DNA of 64,000 nucleotides, taken from positions 14,317,249 through 14,381,248 of the forward strand of contig NC_089858.1 of the NCBI RefSeq assembly GCF_036373705.1, read 5' to 3'. The position numbers and the translations under genes were made by a program. Origin of the DNA: Amia ocellicauda (lineage: Eukaryota > Chordata > Actinopteri > Amiiformes > Amiidae). This document shows positions 1 to 64,000 of the stretch, one piece after another (position 1 is the stretch's first letter; the number at the start of each line of letters is the position of its first letter). The notes below the pieces were generated by a model that saw only the letters and a list, made by a program, of their open reading frames with translations, did not search any database and was not told the origin of the DNA.

Positions 1-3000
1 GCTGGTAAACTTGCTATTGTTTTTTCTTGTACTAAGTATGATTGAAGTCTGAAATTGAACAGTATGCATTTTACATGTGAAAATTGCATTGTGACCAGGT
101 AAATTTATTCACTTATCAGAATTTTGCAATTAAATGACATAAATTTTACCGAAGCAGGTTTCCATTCAAATCAATGCATTTTAAAATGAGACCAGCTGTT
201 TACTATAAAAACCGAATGCGTTTAGGCATCCTTTTTTGCCTGCATATGTGACGCACTTAGGCCTCCTAAAACCGCAAATGTGAGCGGGGTCTCTAAAAAA
301 AGCCGGAATAAATTTGAGGCAGCCCAGGGCCAGCCTAATAAGTGTGAACGGGGTCCTAGTCACTCTGCTTGGGGACGCTCACTGGGAACCGGATGAACGC
401 AGCAACTCCCTTCATTTGAAGTTTGAAACAAGAACAAATCCTGAACATGGATCTGCCCAGAAGGCACTGCAGGGCTCTTCCTGGGGAGAGCCGAGGCCTA
501 TGCACAGCTACACATGTCGACTTCAGCCCCCTCCCCTGGGTGTTCCTGGAGCCCAAGGGTGTTGCTTAGAGGGAGTCAATGTACCCGGGGAAGACTATGG
601 GCCCCCATTTATTTCTTACACTGCATTACAATACATGCACATTCCTTTAAGAATAGGCAGAAATCACTGTAAGAGAGAAAATCTAAATATCCTGGGTTAT
701 ATCTACCATCTTATCAAAATTAAGCTTTTGATTAATTACTTTTTTTGTAAAAGAGAAAAGAGTGAAGAAGGGTTTCGGGACTCAAGCACCCTGGGAAAAC
801 GAGCTGAAATGGGGGCAGGCAAGCTGCTGGGGTTGGCTGGGTGAGAGTGCCGGGGGAGGTCCAAAACCGATAAACAAACCCAGGTTGAAAAGACTCTCTG
901 TTGGCTCAGCTTATCTAATCACAGTAGGAATCTGCCAATAAAACCACACCAGTCTATAAATAAATGGAAACAAAAGAAGTCACCTGTAACTGGCTTTCCT
1001 CTGTTCCACTCCCCTTGACAGCTTATGTTTGTCCATTTTCTCAGTGGTAAAGAAAGAAATATGATAAAAACTACAATAGAATGAACAAGAGTGTCATCAG
1101 TATTGGGACTCTGAGCCACACACCCCACTCGGGCAGCCAGCACCGTCGGCAAAGAGGAACGGTTTATTGAGCGACTTAACATCTCTTAAATCTTCCTTCA
1201 AGCCTCTGAGCTCTGCTGATACTAGGATGGAGAACCAGGAGCTAAGAGGCCAAGTACTGCGAACCCACCGACCCTGTCTGACTCTGGGCAGACTGGCATG
1301 CTGACGATGAACTGAGAACATGATCTTCCCTGAACATTACATGCTGTACTGATGGGGAACTGAGCACACTCCTTGACTACCACACCTGGTGCTGAGTACA
1401 GGAAACATGAATTAAAACCCTAAGATCAATTAAAATTCAATGAAGTGTCCTGAATTTGGAAGCATCCAGCTCGGTGTGCGTGCGAGGCACTTCCGTTGGC
1501 TGACACATTCGTAGATAAAGGGCTTATTATCACCTGGGAGCTAAGCCACACCGGTGTTTTCCATTTTTCACTGGAAGGATATTGTTGTGCCGTGAACCGT
1601 GGTGTGGAGGTATTTGCATGCAGGCGGTTGTGTGAGTCAGGGCTACAGATCCGCCAGGTTTTGCACAGTGAGACCTTTCAGAGGAGGAAGATAAACAGCT
1701 GACATTAGCTTCTCCTTGCTTTCAAACAGAAGTATGTTAAACACAGCAATAACATGTTTTATCCTCTCTGCGCTGGACCAGGGATAGAGTTACAGTTCCC
1801 ACTAATCTTCCTTTACTGGTGCCTCTGTAAGCAAAAGGCTTACGTTTCTGTAACTGAGGCAGGCGCGGACACAACACAAACGCTTCCTTCTCGGACGCAG
1901 TAAACGCTTGCCTCTTGCACCATTCAGACATCTGAGGCCTGCGTGCCTGGTCTTGCCTGGTCTTGCCGGTGCAGAGAGAGCAGTGCATTATGTCCAGCCG
2001 GTCCTCTTTCTAAACCCCTGGGGTGTCAGCCTGACAAACAGTGACACTGATTAAAGTTTCCTTGGCAGCTAAAAATCAAGGCACTGCTTGTTCTGTTGTT
2101 CAGTACTCTTTGTCTGTGTCTCTCTCTTCAACCCCCCCCCCCCCACACACACACACTGTGAGCTGTGTCACCAGGAGAGAGGGCCGACACTGTGACATGG
2201 CCATACTGCTGCTCAATCACTCCATTGTAAGATTGTTTTTTTCTCCTGACCTAAAAACCCATATAGAGGAAATACTGAAAGATAAAAACTTTGCAAAGGT
2301 CTTTGCCCTCGACAGCTGCTCTGCAGGGTTGACTAAGGATTATTTCAATGAAGGAATTCAGCTCAGCAAGTCAACAGGAGCTGCTCCAGCACACAGCAGA
2401 GTGCCCCACACCGTTTGACAGCATTCAGAATACATTAATCACAGTGTATGTAGTAAGTGGGTGTACTGTGTGGGCCAGGGTAAAGTAAAGTGCTTCCTAT
2501 GACACTGTTGCGTCTTACCACACCGTTGAGCAGCTGAGACAGGAATGCGGTGTAGGCTGGTCTGACTGGATCCTCCAGCAGCCACTGCCAGATCCCGTTC
2601 AGGGCTCAGATGTGCTGGGCCTGTGACGCGTACTGCTCCACTGCCATGGCAAGCCTGGCATCTGCGTGTTGTGAGGCGACAGGAAGGAGGAAATATAAAT
2701 ATTGTCAATCAGTGTATAAACAAACCTGGATTCTGCATGAGACCCATAGCTGTAATATGAGGTGTCTGAAAGTGGTAAAAACAGCAGCGGCTCAGTTGTA
2801 TCAGCTGCAGAACTGATAGTAGCCAACGCCTGGGCTGGGGTCTCGGGGTCAGCCTGAGGTCTGTCTCTCTGCAGTCATCGTTCAGAGCTGTTGGACGGAG
2901 GCCCTGAATTGCTACTGCTCATTAAAACATCAAAGCACTGCCTTTAGAATAATTTATGGTTTCATCTCTTAAGACTGAATGTGATTGAAACGCAGGTGCC

Positions 3001-4174
3001 GTTGTGCGCCCTGTTTCTGTGCTGCTGTTCAGTGTCTCTGCGCCCTCCACTGAACACAACAGACCACAGCGCTCTGAAAACAAGCCCTGATTCGGGAAGT
3101 GAATCCTATTGCTGGCAAACAGGAAGTCTGGGCCTGTTATAATGAGAAACACAGACAGAGTTGAGACTCATTGTGGGCTTGCACTAAGCCTGTTTGTGAA
3201 TTAATTAATTTACCTCTTACAGAGAGAGAATAAAAATAATTCCAGAATAGTTAATTATTTTAAATTGGTAATCAAGCTCCTAAAATCCTCTCTGATGGGC
3301 CCCCAGAACCCAGAGACATGTGGGAAGTGATGAAGCAGTGCTGTGGGCAACGTCACAGCAACACGCTCGCCTAACATCCGTGGTAGAATCACCCCACAGC
3401 CATTTCAGCCTACTGCGTGCAGAAGCAGCAATACTCAGTACTTTAGCTCCACCTAGTGGCCCTTGAATTTGAGACACGGCCCAGAGCAGCCGTGTCCCAC
3501 AGTGCTGTAATGTAACCCAGGGCCAGCCCTTTCAGTTTCTCACAGTGAATGAATAGAACAGAAGGACTGTCACTGCAGGCAACAGCATTCTGACAAACCC
3601 CCATCAAGAGCATACCGCAACAAATACTATATAATTTCAACAAGCGTTTACTTTGTTAAGTTTCATTTATATGAATCAGCCAAACACAGCAATGTCATAC
3701 ACCACACGTGCATTTCTGTTGTTGCAGTCTAGGGTCAGGCGCTGTGGCTAATTACAAAGCTGTGATTGGAGGGACTGGCTATATTCGTCAACATTAAACT
3801 TAAGAAAATGAATTATCCCTAATGGCACAACAATACACACGGACAATTCTCAACTGCTGGAGCCACTACATATTGACTGCAACTAAACATAACAGCCAGT
3901 TTTAGCTTATTATATAAATGTCTGGCTCTGTCTGTGAGTATTCACAGTGGACACCTGGTGCATTCATACTCCCTGCAGCCCCAGTGCAGAGCCCTAAACA
4001 GGATGTTGTCACTGGACCAGCAGCAGGAGTCCCCCTGCATTGAAGCTCCGCTGTCTGAGTGCTTTGGGGATGTGTGGCTGTATTGAATGGCTAACAAGGG
4101 TGTTGTGTTTCAAAGAGTGCATTGTGTGCAGATCAGAGGCTGCAACCTGATCGCCTGGTCTATTGCGCCCACAG

Positions 4175-4268
4175 GACCGATACCCGAGCTGAGTCAGCAG
4201 CCACCCATTTCAACAGCTGGCACCCAGGGGCAGCGCAGACTCACCGCCATGCACCAACAGGTGGACAG
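4175..4268 (+). other. Candidate non-coding exon upstream of RNF224
   Basis: The stretch is bounded by an acceptor-like CCCACAG and a good donor, GACAG|GTGAGTGG. The RNF224 coding exon starts right after an acceptor (CCTTGTCAG at 5644-5652) with its ATG two bases in, so at least one upstream 5' UTR exon is expected. A second possible donor (GAAG|GTACGA) lies at 4545. Which is used, if either, cannot be told from sequence alone. Confidence 0.25.
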
Positions 4269-5079
4269 GTGAGTGGCGCAGAGTGGTGCCGGCTGCAAGG
4301 TGGACCGTACCAGACCGGCACTGGGACTCTCGGGCCAGTGAGACTCACCCAGCTCTCGCTGCAGACTGACACTTTGCTGCACGGCTCCCACACCGAAAGG
4401 CAGGACTTGGACAGGTGGACTCACAGCCAGTACTCCCCAGCCCGGTCCGGCCAGCATGGGCAGCAGCACAGAGACTCAGCAGCCAGCCACAGACCTCAGA
4501 GGGGCACTGTAGATATCTAGAAGAGAAGAGAAGAAGAAGAGAAGGTACGAATGGGGCACTTGTCAGTGCCAGAGCGCAGTGTTAATGAATGTTTGCATGT
4601 GTGCCTACAGAACCACTTAATATGTGACATTCCTATCTATATTTCTATTTCACAACATTAAATTATTACATTTGCAGCTTGCATCACAAGGAGACAGCGA
4701 GGTTTAATGTATTCGGTCTTGGAATCGAATGAGTTGAGGTGGGGGTGTGTTGTGGAATATGTACAGTAACAAGGTCCCTGTGGAAGCGACTCTTTCATGC
4801 AGACCTGCCACACTGTGTCTGGGGGATTGTTGGTAATTCAGCGTCACTCTGCTCAGGCAGGCAGGATGAATTATTCATGGAGGCTTAGCTCAGTATTAAC
4901 GGCAGGGCTTTAAAATACCCTCTGCATGTGTCGGATGTGTCTCATAGCACATTCTAAAGATTAATACATTTCGCACATATATTTCACTGCATTTCTTTGC
5001 TTGGGGTGATTTTAAATATTGTATGACTCCTATTATAGTTATCTATTCCTGGGCGAGACACCCTTACCCAGGAAGACGT

Positions 5080-5083
<4 letters not shown>

Positions 5084-5112
<29 letters not shown>
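5084..5112. repeat. (AT)n microsatellite
   Basis: An uninterrupted run of alternating A and T, about 14 units. It lies about 540 bases before the RNF224 coding exon. Confidence 0.9.
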
Positions 5113-5623
5113 CGCATTTCATAAAAACATTGTACAAAAGATCAAAGATCAGATTATAGAACCTAATCCTAATACAGTGGATGTGGCTGATGCTAGAGTC
5201 TGCGGTGTGAGATTGTAACCAGTGGGGACAGATCAGGCAAAATGACAGAAATCAGGGAGACGGTTATAATTAAGGCAATCAAAGGTGTGCTGGAATAAAA
5301 CATAAAAATAAAAGCAATAGTGGGGAACAACTAGGAGGGCAGAAGGGAGGTGCAAGTTCACTTTCTGCAGCCTCCATTTCTCAGCAGGCAGAATGATTGC
5401 GACCCCCCCTGACGGCTCAGACATCAAGAGAGGCTCCATACCGCACTGTGAAGGGAAATGCCACCCGATTACACCTTTCCCTTGACTCTCCTCACACCCA
5501 TGAGATCAGACCAGAGCAGAGAGCTTTAGAATGCACAGCTGTCAGTAATATTAATGGAGGTTTAATATCGTGAGAGGAAACCTGATGCTCTAGCTGTTAC
5601 TAACGCAGTGAGGAGCTGACTGA

Positions 5624-6172
<549 letters not shown>

Positions 6173-7513
6173 ACCCCATGTTTGTGAGCAGAGACAGCCA
6201 CAGTACAGGAGTAGGCTGACCACTGCATAGTCAGAACGGAGTTTATGCACAAGAGGAATTTCAGTGCCAGTATTGAGGAGTGAATAGGGAGTATAGGGAG
6301 ACGGCTGCCCTCACCCTTCCCAGACCTCCCACGTTGGCATCTGTGCCATCTGAGCACCAGACCAGAGTAAAGGCAGAAAGAGAAGCTGACAGAGGAGTTG
6401 CAGCACAGACTTTTGCATTAACGTTTGCAGGCCTGTCAAATTAACTGCAGGAACGTTATACTAGACACCTGACTGGTGTCTCCGAAAGCTTTTACATAGG
6501 TGCATTTTTTAGTGTGGATACCAGTTGTGTTAAAACGACCTGCTGTTTTTTTCAAAGCTTTCAGTTTCACGGTGTTTGAATATGTAAAGGTTTCTACAAA
6601 GCAGCCTGTTGTTCCAATTTTGTGTGTCGCCGCTTTCCTCGCGTTGGACTGCCGTTCCAGGAGCCTCCTATTCAAATAAATTAAAAATATTCCCTCTATA
6701 ATTTCACTGTTTTCCAGCAACGACTCTGTAAATTCATGCAACTTGAAACACTGAAGACTATATCGCCCTCTACTGTTTTAATTCTCCATCATATTTATTA
6801 ATTTAATATTGTGCTGCTGAAGGAGACACCATCACTTGAATGCTCAAGCTCAATTCTGTACCATGAGTACTGGAAGGCCTTCATGAACTCTGTCGTTATA
6901 AATTATTAATAATAATTCCGGTTAATTATCTCTACTTGGTAATAATAAGTAGTTGGAACTATTTCTCAACTCAGCGAAAGGCCGATAGAGGTCGCGGATC
7001 TCCACCTGCAGTGCTGTCTCCACCTGTCAGTCTTCTCCCCCGACAGCGCGCACAAACTTTCCTGCCGCTATGGTGTAGCTGTAGGTTTACATTTAAGTTT
7101 TACATTTTCCATTGTTTTGTCATAACTCTCACTATTAATTAGTTTACAATATTCTAACAAACTTTTTTATTAATAATATAAGCAGTCGTAGGGTGGGACT
7201 ATTTTATAGGTACCAAATATAAATGATTAATAATCACATTAACTGTGCTCGGAAGCCTGTCTCCAGAGCAGCGCAGCCCGTGCACCTGGGGGCGGCAGCG
7301 TCACGTGCACTGAGCACACCTGAGGCGAGCAGCCTGGGCAGGTTTCCATAGCAACCCCCTCACCTACTCGTAAGATCCCACCCCCTCCCCCACCCAGAGG
7401 GGAAAAGAGAGACCCGCCACCTCGCACAGGTGATTCCTGATCTCAGACGGCCGGCCAACCTCCCTCTTCCCCGGCTGCTGTCAGTCGTTGCTCGGAGAGA
7501 AACCGGAGAGTGC
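6173..7513. other. Intergenic region between RNF224 and RNF183
   Basis: No coding sequence was recognised. The stretch is AT-rich between about 6400 and 7240, then turns GC-rich at about 7245-7510, which may be the RNF183 promoter (inference from position and composition). Confidence 0.5.
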
Positions 7514-7568
7514 ATGGTCTGCCGCCTTGCATTTGACTTTTGGACCAGGGAGAGTCGAGACTGGAAAG
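7514..7568 (+). other. rnf183: Candidate first coding exon of RNF183
   Basis: The main RNF183 exon has no in-frame ATG between the upstream stop (8341-8343) and the RING, so translation must start in an earlier exon. This segment begins with an ATG, stays open for 18 codons plus one base, and ends at a strong donor (GAAAG|GTAAGAAC). It joins in phase to an acceptor at 8436-8440 (CACAG). The peptide does not resemble the short mammalian RNF183 N-terminus, so it may instead be 5' UTR. RNA-seq would settle it. Confidence 0.35.
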
Positions 7569-7689
7569 GTAAGAACAACAGAAATAAGGGTGTAAGGGGC
7601 TGCTAGAAGAAGGAGTGTTAATATTCAGGTGGCATTTGTGGCTCCCGTGCAGCCCGCGTTTGTCAATCGGGTGCTTAAGGTAAACAGTG

Positions 7690-7812
7690 CAGCTGCTCTG
7701 CACTTACTATTAATAAATACTACTACACTAACATACTATAAATTAACTACTATACAATATTATACTTTACTATAATATGCTTTAATATTACACTACTATG
7801 CTATAGTATACT
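7690..7812. repeat. AT-rich TACTA/ACTATA-like tract
   Basis: Low-complexity sequence built from variants of ACTA and TATA, inside the presumed first intron of RNF183. Confidence 0.6.
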
Positions 7813-8440
7813 AAACTGAGTGGCTGGCTCTAGGAAGGTCTTAGCCGTGTCGCTCGTATCTCACAGCTTGACACTTTGACCCAGTGCACCCCCCAGACAG
7901 TGGGCTTACACAGGGCAGTGTTGAGCTCCACCAGTCCTGCAGCAACGACACCCGAGCAGCAATGTCCCGCCCCCAGCAGCATCTCCCCGACGACGCTCCA
8001 GTAACCTAGCATCTCAGGGGCCTCCCCTGTGCCCCCTCCGGCCCAGAGTGTCTTTTGAGAGCACCTCCCTCACCTCTCACAGCAGTGCATGCACAATAAC
8101 ATAACAGAGCACAACAGCACCTAAACAAAACAGGAACAGCAGCTCGCTTGCACACACTCAGAAAACACCCCCTCCTCTCTCCCCCCACCCCAGAGAGCCA
8201 GAGCAGCGTGTGGCAGAGGAGCCAGGTTGGTGCCATTCCTGTTGGAGCACGAGGTTGGGACGAGCTGCTGCCATGGCTCCTCAGTGAGCGCAGAAGGGGG
8301 GTGCTGGCCCGTGAGCGCTCATCTCCCTGAGCCATGCCACTGAGCCCCCTACCCAGCAACCCGGGGGGGATCACCGCCGCGCTCAGCTGATCAGGCTGCT
8401 GGAGCTTCTCTCTCTCTCTCACGCCCGCGGAACAGCACAG

Positions 8441-9099
8441 TACCCCAAACCACCCTGGAGGAGGAGGGGAGGGGCGAGGAGGGGCCCCCCCACACGGACT
8501 GTGCGGTGTGCTGGAGCCCCTTCGACAACGCGTTCCGTACACCCAAGCTGCTAACCTGTCGCCATGCCTTCTGCCTGGAGTGTCTGGCACGGCTCAGCCT
8601 GGCCTCGGCTCCAGGGGGGGCGCTGTGCTGCCCGCTGTGCCGCCGCCTCACCCCCCTCCGTGGCACCAGTGTGGCAGAGTTGCCCAGCGACCTTGCCCTG
8701 CTGGACCGGCTGCGGCTTGAGCCTCGGACCGTGGAGCTGCAGGATGGCCGGCTTTGGTACCGCGCCCCACCCCCGCCCCGCTCCTGGCTACGGCCCGCCC
8801 GGCCCACCATTTACACTCTCAGCCTGGACGTGGAACGCCGTCTGCGGCCTGGGCAGAACCTGGTGGGCCCAGCTGGGGAGGACGAGGGGGATCAGGAGGA
8901 GGGGAATGGGGGGGATGCAGAGGAGGGACTGGTTCCAGGCAGCGAGGAGCCCGACTGCTGGCTCAGTCCGCAGCTCCGGGTCTTCACCTATCTCACTGCT
9001 GGCATTTTCATTGTCCTGCTGCTGCTGCTGCTCTCCTTCCTGTGGCTGCGCAGGGACCTGTGGGGGATGACCGAACCCAGGGCCACCGACACACCCTAG
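8441..9099 (+). CDS. rnf183: RING finger protein RNF183 (main coding exon)
   Basis: This exon carries nearly all of a RNF183-type E3 ubiquitin ligase. Starting near 8497 it reads DCAVCWSPFDNAFRTPKLL, then CRHAFCLECLARLSL and CCPLCRR, a C3HC4 RING close to human RNF183. It then keeps the LRLEP...LYTLSLD-type middle, an acidic stretch, and one C-terminal transmembrane helix (FTYLTAGIFIVLLLLLLSFLWL) before the terminal RRDLWGM segment. Mammalian RNF183 is a membrane ligase of the ER/lysosome with roles in stress signalling in kidney cells (family knowledge). The frame is open back to a stop at 8341 with no ATG, so the start lies in an upstream exon; the acceptor at 8440 is my best guess. The stop is TAG at 9097. 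Its neighbour PRPF4 is convergent, as in human 9q32. Confidence 0.88.
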
Positions 9100-9335
9100 A
9101 GGAGATTGGAGCCTGGAGCCTGCAGAGCACTGTACGCGTTCTTCAACAGACAAGCTGAATTAAGACTAAATGGTTTACAAACACACACACACGCAAAAAA
9201 TCTGGATTCATTTGTAAAAATGAAAAATCAGAGAATATACTTTATTTGACAAAGTATCACCCAGGACACGTCTCACTATCGACACGAATCCGTGCTTCTC
9301 ACACGGCATGTTCTTTCTGAGAATTTTGTATACCT

Positions 9336-9341
9336 TTTATT
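9336..9341 (-). terminator. Possible polyadenylation signal of PRPF4
   Basis: On the minus strand this reads AATAAA and is the first such hexamer after the PRPF4 stop (about 530 bases). Another lies at 9241-9246. Both fall inside the presumed RNF183 3' UTR. Confidence 0.4.
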
Positions 9342-9361
9342 TATTTTTTTTAATGACCTGA

Positions 9362-9367
9362 AATAAA
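9362..9367 (+). terminator. Polyadenylation signal AATAAA (RNF183)
   Basis: First canonical AATAAA after the RNF183 stop, about 260 bases downstream, within an A-rich run. It fits a short 3' UTR. Confidence 0.5.
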
Positions 9368-9873
9368 ATAAAAATAAAAACCTTTGACAAATGTGCAGCT
9401 GGTCTGGTGCAAGTCCAGTGTGGGTCCTAAGTGGCACAACAGGATGGCCGTCTCAGCCAGTCAGGGAAACTGCACTGGCCGCCAGAAATTCAGCTGAAAT
9501 TCCACATCTCCACAGGAGGGTGCTGTTGCATCACTAATTACTCTGGTCCATTTACAGGCTTCTGTAGCTCTTGACTGTGTCTGGTGAATTAATGACTAAT
9601 ACAGAGGGTGGCGTTCGGGGGAGTTGTTGGCCTTGTCCTAGAGAGAGAGAGATTCCCCAGCAGGATCCCTAGGGCACCACAAATCTGTTTTAAAAAGACT
9701 AGGACCAAATGCCTTGTGATCAGTTCAGTAATTAACGCTTTAAAAATTCTGCAATTTAGAGACAAGGGAGAGACTGTGGTTGCACGGCGAATAGGTAGTG
9801 CAGCCGGGACTGTAAGAGTCTGTTCGTGGTTGTGGGGGTGTGTGGTGGTCACGGGGGAGGGGGTCACACCCCC

Positions 9874-12800
9874 TTACTCGGACATCCACAGCTTGAAGGT
9901 GCGGTCGTAGGAGCAGGTGGCAATGAGCTGGCCATCTGGTGCCACATCCAGCCCCATCACCTTGCCCTCGTGTCCTGCCAGCGTCTTCAGTGGTGACCAG
10001 CCCGGGTGGCTCCACACCTTCGCCGTGTTGTCATACGCACCTGTCAACAGGTAGTGCCCATCCACGGCTGAGAGAGAGGGGGAGAGAGAGGGAGAAGGTG
10101 AGAGAAGGAAAGGGGAGGAGGGGGAGAGAGGAGCAGAGAGGTTTTGGAGTGCACTCAGTGACCAGGAAATACTCACGCTGGAACTTGACCCCGGACAGCA
10201 GGTTCTGGTGGGCTGGGATGGTGTAGGTACACGTGCGCTGCCGCAGGTCCCATACCTTGCAGGTGTTGTCTCCACTGCCTGTGGCCACATTGTACCTGAG
10301 GGCAGGGGCCAGGGGAGAGGGGGTGGTTACCGGGAGGGACACACCATCTGACGGCACTTCCTCTGACTAAATAAACGCCTTGCACACATGGGACACACAC
10401 TTAAATATCATTGATATCCTATACGACAGTCTATGACCAAATTTCCAAACACATTGCCCCCCATCTTACCCGTTGGGTGAAAAGTCGATGCTGTAGATCT
10501 CCTTTAAGTGTCCCTCCAGGAACATCACGCAGCGGCCAGTGCGCAGGTCCCAAATCCGGCCAAACGCGTCCAGACCCCTGAGGGGGAGGGGAGAGCAGAG
10601 GAGTCAGCAGAGGAGTCTGGAGCTGTGCCTACATGTAATGTTGTGCACTGTGTGTGTACGTTGTGTTAGGCAGCATGTGTGAATCTTGTGTAGTGTAGTG
10701 TGTCTGTCTGTGTGTGTAATGTAGTGCAATGTGTGCGTGTGTGTGCTGTACATTGCAGTGTGTGTACGGGTGTGTAGTGTAGCAGTGTGTCGTACCCGGT
10801 GCCAGCCAGAGAGCCGTCAGGGTGGAAATGCAGGTCATGGACACCTTTACTGTGACCCTCCTGGTGCAGAATCTCCTCCTGCGCCTCCAGGTCCCACAGG
10901 CGCCATGAGTGATCATAGCTGCACAGATGGAGAGGACAAGATTATTCAGTGAGCTGCCGATCAGGGTGTACAGGGCAGTCAGTGTATGAATGTACCATGA
11001 CCTCACTCACCACGTGGTGCCCAGGAAGCGGCCGGACGGGTGCCAGGCGACCCGTGCCACCCGCATGGAATGGCCCTCAATGTCAGCCACTGGCTCATCA
11101 CTGTGGAGAGAGACACGTTTCAGAGAGATAAGGGGAGAGAGAGAGCGACCGTCCAACAGACACAGTTAGACAGACAGGCATATGGACCGACACAGTAGAG
11201 AGACCGGGACAGACCGGCCGGCAGACAGACCTGTCCATGCTCCAGAGTTTGACAGAGCCGTCGGCGGCGCAGGATGCCAGGTTGACGTCCTTCTCATCCA
11301 GAGACAGTGTGGCCTGCGGGTGGAAGGTGATGGAGCCCACGTTGGTGTTGTGACCTAGAGGACAGACCAGGCATTGTTACAGGCCTACACCACAACACTG
11401 AGAGATTTCTTTAGACAACCGATAAGTATACCTTAAGGCTCCTGGATACCATGCATTGTAAGAGAGAATGGAGGGGAATAGACAAAAAAGAGAAAGAAGT
11501 GGAGAGGAGGGAGACTCACCTCTGAGAGTGCGGATCAGGCTGCAGTCAGGGATGGACCAGAGTTTACACAGACCACTCCTGCAGGAGAGAGAGTCAGAGA
11601 CGCACACTGCTATCAGGGATGTATGCACACACACACTGCAGGAATATCATTAGTCTGTGTGTAACAGTGCCTGGGACTGAGTGAGTTTGTGTATCAGTGT
11701 CAATATGATTGAAACAGATTGTGCCAGTAGAGCTGAAGGAGGTGTGCAGTCTCTCACCAGGACGCAGTTACCAGCAGTTTTGAGTTAGGACTGAACTGGC
11801 AGTAGGAGATGGGCCGGTCATCCCCGATCTGACTGCAGAAATTATTCAGGTTCTGAAACAGACAGATGGACATGGAGTCAGACAGACAGACATTATTAAC
11901 CCAAAAGCTCGCTCACAAAAGTTCGCTTAATCTAGTCACTGACTCTGTGTGAAGACTTTCAATCACAAGTGTAAAAATAGGCAACTGCATTAGGAACAAA
12001 ACAAATCAACCCCACCCACCCGCAATGATTTGTGCAGCTCCTGTTGCCGTACTGTCCGCGTGGCTTCCGGAATCTCCTTATGGGCCCGGGCCTCCTCCAG
12101 TCGCCGCATCGCCCTGGCAAAGCAACACACACAGAGCTCACAACAGGCCTGACTGACAGAGCTACTCCACACACATGAAGACAGACAGCCTGGCTCTCCA
12201 TCTCTTTCGGGGTACAAAGTCACGCCCTGCATCTTGCACCCCACTGCTCAGCCCCACTGGGGACCAGCACCTCACCTGGGCAGAGAGTAGCGGGCCAGCC
12301 AGAGCCGGGCCTCCTTCAGTGTGGATGGACCCTCATGATACCAGGTCTGCTGGAACTGTGGGAGTGAGAGAGACAGAGAAAGAAAGGGAGAGAGACAGAG
12401 ATATTGTGAGGCCAGGAAAGACTAGAAAGGGAATAAAAGGTTCCAGAATGTGTGTGTGGTTGCCATGGGTGACCAGGTCGGCACTCAACCTCGTCCTGGG
12501 AACGCTTGGACTTCTCGTCATCCTTCTTGGATTTCTTCAGTGCGTCCGTCCCCACCACCGACAAGACGTTCCTCAGCCTGGGGGAGACGGGACGGTCAGG
12601 TCAGTGCCAAAGAGACCGACACACTGATACTGTCCAATATAAACTGGGACTCGCCCCTTCGGAGCTGCTGGGCTTTTACCGACCCTCACCTCTCTCTGCG
12701 CTCTGCAGGACCCTCCCCAAACAGCGTGATGGGCTCCCCCAGCGCGCGCAGGCAGGCTTTGACCTCAGCATCGTCCGTGGAGACATTGATCTGCCGAGCC

Positions 12801-13193
12801 CGCTTCCTGCGCTCGAACTCTGCCAGCACCTCCGCCTGTCGCTCGCTCACCCGCTCCTCCAGGTCCAGAGACTCGCCTGGAGTAACACACACAGTTCAGC
12901 TGAACTTGGGGCTTATACACACACTGCACCTCACCTGCACTGTACACACTGCTTAACTGTACTGCACACACTGTGTATATGTGTGTATAAAGCACTAAAC
13001 GTGCAGCAAATGGTGGGTACTGACCACTGGAGATGTTGATGTTTCCGGACTCAATCCCGGCCTTCAAGGCCTCCCTGCCGGAGGCGGCGCTGTCCCCCCG
13101 GCCCAGGCGCTCCCGCTCCCTCTCCTCCAGGCTGCCATAGAAGATCCGTGGCCTCTTCACCAGAGGTGGGGGGGCCTCCTCCTCATCAGACAT
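9874..13193 (-). CDS. prpf4: U4/U6 snRNP protein PRPF4 (Prp4), complete
   Basis: Coding exons, in transcript order: 13193-13025, 12876-12690, 12577-12490, 12355-12276, 12113-12020, 11852-11758, 11578-11520, 11354-11231, 11100-11011, 10918-10796, 10577-10470, 10295-10177, 10067-9874. They sum to 1530 bases (509 aa plus stop) with every phase consistent and GT-AG borders throughout; human PRPF4 has about 521. The N-terminus holds the [18 protein letters not shown] segment and, at about residues 60-120, the SFM motif ([20 protein letters not shown]). Seven WD40 repeats fill the rest, ending [16 protein letters not shown]4 binds PRPF3 and PPIH in the U4/U6.U5 tri-snRNP and is needed for spliceosome assembly in the nucleus. 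I see no disabling change. It diverges from CDC26. Confidence 0.97.
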
Positions 13194-13941
13194 TGCAGGG
13201 CAGGAGCACTCACAGCACACTGGAAATGACTTGTCTCACTGGAGTGGGGGAGAGGGTTGAAATTGTGAGGACCCAGTCCAGCTCAGGGGGTGCATAAGAC
13301 CAGGGACGCCCTGACGAAGCTATACACACACAGACACACACTGGGAGAAGTCACAGTGATTTTACACATATTTTCCGTGTGAAGGAGCAGTAATAACTAC
13401 TGCACTGATGGTGTTTAGCTGAGTGAGTTGTGCTGAGAAACTGCAGCCTGTCCAGCACACAGTGACACTGTCGACACTGGTCACCTTTTCAACACTTTAC
13501 CGCTTCACTGCGCATTACAAACAGCTGTTTCCACATCTGCTTCGTTAGCTGGCAAAAGAAGCAGCAAGTAAAGCAACTCTGAGAGGGGCTGCAATGCTCA
13601 CCACACACCGCAGAGGCGACGACAAAAGACACGTACAGGAAAACGCCACATATAGCTTAACTTGGGGGAAAATATATAATAATACATTCCCTCAAGGTGT
13701 GTGTAGGGGGGTATTACAAATCGCTGAATCTGCGCCGCTAAATTTGTTAACAAGGAGTTTAAACGAAATTGATCGATTGGACCCGCAAAACCCAGCGTCC
13801 ACGACACCGGCGATTCCCAAAACACACGGGCAATCCGAGCAGTAATAACGGTCTGACTCGACACAGATGGGGCCCCGCACTCCCTATCGCTCACAATAAC
13901 ATTAATGTGATTACCGATTAAAAAGCACACCGTGCACTTAC

Positions 13942-13990
13942 AGTACCTGTATCACCGGACGAAACAGCCGCGTTTAGTGTGAGACAGTCG
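13942..13990 (-). other. prpf4: Probable 5' non-coding exon of PRPF4
   Basis: On the minus strand a strong donor (GGTACT|GTAAGTGC, intron from 13941) faces an acceptor, CATTTCCAG, ending at 13220, which leaves 26 bases of 5' UTR before the ATG at 13193. The upper limit of the exon is approximate. Confidence 0.45.
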
Positions 13991-14161
13991 CCGGCAGGAC
14001 GCGTGTATAACTACAGCGCCCTCTACAGATCCGGAGGAGAGCGGCAGAAATACCATAAAAAACATTATTCAGAAAAGGGGATAATATGTATCGCCCTCTA
14101 TCGTCAGGGAGGCTACATGGAACTGAGGAATTGAAAGTCTAATGTCACCCCCAATCAGACA

Positions 14162-14215
14162 CATTATTCAGATTATTCAGATTCAGATTCAGATTATTAT
14201 TCAGATTATTCAGTC
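14162..14215. repeat. Tandem TTATTCAGA/TTCAGA tract
   Basis: Imperfect short tandem copies of ATTCAG and ATTATTCAG, between the PRPF4 and CDC26 start regions. Confidence 0.7.
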
Positions 14216-14653
14216 CCTCAGATCATCTATCGTTGCTCTCGTTATTCTCTCCGCATCATGTACTGTGATAAAACGTAAAATCAGCATAAAGCGTTGTGTA
14301 GTGAACCGAGGTCACACAAAACCGTGTATCGCGATGTTCTGCCCAGATAACTGCATGATACCATTGGTGGCAGCCCTCCCAGGATTAGGGTTTATTCCCA
14401 CCTAAAAAGACGGACTGAAATCTCACTCTGCTGAACCGTACCAGCAGAGGAGGAAACCAAATTCAATATACAGTAGGGCACCCGCAGACTGCAAATTTGA
14501 GATATGATACATTAAAAGTCTACCGATTAGGCTATATCTATTTTATATAGTTTTATTCAAGCAAGTCAGTAAAAGTACAAACTATGTTTTAACGCATGGG
14601 TGACAGTTTATAGTCTATGGAAAGTTATCAGTTACCATAAGAAGTGATTCTGG

Positions 14654-14713
14654 ACTACAATTCCCAGCAGCCGCTTGGGGAGTCGATGACGTCACTCGCA
14701 GAGTAACTTCCTG
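14654..14713 (+). promoter_or_regulatory. CDC26 promoter cluster: ZNF143-, CRE- and ETS-like sites
   Basis: Within 60 bases lie ACTACAATTCCCAGCAG (14654-14670), which matches the known ZNF143/SBS promoter motif, a perfect CRE palindrome TGACGTCA (14687-14694), and ACTTCCTG (14706-14713), an ETS/GABP-type site. A donor, ACGAG|GTGCGTG, follows at 14743, so the first CDC26 exon is probably about 14715-14742 and non-coding. Such sites are common in TATA-less housekeeping promoters. PRPF4 starts about 700 bases away on the other strand, so the interval may serve both genes. Confidence 0.65.
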
Positions 14714-15317
14714 TTTTTGTGGCGGAGTGAGCGGTGTACGAGGTGCGTGAAATTAAATACTGTTAATCCCTCTTCACATTTCAAAATATATGATGTTGTA
14801 CTCATGGTGGTTAATATGTTATACTTTACTTAGCAGTGATTGTAGTTTAAATGTCTGCAAATGTCCCTTTCTGCTGACTAACGGCACCTCTCCTGCGTAC
14901 AGTTTTGTGCTGTGTCAAGGTCTGGTTGCTTATTCCAATGCACGGTTCAGGTTGATCATGCCGGACTGTCGTGCCGGGTTTGTGTTGGTGGCTCCCCGCT
15001 TCCCGAGTGACCTGCAGCGCATCCCCACAGTAATGTGACCGGCCTCTCTCTGCACAGGTCGCCCGACACGGCAGACAGCGAGGCGAGGACTGGCCGGGCC
15101 GGGAGAGCAGCGCGGTACCAAGCAAGTCTCTCTGGTGTGTGATGTCTGTCTCGTATATGGCTGGCTGTGTGTGGGGATCCCAGCAGGAGAGCACTGTTCT
15201 CTGGCTGTGTTTTGTTGCAGTTGATGAATATGTGTCCTTCAGTCAGAGAAATTCATACCCCTGTTTTACAGGGAGGGGCCCACTAGGTATTAAGGAGACC
15301 TCCCCTCCCCCCCCCAC

Positions 15318-15443
15318 CTTTGACCCACCCGCTAATTGAAAATTATTGTACATAGTAGTGGTTACATTTATGATTAGAAGAAAGTGACATCTTACTAAAC
15401 ATGAGTACTGTTCTGTAGTTTTCTATTAGCGGGTGGGTCAAAG
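15318..15443. repeat. Foldback with 19-bp perfect inverted arms
   Basis: The arms 15318-15336 and 15425-15443 are exact reverse complements (CTTTGACCCACCCGCTAAT and its complement). The match continues inward for about 6 more bases with one mismatch. The 88-base spacer is AT-rich. It may be a small non-autonomous transposon; no target duplication was found. Confidence 0.75.
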
Positions 15444-15961
15444 TTTTGATTTAATCTGGCCTTTAGTTGAATTAATTTGTTATAAGATATTGTGAACTGA
15501 ACATATTTTGCTGTTAATTTATATTTACTGCCAATAGTTTTTAGTGTCTGGTCTTGGTCTGACTGCACTAAATAAATGATTTGTATTAATTACAAGTAAT
15601 TATTTAGTATGTCTGTCTACTTTTTTAACCATACCACTAAAGGCCACTCCTTGCACTTCACATATTTTAATTACTATTTACTGACATATTTTAACACGCC
15701 ATGAGCATGTGATAATAGTTTTAGCAACCCGTTGCCATTCAGGTAAGACAATACCTAGTTAATTCGGGTTTGTTGGTGTGCCGAGAGGTTTTTGATCTTG
15801 GTAAAGTGTGCCCTGGCATAAAAAAGGTGGCAACCACTGCCCTAGACCCTGATTCTTGTTCTTGCAGTTGTCTGTCAGCCGGCAGGGGGCACTGCTGGGC
15901 TGTGTGTGGGAGGCGGGGAGTTCCTGAGTTGCCAAGTGGATCGTGCTGTCACAGGGCTGCA

Positions 15962-16479
15962 ATGCTGCGGCGGAAGCCCACCCGCATCGAGCTGAAGCTG
16001 GACGACATCGAGGAGTTTGACAGCGTAAAGAAGGAGCTGGAGGTATTGTACACACTAACACTTACACAAGCACACACAGTAAAACAAAACGAACTCGCAC
16101 ATACTGTAAAACTGTCACACACAACATACACCATTGTAACACACTCGCACACAGACTACTACATACTGATATAACACAAATCTCAGGCCCACAAATCCAT
16201 CAACATTCACACAAGTGTACCTTAGAATTTGTGTAAGGATTTTGGGGGCAGGGTTCCTCAAAAGCTCATTAAAGTGGCCCCCTCTCCCCACAGAGCCGCA
16301 AGAAGCAGCGTGAGGAGGTGGATGTGGTGGGTGTGGCCAGCAGTGTGGAGGTAGGGGGGGCTGCAGCAGGGGGTGCAGAGGGCAAGACCCGGGAGCAAAT
16401 GATAAACGAGCGGATTGGGTACAAGCCCCACCCCAAACCCAACACCCTGCCCTCCCTCTTTGGCAACCTGCAATTCTAG
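15962..16479 (+). CDS. cdc26: Anaphase-promoting complex subunit CDC26, complete
   Basis: Two coding exons, 15962-16042 (27 codons) and 16294-16479, join in phase to give 88 aa; human CDC26 has 85. The N-terminus [20 protein letters not shown] is nearly identical to the mammalian protein and is the part that inserts into the TPR groove of APC6/CDC16 and stabilises it. The C-terminus [18 protein letters not shown]...FGNLQF is also conserved. The middle ([17 protein letters not shown]) is variable. CDC26 is a small structural subunit of the APC/C ubiquitin ligase that drives mitotic exit. The ATG lies about 95 bases after an acceptor at 15867, consistent with a separate 5' UTR exon near 14715. 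The gene diverges from PRPF4 as in human. Confidence 0.96.
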
Positions 16480-18257
16480 AGGCTGCTGGGACACTCTGGT
16501 CACAAGTGGGCCGTCCCATAGTGTGGGCACCTTCAATATGCGCTCTCCAGACCATACCATCCCATGGCCCCAGGGAGGGGTGTTATGGTTGGCACCCTTT
16601 TTCTCACTGGTTTCACCCCGATTCTGCTGCCGCTTGTATGGAAAGTGCCAGGTGTACAGCCGATGCTTGGCTGTTAGGCAGCATAGTAACAGCAATGAAA
16701 CACTGGAGGCAGCTGCGGAGGGGACACTCCACCCACCTGACCTTGGAGCCCCCCGCACACACAGCCGAAGACACGCAGGGCAGGCTGGCTGTGGTCTGCT
16801 CCGTCGCCCACTGACCTGACCACGGGTCTCTCCTCACAGCGCAACGCCAACCGAACTGTTTTCTGACCCATTCAAATGTCCCAGTGGCAGCGCTGCAGCG
16901 GGTTAGTGTTTGTGTGTGGAGCAGCCCTGTCATTTTTTTTTAATTTTTACCATTAATGCAAATAAATCTTTGACTGTTTGTTCAACCTGCTGTTTGGGTG
17001 CAGTGCAGTCTGTCCCCCTTACCCCATCCCACCCAGAAACACCCCATGCAACTCAGTTTCTTATTCTTGGAGTTTATTAACATTTTTCTCTTGAATGATT
17101 GATTACAGCACTGTAAATATATATGCATATATCTATCTGTATATACACATGAACACACCTGAGTGAACAACAGCCCCTGGTCCCAAGTGGTCAGCTGTCA
17201 CCCCCCACTCCCTTCTCCCGCTCTGTCCTGGTTGTGGAAACCGCAGGGATGGCCGTTACAACTCCATGTCTCGAGCTACATGTCACAGAGCACCTGACAC
17301 ACAGCCACAAAGTCTCAGCAGACACGGGGCTGCTGTTCCCACCCCTGGCAGCCAGCGCTCATGTGAGGAACAATAATCCAGGCTGTGCATCCATTGCAGC
17401 AGAGCGCCGTGATAAACCCTGCGGTGACACTGCTGTGCACTGAGACTCTTATCACACCTGGGACCGGAGCACGCTCACCACAGCAAGGCTTCTGCTACAA
17501 AAATTAACAGCTGACACTAATTCAGAATCATAAAATAATTATATTAAAATAAAATCATAAAGATCAACTTTACAGTTTCCCCTTCTCCCCCCAGTTTTAA
17601 AGCTGGAGGTTGTTGATTGATGCCCAGACCTCCAGCCTACCTCCACCCTCCACCCAGAGCTGCAGCCTGTCTCAGACCCCCCACTCAGGGGTTAGTCCTG
17701 CCCAGCCCTGAAAATTGAACAGAAATGCAGACTCATGAAACAACTAAATTACTGTAATTAACAGTGTGGGATATTGCTACTTTGACCCTCCAGCAGCACA
17801 GAGATTTACTGAGCCAGTCAGCATAGCCTGTTCTCTCTGGAGGCTGATTTGTGACTCATCTAGGCTGGGAATTGGAGCTATTCTCCCCTGGGACTGTGGG
17901 GGCTGCCGTTACCTTAACCAAGATACTTTACCTAGGTGGGCTGCAGCTCTCGCTATTAAGGCAGGATGGCTGAAAGGCGCGGTGACAGCTTTGCGTGTCT
18001 GTGTGTCTTTGAGATCTTTTCCTACCTCCACGTATTGGAGACAAGGTGATGGCAAAAGGTGAGGTAGACAAAGGAATGCAACAGCAGACAGGGAGAGCTG
18101 ATAACCTGATTCCTCCCTTATTTTTGTGAGAGAGAAAGTTGAAGGGATAGGCAGAGGAAAGAAGGGGAGATGGGGAGAGGACAGAGGTCAGCAGGTGTCT
18201 GTGAAGGCTGGTTCTGTAGTGGCGGTAAAGTCTGGGTGCAGCGGTCAGGATCTGGGC
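16480..18257. other. CDC26 / SLC31A1 convergent 3' region
   Basis: This stretch holds the 3' UTRs of the two convergent genes. On the minus strand an AATAAA at 17078-17073 could end SLC31A1, giving a 3' UTR of about 1.2 kb. No other coding sequence was recognised. Confidence 0.5.
16961..16966 (+). terminator. Polyadenylation signal AATAAA (CDC26)
   Basis: Canonical hexamer about 480 bases after the CDC26 stop, followed by a T/GT-rich stretch (TCTTTGACTGTTTGTT). Confidence 0.6.
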
Positions 18258-21076
18258 TCAGTGGCAGTGCTCAGTGATGTCCACCACCACGGCCTTCTTC
18301 CAGCTGAACAGGAAGTAGCCAGTGCCTGCGCCTGCTGCCACGGCGATGCACAGGAATCCGTTGTAGGTCATGAACACCAGCATCAGGAAGTAGCTGACCA
18401 CCACCTGCAGCACGTGGAGCACCGTTTGGAGAAGGTGGGGCAGACTGAGCATCCGCTGCCTGGGGAGAGGGAGAGGGTCAGGGTGGTGTACCGAGAGAAC
18501 AACAACCACAGAAGCGTACACAGACCATTCAGCTTGCTCTCTTAGAGAATGTGTGTCAGCGGCTCCATCTCCATGTCAGTGCATCTGCTTGTGTCAGTGT
18601 GTGTGTGTGTGTGTGTGTCTCTCTCTCTCTCTCGTATCAGCGTCTCTCAGTGCGTCTGTGTCGGAGCCTTCGCCTTGTCACTCACCCCACAGTCTTGTGG
18701 GTCTCCATCATCACACAACCATTGGGCCCAGGCACTGGCATGGAGTTGTAGCGCACGCTGACCTGACTGCGACGCAGCAGGAACTCACGGGCGATCTTCA
18801 GCCCCTCGTAGAGCATAGCCAGCAGGAACACTGCAATGCACGCCCCTACCATCTCTACACACAGAGAAGAGACAGCGAGAGTCAAGACAGATACAGAGGG
18901 GAGAGAGGTACACAGAAAGCACATCCATGTGGAACAAATGCCAGAAGTTAAAAAAAAAAGTTTAGGTTACCAAAAACTGAAAAATAATATACTTTTCAGA
19001 GTTATACAGTGCCTTGCAAAAGTATTCACCCCCCTTTTTCCTATTTTATTGCATTACAATCTAATTTAAATGGATTTTTATTTGGATTTCATGTAATGGA
19101 CATACACAAAACAAAATTGGTGAAGTGAAAAAAAGTTTTAAAAAAAATCTAAAAAAACACAAAACAAAAAAAAACAGAAAAGTGGTGCGTGCGTATGTAT
19201 TCACCCCCTTTGCTATGAAGCCCCTAAATAAGATCTTGTGCAACCAATTACCTTCAGAAGTCACGCAATTTTAGTGTCACATGACCGGTCACATGATCTC
19301 AGTATATATACACCTGTTCTGAAAGGCCCCAGAGTCTGTAACACCACTGAGCAAGGGGCAGCAACAACCAAGCGACACCATGAGGACCAAGGAGCTCTCC
19401 AAACTTTTGACCGGTAGTGTAAATGTTTGTTTTGTTGAAACATTCCACATTTAAATTGTCATAAGAACTTGACAACAACATACCCCCCTGACAGAAAAAT
19501 CATAAAATCAAGTGAAAGTAATGTTATGCCTAGATAGAAAGGCCTGTGTATTGCTTGGCCTGTCCTGTGTTTTTTCAATACAAATTATATTGTTTTGTAA
19601 CTTTAATTATAAAATATAATAAGTTATTTAAATCTTTATTTTCAATTAGACAGAGGTCCATGCAGGGTTCACCATCAAATTGCATAGGCTTGGCATAGTC
19701 AGTGTCAAATTTGTTGAGAACGAGAGCCAGGGAGGTGTGGCAAGAACAAGGACGCTTTATTTATTTATTTAATTGTAGTTTTGTTTTTTTTAATTTCTTT
19801 CAATGTTCGCTCATTTGTTTTGCCAACCAATTGAATATGGAAATTCTTGGTCCATGTATATTCAAAAAGTAGTCAACATCATTTCAGCAATTATGAGAAC
19901 ACCATGTTCATAACACCAAACACATCTGTGAATTTTAGAACAGTAGACTTAGTAGCTCAAAGTAATTAAATTCAGCATAGTTTTATTTCTGTGCATTTTA
20001 TTTTGGTGTTTACAAGTTAAGGACTCTCATTTGAAATGAGAAATTCTCTCAATCTTATCACTCCTCCCTACATAGATATACCCTTACAGTTACCCTACAG
20101 TTAATAGAATACATCACATTACTGCAAACTTTCCATTCCCACCCACACAATACAAAGACTGCGAGCGATCTTCAAAAAACAGACATAATGGATAAGAGTT
20201 TACCTGTGTTTTGACATTACTTGAGACTAGTTCAGTGTATGGACTCCCAGAACATTATCTGCACAGCAACTAAGAAAGTCCCAATGTGTCACACTGACAA
20301 CATATTTATAAGCTAACACACACACTAAAACATGTGAACAGAACTGTACACAAAAAACCAGAGACAAAGACACGCACAACCTCTGGGCCACTCCTTTATC
20401 ACATTTGCTCCAACAAGCACGTATTTGTATAGCAGTGGTGAACTTCAGCTCTGTGGAGATAAGGGTGTCAGTGTGACCTGTTGGCGGTGTTAATGTTTAT
20501 AGTTTATGGCATCACCTAAATAGGTCTCTCTAGCCTCCCCTCTGCCAGGGCATCTCTCTCTATCGCTGCCACACACCCAGCTCCATTTCCGAGAGACAGA
20601 CAAGGCAAGAGAGTGAAATGGCATCGGGAGGACAGTCAGATGGAGAGACTCAGACAGGATGTAGAAGCAGAAAGAGGTGAACAAGCAGGCAGTTAGACTG
20701 AGACACAAAGAAAGACCGTCAAAAGAGAGACAGAAACAGACCCACCTCCTGGACTGTTGATGATGAGCCCAGAGAACAGGAGCGCCACGTTCTTGTAGTC
20801 CATGTTGAAAGTCATTTGCTGCAGAGAGGGAGGAGAGGAGAGACAATGGAGGGCTGGCTGTGCAGACAGTGACACCTCTCAGCACATGGAGGTGCTGCTC
20901 ACTGCGGCCTCAAGACCACAGCTCTGCTTTTTTGTTTGTTCCACACTCACCATTGACATCTCATGGCCCCCATGTCCCCCCCCCATGTCGCCAGAGGTGT
21001 GGTCGCCGTGGGAACTGCTGGTTGGTTGCATCACAGTGTTGTGGACATGATTGTGGTTGTGGTCATGGTCAGACAT
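18258..21076 (-). CDS. slc31a1: High-affinity copper transporter CTR1 (SLC31A1), complete
   Basis: Four coding exons, in transcript order 21076-20951, 20818-20746, 18854-18686 and 18459-18258, sum to 570 bases (189 aa; human 190) with consistent phases. The extracellular N-terminus is rich in His and Met ([20 protein letters not shown]), which bind copper. Three transmembrane helices follow, with the MxxxM copper-selectivity motif ([10 protein letters not shown]) in the second, GxxxG ([11 protein letters not shown]) in the third, and the C-terminal HCH. CTR1 forms a plasma-membrane trimer that imports Cu(I). An acceptor just before the ATG (CCCCAG ending near 21092) implies a 5' non-coding exon, likely near 25069. 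Intron 2 (18855-20745) contains a chimeric Tc1 fragment and one copy of a duplicated block. Confidence 0.97.
18596..18634. repeat. (GT)n(CT)n microsatellite
   Basis: A GT dinucleotide run followed directly by a CT run, in the last intron of SLC31A1. Confidence 0.85.
19007..19419 (+). mobile_element. Chimeric Tc1/mariner fragment in SLC31A1 intron
   Basis: The left end (CAGTGCCTTGCAAAAGTATT) is a terminal repeat common in fish Tc1 elements and is preceded by TA. About 370 bases on comes the transposase start context (ACCATGAGGACCAAGGAGCT, ATG at 19380), but the frame stops after about eight codons. The sequence then runs into AAACTTTTGACCGGTAGTG followed by TA, which looks like the terminal repeat of a different Tc1 family. 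The element is therefore internally deleted or fused and cannot encode transposase. Confidence 0.75.
20375..20590. repeat. Duplicated non-coding block, copy 1 (SLC31A1 intron)
   Basis: Shares long similar stretches in the same order with 21916-22115, for example CTCTGGGCC...CTCCTTTA, TTTGCTCCA, CTCTGTGGAGATA, GTCAGTGTGACCT and CACCCAGCTCC. Identity by eye is about 75-80%. It lies in the intron just downstream of coding exon 2. No coding capacity was seen. Confidence 0.75.
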
Positions 21077-21915
21077 ATTTATATTTCCGTGGAACTGGGG
21101 AGAAAGGGAGTAAGTCACTGAGACAGAGGGACAGAAACCTGGGATGATGCACATATTGGGGAAGGGGTGTTACTGCAGCTCCACAGCTCTGGTTGTATCT
21201 GTTGACCATCTTGCTAAACAATTGATTTATCAATTCTTGTATTAAATTAAGGTCACATGTCCTCCCTGACCAGGCCCCTGAGCAACAGCCTCGTTAAGAG
21301 CCCAGTTAAGGACAGACTAATCAGGCACTCCGAGCCAGGTGTCTGGACCACAGTTGCCTGCGGGTGAGCTGCCCGACAGCCTGTCCCTCTGTAATCACAT
21401 CTCAGCCCCTGTAACTCAATCAGCCCCCTAGAGACCAGGCTGAGCCATCCACACTCACTCAAGTGTAATGAGTTTAAACGGATCAGAGTGATCAAACATC
21501 TTCTCTGAAAGGGACACCTGCAGGGCTGCAAAATGTTAGTTTAGCCCGTGTTGAAAATAAATATTGCTAAAAAAGCCTACATTTGTTCCATCTACAATGT
21601 TTCTATTATTATGCCATGTTGTTCCTTTTTCTGAAATCATTTTAAATCCATGTAGAAAGTTTGTCATAATTGTCCATACATTTCTAGCTTGTGTTTATAA
21701 AGTTTTAAAATCAAAAAATCAGAACATTAAAAGATAAAACTGATTTCATAGGGCTCTATAACAATCCCAGTGCACACTGTGATAAAACTGTCTGAGCTCG
21801 CACTCATTCATACAAGCACACAAATGGGCAGAAAGTGTCCCACTGTCTTGTTCGTCTGACACACAGATTTACAACACACGTGATGTGAACACACATGCAC
21901 ATGCACACGTACAAG

Positions 21916-22115
21916 CAATCTCTGGGCCTCTCCTTTAATCAAAAACAGATTTGCTCCAGCAAGCACATATTTTTATGGCAGTGGTAAAATGCAACTCTGT
22001 GGAGATACGTCTGTCAGTGTGACCTCTCTGTTGGCTGTATTAATAGTTATAGATTATGGTGTCACTGAATCAGTCTCTGCCACGACACTTTACTGTAGAA
22101 CACCCAGCTCCGATT
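21916..22115. repeat. Duplicated non-coding block, copy 2
   Basis: Direct-orientation partner of 20375-20590, about 1.5 kb away in the 5' intron of SLC31A1. The copies have diverged with several small indels. Confidence 0.75.
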
Positions 22116-25068
22116 CCCAGACCTGGGGGAATCACAGTTTGCACAATCACGGCAGGTACTCATTAAATCATTATTTTTTTCCCTTTACTGTGCGGGTCCC
22201 TATTGAGGGGCTGCCTGATTGTCCTGCAAGGCCCCTGAGGACAGCGCTGCCCCTCCACATGTTAAAGGAATGACAGTAGCACACCCCCAACAGCTCAAAG
22301 GACACAGACCAGCAACACCACCAACCGCCCCACTCTGCCTGCCCCCTGCCCCCTACTCTCACCCTCATTCACACTCACCCCAAGTCCTGCTGTCTGCATG
22401 TCCATATGTCCCTTGGTGTTCAGAAAGTGTGCATGCGTGCGTGCATGCGTGTCAGCCTGCAGGCTCTGTCCGGCACTGGGAGCAGAAGGAGTAGGAGTAT
22501 GCAAGTGTGAGGGTTTGTGACTGCCCAGCGTTTGGAAGTTCAGTTGTGTATTGCAGTGTGTCTGTGTCGCAAGTGAGCATGTTAATGTGCGTGCTGCTTC
22601 CTCATGACTGGGAGCCTCTCTCATGTGATTGCTCTCCTGCCTCCAATTTCCTCTCCGAGACACTCCAAACCCCACCTTCTGCTTCCCAAGACTCCACCCA
22701 CATCTGCTACTCTACCTTTACTGTAAACCCCCCCCTCCCACTCTTTGTCTCAAATCTGTCTTTCAAATATCAGATTCCCTTTCACTTTCCTTCCCATTCC
22801 TTTTACTCTCCTTCCTCTTGCCATTTCTCACCGCAACATCTCCGAACTATTAAAACTCATTCTCCTGCTCAGCTCTCACTCTGCAGAGGTGGCAAACGGA
22901 GCACTGACTGCAACCTTGAATAACTCAGCGCAGAGCACTGAACGACAGGGAGTGAGTCAAAGGGAGCGCTGCTTACTCCCACACTCCTGGACTGTTTTAT
23001 TCATGACCAAAACATTGCGAGCTGCGTCAGATTTAATGTTTCTTTTTCTTGTGAGGGATCGGTTTCCCAGTTAACTTCAGTGCTGGTCTTTTTGGTTATC
23101 ATCATAGTTCTGTACACCTGCAGCTCCTCACTGCTTTTCAGGGTGTGTAAGAGCAATTTAAATTAAACTTTGACATAAATTAACATACTCCTTATCACTT
23201 CACCCAAAATATTATGATATCATTATAAATGCAAACCACCCACAATAGCAACTGGTGACACTGTACCCCCAATATCAACTGCATACCTGCAGGGCAGAGC
23301 GAGGAGAGGTGGGAGCTCACAGTACTTGGCTGTTGTCTGTCTGTCAGTTGTCGGTCTCTCGACATCAGTCGGGCAGCAAGAGGGAAGCAGGCAAGAGTAC
23401 GGCTCTCCTCTTGCCCGCATACCTTATATACCACCCCCGAGAAGGAAACAACCAAAAAATACAAATACCAGAGCTGCCGAGCTGACAGGAGATGAGAGGC
23501 ACATTCCTCCAGGGAAACGGCAGCCTTAACCCCAGTGCTGCCACAGGCCAGTCCACCACAGACCCTCACTGCTGGCACAAACACAAAACCACCACCGCAT
23601 ACATCAGTCTCACAGAAAGACATTGCAGCAGGGCAGGTTGGGTCCTCTCTCACTGGCTGGCTGGGCTGATGTGTGACCCAGATGTGGATGGCAACTTTCT
23701 AGCCCACAGCAGGTGCTCCCATCAGAGAGAACAGCCTGTGCTCCCCATGCCCACACCTCCCCGCCTCATACTGGCTTAAATCCAAAATTTGACAGGCTCC
23801 TAACTGTGCCGGTGCCAAACACAACACCACAGCAGAACGTGTTTTCAGGCTAAAATGTCACAAACAGACGGCTCTTGACACTCAGACAAAAGACTCTTGT
23901 ACCCAACTCTCTCTCCCCCCCCCCAATTGTTTCCTAGCAGGCGCCGAGCTTTTCGGGAAACACAACTGGGACCTGAACTTTTGCCTCTGATTGCCATGGC
24001 AATACACACCCCCCCATCCCTACACAGGCTCACATCCCAAACCACCTTCAGTAGCACAACAGAGCACAACACAGGGCTGGCTGGGGTGTGAGTTCATTAA
24101 GTGTAAAGCTTATCATTGGACTTTATCCAAGCTTTGCCAACAGGATACTATATATCAAATAGTTATACACCTCAGTGTCTCCGCGGTGTGGCTTCCGGCT
24201 GTAGCTGCCAGGCCGGACTCACACAGTATTGTTGCCTTGTGTGTGTGGGGGGGTGCATGGGTGCATGCGTGTTTGAGTGCATGTGTGTGACGTCTATGTG
24301 TGCAAGTCTACTTGTTGTCTATGTGCGTGTTGCCCAAGTGTTACGGTGTCTGGCCCACGCCTCAGTGTTGACTCTGGCATGGAGGGCAGAAGTAGCCCTT
24401 GCTACTAAAGTCAACAGCAGGACAAAGTAAACAGACTGGCTGAGGGTCAGGGCACAGGGCCCCCCCAACCCAGCACCCCCCCACCCACGGAGTGAGTCAA
24501 CACCTCCCGCCCCCCGCCCCATGCTGCAGTCGCCTAGTGCTGAAACCACACACAGACAGGTACTGTTAGTAATGTCTGAAAGCACAGGCCAGGCTAATGT
24601 TGTAACCTGAGCATTTAAAGCTTAAATCACAGTTTACGGGACCACGGCGCACTGACACCGTTAAGGCTATGATGTAGCACCGGAGTCCCGAACCACAGCG
24701 CAGCCACCTTTCAATGAGCCTCATCTCCTCCCAGCTCCAAAGGCACACTGCGCAGACACACGCAGACCAGAGCACACTGCGCAGACACTGCAGGGCACAG
24801 GCAGGCAAGCAAGCATCCTCACTGAGCTGTACCATCCTGCCACTATTTCAACTACAAAGACAGTCTACCATTGCAGGAACTAAGAAACAAAAACTCACTG
24901 CCGCAAAGACTGCAGAGACCTACACTTAAACACACTCACTCACTGCAGACTGCACAGATCCGGTGGGCACAATCGATCCTCAGTACAGAGGTCACGCTGC
25001 TGTCTGTTACCGCCGCCAGGCAGCAACAGCAGCAGCATCACCATCCTCCCCCTCAGTCAGACACTCAC
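22116..25068. other. SLC31A1 5' intron, no gene recognised
   Basis: Intronic if the non-coding exon at 25069 is right. It contains pyrimidine-rich and GT-rich stretches (for example 24236-24330) and no recognisable coding exon. Human FKBP15, which flanks SLC31A1 on this side, was not found here. Confidence 0.5.
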
Positions 25069-25260
25069 CTTTTCCGGGACCTACTATTATAAAGGCCTAC
25101 TTCTCCGTCTCCCCGTACCGCTTTATTTACTAAAAACCGGAGCTACTGAACTTCAAACTCGCTGGGAGCAGAATAACCAGAAATCCACCGGACGCACCGA
25201 ATCAACGGACACACACAAAACACTGACGTAGACAACAAGAACAGGGGGTGCAGCCAATAG
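25069..25260 (-). promoter_or_regulatory. slc31a1: Probable SLC31A1 first exon and promoter
   Basis: On the minus strand a strong donor, GGAAAAG|GTGAGTGT, begins an intron at 25068. Upstream, a CRE-like TGACGTA (25224-25230) and a CCAAT box (25254-25258, plus-strand reading) suggest the promoter. The exon would be non-coding. Its upper border is not defined by sequence. Confidence 0.5.
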
Positions 25261-25494
25261 CAAGGCTTCTGCGCGGAAGTACCGCCCCTTCTTCCGGCAA
25301 TGCCACATCGACACGGCAGCGCTCATGTGATGCCCATGTGTGTTTTCAGTGCTACAGACATCATCGAGCAGGTTGCATTAAGAGCAGTCTATGATTTATT
25401 TCAGTGTCATTATTCGAAGTGTGTTAAGCTTGTTGGTCACTATGCAAGTCATGTAAACCACAATAGCATGCTACACGAAATCGCAAATACTTAC

Positions 25495-25790
25495 ATTAAG
25501 AACACAACCGAGGGGAGGCCATCCGACCCATCGTGCTCGTTTGGTGTCCATTAATATCTAAGTGATCCAAGGATCCTATCCAGTCTATTTTTAAATGTTC
25601 CCAAATTTTCAGCTTCAGCCACATCGCCGGGGAGTTTGTTCAGATTGTGACGCCTCTCTGTGTGAAGAAGTGTCTCCTGTTTTCTGTCTTGAATGCCTTG
25701 AAGCCCAATTTCCATTTGTGTCCCCGGGTGCGTGTGTCCCTGCTTCTAAGGACTAAGTTAGTCCCGTACTTAGTCTCCTCTAGAGGCAGC
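25495..25790 (+). repeat. Dispersed retroelement tail, copy A
   Basis: The stretch ACCGAGGGGAGGCCATCCGA, then GACCCATCGTGCTCG... and CCAAGGATCCTATCC recurs in inverted orientation at 48005-48105. The following GTGAAGAAGTGTCTCCTGTTTTC... resembles a dispersed repeat seen in several fish genomes, probably the 3' part of a LINE or SINE. I cannot name the family. Confidence 0.6.
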
Positions 25791-26758
25791 AGCAGTGATT
25801 TTGGGGTTCGTTGCAATGGAAACATTTTATAGTCCGCAGCTGGGGACTAACTTCAGCTGTTTGTAGAAAAGCCCATCAGCGCAATAACCTCGTATCCCTG
25901 TACATACCAGGTTAACACAGTTGATTATAAAGATCAGCAAAAAAGCAGAATGCTTTGGCATCGATTGCTTCTCAAGTGCAGTCCACCTGAATATTTTCCC
26001 CTCACAAGTGACATTTTTAACAATGCATCTTTACCCACACATAATGTCATCGCATTGTCATTTGACAGATACGAAGCATAGGCATGTGTAAATCATTAAA
26101 AATTAATAAGTTAAGGATAGTGTAGAAATAAGGACAGCCCATGTACGTTATGTCATTAGCCTATATGCATTTTATAATCAGAATAACAATACGTAATATG
26201 ATTATTTTGATCGTTTCTATCCCCGGTGGCCAACCACCAACCCTATAAAAACGGGCAAGTGAGTATAGATTAATAGTATGATTACAGTTAGAGAATATTA
26301 ATTAGCCAAACAGCGTTACGAGAATAGCCTTTATTACAGAACATGAATAGTATAATCATGGAACTTAGATTAGAAGTCTACAAGACCCTTAATTGATGTA
26401 AGCGCAATTTAAATCAAATTCAATGCAAAACAGTTACATATGCCTACTGTAAAATGTATCGCAGTCGTTCGGGCTTAAGCCAGTCTGATGGAAATCTGAA
26501 GAAGCCGGGTGGTCAGGAGTGGTGATCAAGGATAATATTATGTTATACTATCTTATATGTTTTGGCATATACTTTACACACACACACGCAAATACAGTGG
26601 GGGGGGGGGGGGAGTATTTGATCCCCTGCTGATATTGTACGTTTGCCCACTGACAAAGAAATGATCAGTCTTTCAAAAAAGTTATAAATTGATTTGCATG
26701 TTAATGAGGGAAATAAGTATTTGATCCCCTATCAATCAGCAAGATTTCTGGCTCCCAG

Positions 26759-26848
26759 GTGTCTTTTATACAGGTAACGAGCTGAGATTAGGAGCACTCT
26801 CTTAAAGGGACTCTCCTAATCTCAGCTCGTTACCTGTATAAAAGACAC
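26759..26848. repeat. 36-bp perfect hairpin inside the Tc1 element
   Basis: Arms 26759-26794 and 26813-26848 are exact reverse complements, beginning GTGTCTTTTATACAGGTAAC. It lies directly upstream of the transposase start (ATG 26894). Confidence 0.95.
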
Positions 26849-26893
26849 TTGTCCACAGAAGCAATCAATCAATCAGATTCCAAACTCTCCACC

Positions 26894-27903
26894 ATGGCCA
26901 AGACCAAAGAGCTGCCCAAGGATGTCAGGGACAAGATTGTAGACCTACACAATGCTGGAATGGGCTACAAGACCATCACCAAGCAGCTTGGTGAGAAGGT
27001 GACAACAGTTGGTACGATTATTCGCAAATGGAAGAAACCCAAAATAACTGTCAGTCTCCCTCGGTCTGGGGCTCCATGCAAGATCTCACCTCGTGGAGTT
27101 TCAATGATCATGAGAACGGTGAGGAATCAGCCCAGAACTACACGGGAGGATCTTGTTAATGATCTCAAGGCAGCTGGGACCATAGTCGCCAAGAAAACAA
27201 TTGGTAACACACTACGCCGTGAAGGACTGACATCCTGCAGCGCCCGCAAGGTCCCCCTGCTCAAGAAAGCACATGTACAGGCCCGTCTGAAGTTTCCCAA
27301 TGAACATCTGAATGATTCAGAGGAGAACTGGGTGAAAGTGTTGTGGTCAGATGAGACCAAAATCGAGCTCTTTGGCATCAACTCAACTCGCCTTGTTTGG
27401 AGGAGGAGGAATGACCCCAAGAACACCATCCCCACCGTCAAACATGGAGGTGGAAACATGCTTTGGGGGTGTTTTTCTGCTAAGGGGACAGGACAACTGC
27501 ACCGCATCAAAGGGACAATGGACGGGGCCATGTACCGTCAAATCTTGGGTGAGAACCTCCTTCCCTCAGCCAGGGCATTGAAAATGGGTCGTGGATGGTA
27601 TTCCAACATGACAATGACCCAAAACACACAGCCAAGGCAACAAAGGAGTGGCTCAAGAAGAAGCACATTAAGGTCCTGGAGTGGCCTAGCCAGTCTCCAG
27701 ACCTTAATCCCATAGAAAATCTGTGGAGGGAGCTGAAGGTTCGAGTTGCCAAACGTCAGCCTCGAAACCTGAATGACTTGGAGAGGATCTGCAAAGAGGA
27801 GTGGGACAAAATCCCTACTGAGATGTGTGCAAACCTGGTGGCCAACTACAAGAAACGTCTGACCTCTGTGATTGCCAACAAGGGTTTTGCCACCAAGTAC
27901 TAA
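26894..27903 (+). pseudogene. Tc1 transposase, frameshifted
   Basis: The ATG sits in a good context (ACCATGG) and opens [20 protein letters not shown], followed by paired HTH-type DNA-binding domains. The first catalytic Asp is in [12 protein letters not shown]. The frame is lost near 27585-27600 by what looks like a one-base deletion. In the +1-shifted frame the protein resumes [12 protein letters not shown] (second Asp), [11 protein letters not shown] (Glu, 34 residues later: DD34E) and ends GFATKY at 27903. The regions around RRNDPKNTI and GGGNMLWG also look a few residues shorter than copies I remember. Confidence 0.93.
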
Positions 27904-28112
27904 GTCGAAGGGGTCAAATACTTATTTCCCTCATTAACATGCAAATCAATGTATAACTTTTGTGAAATGCGTTTTTCTGGATTTTTTTGTTGTTATTCTG
28001 TCTCTCACTGTTAAAATACACCTACCACTAAAATTATAGACTGATCATTTCTTTGTCAGTGGGCAAACATACAAAATCAGCAGGGGATCAAATACAGTGA
28101 GGGAAAAAAGTA

Positions 28113-30571
28113 TGTGTGTGTGTACACGTGTGTACAGTACCTTGAAAATATTTCACCACCATAACAAAAACATTACATTTTAATGAATTACAAATAATGT
28201 ATACCAAAGTTTATTCAAAATTATATCTGATGAAGGATGAATGTCACCATACCTGCAAAGAAATACATTGACATTTACTGATTGTATAATTATTCAGTCA
28301 GTACTTTGGCAGCAATTGAGATTTTCTAATATGTTTCTATCAGTTTGGCACAGTGGGATTGTGTAATTTTGTTGACTTTTTTTTTTTTTTTTAAACCTCA
28401 AAACAGCACATGCATCAAACAGTCAGAGAGTAGTACAGTGTGCGTGTGTGTGTAGCAATCAGCCAGAGAGTGCGGCATTGCAGTAACTGGTTGTTAATGT
28501 GGATTAGCCTAAATTTGACTCACCATTGCACAACATTTATTTCTCCTGATGCAAACTCATGAGTTTCGTTTTTGAAGTCCAACTCACGCAATAGGTCATA
28601 TTCAGTTGACATCAGAGTAAGGTGTTTAAGCCACTGCTCACCCATTGAGGTCTCAGCTCTAGCTTATTTATTTGTATGCCCAGCTATCGTGTATCGTGTA
28701 ACAAACCCGGGATTGATATTTAACTCTTCTGTTTCTCCCCCTCAGATTTACTTGGTAACTAGCTAGCTATTAACGTTAGTAGAGGGAATAATAATTCAAC
28801 CTGTATCCAATAGCTAGCGAGCATTAACCTACTATGGTGCACACTGAATGACACAATTGAGAAATGCAAAACATATTTTTATTAGACAAAGTAAAATTTA
28901 CATTGACAGCCAGACTCGCTGAGGCCCCCTGAAGGCCGAGGGCCTGGGCTGCAGCTTATATGGCGGCCATTCAAAGACGTTCACTCGGGTCCTGTCCTGG
29001 ATTGACCTGAGAGAAGAAACCAGCACCATTGCACTTTCGGTTTAATTGGATTGCTACCGTTTTATTTTGTACAAGGGGAATTGTATGTATTTTTTGTTTT
29101 TTGTTTTTCGTGTACCATGATACTGTACTTTACCATGTTTTAACTTCGATTTGACCACATTTTACCATGTTTTTTCATGCAACACTTTTAAATATAGTAC
29201 CATGTTTGTACCATGGTACACCACACTATACCATTGTATCCATATTTTGCGCCCTTATCCAGGCGACTTACAAAATATAAGAGCAATACAAAGTGCAATA
29301 ATAGAGTACAGTACTGGTGCATATTTAAGTCCAAATGGCACTGGGAATTTAGGCTGCTGGATCGTGCCAGAGACTGGGAGGGGATCAGTATGGTGAACCA
29401 GAAAATTATTATTATTAGGCTATTATTTATTTCTTAGCAGAGCATTACAAAAGTGCAATAATACAGTATAACATTACATATCATAAACATAATACAGTTA
29501 CAAGTGCGTAGGAAAAATATACAGTTAATACAAAATACAAGTCCTACATCCTAGATTGCAATAGCTAATAAGTGCAGACAAGACACGAAGTCGTAGTGAA
29601 GAGCTAAGGGCAAGTGGGCAATCATGCGTGCTTCATCAAGCGACAGCAGCTTCAGGGAGACGGCAGGCAATTACATTACTTTCCCGAGAACTCAGCAACG
29701 GACGAACGAAACAAGCGAACTTTTTTATTATTGTATTTTTTTCTGTCACGTCGTGTTCTTGTATTTGCCCCTTGGATTTTGTTTTTCTTTTTTTTTGGAT
29801 ATGTGGTCCCATATATTATTTCTACATGACACAGGTTTCTTGTGTGTGCCAAATAGGTCTGTTTTATTTTTTAGTACTTCATTCACCAATAGGTCTATGG
29901 TTTCATAGAAATTATATGTGTAAACGTGTAGTTGGAAGTATGCACACCCTCTATTTGCAACAATGTTAGGAAAATAGTGTTCAACACACTTAAGACATGT
30001 TACTGTCATGTATAGTTGAACAGAGAACAACTTACACTTCATACAATTGTAAATGACTTCTGGAAAATAGAGTATGCATGCTTCTTAAGACCACTACGCT
30101 ACGTTTAAATCCCAAATCTGGGGCAGCAGTTAGTTCCGTGCTTCGTTTCAAGCACTAGGGGGCGACTAAAGTGCGCTGTGTGCGTCTCTGTGTGTTGCCT
30201 TTTGTGATAAACATAGTGTGTGTGTAAGTATTTATGTAAGCTACTCTGTTATACACGCATGCACAGTTCAAAGAAGATCAGCAATGGCAATGTAACGAAG
30301 TACTAAACTAAAATCCAGATATGTGACAGATACCAATGTAGGCGAATTTAGAGAAGTTATTAACAATGGGTCATCTTTCTTCTCAGTGCAACACACAGAC
30401 CCCGTACAGCCATTTACAGAACAAATGCAATTATGTACACACTGGTGCGAGTATTGCGTCGACATATGTACTGATGTCGCATCTGCCAGTTTGTCATTCA
30501 TCTGTGTTTTCTCTTTCAATCCTGTTTTTTCTTCTATTTAAAGCATGCATTTATGTACCCATCTCTCTCTC
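28113..30571. other. Intergenic, repeat fragments only
   Basis: Contains GT and T runs (28112-28135, 28377-28392), an ACCATG-rich stretch (29112-29232), and pieces resembling a dispersed fish repeat with the motif GCCCTTATCCAGGCGACTTA at about 29251-29280 and a related TTATTTATTTCTTAGCAGAG piece near 29420. No gene was recognised. Confidence 0.5.
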
Positions 30572-31075
30572 TCTCTCTCTCTCAATTAAAATTCAAATTC
30601 AACGTGCTTTATATTGGCATGACCAAAACGAAGTATTGCCAAAGCAATGGTGATAAACTACAGTTTTGAACATATACATGCACATTTGCATACATAAATA
30701 CACAATATGTATGTTAAACAATTAACTGATTCATTTCAATTAATACAATTAAATCATAGTTCAGAGAGACAAAATTGATATTGATAGTAATAATTGGGTG
30801 TAGCATAGGTGTCATTGCCTGTGTCCAGGGGTGTCCCCCGTGTGAGTGGACTGAGTGTCCACTGTGTCCCCCAGGCTGTGGCAGGCAGCTGTATACTGGG
30901 CTGCCAGTAATATGCAGCTGGTCTCTCCCAGAAGGACTGGCACTTTCTCTGAGTCTGGCAGGTCTGGAAATCTCTTACAGAGATCTGCTATTTTGGGGAA
31001 AAATTGTGCTCGTAAATGTTCATATTTTTCACATTTTATAATAAAGTGCATCTCTCTCTCTCTCTCTCTGGAGCG
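30572..31075 (-). mobile_element. 5'-truncated LINE fragment
   Basis: On the minus strand, 31051-30812 is open and reads HFIIKCEKYEHLRAQFFPKI...VPVLLGE...LAAQYTAACHSL, which resembles the C-terminal zinc-knuckle end of a fish LINE reverse transcriptase ORF. Downstream come CATTGCTTTGGCAATACTTC, a CCAATATAAAGCACGTTGAATT tail region, and a (GA)n tail ending near 30572. The other side also borders a (GA)n run at about 31051-31070. Only the 3' end is present. Confidence 0.7.
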
Positions 31076-31099
31076 GTAAGGATGGGCTGGAGGGTGCGG

Positions 31100-31354
31100 G
31101 GGGTGCCACCCTGGTTGCCGTGGCTACCGCGCCGCGTGCCGGATTCCACGCATAAAAGCCGGTCTCGAGGATGCTGCGGGCTGTCGCGTGCTGAAGCGCA
31201 AACGCACAGGCAGACACGCATCAGCAGGACCGCAGGACAGGCGATTCCGCAACAGTGTTATGGCCAGTCTTGCCCCGCAGTAGCTCGGCGTAGTGCAGGA
31301 GGGGGCGTGACGTCTTAACACCCACAGCGCCGGTCTGATCCCGGGAGCGCAGCG
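31100..31354 (+). promoter_or_regulatory. Probable nvd promoter and 5' UTR
   Basis: GC- and CpG-rich against AT-rich surroundings. A weak TATA-like CATAAAAG (31151-31158) lies about 200 bases before the ATG. Assigned by position and composition. Confidence 0.4.
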
Positions 31355-34300
31355 ATGGAGAGCCGAAAGTTGTCGCTGCTCTTCAGGGCGGTCGGGGTGG
31401 TGCTGGTTGGTCTGACGGTGGGGCTGGTCTTGGATGTCCGTGAGTTGTCGGATGCGCTGCTGGGAAATGGCTACCCAGATCACTGGAGGAAATCCGGGCT
31501 AGCTGGAGCTCCAGCCCGGGCCGCCGCCTGCATCCTTGGCGGGCTGTCGCTGCTGGCCCTGGGCTGGCTGTACCGACTGCTCTTCGCCCCGTTGGAGCTG
31601 CTCCGCAAGCCAGAGGAGGTGGGATACGTGGCCGAGGAGGGTCGAACCCGAGCGCAGGCAGCCAACGAGGTGAGGCGTCGGCGTAAGACCGGAGACCTGC
31701 CCCCCGTGTACCCCAACGGCTGGTACCGGGTGGTGGACTCCCACCTGCTGGACAGAGGGGACGTGAAGAGCGTCACTGTCCTAGGTAGGTACCCCGCCGC
31801 AGTATTTGTGACATAAGATGTTTAGTATAAGAAATGATCTGAGAGCAGCTCAAGCAGCGCTGTGTCTGACTGCTGCAGTTGAACTATGTATTTGAGCCAC
31901 GATGCCCTATGTGTGCACCCCTCCTGGCGGGGCACCTGCAAGGACAGCTAGCACAACTCTAGTTAGTAATGATTGTGTTTGGGCGCAGTGCGCAGACTCG
32001 CATCAGGGGAATCCCCTCCGTCCGGGCATTACTCCCACCTGGAAACCCCAAAACAGAGATGCAGACACTTCAAATCAGTGGCGTAAGCTTGGTTTCAGAA
32101 TTGGGGGGCACGCATCCACTATGCCTATGGAGCCGGGCACACATACTGGGGGGGACGGGACTATTAAACGTTCTCTCAACCTATGCTTCAAATGATCAGT
32201 CTTGTAAGTATTTCATATTTGCGAATGACCTTTATCTGATCAAATCGATTTGTCTTTCTAACTCATCCACACTTCTCTCTGAAGTTCAAATGCTTTATTA
32301 CTGTATATTTATTAAATATGTGTACACATACAGCATTGCATTACAGAGCCAGCCCCTGTCTGCAGCTGCGTGTGTTGAGCTCTTCTGCCTGCCTGTGTGC
32401 TCTGAGGAGCTATAGAGGTCGTGTATCTGAGGGTGTTACTGGTTCTGAAAGGTTTCCTCTCTTCCAGGGTCGATTCCATCCCTACCTCTTCTTCTCTCCC
32501 TTTCTTTCTATGTCTCAGCTATTAATAGACAGTGGTGACTGACGCAAGGAAACTGTTCTTATATAAGCAGTATGTCACAGGAACAGGAATCACGCTGCAT
32601 GATGACCCAGTGCTGTGTCCAGATAATTTTTTCTCAGATTTAACTTACATCTTGTTTTTTTTCCAGATTTAGTAAATAAAGAAGTTTTTTTCACATTTAT
32701 AAATATTCAGTTTTTTTTTAAATAAATACTTAAATAAATGCTAAATCCGTTTTTTAAATAATTTTATAATTTGATTAAATATTTAACTAAATCCTAAATC
32801 ACAAAATAAATATATAGCTTTTAAATAAATATTTAGTCTAAATATAAATGTTAAATATAATTGTGAATGTTAAATATCAATCTAAATGCTAAATAGTTAC
32901 ATATAAATGCTAAATGTGGAGATTGCAAAATAAACATAAAGCTAACATGCAAATCCAGTCCCGCCCCTCTGGTCAGTCAGCCTCTCGGCAGTGGGGGGCG
33001 TGATCCCTTACATGGCGGTGGTGTAGTGTAGTGACAGCGAGTGCAATATATTATTTTTTCTGTTATTATGAAAAAAGAAATCCTGTCCGCACACTGCATT
33101 GAAAAAGAAACAAAGTCAGAAAGAAATGCATAAACACCACAGCAAACGTTTCAGCTTCAGCTCAAAGCTCAGTTTTTCTTTTATGAAATTGCGGAAATTC
33201 AAGTTTTTACTGGGAACCAGTTGTTAAATTGTTGTTCTTTTGGCAACTTGCCAAATTTAAAGAAATGTATTGTTTTGAACTCACTTTATATTTTGTTTTA
33301 TAATCACTAAAATTTTAACGATTCATATTTGATTTTAGAATTGTATTTTATTACAATGTTTACTGTTTTTTTTAATTGGACTGTAAAATACTTATCCAAT
33401 AAAACAGTATTTTTCTGGGAGCCAGTGTCCACTCAGTGGTCAGTGACCACTAGATCCCCTGACCGCATCAGGAAAACACAATCACACAATCTGATGCCCC
33501 GGAGATGCACCGAAACAGAGCCGCCCACTGCTGCCCACATTTAACATTTAGATTTAGATTTTACATTTTATTTAGATTTAACATTTAGATTTAGACTAAC
33601 TATTTATTTAAAAGCTGTGTATTTATTTTGTGACTTAGAGATTTAGCATTTAGTTAAATATTTAATCAAACGATAAATATTTATTTTTTAAAAACTGAGA
33701 TTTAGCATTTATTTAAGTATTTAATTACAAAAACAAAATATAAATGTGGAAAAAACTGCTTAAGTATTTACTAAATCTGGAACAAAACACAAGATATAAG
33801 TTAAATCTGTGAAAAATGACATTCGGAAAAAAGTGTTTGCTGTTTTACATTTGGTGCCCCATATAGACTGGCTTTTTTTTGCATGTGTTATAGAGTTGCA
33901 ATTGTTATGCAGGGAGCCAGGATCAGAGCCAAACAAAAGCACGTGGCCCATTGCCACAGAGCCGAGGGGCAGGTAGGGCAGGTTTGGGGAATCTGTCAGT
34001 TCAGCAGAGAGAGCCTGCCTCAGAAAAGCGTCTGACATATCAATAATGCAACACACTTTACATGAAATATAAACCATCAATAGAACTAGGGGGGCAGCTG
34101 GAAGGCGGAGAGTGGGTGGGTGGTGCTGTACTTTTCATTACTGTTTGATTCTATCAGACTGTTACTCATTCTTTAATGTAGTCGAGCTGGATTGGGAACC
34201 AGCAGGACCAGTGCTGGTCAACCGGGGAGCGTCAGAGAGGCAGGACTATAGGCCAAGGGGATTCAAGAGCTGTCTAACGGCTTGTATTGGTTATTGTGTT

Positions 34301-37300
34301 TGGAGGGTCAGAAGTCAGTATGTGTGCATGTGTGGGGGGGGGGGCAGGGTGTTGGGTACCTCTCCTTCTCCCTCGCACGTCTGCCCACCTGCCAGACTGG
34401 TTTGTGAGGCAGTAGAGCAGGAATGAGGGGAGTTGGTCAACCGGCTGTACAGGGATGTTGAGTTTTCTTTCAGTACCGAACCTTTAGCAGGATGAAGTAC
34501 TGGTGTCTGTACAAGACGTTAATGCAGGGCTTTAAAAAATTCAGAATGTGGTGTGCAATTTCAATTTTGTCAGTGCTTTCACTTCCTCTGAAATTATCAG
34601 TTGATTAAATTATAATAATTATTATTGTATATTATGTCAAGGACTATTCATTTTATTTATTATTGTTTTTATTATTATTATAGCTGTAATGTCAGACTAG
34701 GCACAGGAAGGACAAACCCAGGTGCATAGAAGCACAGAGGAATCGAAACAGTCGAGAACTGGCAAACAGGATACTTAGGAATAGGCAAAAGCGTAGTCAA
34801 AGGGACAGGCAGGAGGTCAGGCGATCGTTCAAACAAGGCAGAAGAGGGAATCCACTTAGAAATGACACTATGAAGAAAGTCAAGACTTAGCATAGAATGC
34901 AAGGGACAGGGGGTTTATATACAGAGCAGATCGAGACGGGGGACAGGGATGTGAGGTTCTGAGCCAATGAGAGTGGAGGTGAATGTTGCAAGTGCACATG
35001 GTGCTTTGGAATGTCAGTTAGATGATTGATGCTGGGGAATAAGGTTAGAATTTATCTTATAATAACATAAACATCATATACAGCAGAACTGTATATGTAT
35101 TCATTTATTAATCATTGTCACTTTGAATAACAGAGCTAAATACCCAAAGTGCCAAACAACTGATAATAAAGAACTAGGCTAATTCATGCTATTGAAACAA
35201 GTAAACTATATTGGTACCTAAAGATTGTTTGCCAATACTAATAATAAACTGTGGTGTGTGGTATATATTTACAAAACATGAAATCTGTCAGTTTTCACAT
35301 TGGTTTACTGTCCTGGAATAGGAAAGTACATGCTTGGGTGTGAAATGACAGATCTCTGAACACTGCTATCCGTGGCAAGCACATGTTTTAAATAGGGTGG
35401 CCCCTGGTTTTAGCGACCTATCACGCCTCTCCTGAGAACTCAAGTTCATGTCACAGTTTAAGGCACATACTTGGTAATGAGCAATGCAGTTTGGACTCTT
35501 ATTCAGCCACACACACTATCACACACTCTCACACACGCACATAAACGCAAATACACTCACACATGGATTCACACACACATTCACACACACACACACACTT
35601 GCTCTTTCATCACATAGTCCTGCTCGGGTCACTGGTCTTCCTTGTGTCTCTCCTAATGACCGATGAGAAGGGAGCCTCTTGTGACTCTGTGTGTTTCTGT
35701 GGTTCTGTACTGGCCCGGTTGGGTCCTGGGTGGGTCTATGTTTGCATTCTCTGTTCCAGAATAAAGCTTCTAGTCCCTCTTCTGAAAGGTGGGAGAAGGG
35801 AACACTGTGGGACAGAATTAACCATTGAATTCAGCCCAGTATTGATTGGTATATATGGGGTGACAGGGTGAAATGCACAACCTTGCCTCCTATTCTTTCT
35901 GCAGACACCTCCCCCCCTTCATGTCCCAGTTATTAGCTACTGCAGGCCACCCTCTCAACCCTGGAAACCATGGGAACTGGGCATGACACCAGACCAGTCT
36001 CTCTAAAACCCACCCAGCCAGAGCACAGCCACTGCCCTTGCCAGTCACACACCCAGTTCCTCTTTTTCCAGTGTGCCTCTGGGATTCAGGACTTTGGGAG
36101 ATCTGTTACAAAACAAGCAGAGGCTGCTGTCGCTGGGCTGTCCTATTGGGATGGCATTTGACGCCAGAGCTGATGGCTGAGCGTTCGCTGGGTCTGTCCA
36201 GGTTCAAAGTGACAAATAAAAATATTTTAAAGAAAAAACATCTGCTGCCATCAATGTGCCCTTCTGTGCAGCATCAGGCTCTCCCCTGGGCTCTCTGTCC
36301 ATGAGCCTGTCTGTAGCTCCTCTCAATCAGAGCACAGCATGGGTCAGCTGTGCCTACTGGGATTGTGCTCAGTCCAGAATTGCCCACCACCCCTGCCCTG
36401 TAGCAGCCCAGCCTGCGTGTCTTGGCTCTCCATAGCCTTGTGACTGTCCCTCAACCCCCTACCACATGATTGTGTGAGGCCAGGTGCAGTGGTGTGCTGA
36501 GGTGGGAGGTCAGTCCAGGACAGTACTCACTGCAGGACCCATTGGGAACAAACTTTTGATTTCAAATCAAATACAGCACTAAGGGCCAAACAAACTTATA
36601 GATGAAGAAATGGGGCAACTCTTTTACTGGACAGGGCAACACTTTTCATTGTAGCAGTTGGTGGGAATCTGCATCTGCAAGTCTGTCCTGCATCTCAGAA
36701 CAGTATGTGACAATGTATTGCCATTGTTCCCTGATACACAGCTCTGAACAACCAAACCTGACATTTGCAAACAAAACAGGCGATTGTCTGGGGAGGGGAG
36801 TGTCTGAACTCTAGTTTTAAGACCAGAAGCACTGAACCATGATTTGCAGCTTTCTGTGTCAGCTTAATAATATCAACAGCAGGCTATTTATTTTAGGCAG
36901 GGTTTGTTGTTGTTTTTATTATGACCCTCTCTGGCCTTGTGTGTTGGATGGGTGGCCTGAGAGGCTGTGCTGGTGTCTGGGGTCAGTGCACGGGCCTGCT
37001 CCACAGGCTCAGTGCTGCCCTCTACAGTCGATGTTAGCCTGCAGATCTGTGAGAACCCCATCCTCAATCTTGGCCCTCAGAGTCCATTGTAGTATCTAGG
37101 ACAACAGCTACCCAGGCAATGCTCCTGGGCTTGTGTTGCCCCCTGTGCAGGTAACTTATCCTGGTTACCAAGCAGCCTTTCTTTGTGTCTCTTCACTCCT
37201 TCAGTAGAAGAGTTTAAATAAACAGCTGCTGTGTGTGGCAACAAGGGGTTTCCTGGCTCCAGGGCTGACGTGGCTGCCTGGTTACCTTTGTGCAGAGAAA

Positions 37301-40300
37301 TTGGAGGCCTCTGTCCCATGTTACGGAATGACAACAAATAAGTCCAGGTGCCGCAACTCCCCCCCAGTACACCCCCACCACCAATTGTGTCCCTCGTCCT
37401 CCAGTGCACCCTCCCCAGTGAAGGCAAGTGGGTTTCTTGAGGAAGGAGTTTAGCACAGCCACACATAATCATTTACCAGGGAAAATATTAAATCAGTAAA
37501 GTTCCAATACAGCTGTTATTTCTCCATCACATCAGACACCCCTGACATGAACTGCTCCAGATATGCACAAAGTTGAGTTATGCACACAGACCACTTATTC
37601 ACACAGGTGAGTTATGCACACAAACCAGTTATGCACACAGGTGAGCTATGCACCCAGGCCAGTTATGCACACCCTAAGATCCTGTCTTTGTCACCATGTG
37701 TCTTTCTCAGGTGTCGTTGCCAACGGCGGTTCAGCAATTGTTTCAGATTCAGCAGGTTAGGTGTTTGCTCACATGTGAGGGACATTTTCCATTACTTTGA
37801 TTTCTGTGAGGACATCAAAGGAAGAATTCAGGTCATGTAGTGAAACTTTCTCACATTTATATAGTGCCCCTGATGCATGTAGAGTGACCAGACATCTCGC
37901 GGGACACATTTTGAGCATTTGTCCCACATCCCGAAACAATTACAGTGTCCCGCATTATGAGTTTAAACATAAACATGACACATTTTATTCAACAAAACAA
38001 GGTCTCCAATAATTATAATTCTAGATAATGATGGGCTGCTCGGCACTCGATACTGTCCTGACCTTTTCAACACTTACTGTATTGGAACAACATTCCGAGA
38101 CGTGTTCCAAAAACACTTCTGTCACGTGACGCTGGGTTTTTCTAAACTTTTTGTCACGCGATATTGAACAAAACCTGTCATAAACAGTTGACTGTCTCAG
38201 GTTATAAAATCGAGGTGACAAAACCAAAAACGTTGAATGCATGGTGTCACGTTGTTGCGAGAGATTTGTGAGATCACTGAGAGATTGTGAGAGTTAGCTG
38301 TGTGAAAATTGTTTATAGTTAACCTATTTTTTTATATTCAGTATTCAGTTTTATATTCAGTACAAATCACCACACATCCCCCTCACCTGTCCCTTTGCAC
38401 AAGCACAAAAAAACACAATTCCCCCCAGTATCAATGTATAATTTCCAGTTGCACCGTTATCTGAACCAACAATATGAACCCACTTGCTCAAACATGTATT
38501 AAATGCACAATAGGCCTATCACACTTTACAAAGATTTTTGTTTACATTTTTGGCCTGAAAATTTGATTCCCAGTCGTATCAGTGAAATCAACTAAATTCA
38601 TTTTTTTTTAAACCACTCCAAATCTCCATCCTTGTTTGAAACTATATTGGAAGAATACGTGTCCATTTCTACATTCTGTTTATTGTCTCACACAGATCCT
38701 AGATCATTCAATGAACCACCGTTTTGGCAAAATATTGATAAGGAAAAACCTGAATTCGATATTATGTCATCCTGATAGCAGGACCACTGTATAACCGCTC
38801 ATCCACAGAAATCTACTCAAAATAGAAGAACAGACTTGCAAGATTATCAATAACTGCTATGACTGCAGCTGCCAGCTGATTTCACTGTTGAGTAAATGTT
38901 TCTAGCGTTTCACAAAGCCTCGACTCAAATGTTTCAATTGTCTCAGTGTTTTGGAAAGCCTCGTTCTGTCCATCACTAATTCTAGACCCTGTGCTTTTTA
39001 TATCTGTTGGTTAAGATGCTAGGGTTAATTGTCGTCAATCAAACCGTGCTGACGAACATGTGATTGGTCAAACAGTACGGCAACAGGCAGGCAGTTGTAA
39101 ATCGTACGCACATCAGTGAGCTGGTAATTCTAACTAGCGTGGTGATATAAGACTTGCCTAGGTAAGATAGCTAATTTCTCTAACAATGAATCCAAGAGTG
39201 ATAGCTCCATTCACCATAACACTTTTTGAGCAAAAGCATTCCCATGAAATTGCGTGTGTTGACCAGAAACGGTAGGGTTGATTGCAATCTTACATTCCCA
39301 TAGCTCTCAAGTATCGTGCATTGAGGCTCCATCTCAAGCTCTCATGGATTGTCAATTAAATCTCACGCATTTGTCCAAAAATCTCACCCCCTTAACAAAT
39401 ACGTGCATACCCCCGAAGGCTCTCGCTTTTACCCACCGCTGTCACCGCATTTATTGAATATGACGAATCTCATGCATTGACGTTTGGAAAACTTGAGACC
39501 TATGCATTCCAGTGTTTGCAGACATCTTTTGGCTTTTAACAGAGAAACTGTGGCAGTGAATGTGATTCCCATTTAACCCCACTTGGCATCCGGCAAAGTC
39601 CTGCATTAGAGGGCTTCGTGCCTTTCAATTGCGCTTGGCAAATCTGGTCACTCTAGATGCATGGCCCTAATACCTAGCCGTGGCTGGAGCTGGCCTTAAC
39701 TCAGTGTTAACACTGCAGGGATGTTGTTCAGCGCATTGTGCAATATGGCTGGATACATTGTACCAAAACAGTTGCTATGTCAGTGGATGACTTTCAAAGG
39801 AATTTATACCAGTAACTGATGGTCCTCTGTTTAGCTTTGTCCAACTAGTTGTGGAAGAAAACAAATCTTCACTCATAGGATAGTTTGCAGAATCACCCAA
39901 AGTAGTTTATTCAAGCACAACCTGACCATGGTGACCATATAGGTTTCCTTATGGAAACTTACAGCAACAACAAAAGCAACACAAACAAAGTAATTCAAGG
40001 TCAGAGTATATGTTTACTGGCAGATATGTTTATATGACATCATACAGTCAATTCTAACCAACAACAATCTTAAGTTTAGCTTACTGGAAGATGCATACAT
40101 TTTCCAGACAAATGCACAAGGTGACATTAAAGACAAGAGGACAAGTCAGATGTCACGTACACACAAATTGCGAGGCATATTAACGCTTCATGGGGGGGGG
40201 GTTCAGTCCCTCCTCCTGGTAAGACAATAAACAATGCCGTAGCTACACCTTGCCAAATATTTGAGCTCTTTTATGGAAAGTGCAGTGGCCACCTGCAATT

Positions 40301-43300
40301 TCCTGGATCTTGTACAGTGCATCTCAAATTATATTTTTATCCTGCCCCAGGTCGTAAGGGTCAACCTCCAGTTACATAATACATACATTTTGCTGCTTCT
40401 CACAGAATACAAAAGTCACCTTTTAGATGTCAATGTCCTGTTCAGTAATTCCTTTTGTTTCTTATAGAATACAAAGTCAGACAATATCTGTTATTTTCCA
40501 TTCGGTTTACATACACTGTTTGCATCTATTGACTCTTAACTTTATTAAAATGTCTAATTCTAGATTCTCACAGATTCTAACAGGGATTCTACAAATCCCT
40601 CCTTTTGGTCCCTGGCCAATCCTTAGGGAAGGGCAATGGAACAATTTTACATGTATTTTGTGCTATAGGAGCTAACTGTATTGTTTGCTTCATAGCTTTT
40701 ATTCTGTTTATTTGATTAATTCGACATTTCCACCAAAACACTTTATAAATTAAACTATTGATACAAGGATTGATGCTACTATGGATGCCATTTGAGCTGT
40801 TTCACCATATATTATACCTATGAATACAGATACAAAGAGTAATTATTTTCCATATCAACATCACTATAATATTAATTGGTTGCCCTGGATTTTTTTTCTT
40901 TAGTTTTGAATAGATGATCTCTTTTATTTCCCATGCCTTAGGTTTTGTTAATTTCGACTTACTATTTTGTTAGTCTTATTCTGGGCAATGTTATGTTGAC
41001 TATAGTTTCCAAAGTGGTGTTGTCCTTTGCTAGTTTCAATCCTTAACACTTGAACATTAACTTGGTTGGTGACGTTGGTGAATGGGCTCTGAACAAAAAA
41101 ATATTCGACCCCTGTCAGGCATCTGCAGTTTCAGTACATAACAAACAATGATGTTTACAAGAGCTGTAGCAATAGATTAGTGTTGCTATGTAATTTCTGG
41201 TAAGAAAAACACCAGGGTTTGTAACCAGAAGGTCAATACACTGGGTACACTGGTTGGCAGTGCAGTGGTACTAATAGCGTAGTGCTCACACACGTACATA
41301 TAACACAAAAAAATATGTAATGTGAGTGACATGTGGCTGAGTTGCTCCCCAGTGTGTCTCGCTGTTTCACCTGCACATTCCTGACCACATTAGACTACAT
41401 TCCTGAGACTCCACATTATGTATGGGAATTATACCACCACCTTGTGAGCAAAGCCTGATCTGCAGTCCTGGTATGACTTGTGTTTGTGGGCTGAGCTGCC
41501 TAGGGGAGCGCACTGGGAGAGCTGCTGTTCAGGATGTTTCTCAGCCAGGGAGTTAATTCACCTTTTATTCTGGAATGATTTTAACTGTCCTTGTAAACAG
41601 GAGACGAGGGCCATCTAACAATTCTCTCCCCCCTCCCCAGGTGAGCAGGTGGCTGTGTTCCGGGCGCAGGACGGCACGGCCCATGTGGTGGATGCCTACT
41701 GCCCCCACCTGGGTGCCAACCTGGCAGTGGGGGGGCGTGTGGTGGGGGGGTGCATCGAGTGCCCCTTCCATGGCTGGCAGTTCCGGGGGGAGGACGGGAA
41801 GTGTGTGCGCATCCCATACGCTGAGAAAGGTGAGTGCAGCGCCAGCGCAGTGCAGCACTGTTGGAGCCTGTGGGACACTGTGGGGAAATGCAGTAACACA
41901 CTGAACAACACTGTGGGAACTACAATACAGCAATACTGAATACTGTACATAGTGTGTAAAGCTCAGCTCAGCCCTGTTGGACAGCAGTCTAGACTGTGCT
42001 GCCTACTGTTTGTTTGTGTGAGGTCAGAGGTCATCACAGCAGGAGATGCCCTGTCCCACGTGTCTCTCTTGTCCCGCGTGTCTCTCCTGTCCCGCATGTC
42101 TGTCCTGTCTCTTGTGTCTTTCCTGGGCACTGAATCGGCACAGTCACCACCTCACCTGTCCACTCCCCACTCTCCCTGGAGGAGGACTGCTTAGTGAGAG
42201 AGATGCTGCGTCCCTCTCTTCTCTCTCCTCTCCCTCTCTCTCTCTAATACCTCTCTGTGCTTCAGTGCCTGACTTCGCTCGGATCCGGACCTGGACGAGC
42301 TGCGAGGTGAATGGGATGGTGCTGGTCTGGTACCACTGCGACGGTCTGGACCCGGCCTGGAGCCTCCCTGAGATCGAGGAGATCTGTCGGGGGGAGTGGG
42401 TGTACCGTGGGCGCACAGAGCACTTCATCAATGCCCACATTGAGGTCAGCCTTCATATATTATATAAGATATGTGTTTAAGAAGGAAGATCAGAACAAAA
42501 GCTCTCACTTTTCATCCAGATGCCAGGCAAGACACAGGCTACCTGCATTTGTGGGAGAGTGTGTGTGTTTTGTGTACCTGTGTGTCAGGGTGTGTTATGT
42601 ACCTGTGTCAGTGAGTGCTGTCTGACCCCTGTGTGGCTACAGGAGATCCCAGAGAACGCGGCTGACATCGCTCACCTGGCTCACCTGCACACACCGGGCA
42701 TTGTGAGTGGCACAGACCTGCGCTACACCAACAGCAAGACATGGGAGTTCCTGCGGCATGACTGGAAGGTGAGCAGAAGGGGGTATACTAGGTGTGTGTG
42801 AAGAATGACCCCGATTGATCACAACTGGCTCTGACTGGCCCTGACTGGCGCTGACTGACCTGGCTGATGCTGACTGGCCTGGCTGACCCTGGCCCTGTGT
42901 CCTGCAGGTGGATTGGATGCCTGAGCCCGAGCCCAACAGGCACTGCTCCCAGATGCTGGTGAAACATTCACTCACCGTGTTCGGCCGCCGCTGGCCGCTG
43001 CTCGACCTGGACGTGGTGGCCAGACAGGTAGGCACAGTGGGGGGAGATTCCAAAAATTATTATTCAACTCTTCTCCACATTTCCCAAATTAGGAATTAAT
43101 ATAGTATAGGTAGTATAGATTGAGCACACTGCTTGCTTTCTGAATAACTTGAATAGTACAGTTTGTCTGAGCATCTCCAGCTTTAAAGCTGCCCTGAGTC
43201 TGCTGGCCCTCCCAGTCCTCACCTCTTGTCTACCTGAGCTGCATCTCTGTGTCTTTGCGTCTGTTCCCTGTCTGTTTGTCTGTCTTGGAGTGTGTGCACA

Positions 43301-43832
43301 CCCTCACTCTGTCTGTCTGTCTGTCTGTTTTGGCTGTGGCGCGCTGTAGGTGGGACCTGGTGTGGTGTACCTGACCTTTGACCACAGCTTCCTGGGCCGT
43401 GGGGTGATCCTGCAGGGTGTGACCCCCGTGGAGCCGCTGCTGCAGTGCGTCTCTCACAGCATCTTCTACCAGAGCGGCATCCCGCCCATCGTGCCCAAGT
43501 TCATCCTGCGGGCCGAGTGCATACAGGTATCCTGCTGCCTCAGAAGCACTCCCCTTCTCAAATGCATGCTTTAAAACTTCCTTACCTGCCAATGATGAAT
43601 ACAGAAAATGTATTACTCACTCTGCTCTGTCCCTGACCCTCTGTCCATGACCCTCTGTCCCTACCTGCAGTTCGAGCGCGATGTGATGATCTGGAATAAC
43701 AAGAAGTATGTCTCCAAGCCCCTGCTGGTGAAGGAGGACTCTGCCATACAGAGGCACCGGCGCTGGTACAGCCAGTTCTACAGCGAGAACAGCCCCCGCC
43801 TGCGCTTCCAGCACGAGTCCCTGGACTGGTGA
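31355..43832 (+). CDS. nvd: Rieske oxygenase, Neverland/DAF-36 family (cholesterol 7-desaturase), complete
   Basis: Seven exons, 31355-31784, 41641-41829, 42266-42444, 42643-42768, 42908-43027, 43350-43526 and 43671-43832, sum to 1383 bases (460 aa) with consistent phases. The N-terminus has two hydrophobic segments (about residues 9-28 and 57-82). The Rieske [2Fe-2S] site is C164-P-H166 and C184-P-F-H187. The mononuclear iron site lies at [13 protein letters not shown] (D274, H277, H282). This pattern fits Neverland/DAF-36, which converts cholesterol to 7-dehydrocholesterol in insects, nematodes and some deuterostomes; mammals lack it (family knowledge). Activity in this animal is inferred, not shown. 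Intron 1 is 9.86 kb and separates the membrane-anchor exon from the catalytic exons. Every key residue is present and no frame break was seen. Confidence 0.93.
32620..33835. mobile_element. 1.2-kb foldback element in nvd intron 1
   Basis: Near both ends lie inverted copies of CAGATTTAACTTA(C/T)ATCTTG, TCCAGATTTAGTAAATA and AAATAAATGCTAAATC-like sequence, at about 32636-32760 and 33690-33815. The arms are built from short TAAAT/ATTTA units; the centre (about 32950-33540) is unrelated and GC-richer. It looks like a non-autonomous DNA element with long inverted arms. Borders are approximate and I could not fix a target duplication. Confidence 0.7.
34660..35060. repeat. Possible dispersed repeat in nvd intron 1
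   Basis: The AGG-, ACA- and CAGG-rich text (GGCACAGGAAGGACAAACCC, GGGACAGGCAGGAGGTCAGG) has the look of a fish retroelement end. I cannot assign a family or borders. Confidence 0.3.
35508..35600. repeat. CA-rich microsatellite
   Basis: Repeated ACAC, ACACTC and ACACATTC units in nvd intron 1. Confidence 0.85.
37576..37675. repeat. 17-bp minisatellite, about six copies
   Basis: Copies of a 17-base unit close to GTTATGCACACAGGTGA, alternating with a variant ending AAACCA. Located in nvd intron 1. Confidence 0.8.
38026..38978. mobile_element. hAT-type non-autonomous transposon with 8-bp target duplication
   Basis: The 953-bp element starts TAATGATGGGC and ends GTCCATCACTA, so the ends form short imperfect inverted repeats (TAATGATGG / TAGTGATGG). 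It is flanked on both sides by the exact 8-mer ATTCTAGA (38018-38025 and 38979-38986), the target-site length typical of hAT elements. No transposase frame is present, so it depends on an enzyme elsewhere. It lies in nvd intron 1. Confidence 0.88.
38987..41640. other. Rest of nvd intron 1
   Basis: AT-rich, with a G run at 40191-40200. No coding sequence or element with clear borders was recognised. The acceptor for exon 2 (CCCCTCCCCAG) ends at 41640. Confidence 0.5.
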
Positions 43833-44933
43833 TCTCCACACAGGGAGGGTCTTACAGACTCTCTCTCTCCCTCTCCCTCTCTCCCTCTCTCCTTTCCTTT
43901 TCCTGAGCATTTGTCCAATTCAGTTCACCGCTCTTCCTCAGTGTGTTTAGAAATGCCTGTCCTGGGATCAGCTGCAGTGCCTCTCCGGTTCCGCACCGCT
44001 CACCGGCTCCTGCTCCAGGCATCTGGCGGTTCTGTGATGGAGGAGTATCTGACGTGAGTGTCGGTGGAAGCAGCCTTGAGTCGTTTATCAAATTCCTCAA
44101 TAATTTATTTTGCCTGCTGAAGGAGCCCATCCCTGGCAGAGCAGACACAGTTTTTCCAAAGAGTCTTTATTTTCAAGTGCAATTAAGGGGCACCAGTGAC
44201 TCTGCCTGTATCTGTACTTGTGTGCCAATCGTGTGATGGAAGACACACCTCCTGTGGTGGGACAGTGTGGAGAGCCCATTAACACACAGCCCTGCACAGG
44301 ATCACTCGCCACTGCTCAGCATCTGGAGTGAAAACTGACCCACAACTGACAGACTGATTGAACATGAACCCTCCTGAAAGATGCCTGAGTGCTGGTTTTA
44401 AGATGGGGCTGTTAATTAAGCCCGGCCCCCAGTGTTCTGTAGAAGAGGGCTGCGCAGACAGGGGTGTGAGGTGGGCTGGCTGCGCAGACAGAGGTGTGAG
44501 GTGGGCTGGCTGCGCAGAGAGGGGTGTGAGGTGGGCTTCCTTTCTCCAGTACTGTGACAACTCTCCTTCCATTTAACTGGCAGTAATGGATGGGGGTGAA
44601 TGAAGAACAGAGTGTTTTTAGAGAGCCAATTAGCAACACCAAAGACATTGCATTTTGTTGGGAAACTGTGAGAAGCCATAATGATCTGATTTTATTGAAG
44701 TGTCTTTGTTTATTTGCTAAGTGTAAGCATGCACACTTCTGTGTATGTGTGTATGTACATATGTATGTGTGAGTGTATATAGTATATATGTATTTACACA
44801 CATACCAGTAGGCAGACATCCTAGCTTTGTTAGAACAGGTGTTTATATATAGGCATCATTAAAATTATATTTTGTGATTAGTAGGTAGATTAGTAGATTA
44901 ATGTAGGTGTATATGTATGTGTGTATATATGTA
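43833..44933. other. Intergenic downstream of nvd
   Basis: Begins with a CT-rich stretch just after the nvd stop. It holds a 30-bp minisatellite at 44449-44539 (listed separately). No gene was recognised. Confidence 0.5.
44449..44539. repeat. 30-bp minisatellite, three copies
   Basis: TGCGCAGACA-like starts at 44451, 44481 and 44511 give an exact 30-base period with few substitutions. Confidence 0.9.
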
Positions 44934-45466
44934 CAGTTAGGTCCATAAATATTTTGACAGTTACACAATTGTCATCATTTTGGCTCTGTACGTCACCACA
45001 ATGGATCTGAAAGGTAACAACCAATATGTACTTTAAGTGTAGACATCTTTAATTTGAGGGTAGTTACATTAAGAACAAGCAGGAACTAAAGACAGCTGCA
45101 GTGCAGTCCTGGCAGAGCATCACCAGGAAAGAAACCCAGCATCTGGTGATGTCTATGGGTTCCAGACTTCAGGCAGTCATTGACTGCAAAGGATTTGCAG
45201 CCAAGTATTGAAACTGACAGTTGAATGAATGATTATGTTAGTTTGTCCAATTACTTTTGAGCCTCTAAAATTGGGGGGACCACATATAAAAATGGGTGTA
45301 ATTCCTACACCGTTCACCCAATCTGGATGTAACTACCCTCAAATTAAAGATGAAAGTCTACACTTAAAGGACGTCTTGATTGTTTCCTTTCAAATCTATT
45401 GTGGTGGCGTACAGAGCCAAAATTATGACAATAGTGTCGGTGTCCAAATATTTATGGACCTAACTG
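44934..45466 (+). mobile_element. Internally deleted Tc1 element
   Basis: The ends CAGTTAGGTCCATAAATATT and (inverted) AATATTTATGGACCTAACTG are flanked by TA at 44932-44933 and 45467-45468. Inverted similarity extends about 135 bases inward on each side. Only about 250 bases remain between the arms, holding a transposase remnant. It is non-autonomous. Confidence 0.93.
45104..45211 (+). pseudogene. Remnant of Tc1 transposase C-terminus
   Basis: An open stretch of 35 codons plus stop reading QSWQSITRKETQHLVMSMGS... and ending CKGFAAKY, typical of the C-terminus of fish Tc1 transposases. The rest of the gene is missing. Confidence 0.85.
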
Positions 45467-46387
45467 TATGTATGTAATGTATGTGTGTGTTTGCAGGTAT
45501 AGTTAAGATATACCAGAGACAGACAGGCAGTAAATCCTCTTTGATCCCTCGGCAGTTATACATCCAGTAATTTCAGACTCGCACAGTTTATAATGTGAGT
45601 ATTACTGTGGTGTGATTGCTACCCAATCTGTCTGTGCCAATAGCGGCAGCCAGAGGACAGCACTGACAGCACGACCTGCTCCTCTCCAGCCTGGCACTGG
45701 GCACTCGAGCTCCAAACTAACACAGATCCTTAGAATTGGATTGGATTTAGGCAATATTAAAGGCAATATTATTAACCTGACATATCGAACTGTCTTTCTC
45801 AAAATGTTCAAACCAATAGCTTGTTTAATACTATTTATACTGATTATGCTAAATCGATTGGAGTTATATTAAACATATTTGAATTAATTAATGTCAACCT
45901 TATCTGCAGGAAATATATTCAAAAGAATAGCTCAAGTGAAGGAATATAATTAATGCTCATCTTTAATAAATGTTAGTTACTGCAGCACAGCCTTCGTAGA
46001 TACAGTAGCCCCTGCTTGCATGATCTAAGCAGCTGCCCCATGGTTGGCAGCACCCAGTCCAGCCCCGAGCACCCGGCCCTGGCCCCAGACTACCACAGAG
46101 ACCTGACTCCTCACCAGAAGCACCATTTCAAAACACATTTGAGATTTTTGCACAAACTGAGCTTTAGTGCTCTGGGGCTCATGAGGAGGGGGCAGGGCTG
46201 CTCCCTGGCTGGGCTGTATGTGTGTGTGTGGGGGGGTATTATTTTTTCTCCCCCTAAAAATATTTTTGAAATTATTTTTATAAATGCATTATCTGTAAGA
46301 ATGAATATTTTACATTATTTAATGTATACTAAATAATATAACAATATTTTTTGTCAGAGCATTACATTTATTTAATTATTTATATAT

Positions 46388-46388
46388 A

Positions 46389-46442
<54 letters not shown>
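46388..46442. repeat. (AT)n(GT)n microsatellite
   Basis: A long AT run followed by GT repeats, next to the left end of the DD36E transposon. Confidence 0.9.
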
Positions 46443-46451
46443 ACGCATATA

Positions 46452-47672
46452 CACTCACCTAAAGGATTATTAGGAACACCATACTAATACTGTGTTTGAC
46501 CCCCTTTTGCCTTCAGAACTGCCTTAATTCTGCGTGGCATTGATTCAACAAGGTGCTGAAAGCATTCTTTAGAAATGTTGGCCCATATTGATAGGATAGC
46601 ATCTTGCAGTTGATGGAGATTTGTGGGATGCACATCCAGGGCACGAAGCTCCCGTTCCACCACATCCCAAAGATGCTCTATTGGGTTGAGATCTGGTGAC
46701 TGTGGGGGCCAGTTTAGTACAGTGAACTCATTGTCATGTTCAAGAAACCAATTTGAAATGATTCGACCTTTGTGACATGGTGCATTATCCTGCTGGAAGT
46801 AGCCATCAGAGGATGGGTACATGGTGGTCATAAAGGGATGGACATGGTCAGAAACAATGCTCAGGTAGGCCGTGGCATTTAAACGATGCCCAATTGGCAC
46901 TAAGGGGCCTAAAGTGTGCCAAGAAAACATCCCCCACACCATTACACCACCACCACCAGCCTGCACAGTGGTAACAAGGCATGATGGATCCATGTTCTCA
47001 TTCTGTTTACGCCAAATTCTGACTTTACCATCTGAATGTCTCAAGAGAAATCGAGACTCATCAGCCCAGGCAACATTTTTCCAGTCTTCAACTGTCCAAT
47101 TTTGGTGAGCTTGTGCAAATTGTAGCCTCTTTTTCCTATTTGTAGTGGAGATGAGTGGTACCCGGTGGGGTCTTCTGCTGTTGTAGCCCATCCGCCTCAA
47201 GGTTGTACGTGTTGTGGCTTCACAAATGCTTTGCTGCATTCCTCGGTTGTAACGAGTGGTTATTTCAGTCAAAGTTGCTCTTCTATCAGCTTGAATCAGT
47301 CGGCCCATTCTCCTCTGACCTCTAGCATCAACAAGGCATTTTCGCCCACAGGACTGCCGCATACTGGATGTTTTTCCCTTTTCACACCATTCTTTGTAAA
47401 CCCTAGAAATGGTTGTGCGTGAAAATCCCAGTAACTGAGCAGATTGTGAAATACTCAGACCGGCCCGTCTGGCACCAACAACCATGCCACGCTCAAAATT
47501 GCTTAAATCACCTTTCTTTCCCATTCAGACATTCAGTTTGGAGTTCAGGAGATTGTCTTGACCAGGACCACACCCCTAAATGCATTGAAGCAACTGCCAT
47601 GTGATTGGTTGGTTAGATAATTGCATTAATGAGAAATTGAACAGGTGTTCCTAATAATCCTTTAGGTGAGTG
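46452..47672 (-). mobile_element. Intact Tc1/mariner DD36E (Incomer-like) transposon
   Basis: The 1221-bp element has perfect 29-bp terminal inverted repeats (46452-46480 and 47644-47672; outer end CACTCACCTAAAGGATTATT) and TA target duplications (46450-46451 and 47673-47674). Between them lies one uninterrupted 346-codon transposase gene on the minus strand, its stop three bases from the left repeat. Nothing visible would prevent it from being autonomous. Near-perfect structure suggests a young insertion. The catalytic spacing fits the DD36E/Incomer family described in animals. Confidence 0.95.
46484..47524 (-). CDS. DD36E transposase, complete 346 aa
   Basis: The protein starts MGKKGDLSNFERGMVVGARR, with an HTH domain (SISQSAQLLGFSRTTISRV at about residues 24-42) and a second one further on (TLTEITTRY onwards). 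The catalytic triad is D in WADESRF, D in FQQDNAPCH and E in LNPIEHLWD, with 36 residues between the second Asp and the Glu. It ends KAKGGQTQY. The enzyme would bind the 29-bp ends and move the element by cut and paste into TA sites. No stop or frameshift is present. Codon use looks unremarkable. Confidence 0.95.
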   Translation of the reverse strand: MGKKGDLSNFERGMVVGARRAGLSISQSAQLLGFSRTTISRVYKEWCEKGKTSSMRQSCGRKCLVDARGQRRMGRLIQADRRATLTEITTRYNRGMQQSICEATTRTTLRRMGYNSRRPHRVPLISTTNRKKRLQFAQAHQNWTVEDWKNVAWADESRFLLRHSDGKVRIWRKQNENMDPSCLVTTVQAGGGGVMVWGMFSWHTLGPLVPIGHRLNATAYLSIVSDHVHPFMTTMYPSSDGYFQQDNAPCHKGRIISNWFLEHDNEFTVLNWPPQSPDLNPIEHLWDVVERELRALDVHPTNLHQLQDAILSIWANISKECFQHLVESMPRRIKAVLKAKGGQTQY

Positions 47673-48004
47673 TATATGCTTGTGTGTATGCATGTATATG
47701 TATAGATGTGTGTTTGTATAGATTATTGAACAATATCCTTATTTTTTCATTTCAATATTAAAATATGAACGTGACATCTAAGAGTTACTTGATTAGAAAA
47801 CTAATGAAAATGTAATAATTTAACGACAGAATAAAACCCGAGTTAGCAATATATTGTGCAATGCATTCAGGCAACAGAACCAAGATGTACACATGACGCG
47901 TGCTTCACAGTGGAGGCGGTGCGCGCCCTGGACTCGCTCTGAACGGGAGACAGAGAGGCGTCACAATGTGAACGAACTCCCCAGCGACGCGGGCACATTT
48001 TAAA

Positions 48005-48105
48005 ATAGGATAGGATCCTTGGATCACTATTAATGGACACCAAACGAGCACGATGGGTCGAATGGCCTCCCCTCGGTTGGACACTGTCTTATGTTCTCAT
48101 GAGCA
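48005..48105 (-). repeat. Dispersed retroelement tail, copy B
   Basis: Contains GGATAGGATCCTTGGATCAC...GGACACCAAACGAGCACGATG...GGCCTCCCCTCGGTTG, the reverse complement of 25495-25585 with few changes, then CTTATGTTCTCATG, a tail often seen after this repeat in fishes. Confidence 0.75.
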
Positions 48106-48109
48106 CCTG

Positions 48110-48260
48110 CAGCCCCGGCCCCGCCCCGCGCAGTGTGCCGCTGATTGGACGCCCCGCCCGCTCTCTTGTGATTGGCGGCCTGTGGCGCAGGTGCGCAGGT
48201 GCAGGTGCGGCGGGTCAGCGGGACACGTCAACCCGGACACGCACTCGGCAGCTCCAGCGC
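48110..48260. promoter_or_regulatory. GC-rich presumptive promoter of the RING gene at 48416
   Basis: CpG-rich sequence (GCCCCGGCCCCGCCCC, GCGCAGGTGCGCAGGTGCAG) with E-box-like CAGGTG repeats. Assigned by composition and position. Confidence 0.35.
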
Positions 48261-48415
48261 GGTGACCTTTAATAAGTATATTTCTCGATTATCATGCGTA
48301 TAAGTAAATGGACATTCATTAAAAAATAGTGGGTTATATTACACTATTCAATATTAAAATGAAGTTAGATCATTTTTAATCTACTACATATTTGAAAGGT
48401 AGCTGGTGTTAAAGC

Positions 48416-49240
48416 ATGCAGCCGGACGCGGGGGCAGAGGGACGCGCTGTGCACGAGCCGGGGGCGCTGCCGGGGGGGTCGCGGCGCGCGGGGGCTGAGC
48501 CAGCTCGCGCCGAACTGAGCGCGGAGAGGCGCGCGCCGCCCTGTGTGGCAAACTGCGCAGCTGCGACGGAGGCCCTGCTGTCAGGGCAGTGTGACACAAC
48601 CAGGGGAGCTGCTCTACCAAGAGAGGGGGCTGCACAGCAGGGGCGGGAGCTGCTCAGCGAGGAGGAACCCCTTCTGACCCCATCTGACCCACTGACCTCC
48701 AGCCACTTGCCTGCCCCCGAGGCCGCAGATGAATGCCCGATCTGCACTGAGGTGTACGACGCCCATGGTGAGCGCAGCAGGGCGCTGCTGAACTGCGACC
48801 ACACAGTCTGCCAGTGCTGCCTGGCGGCGCTGCAGGAGCGGGCAGCCGACCCCAGCCGCGTGAGCTGCCCTCTGTGCCGCCAGAAGACGCCGCTGCCACA
48901 GTGGGAGATCCGGCGGATGCAGGAGGACACGGTGTGCCAGCTGGGCTCCACTGCCACCTGCCCTCACCAACCCACTGCCCCGCCCTCTCCCCAGGCAGCA
49001 GGGGGATTGTTCGCTGCTTTGGAGCGGAGGTTAGAGTTGCGTTTGGGGACGGTGCTGGTGTGCGGCTGCTTCCGGTACCCCCCCAGGCTGTTGCGCTGGC
49101 TGGGGGGGCTGCGTCTGCACTGTCGCTGCTGCTACCTGACAGTTCTGCTGTTTCTGTACCTGGCTGAGCTCAGCTGCCTGCTGCTGGTGTTCCTGCCTGT
49201 GCTGGTGCTGGTGCTACTCTTCACACTGGCCAGCAGGTAG
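48416..49240 (+). CDS. Membrane-anchored RING finger protein, 274 aa
   Basis: A single-exon frame with a stop one codon before the ATG, so the start is clear. The first 95 residues are low-complexity, rich in Ala, Arg and Glu. The C3HC4 RING is C107, C110, C127, H129, C132, C135, C151, C154 (DECPICTEVYDAHGE, LLNCDHTVCQCC, VSCPLCRQKTPLP). A pair of hydrophobic segments (about residues 238-272, YLTVLLFLYLAEL... and ...FLPVLVLVLLFTL) probably forms a membrane hairpin at the C-terminus. The layout resembles RNF152, RNF182 and RNF186, membrane E3 ligases, but I cannot match it to one orthologue. The GC-rich coding sequence contrasts with its surroundings. Its substrate is unknown. Confidence 0.8.
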   Translation: MQPDAGAEGRAVHEPGALPGGSRRAGAEPARAELSAERRAPPCVANCAAATEALLSGQCDTTRGAALPREGAAQQGRELLSEEEPLLTPSDPLTSSHLPAPEAADECPICTEVYDAHGERSRALLNCDHTVCQCCLAALQERAADPSRVSCPLCRQKTPLPQWEIRRMQEDTVCQLGSTATCPHQPTAPPSPQAAGGLFAALERRLELRLGTVLVCGCFRYPPRLLRWLGGLRLHCRCCYLTVLLFLYLAELSCLLLVFLPVLVLVLLFTLASR

Positions 49241-52200
49241 ACTCTGGTGCTGAGCCAACAGAGCACCTGCAGGGCCTGAAACCCCCATGCACAGGGTTCT
49301 TCAATTAATTTACTTCACATTACCTGGAGATTAATGTAGCTGTGCAAGGATTATGAAACTACAGCTACAGACCATTTGGAAAAGTTTCAGACTGACCTGG
49401 AACTGCCTCCTGTATTTCCTGGCTGTATGTATGTGAGATGGGCTTCCATGATCTTTCAAACTCTGAGGCATGATCCTGCAAACTGAAGTCACAAGTGACA
49501 GATTTCCCTTTTTAATCAAACAGCTTCTGCAAACTGTTTTTGTATCAATTGATGTTGTATGTCTGTCATAGAAAAATATATACCTTCATACAGGGGTGTA
49601 CTTCTATACACTCAGCAAATGTGTGCTTGCATTTATGGGTTAACCAGGTGTTTGTAATGGCCCACATCTGCAGGAACACTAATCCTTTCTGCTCATTGAG
49701 TGTGTTTGAGCTTCAGGGTGAAATAATGGAGTCCTTGACCATTCTGTGTGTTTGACTTGAGTGAACAGTGATGCTCACTAGCGCCACTGCGTCAGGAATT
49801 TGCACACACTATCAGTCTGCAGCAGAACACTGTGTACAGTATAGATTACTCTAAGGAAATTATTCTGACTGAAAATCTAAACCAATGATGCCACAAAATT
49901 ACTGCAACCTAACAGTAAGCCTAAATATTTACATCTCAAAATAGATTTAACTCTGGAATTTTATAGTCTGGACTTTGGCCTCAGATTGAGCTGACCTGCA
50001 CATTCTAATGCACCCAGAAAGCAAGTGGAATAGTTTCCAGGCTGTTGAGATTCCTGCTTCTGCATCTATTTAATAAAAATATATTTTATAAAAGTATGAC
50101 CATCCTGGAAAAACACATCCTTGTGTTAATCAGTTTTGTGCTGGTGTCGTTAGTATTGGTGTTAGTACTGGTCTAGTTGGGTCTGGAACTGGGGCCGGGC
50201 ACTCATGGGAATGGGCTGTTTGACTTCCAGCACTCAAAAGAGCCCAGGGCAGCTGAAGTAGGTCATCTATGTAGTTCACAGCTGCTCAAAATAACCTCCT
50301 GTTCCCTCAGTGAGAAGGAGAGCGAGAAAGAGAAGTAGAGAGCATTTCTCAGTCACCTTCTCTATTATAGTGTCTCTAGATTGATTTCTCTGAAGTGGGC
50401 TTTTAATTCTGTACTCTTGCTGAGCACTGAAAAGACCCCTGGGACTCGGACACAGAACACCAGGGTCCTGTTCAATAACACAGTGATGCAGCATGCTTAA
50501 TGTTCACTGCTGAGCACACACATCAGCCTGCAGCGTTTCGGCCTGAAGAGGTTTGAGGTTTTTGCATTCCTCTTGGGAAGGGCCTCCTCCCCTTCTCTCT
50601 CGGCTCATGTACACCACAGGAAGAAGGACACGGGTTCTAGACCGTGAACTCTGTACGACTCTCAGCTCAGTGGAAATGTGACACACCAGCCCATGCAAAA
50701 TTAGGATTCCATTGACTGATTCTTGTTTGATTTTAAATCTTTGAAGGACTAATACAGGTGTTGACCCAGTGATTGTTCAGCCAGTGCAGCAGGGCTCAGA
50801 TGCCCTTGTTTGTGCTGCTCTGTGCGGACTGTACAATGGTCAGCGCACGCCGATCCCCATGCTGTGTGCGGTAGCTGCATTGTGCTGTATGCAGGCCTGC
50901 TGGCTGGCAGTGTGTGAGCTCTGCTGAGTACGACTGGGCACAGTGAAGAGCGGGGCTGTTATGTAAAGGCTGCAGTGCAGGCTACTGCTCTATTGATGTG
51001 TGAGGGAGGGGGAGGGGTCGAACACAGAGCAGGCCAGTGAGAGCCATGTCAGCCCTTTGATTCTGTCGCTCACAGCAGGAGCTGCGCTGCTCCCTCGCTG
51101 TGACACAGAGCCTGGCCACAGGCAATACTGCTCACAAAGAGACCTGTGTGTGGAAATGTGTGCCTCTGTGTGTGTGTGTCTGTCTGTGTGTCATCATAAA
51201 GTGTTGATTTCTGCAGTTGGCTTGAGTAAAGCAGTGGAATTAATCACACATTTCCAGCCAATCAATGATGCCCGGCCACATTCAGTCAAGCAACAGCAAC
51301 AGTCAAATCATTCAAATCAGCTGGACAAACTATCATCTTGTGCTATTTCAATTGTTCTCAGAGGTGTGTAAACATAATGTACTATCATGTTATAGCTATG
51401 CTCTGTTTTCCTTCTCAGAAACATTCAGGAGATGTTTTCTAATTGTATTTATTTTATTATATATTATTTTGCTGATATTACAGACTGTTGTTTCCCCACT
51501 GCCAGGGTTCTTGTTCCGAGTCACACATCTATTATATACAGTGTTGTACTGTAGTGCTATTTAAAGCATATTAAGGTGTGTAGCCCAGAGACATGAAATA
51601 ACTAATTGTCATGAACTTAGTAATGGTTTTCGATATGAAAGGTGCTTTGCTTACTGATACACAGTTGAAATACTTGATTGATTTGAGAAACTAAGAGTAA
51701 TCATGAAGATCTAGTGCTGTATCATTATTTGTACTCTCTACTTACAATATCAATCTATGTGTTTATATGGATATTTGACCATTGCAGTCCAAAGTATTCA
51801 CACACTTCATGTGAAACAATGTTTTTCTATGCTTCGTTTAGTTTAAATACTACATTGTTAAACATAGCTCTGGAACACTGCACGCCGAGGATGCTGGTTT
51901 CCATGGAAACTGCGGTACCCGGGCCTGGCGCGCTGCAGGTCTGCGGGGTTTAGATGATATGCTGACGTCAACGGAGAAAAATTTCTGATCATTTTGCGAA
52001 TGGATTTTCTGAACATATATAAGCAAATTATGAATGCTGCTGAGTATATTTACATCAAGATCTGTAACAATCTTGCTCTCACCAAATAAAAAATTAAAAA
52101 TCAAACAAGCAATACATGAATAAACATTGAAACTGTATTTGCAATGAATGTCTTTTCTCCAGAGCCCCGGCTGTGTTTCAGTATAAGCCTCTGATTGATC

Positions 52201-52600
52201 CCTGGTTATGGTTATGGTTAAGAATTTGGTGAATTAACTGCGGTTGTGGTTGACAGAAAAGTAAATAGACAAATTACTAAAATATCAAATGCGCCCGTCT
52301 TACAAGATGGAGGATTGGGAGAATGGGGGTGGGGGGGTAAATTGAGTACTGTGCACGAGCTCCATCCACCACCATTTTATCTCGAGACTGCTCATAATCG
52401 CCGGATAAACAGATTCCAAATTAACAGTCTGTTGTTCTCGGAGTAAAGCTGTATAGTGTAACCGTATACATATGTATCATCTAATACCTATATATACCAT
52501 TCTACTACAACTATGTATATATCTCTCAGCTGACTGTGTTAATTGATTCCAACAAACCCGGCATACATATTTTTTAATTGAAAATAAATGATTCAATACC
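49241..52600. other. Intergenic between RING gene and GRIN1
   Basis: An AATAAA at 50072-50077 could end the RING transcript. Otherwise the stretch holds no recognised gene. GT runs occur near 51165-51195. Confidence 0.5.
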
Positions 52601-52639
52601 AATAAATGGTGTCAGTTCCAGACGAGCCCCCCCCCAACC

Positions 52640-53171
52640 CAACCCAGAGCGCGCACTGACAGCAGGCGGCGGGAGCGCGCCCAGAGCTCAGCACCGCGGA
52701 CAGCGCGCCGCACGCGGAGGGGCTGCTCGAGCTCGGGACCACCGCGCGGGTTCGGGGCTGCAGGTTCAGATGCGAGGATCCTGCCGGGCCGGGACCGGGG
52801 CTGCTTGAGCAGGGCTGTACCACAGAACTCCAGACACAGCAGGACAAACTGCAGCGCACCGAACAGTCTAAGAAAGGATGGTATTTTGCACAGAAATGAA
52901 ATAAATATGTAATAAAAGGAATAACAATAGGAACCGCAATAGCACACATATCTGCGGTGATCTGTTCACAGCACGTCTGCCGCCCAGCACGCTGCGCATT
53001 CCTATGCAGCGCGGACTGAAGTGTGCCTCTCCAGTGTCAGGGGATCAGTGCAGCAGCCGAAGCTCGCAGCACACCGGCTGAACCGTGCTCCCGCTCAGCC
53101 CGACAGACAGCCAGACAGTCCGCACACACGGGCGCTGCTCGGGTCCGAGCCGTGCTGAAGTTGCGCTCACC
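52640..53171 (+). promoter_or_regulatory. grin1: GRIN1 promoter and 5' UTR, CpG-rich
   Basis: High GC and frequent CpG from about 52640 to 52800 and again from 52970 into exon 1. No TATA box was seen. Transcription start sites cannot be fixed from sequence. Confidence 0.5.
52687..52707 (+). promoter_or_regulatory. RE1/NRSE-like site upstream of GRIN1
   Basis: The 21 bases read CTCAGCACC, two bases, then GGACAGCGCG, which matches both half sites of the REST-binding consensus (TTCAGCACC..GGACAGCGCC) at nearly every position. It is 465 bases upstream of the GRIN1 ATG in a CpG-rich stretch. Mammalian GRIN1 promoters are known REST targets, so neuron-restricted repression is likely conserved (inference). 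Confidence 0.75.
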
Positions 53172-53845
53172 ATGCGCCTGTTCCTGCTGGCCGTCTTCTT
53201 CTCCTGCTCCTGCGCCAGGGGCGGCTGCGAGCCAAAGATGGTGAACATCGGCGCCGTCCTGAGCCAGAAGCGCTATGAGCAGGTATTCAAGGACGCGGTG
53301 ACCCAGGCCAACCAGCTGTACGGCAAAGACAAGTTTAAGATGAATGCCATCTCCGTCACCCACAAGCCCAATGCTATCCAGATGGCACTGTCCGTGTGCG
53401 AGGACCTCATCTCCAACCAGGTAAGCACCACCAGAAGTCCTTCGTTTATTGCTCGACTGTGCATTGTGTAACCACATACACAGCCTCTCCGCTTTGTGGT
53501 CCCAGTTTGTGTGGAAAGAGATCACTTTGTGTGGGTTTAGCGCGAACACATGGAGTCCCCAGCACGGTGCCCAGCTTAGCCCTCCACAATTAGCACGGTT
53601 CCTGTCAGTGGGGTCTGTCAAAGCAAACATGGTCTTTTCATAAGTGGTCGGATGCTCTCCGATGTGAGGAAGGCGAGCAGTGGATATTCTCACACGCAGG
53701 AGTGACCTATTTAATATCTACCATCACTAAAGGCTCACACAGCCAGCGCTGCCAAACACAACTTGTTTTTTTGTGGTGTTTTCCATATGCTGTACACTCC
53801 ACTGTACAGGGAGGAAGAATTTATCAATTTATCAATTAATTAAAA

Positions 53846-53889
<44 letters not shown>

Positions 53890-56800
53890 GGTTGCTGTCG
53901 TTGATGGTGGTGGTAGTATACTGCTACTGTAATTACTAAACATAATGTCATTATGTAAAATATATTTATTTTGATAGAAAATCATTATGATTTCTATGTT
54001 AATAATTTAACCCAATAAATGAGTGAACGAATCAATCAATCTATCTATAAATCCTTATAAATTGTTAAATATGTAGGCATTTTTACCGAATCAACATCCT
54101 GGAAATCTCGGTTGCTTGCGCAAAGATGACAGTTATGAAACAAACAAATAAATAAACACATGAATAAACTGGGTGACATACTATCACAGTAAATGAAACC
54201 GGCCCTAGGTTATGAGAAATTGTCCCGTGACAGTGAAGGCACTGCAGCCGATCTGCTCCGACACGTCAGCACGAACACGACAGAGAAATTGCCACAGTTG
54301 TGCCCCCAGAGTCGCGGTTTCATACCGAGTCGGCAGACGGATATCATATTATTTGATCTTTAGATCCGTGTCGTTGGAGCAGCACGACTACCACTAGGAT
54401 TCACAATGACAACCGGTGCTGTGGTCATCTGAATTCACCCATTTATTTCGCAGAGCCAAGGTTGTGGTGCACTGTGAAATTGTGACGCACATCAGCATTA
54501 ATTTGCAATCCACTTTTTGGTGTTTTGGTCATTTCTGACACTGTAAATCTATTACTGCACTGAAATAAAAAGTAAAACCAAAAAAAGCTGAAAAGCAGAG
54601 CTATTACAACGAATATTTCAGTGAGTTGTAGCGGATATATCAATGTGCAGTGTGGTCGGTGACACAATTTATACAAGTATATGCATGTGCCAAAATGACA
54701 GCTCTTCTGCGCAGGAGGACGCCATGACAAAGTGCGCCAGCATCTGCGCTTCTTTTTATGAGGAAAGAAGGATGCTGTGCGTGATACATACAGGCTGAAT
54801 CAAACAGTTACATCACCTCTAGGACTAAACAATTTTTTTGATCATGATTCATTCTTAATGACACCCTAAAAGATAGCAGGAACCAAGAGGTGAGAAGGTG
54901 TGTGTTGGACTGGTGTGTGTCTGAAGAGAAGCAAGGAATTAATCTAATTAATGAAGTCCTCACAGTCTTTTTATTCTTCACTTACTCTGCCATTAGGACT
55001 CTCCCACGGGCACCTCAGTGGTGAAAGAACAAAGAAATGTAATGTGGAGTGTGCAGTTCCAGTGTTCCTGTGGCTTCAAGCTGAAAGTAGAAACCACAAG
55101 TCCCATTCATCACAGAACATTCCCTGCACCTTCTCCAGCCTCTGTAAGGAGAGCATAGATCCTAATGAAATGCCCAGTTCAGCTAAATTAAATTAAACTT
55201 GATTGCCAGAGAGCTTTTAACCAGAGCTGTGTTAGATGATAGAATTAGTTCACTTCTGCTGCACTGCAGATTGAATTCCACACATGTGCAGACTCAGCCA
55301 TGATCCCCATGTGTACCCTCTCAGCTCAGAGCAGACACAGCTTCATCTCAACACCAAGCTGCCCACAGTTTTTCAGTCTTGGGTAACTCTGCTCAGCCAA
55401 CCCCTCAGAAGTCAGATTGGTTTATTTCTCGGTTATGTGTACACACTCCATGCATTGTTTTTCCCCTCTTCCTTTTCACACAGGTGTATGCAATTTTAGT
55501 CAGTCACCCACCACAGTCAAATGACCACCTGACTCCCACCCCCGTGTCGTATACTGCTGGCTTCTACCGCATCCCAGTGGTGGGGCTGACAACACGCATG
55601 TCCATCTACTCCGATAAGGTGAGGCCTCCACAGACACTGCCCTCTCCCTGGAATGGGCTTCCATACTGCTCATTTTAGTTGCATTTGGTTTCTGTTTTAA
55701 TTTGTAATTGATTCGTATTTTAATCTGGTTGCTCTTAGGATTTCATGCTGATTTAAAATAAAACCAGTTAGTAAGTTCATCATAGGCTTTTCCTCCCCTG
55801 CTGTGATAAATCCTCAAATTGTAGTACAGCACTTGAGTCCAGAGTGTCTTTAAGTGAAGCTGTGCTGTGCTGCAGTGGCACTTGTCCTCACTGAGTCCTC
55901 ACTGTGTCCTCACTGTGTCCTAACTGTGTCACATGGCCCTCTCCTCTCTCTCAGAGTATCCACCTGTCGTTCCTGCGCACAGTGCCCCCCTACTCTCACC
56001 AGGCGCATGTGTGGTTTGACATGATGCGCGAGTTCCGCTGGAATCACATCATCTTGATCGTGAGCGACGACCACGAGGGCCGCGCGGCGCAGAAGAGGCT
56101 GGAGACGCTGCTGGAAGAGAAGGAGACCAAGGTGAGACACCGTGCCCTTCACCCGTGTTTGTGCGTCCGCGCGTGTGTGTGAGTTACTCGTGTTAAATAT
56201 CTCAAAGGTCTTCTATGTATGTAGAGTTCTGTTATGTAAACACATTTCTTTCCATTGTAACATTGGCTAACATTTTATGCTAAAAGCATCAACAGCGTCT
56301 TGAGTGGTTATCTGACAAAACTTTGTACTTATTCATCTCACGTGCTTTTGCCATAGTCAAATTCTCCTACGTGTGAATCCACAACGGGAGCAAAATCAAG
56401 GACATAACCTGGGGCTCTGCAAAAAATCAATGAAGTTAAAAGAATTATAAAGGCACAAAATAACAGAATGAGCTGATGTCTTGTACACAGAGAATGGAAA
56501 TCATGCATGAAAAAATTAATGCAATGGATTTAAATATCGAGAACGGTGTGACGGTATTGTTTTATATTTCAATGCATTACTTTACTTTCTTGACTCAGGT
56601 TAGTGCTTTTATGGGATCCTACTTTCTCCTTTTAGGAAGCATCTTGTGGTCGCCATGCTCTCTCTGCTTTAGTTAATCATTTGATTTTCCTTGTAAGATG
56701 TTGCTTATCCTCGCTGGGTCTGTGTCCTCGCTGGGACTGTGTCCTCACTAAGTCTGTGTCCTTGCTGGGACTGTGTCCTTGCTGCGTCTGTGTCTTTGCT

Positions 56801-59800
56801 GGGACTGTGTCCTTGCTGGGACTATGTCCTTGTTGGGTCTGTGTCCTTGCTGGGTCTTTGTCCGTGCTGGGTCTGTGTCCGTACTGGGTTTTTGTTCACT
56901 GTGGTGATGAAGCTGCATCTGAAGCCAATGAAGGGAATGTTGATGATGGCTGTGCTGCAGTTCTGGGTCCACAGTGTCCTGCTCCCAGCCTCCAAGGGGC
57001 ACTATCAGACTGCACTGTGGTATCCAACTGTGATGATGTTTGATGCTGCTTGTGTGATTTTTCATGTTTGGTTCCCTGAGTGGAAAAACTGCAGCAGGCA
57101 AGTGAAGGCATGGGTCAGCCATTTTGTCATTTGACCATTTGTGGTTCAAAATCTGGAAGTGCTGAATGGAAAGGTGCTGTTGTTGTCTGCCTGGCTGGTG
57201 CTGCAGTCGGCACACGTGCTAAAACCTGAGCTCAGTGAGAAATAGATTTGTTTAGTTCAATGTGAAAGAACATAAGGGCTGATGAAGCCACCAGGGAGAC
57301 TGTAAGAGTCAGTCTGCTCTGAATGGAGGAGACCAGAACAAGTCTCGCTTCCCTCCGTCGGGCGCAGATGAAGTGTTCAGTGGGGGTTGCTTAGCAACAA
57401 TTTGAATAGCCAGAAAATGCTAGAAGAACAATTTCGCTCAATATTGTAGATGGATCTTGAGAGACTGTAGGGAAAATGTTTAGGATATTCTGAATGAATT
57501 GTTCATGATAGTTCACACAATGGGAGGAAAAACAGCTGCAAGCCCTGGGTTTGGGGACGGTGTGGTGCTGCTATTCATAGCTGCTTTGTGCACAATGGAC
57601 ACGCGCTGCTGTCGTATCCTACTGTCCTGAACTTAACATTATCTGCAATACTGGAGCGGTTCTGAGACCTGCGAGATTCCCTGCCCTTGTGGTCAAGCCA
57701 GGGGCCCGCCGTGCCCGACCCAAGGGCTGTGGTCAGCGAGGTTGTGTGTTGTGCTGTGAGGCCCACGGTGTGGAGCAGGGCTCAGCAGCTCCTTCTGTCC
57801 CCAGCTGGATGGGTCTGGCAGCTGTGCAGATCTCAGGATGTTCTCTGTGTGTAAATGCTCACGTCTGGTTACCAGTACCATGGAGGGCTATAGAGTAGTG
57901 CTGTATGGTTACTGTGAGAGAATTAAGGAAACACCAGGTAGGTTACAATTGAGAGGAGGCCGTCTGGCTAATTTTCCTTCTTTGGTTGCTAGTAGCTTAT
58001 CCTAGAATCTTATCCATCTGTCTATTGAACCCAGGTGAAGCATGCAGTTCTTCTTTGTGTTTACACAAGAAACAATATATCTAATGTATGAAGTTGTGTT
58101 TTTAAAGATGCATCATCAAATATACTAAATAATTTACAAACTAAAACTTGACAAACACTTTGAACATGTTTCTCATTATGTTTTAAAAAATAAAAAGCAA
58201 TTTAATCAACTCAGAAACTGTAATCGATTTGACTCATTGGTGTTTTGTGGGTCAGTAATCAGTGCCTAGACAAGAGGCATGGCTTTATAGCCACACATAC
58301 AGCAGTCTTTAATACCCCGCAATCTGCTTTACTCATCAGCTGCCATAGCTCGGAATCAGCCTGCTGTCCAGATAATCTGTGTCTGACATTATACAGGATT
58401 CTTAATTGATACCAAATACATCATGGTAAATAATAATGATTTCCTGATGGCAACTGCCCTGGAATTCCTCATCTGATAAATATTCACCTCAGAGACCAGA
58501 ATTACCAGTCACCACACCATGTCAAACACACCAAAGGCAATGGTCCAGATCCATACATTTATTTATCTGGAATTACATGCAGTCTGCGTCATGAAGAACG
58601 TAAAATGAAGCAAAGCGATGCTTCAGGCGGGAAACTCACTTAATCGCACACGGAATGAAGAAGCCCATTGGCTGACACAGAAGAAGAACATTCGATGAAT
58701 ACTGTTTATTAGGTTTAAGTATTTTACATTACTTAATTAAAAACAATTCAATTTTTAATACTTGTGATTAAAAACATTTAAAATATCAGTCCTTAAAATC
58801 ACTTAAAAAAATTTTAAAATCTGTGATTTAACAAAGAACAAAAACAATTAACTTCAAATTAAACGTGCTCAAATCAACAAAACAAACATGATAAAAGCAA
58901 AAACTGCTCACCAAAAAAAGGAGTCAAATACATTGAAAATAACTGAAAATGCATTGAACAAATTAAAGAAACAATTAAAAAGGAAAAAATAAAAAACAAA
59001 CAAAAAAGGTCCAATGCATTTTAAATTAAACCCAAAACGGTCAATGTATTTGACAACAAAATATGATGAATGGCAAGGCTACCGTATTTTAACTCATCCA
59101 AAACAGCGTCCCCTGCAGAGTGTTTGAATTCACCTCCCCAATCCAGCCTCCACCTGCTTTCTGGCTCTGCTGTCAAGGGGGAGTGGCAGCTGTACTGCCC
59201 TCTGCCCACAGCTTGATGCCAATCGGGCATGCAAATGTTACCAAATTTACTGGCGGACAGGGGCCCCTTGAATGCGAGGTCAATGCCAAAATCTATGTAA
59301 AATAATTGCAACACATTACGTCGCATGAGTTGCCCTGACTGAACTTTAAATAAATTAATATTTTGGCCCAATGATACAACAGGATGTGCATCCAGTGCTC
59401 TGCTGCATTTAATTGAACCTGTAGAATAATGCACAGCCTGGGTGTCCTTATGTATTGTCATACATTTTATTTAAAATGTTCAATCATTTATTAAGTGATT
59501 GAAGATAATAATTAATATGTTTACAAAAGTGGTTATTTAAAAATCTAAACAACTCTTTGAGTTTCCATGGAAGAGAAAAAGAACCTCAGGTTCAAGAAAA
59601 CCATTTCCTTTGTCTGATACCTAAAAGTGTGACAACAAGCAGCTGTTACGTCTTCTATGAACACCCTTATGTGAAATAACTAAGATTAAATACGTTGTTT
59701 TCTTTGATGTTTTTGCAAGCCCCAGTGTTAGAGAATCCAATTTGAAGCAGGAAAGTGGAGAGATGTTGGATTGCTTTACTGCACACCATTTTCAACTGTT

Positions 59801-62800
59801 TATAATATTCTTCTGTGTCTGCATATTTTCTCTGTGCACATTATTCATCAGAATAAAAACAGGAACTATGAAAACCTCGACCAACTGTCCTATGACAACA
59901 AGCGAGGACCCAAGGTATATTTGCATGGACAATGCACGCCGCCCACCAATTCTCTAAACGTAGCAACTAGAAACCAATCAAACACAGTCACCAATCGACC
60001 CAGAAATGTTTTTTATCTGGTAGCACGTATTTTTATTTTGAGACATTTTTTATGATTTTAATCGAGAATGGTTTTATGTTGGACAATTATTATTTCAATA
60101 TGAAGCCCAGCCTTATTTTTGTGTAAGAAATGCATGTATTAAACCAACAAGTTTGCAAGTATATTTCTTTGTGGAGATCTGGTAGTGTGGGACAGACACT
60201 TCCCAGATACTACTTCCCTTTTTGCAGCATTTCTTACTTTCGATTTTTTTTCTTTGGGAAAAGCGTGTCCCCCCCCCTCCACCCGATTTTCATTTCCAGT
60301 TGCATCGACCTTCTTCCCCCTCTATCTCTAACATGCACGTCCTTCTTTGGAGTCTTGATAACCCTCAGTTTGCATGCCCAATGCAGAACTTTTTTCTCCA
60401 ACCTTAAACTATTAATCTTTTTTAGTTGAACAGATTCTCTTGGAACTCATTTCTTTACAAAAAAAAATCTAAAGAAAACAAATCAAGAACTAAAGACAGC
60501 ATGGTTCTCGCGGGGGGTAAGTAGCCTACTTGACTGATTCTGTGCCCCAATCACAGGCAGAGAAAGTTCTACAGTTCAATCAAGACACAAACTTAACGGC
60601 ACTGCTGCAGGAAGCCAAAGAGCTGGAGGCCCGGGTCATCATCCTCTCCGCAAGGTCAGGCCTGTTTCCTCTCTTCTCTCCACACTGCCCCCAGAGGGCG
60701 CCAGGTTTTGCACTGAAATTGTCTTTGAGAAATGTGTCACTGAAAAGTTATTTAAAGCATTTTTTGGTTTTGTTCTTTCTTCTCAAGGAATACATGGCTT
60801 GTTTACAAGTTAAAAAAATATCACCATCTGTCAGAACTTCGGAGCTGTGCTGTAAAACACCGTATCCTGGGGGTGCTGTACCCTATGGTGTTTTCATAGT
60901 TAAGGTGTGCTATGAAACACCATATCCAGGGGGGTGCTGTACCCTATGGTGTTTTCATAATGCAGGACCCAATGATAAGTTCACCATCCTTGTGGAAGTG
61001 ACTACAGTAGAAAAACTACTGAAAGTATCATGAGGTGACAAGGGTGGTGTGATGGCCAACAAGAAATACCGCTGTTATAAGCAAGACAGCAGGGGAGATC
61101 ATCTGGTATTACTGTAGATCTGAATGTGTAACATTTTAAAAGCAATGTCAGCTTTGTGATAAACAGCTTAGTCATGTTATTTGTAAACAAAGAGGTTACC
61201 CTATGTATAAATATACCTCAGTCAATCATAGATGTTTTTCACAGTAGGTGAAAAGAACCCACATTGATCACAAATGTATTTGACTGTCATGGTCTGTAAC
61301 GCCTGCTGAATATGATTATATAGGAGCAGTGTGTCCAGTGCGGGGACTGTCCTATGCCCCAGGTGATGTATTGTCCTCCTGTTTTGACCTGGGGACACAA
61401 ACACGCACAGAGATACTCAGGGCAACACAAAGCAATAAACTGAAAACAATGGCAAATATATAATTACAAACACAGTTACATCTGCCACTGTTTCTGTAGC
61501 TGAGTGGTGGGATCGTAGTGAGGAGGAGGGGCTGTGTAGTGGATGCAGGGATGTGAAGAGTGATTTGTCTGTGGTGTCAGGGCTGGGAACAGAAGGGATG
61601 TAGTGACTGAACAGCTGTGGTAGGTGGCGTCCTTGAGATTAAAAAAGAGAAACACTCTGTAACACTTTATAGTACACCAATGACAATTTATACACCTATA
61701 CTGAAAAAGCCATTAACACTGAATTATATGTTTACAAAGGGTTTATATATTTAAACAATTGAATGATAGTGCAGCCAGTTTCTGCCAGGTTACTGACACT
61801 CTTAATACCTTGTGAATAAATTCCAGGACTATATGAAGGTTGTTTGTGCACACTGATCTAAAGAGTTACCAAAACCTCTCAGGCAGCGCCTGAGGTTCAG
61901 CTGACAGTGCTTGTTACTGACAGTGTCCTTTGTCTCCAGCGAGGAGGAGGCTGCTGCCGTTTACAAAGCTGCACGGTACCTGAACATGACTGGCTCTGGC
62001 TATGTGTGGCTGGTGGGCGAGAGGGAGATGTCAGGAAAGGCCCTGAGCGAAGCCCCTGATGGTAAGATCTCCTGTACAACCACTTACCTCTCACAACCTG
62101 CTCTGAATATTGCTCCTGCCAGGGTCTTCTAGGTTATTTATAACATCTGTGAAGCTCCAGAGAATGTACTGAACCTCACCATGCTAACAACTGACTCTCT
62201 GCATACATGTGTAATAAAAATACATGAACCATGTCAGATGTCCAACATTGATTTGAATGTCTGGCAGCTGTGTGGATCTGACTGGGCAGTGCAGATCTGA
62301 CTATTGTGTGGATCTGACTGAGTCGTGTGTTGGCAGGACTAATCGGCCTCCAGCTCATCAATGGGAAGAACGAGTCGGCGCACATCAGTGACGCGGTGGC
62401 TGTGGTGGCGCAGTCCATCCAGGAGCTCTTCGAGAAGGAGAACATCACAGAGCCGCCCCGGGGCTGCGTTGGCAACACCAATATCTGGAAAACAGGGCCG
62501 CTCTTCAAACGGTGTGGGAAGCTTAATTTACTAACAGTTCTACACATATGCAAACACAAGCATGCATGCATTCACTGACACTAAAACACACATATACTCT
62601 CACAAACACACACACTCATATGTGCAAACATACTGTACATCGTAAACTTTCACAGAATGGCACTCATGCTACGCTAAACACTTGCCTTGTGCAAATACTG
62701 TCAATTCTGTATGTCAAACAGTCAGTCTGCACTACAATCCTCACCAGGTCAAGTTGGCACCCCATGTGTTCAGAATATGTATCAAAATATATGCATTCGT

Positions 62801-64000
62801 TTGTGCTGCATTTGTGCTGGTTTGTGCCGCATAAATCATTGTTTGTGCCGGTATGGCTCCCGAGATATTAAAGATTATATTTTATGAGCTGTGACGTCAC
62901 TCAGCACCCCATCAACATCCAAATCGCACCAAAATAGTCTCTTTCGTTTGTGCTACATTAGTGCTGGTTTGTGCCATTAAAAGAAACATTTGTGCTATTT
63001 TATTTCTCTAGTTATTAAGCGATATTTTTTTAATTAGTGATGTCACTCAGCACCCCATCAACGTCCAAATCGCACCAAAATAGTCTCTTTTGTTTGTGCT
63101 ACGTTAGTGCCGGTTTGTGCCGTATTTGTTTTCATCAGTGCAGTTATAGTTTTTTAGATATTCATTTTTTAATTATCAGCGATGACGTCACCTAGCACCC
63201 CATCAAGCACAAATGCAGCACAAACTAATGCATATATTTTGATTCATATTCTGAACACATGGGGTGCCAACTTCACGGAGGTCCACAGACGCTCACTTGC
63301 TAATGGGGTCTTGCTTGACCTCGTCTTCGCTCTAACCTGGCCTCTCTTACTGGTCCTCTCTCTCTGCTTGGTCTCAGAGTGCTGATGTCCTCCAAGTACC
63401 CTGATGGTCTGACAGGACGGGTGGAGTTCAATGATGATGGTGATCGAAAATTCGCACACTACAGCATCCTGAACTACCAGAAGAGCAGGCTGGTTCAAGT
63501 GGGCGTGTTTAATGGAACACAAGTAGGCAAACACTTTTAATGATCTTTAGAGTCCTTTCAGCAGTCCTTTCTACACAGATGAACCACAGGGTATCTTTCT
63601 CTGACAAAGCATGTATGTTAATGTAATTATACTTTTCCTCACATCAAGGGCAAAAATCAGCACTAAATAGTATTTGATTTTAGAGAACATAGTGAGTATA
63701 CTGTGAATTTAAAAAAGACAGCCAAAAATATATAAAGGAGGAGAGGAGGGCAGAGGAGAAAACACAGTATGTTGCAAAGGATTTTAAACCATGTTTTGTG
63801 TAGGAAATCACTGTGTTCCATTGTGTCAGAGTAGCATCAAAGATCTCCACTTCTACTGTCTCTCTTTCCCCTCCACACGATCGCTTCATGTCCAAGTAAT
63901 ATGGAGGCCGTGCCATTTTTCTAATCACTTAATATTGTATGACCTGGATATAATGTGCTGTCTCTGGTGACCCTGCGCAGGTTGTGCTAAACAACCAAAG
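53172..64000 (+). CDS. grin1: NMDA receptor subunit GluN1 (GRIN1), 5' part, cut by window end
   Basis: Exons: 53172-53420, 55484-55618, 55955-56131, 59852-59914 (alternative N1 cassette), 60557-60654, 61940-62061, 62337-62511, 63378-63522 and 63981-64000 (continues past the window). All join in phase. They encode a signal peptide ([17 protein letters not shown]) and most of the amino-terminal domain ([71 protein letters not shown]). The ligand-binding and channel domains lie beyond the window. GluN1 is the glycine-binding subunit required in every NMDA receptor. Sequence is close to fish grin1a. Intron 3 is 3.7 kb and carries a 17-bp minisatellite. Confidence 0.98.
53844..53888. repeat. (ATT)n microsatellite
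   Basis: About 14 uninterrupted ATT units in GRIN1 intron 1. Confidence 0.95.
56714..56900. repeat. 17-bp minisatellite in GRIN1 intron 3
   Basis: About eleven copies of a unit close to CTGGGTCTGTGTCCTTG, with T/A and C/T variants between copies. Since 17 is not a multiple of three, the open frames across it are chance. Confidence 0.9.
58690..59035. repeat. A-rich low-complexity stretch in GRIN1 intron 3
   Basis: Dominated by AAAACAATT-, AAAAC- and TTAAAAT-like sequence; no element borders were seen. Confidence 0.6.
59852..59914 (+). CDS. grin1: GRIN1 alternative exon N1 (21-aa cassette)
   Basis: Exactly 63 bases between an acceptor (TTCATCAG) and a donor (CCCAAG|GTATAT), encoding [20 protein letters not shown] and a final Lys. 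This matches the mammalian N1 (exon 5) cassette at nearly every residue. Exons 3 and 5 both meet at a codon boundary, so skipping keeps the frame. In mammals this cassette changes proton, zinc and polyamine sensitivity and speeds deactivation (family knowledge). Its basic residues (K, R, K, R, K) are kept here. Confidence 0.95.
60845..60959. repeat. Tandem duplication of a hairpin unit
   Basis: Two copies (60845-60899 and 60905-60959), offset by about 60 bases, each with inverted AAACACC(A/G)TATCC ... TATGGTGTTTT arms around GGGTGCTGTACCC. Located in a GRIN1 intron. Confidence 0.8.
62751..63273. mobile_element. 523-bp element with long inverted ends and three ~145-bp units
   Basis: The outer 68 bases on each side are inverted copies with about two mismatches (starting AAGTTGGCACCCCATGTGTT). 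Inside, a unit of about 145 bases repeats, each with TGACGTCA or TGATGTCA followed by ACTCAGCACCCCATCA: sites at 62892-62899, 63038-63045 and 63183-63190. No coding frame. It lies in the GRIN1 intron between exons at 62511 and 63378. Probably a non-autonomous DNA transposon; the family is unknown to me. Confidence 0.85.

Follow-up and report, generated by a model that had tools for sequence, protein, structure and literature searches.

A structurally complete Incomer-like (DD36E) Tc1/mariner transposon and its near-identical relatives in the genome of Amia ocellicauda

INTRODUCTION

Few Tc1/mariner elements are known to be naturally active (PMC6875036). The Incomer (DD36E/IC) family of this superfamily, described by Sang et al. 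2019 (PMC6875036), consists of elements of about 1.2 kb that encode a transposase of about 346 aa with a DD36E signature, end in terminal inverted repeats (TIRs) of 22-32 bp, and are flanked by TA. Two helix-turn-helix domains in the DNA-binding region, a GRPR-like motif that separates them, and a nuclear localization signal are also among the features of the family. The same source reports the family from 132 ray-finned fish species, 33 of which carry intact copies, and gives copy numbers that reach the thousands in some hosts (e.g., 5418 in Esox lucius). There, activity is suggested on the grounds that intact copies exist. We found no printed test of Incomer activity in the open-licence literature, PMC6875036 included. 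A preference for inserting into the target ATATATAT has been reported for other members of the superfamily, namely ZB, Sleeping Beauty (SB), and Bari (PMC7913693).

Here, we analyze a transposon found in a 64,000-nucleotide stretch of the Amia ocellicauda genome (contig NC_089858.1, positions 14,317,249 to 14,381,248 of the forward strand; hereafter, the window). A preliminary description had singled it out as a structurally perfect copy that may be recent or still active. We compare this copy with its relatives in the same genome and with the described systems.

RESULTS

The window element has the anatomy of Incomer

The features of the element are collected in Table 1. Its TIRs match perfectly over exactly 29 bp, the 30th bases being mismatched, and TA stands on both sides, so that this part of the preliminary description can be confirmed with exact coordinates. 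The inverted match is reported as 36 bp rather than 29 bp because the insertion target is itself palindromic (GCATATA/TATATGC) and is counted in the longer figure. When the whole window was searched for the TIR with up to 3 mismatches, only two sites were returned, both of them ends of the element, with 0 expected by chance.

The unbroken transposase of 346 codons, with D, D, and E in place and the last two separated by 36 residues, is likewise upheld by the reading frame, which runs without interruption on the minus strand, and by the motif positions, from which D155, D246, and E283 were placed. Pfam assigns two helix-turn-helix domains to the DNA-binding region (HTH_23 at residues 11-47 and HTH_Tnp_Tc3_2 at 71-142) and also finds a DDE_3 domain. 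Read by itself, the protein shows a GRK stretch around residue 60, which is at most a candidate for the GRPR-like motif. Among solved structures, a sequence search at E ≤ 0.001 matched one alone, 5cr4, the catalytic domain of Sleeping Beauty (E = 1.7e-43); a single-sequence AlphaFold model of the transposase, with a mean pLDDT of 37.4, was too poor for use.

The length, open reading frame, TIRs, TA duplication, two helix-turn-helix domains, and DD36E spacing of the window element fit the published description. We regard the element as very probably young, complete in structure, and a member of the Incomer (DD36E) family of cut-and-paste transposons. Membership of the DD34E/Tc1 group, to which Sleeping Beauty belongs, was rejected on the spacing of 36, not 34, residues. 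Two further candidates were considered and set aside, in both cases with a single-protein query that detects close relatives only: for a viral vector, the transposase had no match in viral contigs, and for prokaryote relatives, none of the 8 pattern-matching stretches in prokaryote contigs proved to be related by tblastn. A literature search with the letters of the TIR found no paper.

Table 1. Positions of the transposon, its parts, and two other elements in the window
Feature	Position	Strand	Remarks
Incomer-like (DD36E) Tc1/mariner transposon	46452..47672	-	1221 bp; transposase on minus strand
Left TA target-site duplication	46450..46451	.	Sequence
Terminal inverted repeat, 29 bp, 3' end of transposase gene	46452..46480	+	
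Transposase, 346 aa, no internal stop	46484..47524	-	D155, D246, E283; S154A and R167K relative to the majority
Terminal inverted repeat, 29 bp, 5' side of transposase gene	47644..47672	-	
Right TA target-site duplication	47673..47674	.	Joined flanks form a palindrome around TA
Sleeping-Beauty-like Tc1 relic, frameshifted	26614-28095		SB-type helix-turn-helix
Inverted-repeat element ending on TA, 533 bp	44934-45466		Arms about 86% alike

Near-identical copies are spread through the genome

The preliminary description had proposed a comparison with other copies in the same genome, in which near-identical copies would speak for recent activity. Querying the genome (988 Mb, 385 contigs) with the complete element yielded 963 first-look candidates. 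Of these, 40, the window copy included, were scored and examined with 1-kb flanks. All 40 are at least 99% identical; the match covers positions 1-1221 in 39 of them and 2-1221 in the other, and by hand count they are spread over 16 contigs. On average, they depart from the majority consensus by 3.1 changes per 1221 bp (0.26%) and from each other, in pairwise comparison, by 0.48%, and the transposase frame is intact in 34, counting the window copy.

Since this first sample was chosen by whole-element similarity, a second was taken that was selected by the first 349 bp of the element only. The 40 matches listed, minus the window copy, leave 39 copies, comprising 32 new ones and 7 common to the first sample. 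Indels are absent from 26 of them; in the part not covered by the query, which is 872 bp long, these lie on average 0.58% from the consensus (95% bootstrap interval 0.49-0.68%). Indels, truncation, or divergence affect the remaining 13, which were not scored for frame, and the frame was shown to be intact in 17 of the 39. Together, the damage in 13 and the intact frame in 17 of these copies indicate that decay is under way. Both samples were selected by similarity and are biased toward young copies; the second is less biased, while still conditioned on a well-preserved end.

The preliminary description implied a contrast between one perfect copy and broken ones, and within the family itself this contrast fails: each of the two samples has many intact copies, and completeness alone therefore does not mark out the window copy. 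From the overlap between samples in the range C1 to C7:8.69 Mb (22 and 39 copies, 7 in common), we estimate by hand about 120 copies in that range and about 340 genome-wide, figures that assume independent samples with all ties listed and serve as a rough guide. A query with a 121-bp inner stretch of the element gave no candidates; words that occur very often in the genome are skipped in such a search, so that the outcome may stem from abundance and carries no weight on its own.

Two pairs of copies are identical. L010 (C20) and L011 (C6) agree across all 1221 bp, their 1-kb flanks have no BLAST match to each other (E ≤ 1e-5), and two further copies, L016 and L019, each differ from both by one change. 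The second pair, L017 and L018, also has left flanks that are 100% identical over 1000 bp; because this flank is common to both, we attribute the pair to a duplication and not to two insertions. L018 (C20:27197250) and L017 (C20:27205330) lie 8.08 kb apart and their right flanks have no BLAST match, the breakpoint of the duplication apparently being at or near the right end of the element. Elsewhere, a lone 38-bp fragment (C1:29673400-29673437) that corresponds to query positions 1184-1221, the terminal 38 bp of the element with one TIR, was seen 12 bases before the full copy L025.

Insertions favor a target, and their flanks seldom match

In the first sample, TA is present on both sides of all 40 copies, L028 being read one base to the left of its BLAST start. 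The target ATATATAT is centered on 22 of these 40 insertions (a count that includes the window copy and both L017/L018 duplicates), compared with 78 of 5197 background TA sites, which were taken from the sequence flanking these loci. Read by eye, the second sample has TA on the left of 37 of 39 copies and on the right of 33 of the 34 that are readable. In L050, a full copy, CA and TG take the place of the two TAs, and the left flank of L052 carries CA.

When the 80 flanks of the first sample were compared, only 13 pairs gave matches longer than 150 bp at E ≤ 1e-20, and no two of the 40 copies had matching flanks on both sides. We also looked for empty sites. For the window copy and L036, none was found: the joined flanks matched their own halves, repeats, and microsatellites, and no match spanned the site with both flanks. 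The few matches of the window-copy joined flanks that crossed a microsatellite covered about 100 bases at 69-85%. Likewise, BLAST of the 40 joined flank pairs within the set of retrieved loci gave 455 hits, none of which reached 50 bases past the junction in both directions at another locus.

These comparisons bear on how the near-identity of the copies arose. In principle, it could be due not to recent transposition but to gene conversion or an assembly artefact, and L017/L018, with their shared left flank, indicate that one identical pair came from duplication. For the family as a whole, however, such an origin is highly improbable, given 40 copies on 16 contigs that are bounded by TA without exception, and flanks that seldom match and never do so on both sides. 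Because many near-identical copies sit at unrelated loci, a recent spread of the family in many such copies is well supported by the sequences, which bears out the earlier suggestion as far as recency is concerned.

Signs of recent and possibly continuing activity

The identity of L010 and L011 despite unrelated flanks, with L016 and L019 one change away, strengthens the signal of a recent burst, and the youngest insertions may, judging from this pair, be younger still. Continuing activity of the family is plausible from its sequences, and for the stronger statement that a DD36E Incomer element is transposing in this genome now, we hold the case for and against to be evenly balanced.

The main competing explanation is a burst that was recent and is finished, its copies now being fixed or silenced and fresh only in appearance. 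Most copies, even in samples of young ones, carry private mutations, some of them stops or indels, as copies left behind by a completed burst would; a pair that is identical at unrelated loci, and two copies a single change from it, fit less well. We consider a finished burst quite possible, if somewhat short of probable.

To characterize the private changes, we classified those of the 59 gap-free copies into 103 missense, 25 synonymous, and 13 stop changes (73, 18, and 9%), where 70, 25, and 4.5%, respectively, are expected without selection when transitions are weighted twice. Among these copies, the private changes give no sign of purifying selection, and stops are, if anything, in excess. 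Damaging changes are thus not scarce, and we conclude that single copies drift after insertion, as expected of a transposon.

The window copy departs from the family consensus

The window copy is complete in structure, yet atypical of its family: 5 of its bases, at positions 81, 574, 594, 614, and 789, deviate from the consensus. Three of the variants are shared with other gap-free copies (one at 81, two at 574, and ten at 594), whereas those at 614 and 789 occur in no other of the 59. The changes at 81, 594, and 789 are silent; 574 corresponds to R167K and 614 to S154A, which is absent from all 58 other gap-free copies.

Because the private S154A adjoins the catalytic D155, the window transposase may or may not work. 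Its ends, for their part, look usable by the transposase of other copies. The copy could thus be a non-autonomous passenger, with good ends and a transposase weakened by this change. The position of S154A, its occurrence in a single one of the 59 gap-free copies, and the serine that SB100X carries at the equivalent position in the alignment are in keeping with such a role. Yet serine to alanine is a mild substitution, and the residue just before this catalytic aspartate varies among Tc1/mariner families. Weighing both sides, we treat the passenger role as a tentative reading, possible and rather doubtful.

Other elements in the window

Two other broken Tc1 copies had been mentioned for the window. 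One of them is borne out by the frameshifted relic at 26614-28095, which has DD34E spacing by hand count on an alignment and whose family gives 3450 first-look candidates in the genome, 40 of which were scored. For the other, we can only guess that the 533-bp element at 44934-45466 was meant, in which tblastn with two transposase queries found no transposase.

The relic matches 3 of 6 published Group 1 Tc1 primers exactly and the others with 1, 1, and 2 bases off; Group 1 elements are reported to have passed between fishes and lampreys (PMC3516227). The window also contains a RING-finger frame (Pfam) at 48413-49240, the first ATG of which lies 743 bases past the right end of the transposon, two further RING frames (5624-6172 and 8344-9099), and an AT-rich stretch of 1.2 kb (32628-33816) with long inverted arms that are about 81% alike over 285 bp.

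DISCUSSION

By analogy with the superfamily, the transposase would bind the 29-bp TIRs through its two helix-turn-helix domains, and its DDE catalytic domain would cut the element out. The excised element would then insert at a TA, which is duplicated, preferably inside ATATATAT, a preference that we observed directly in the distribution of insertions. By such a route, the family may still move.

Ongoing transposition could be tested well in a genome such as this one, where many copies lie within 1% of one another and two are identical at unrelated loci. If Incomer does move in it now, the element would be both native and active, in a family for which we found no activity test in print. For general biology, this is an ordinary recent transposon burst, and the element itself is a textbook example of an already published family, ordinary for its kind.

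The element resembles Incomer in its length of 1221 bp, its 346-aa transposase, the DD36E signature, the 29-bp TIRs, and the TA duplication. No difference emerged among the features compared, and the assignment is made by anatomy. Sleeping Beauty belongs to the same superfamily, and SB100X (5cr4) aligns with the catalytic part of the window transposase. Unlike in Sleeping Beauty and the DD34E Tc1 elements, however, the last D and E of the window transposase are separated by 36, not 34, residues. The ends differ as well: those of the SB type are longer and carry inner repeats, whereas the TIRs of the window element are short and simple. The target preference, in turn, is shared, the window family and Sleeping Beauty both favoring ATATATAT (PMC7913693). 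Finally, the window family is like ZB of zebrafish, a native Tc1 element of fish that is very young, targets ATATATAT, and has copies more than 99% identical; ZB differs in being built like SB, and it was shown to be active in cells (PMC7913693).
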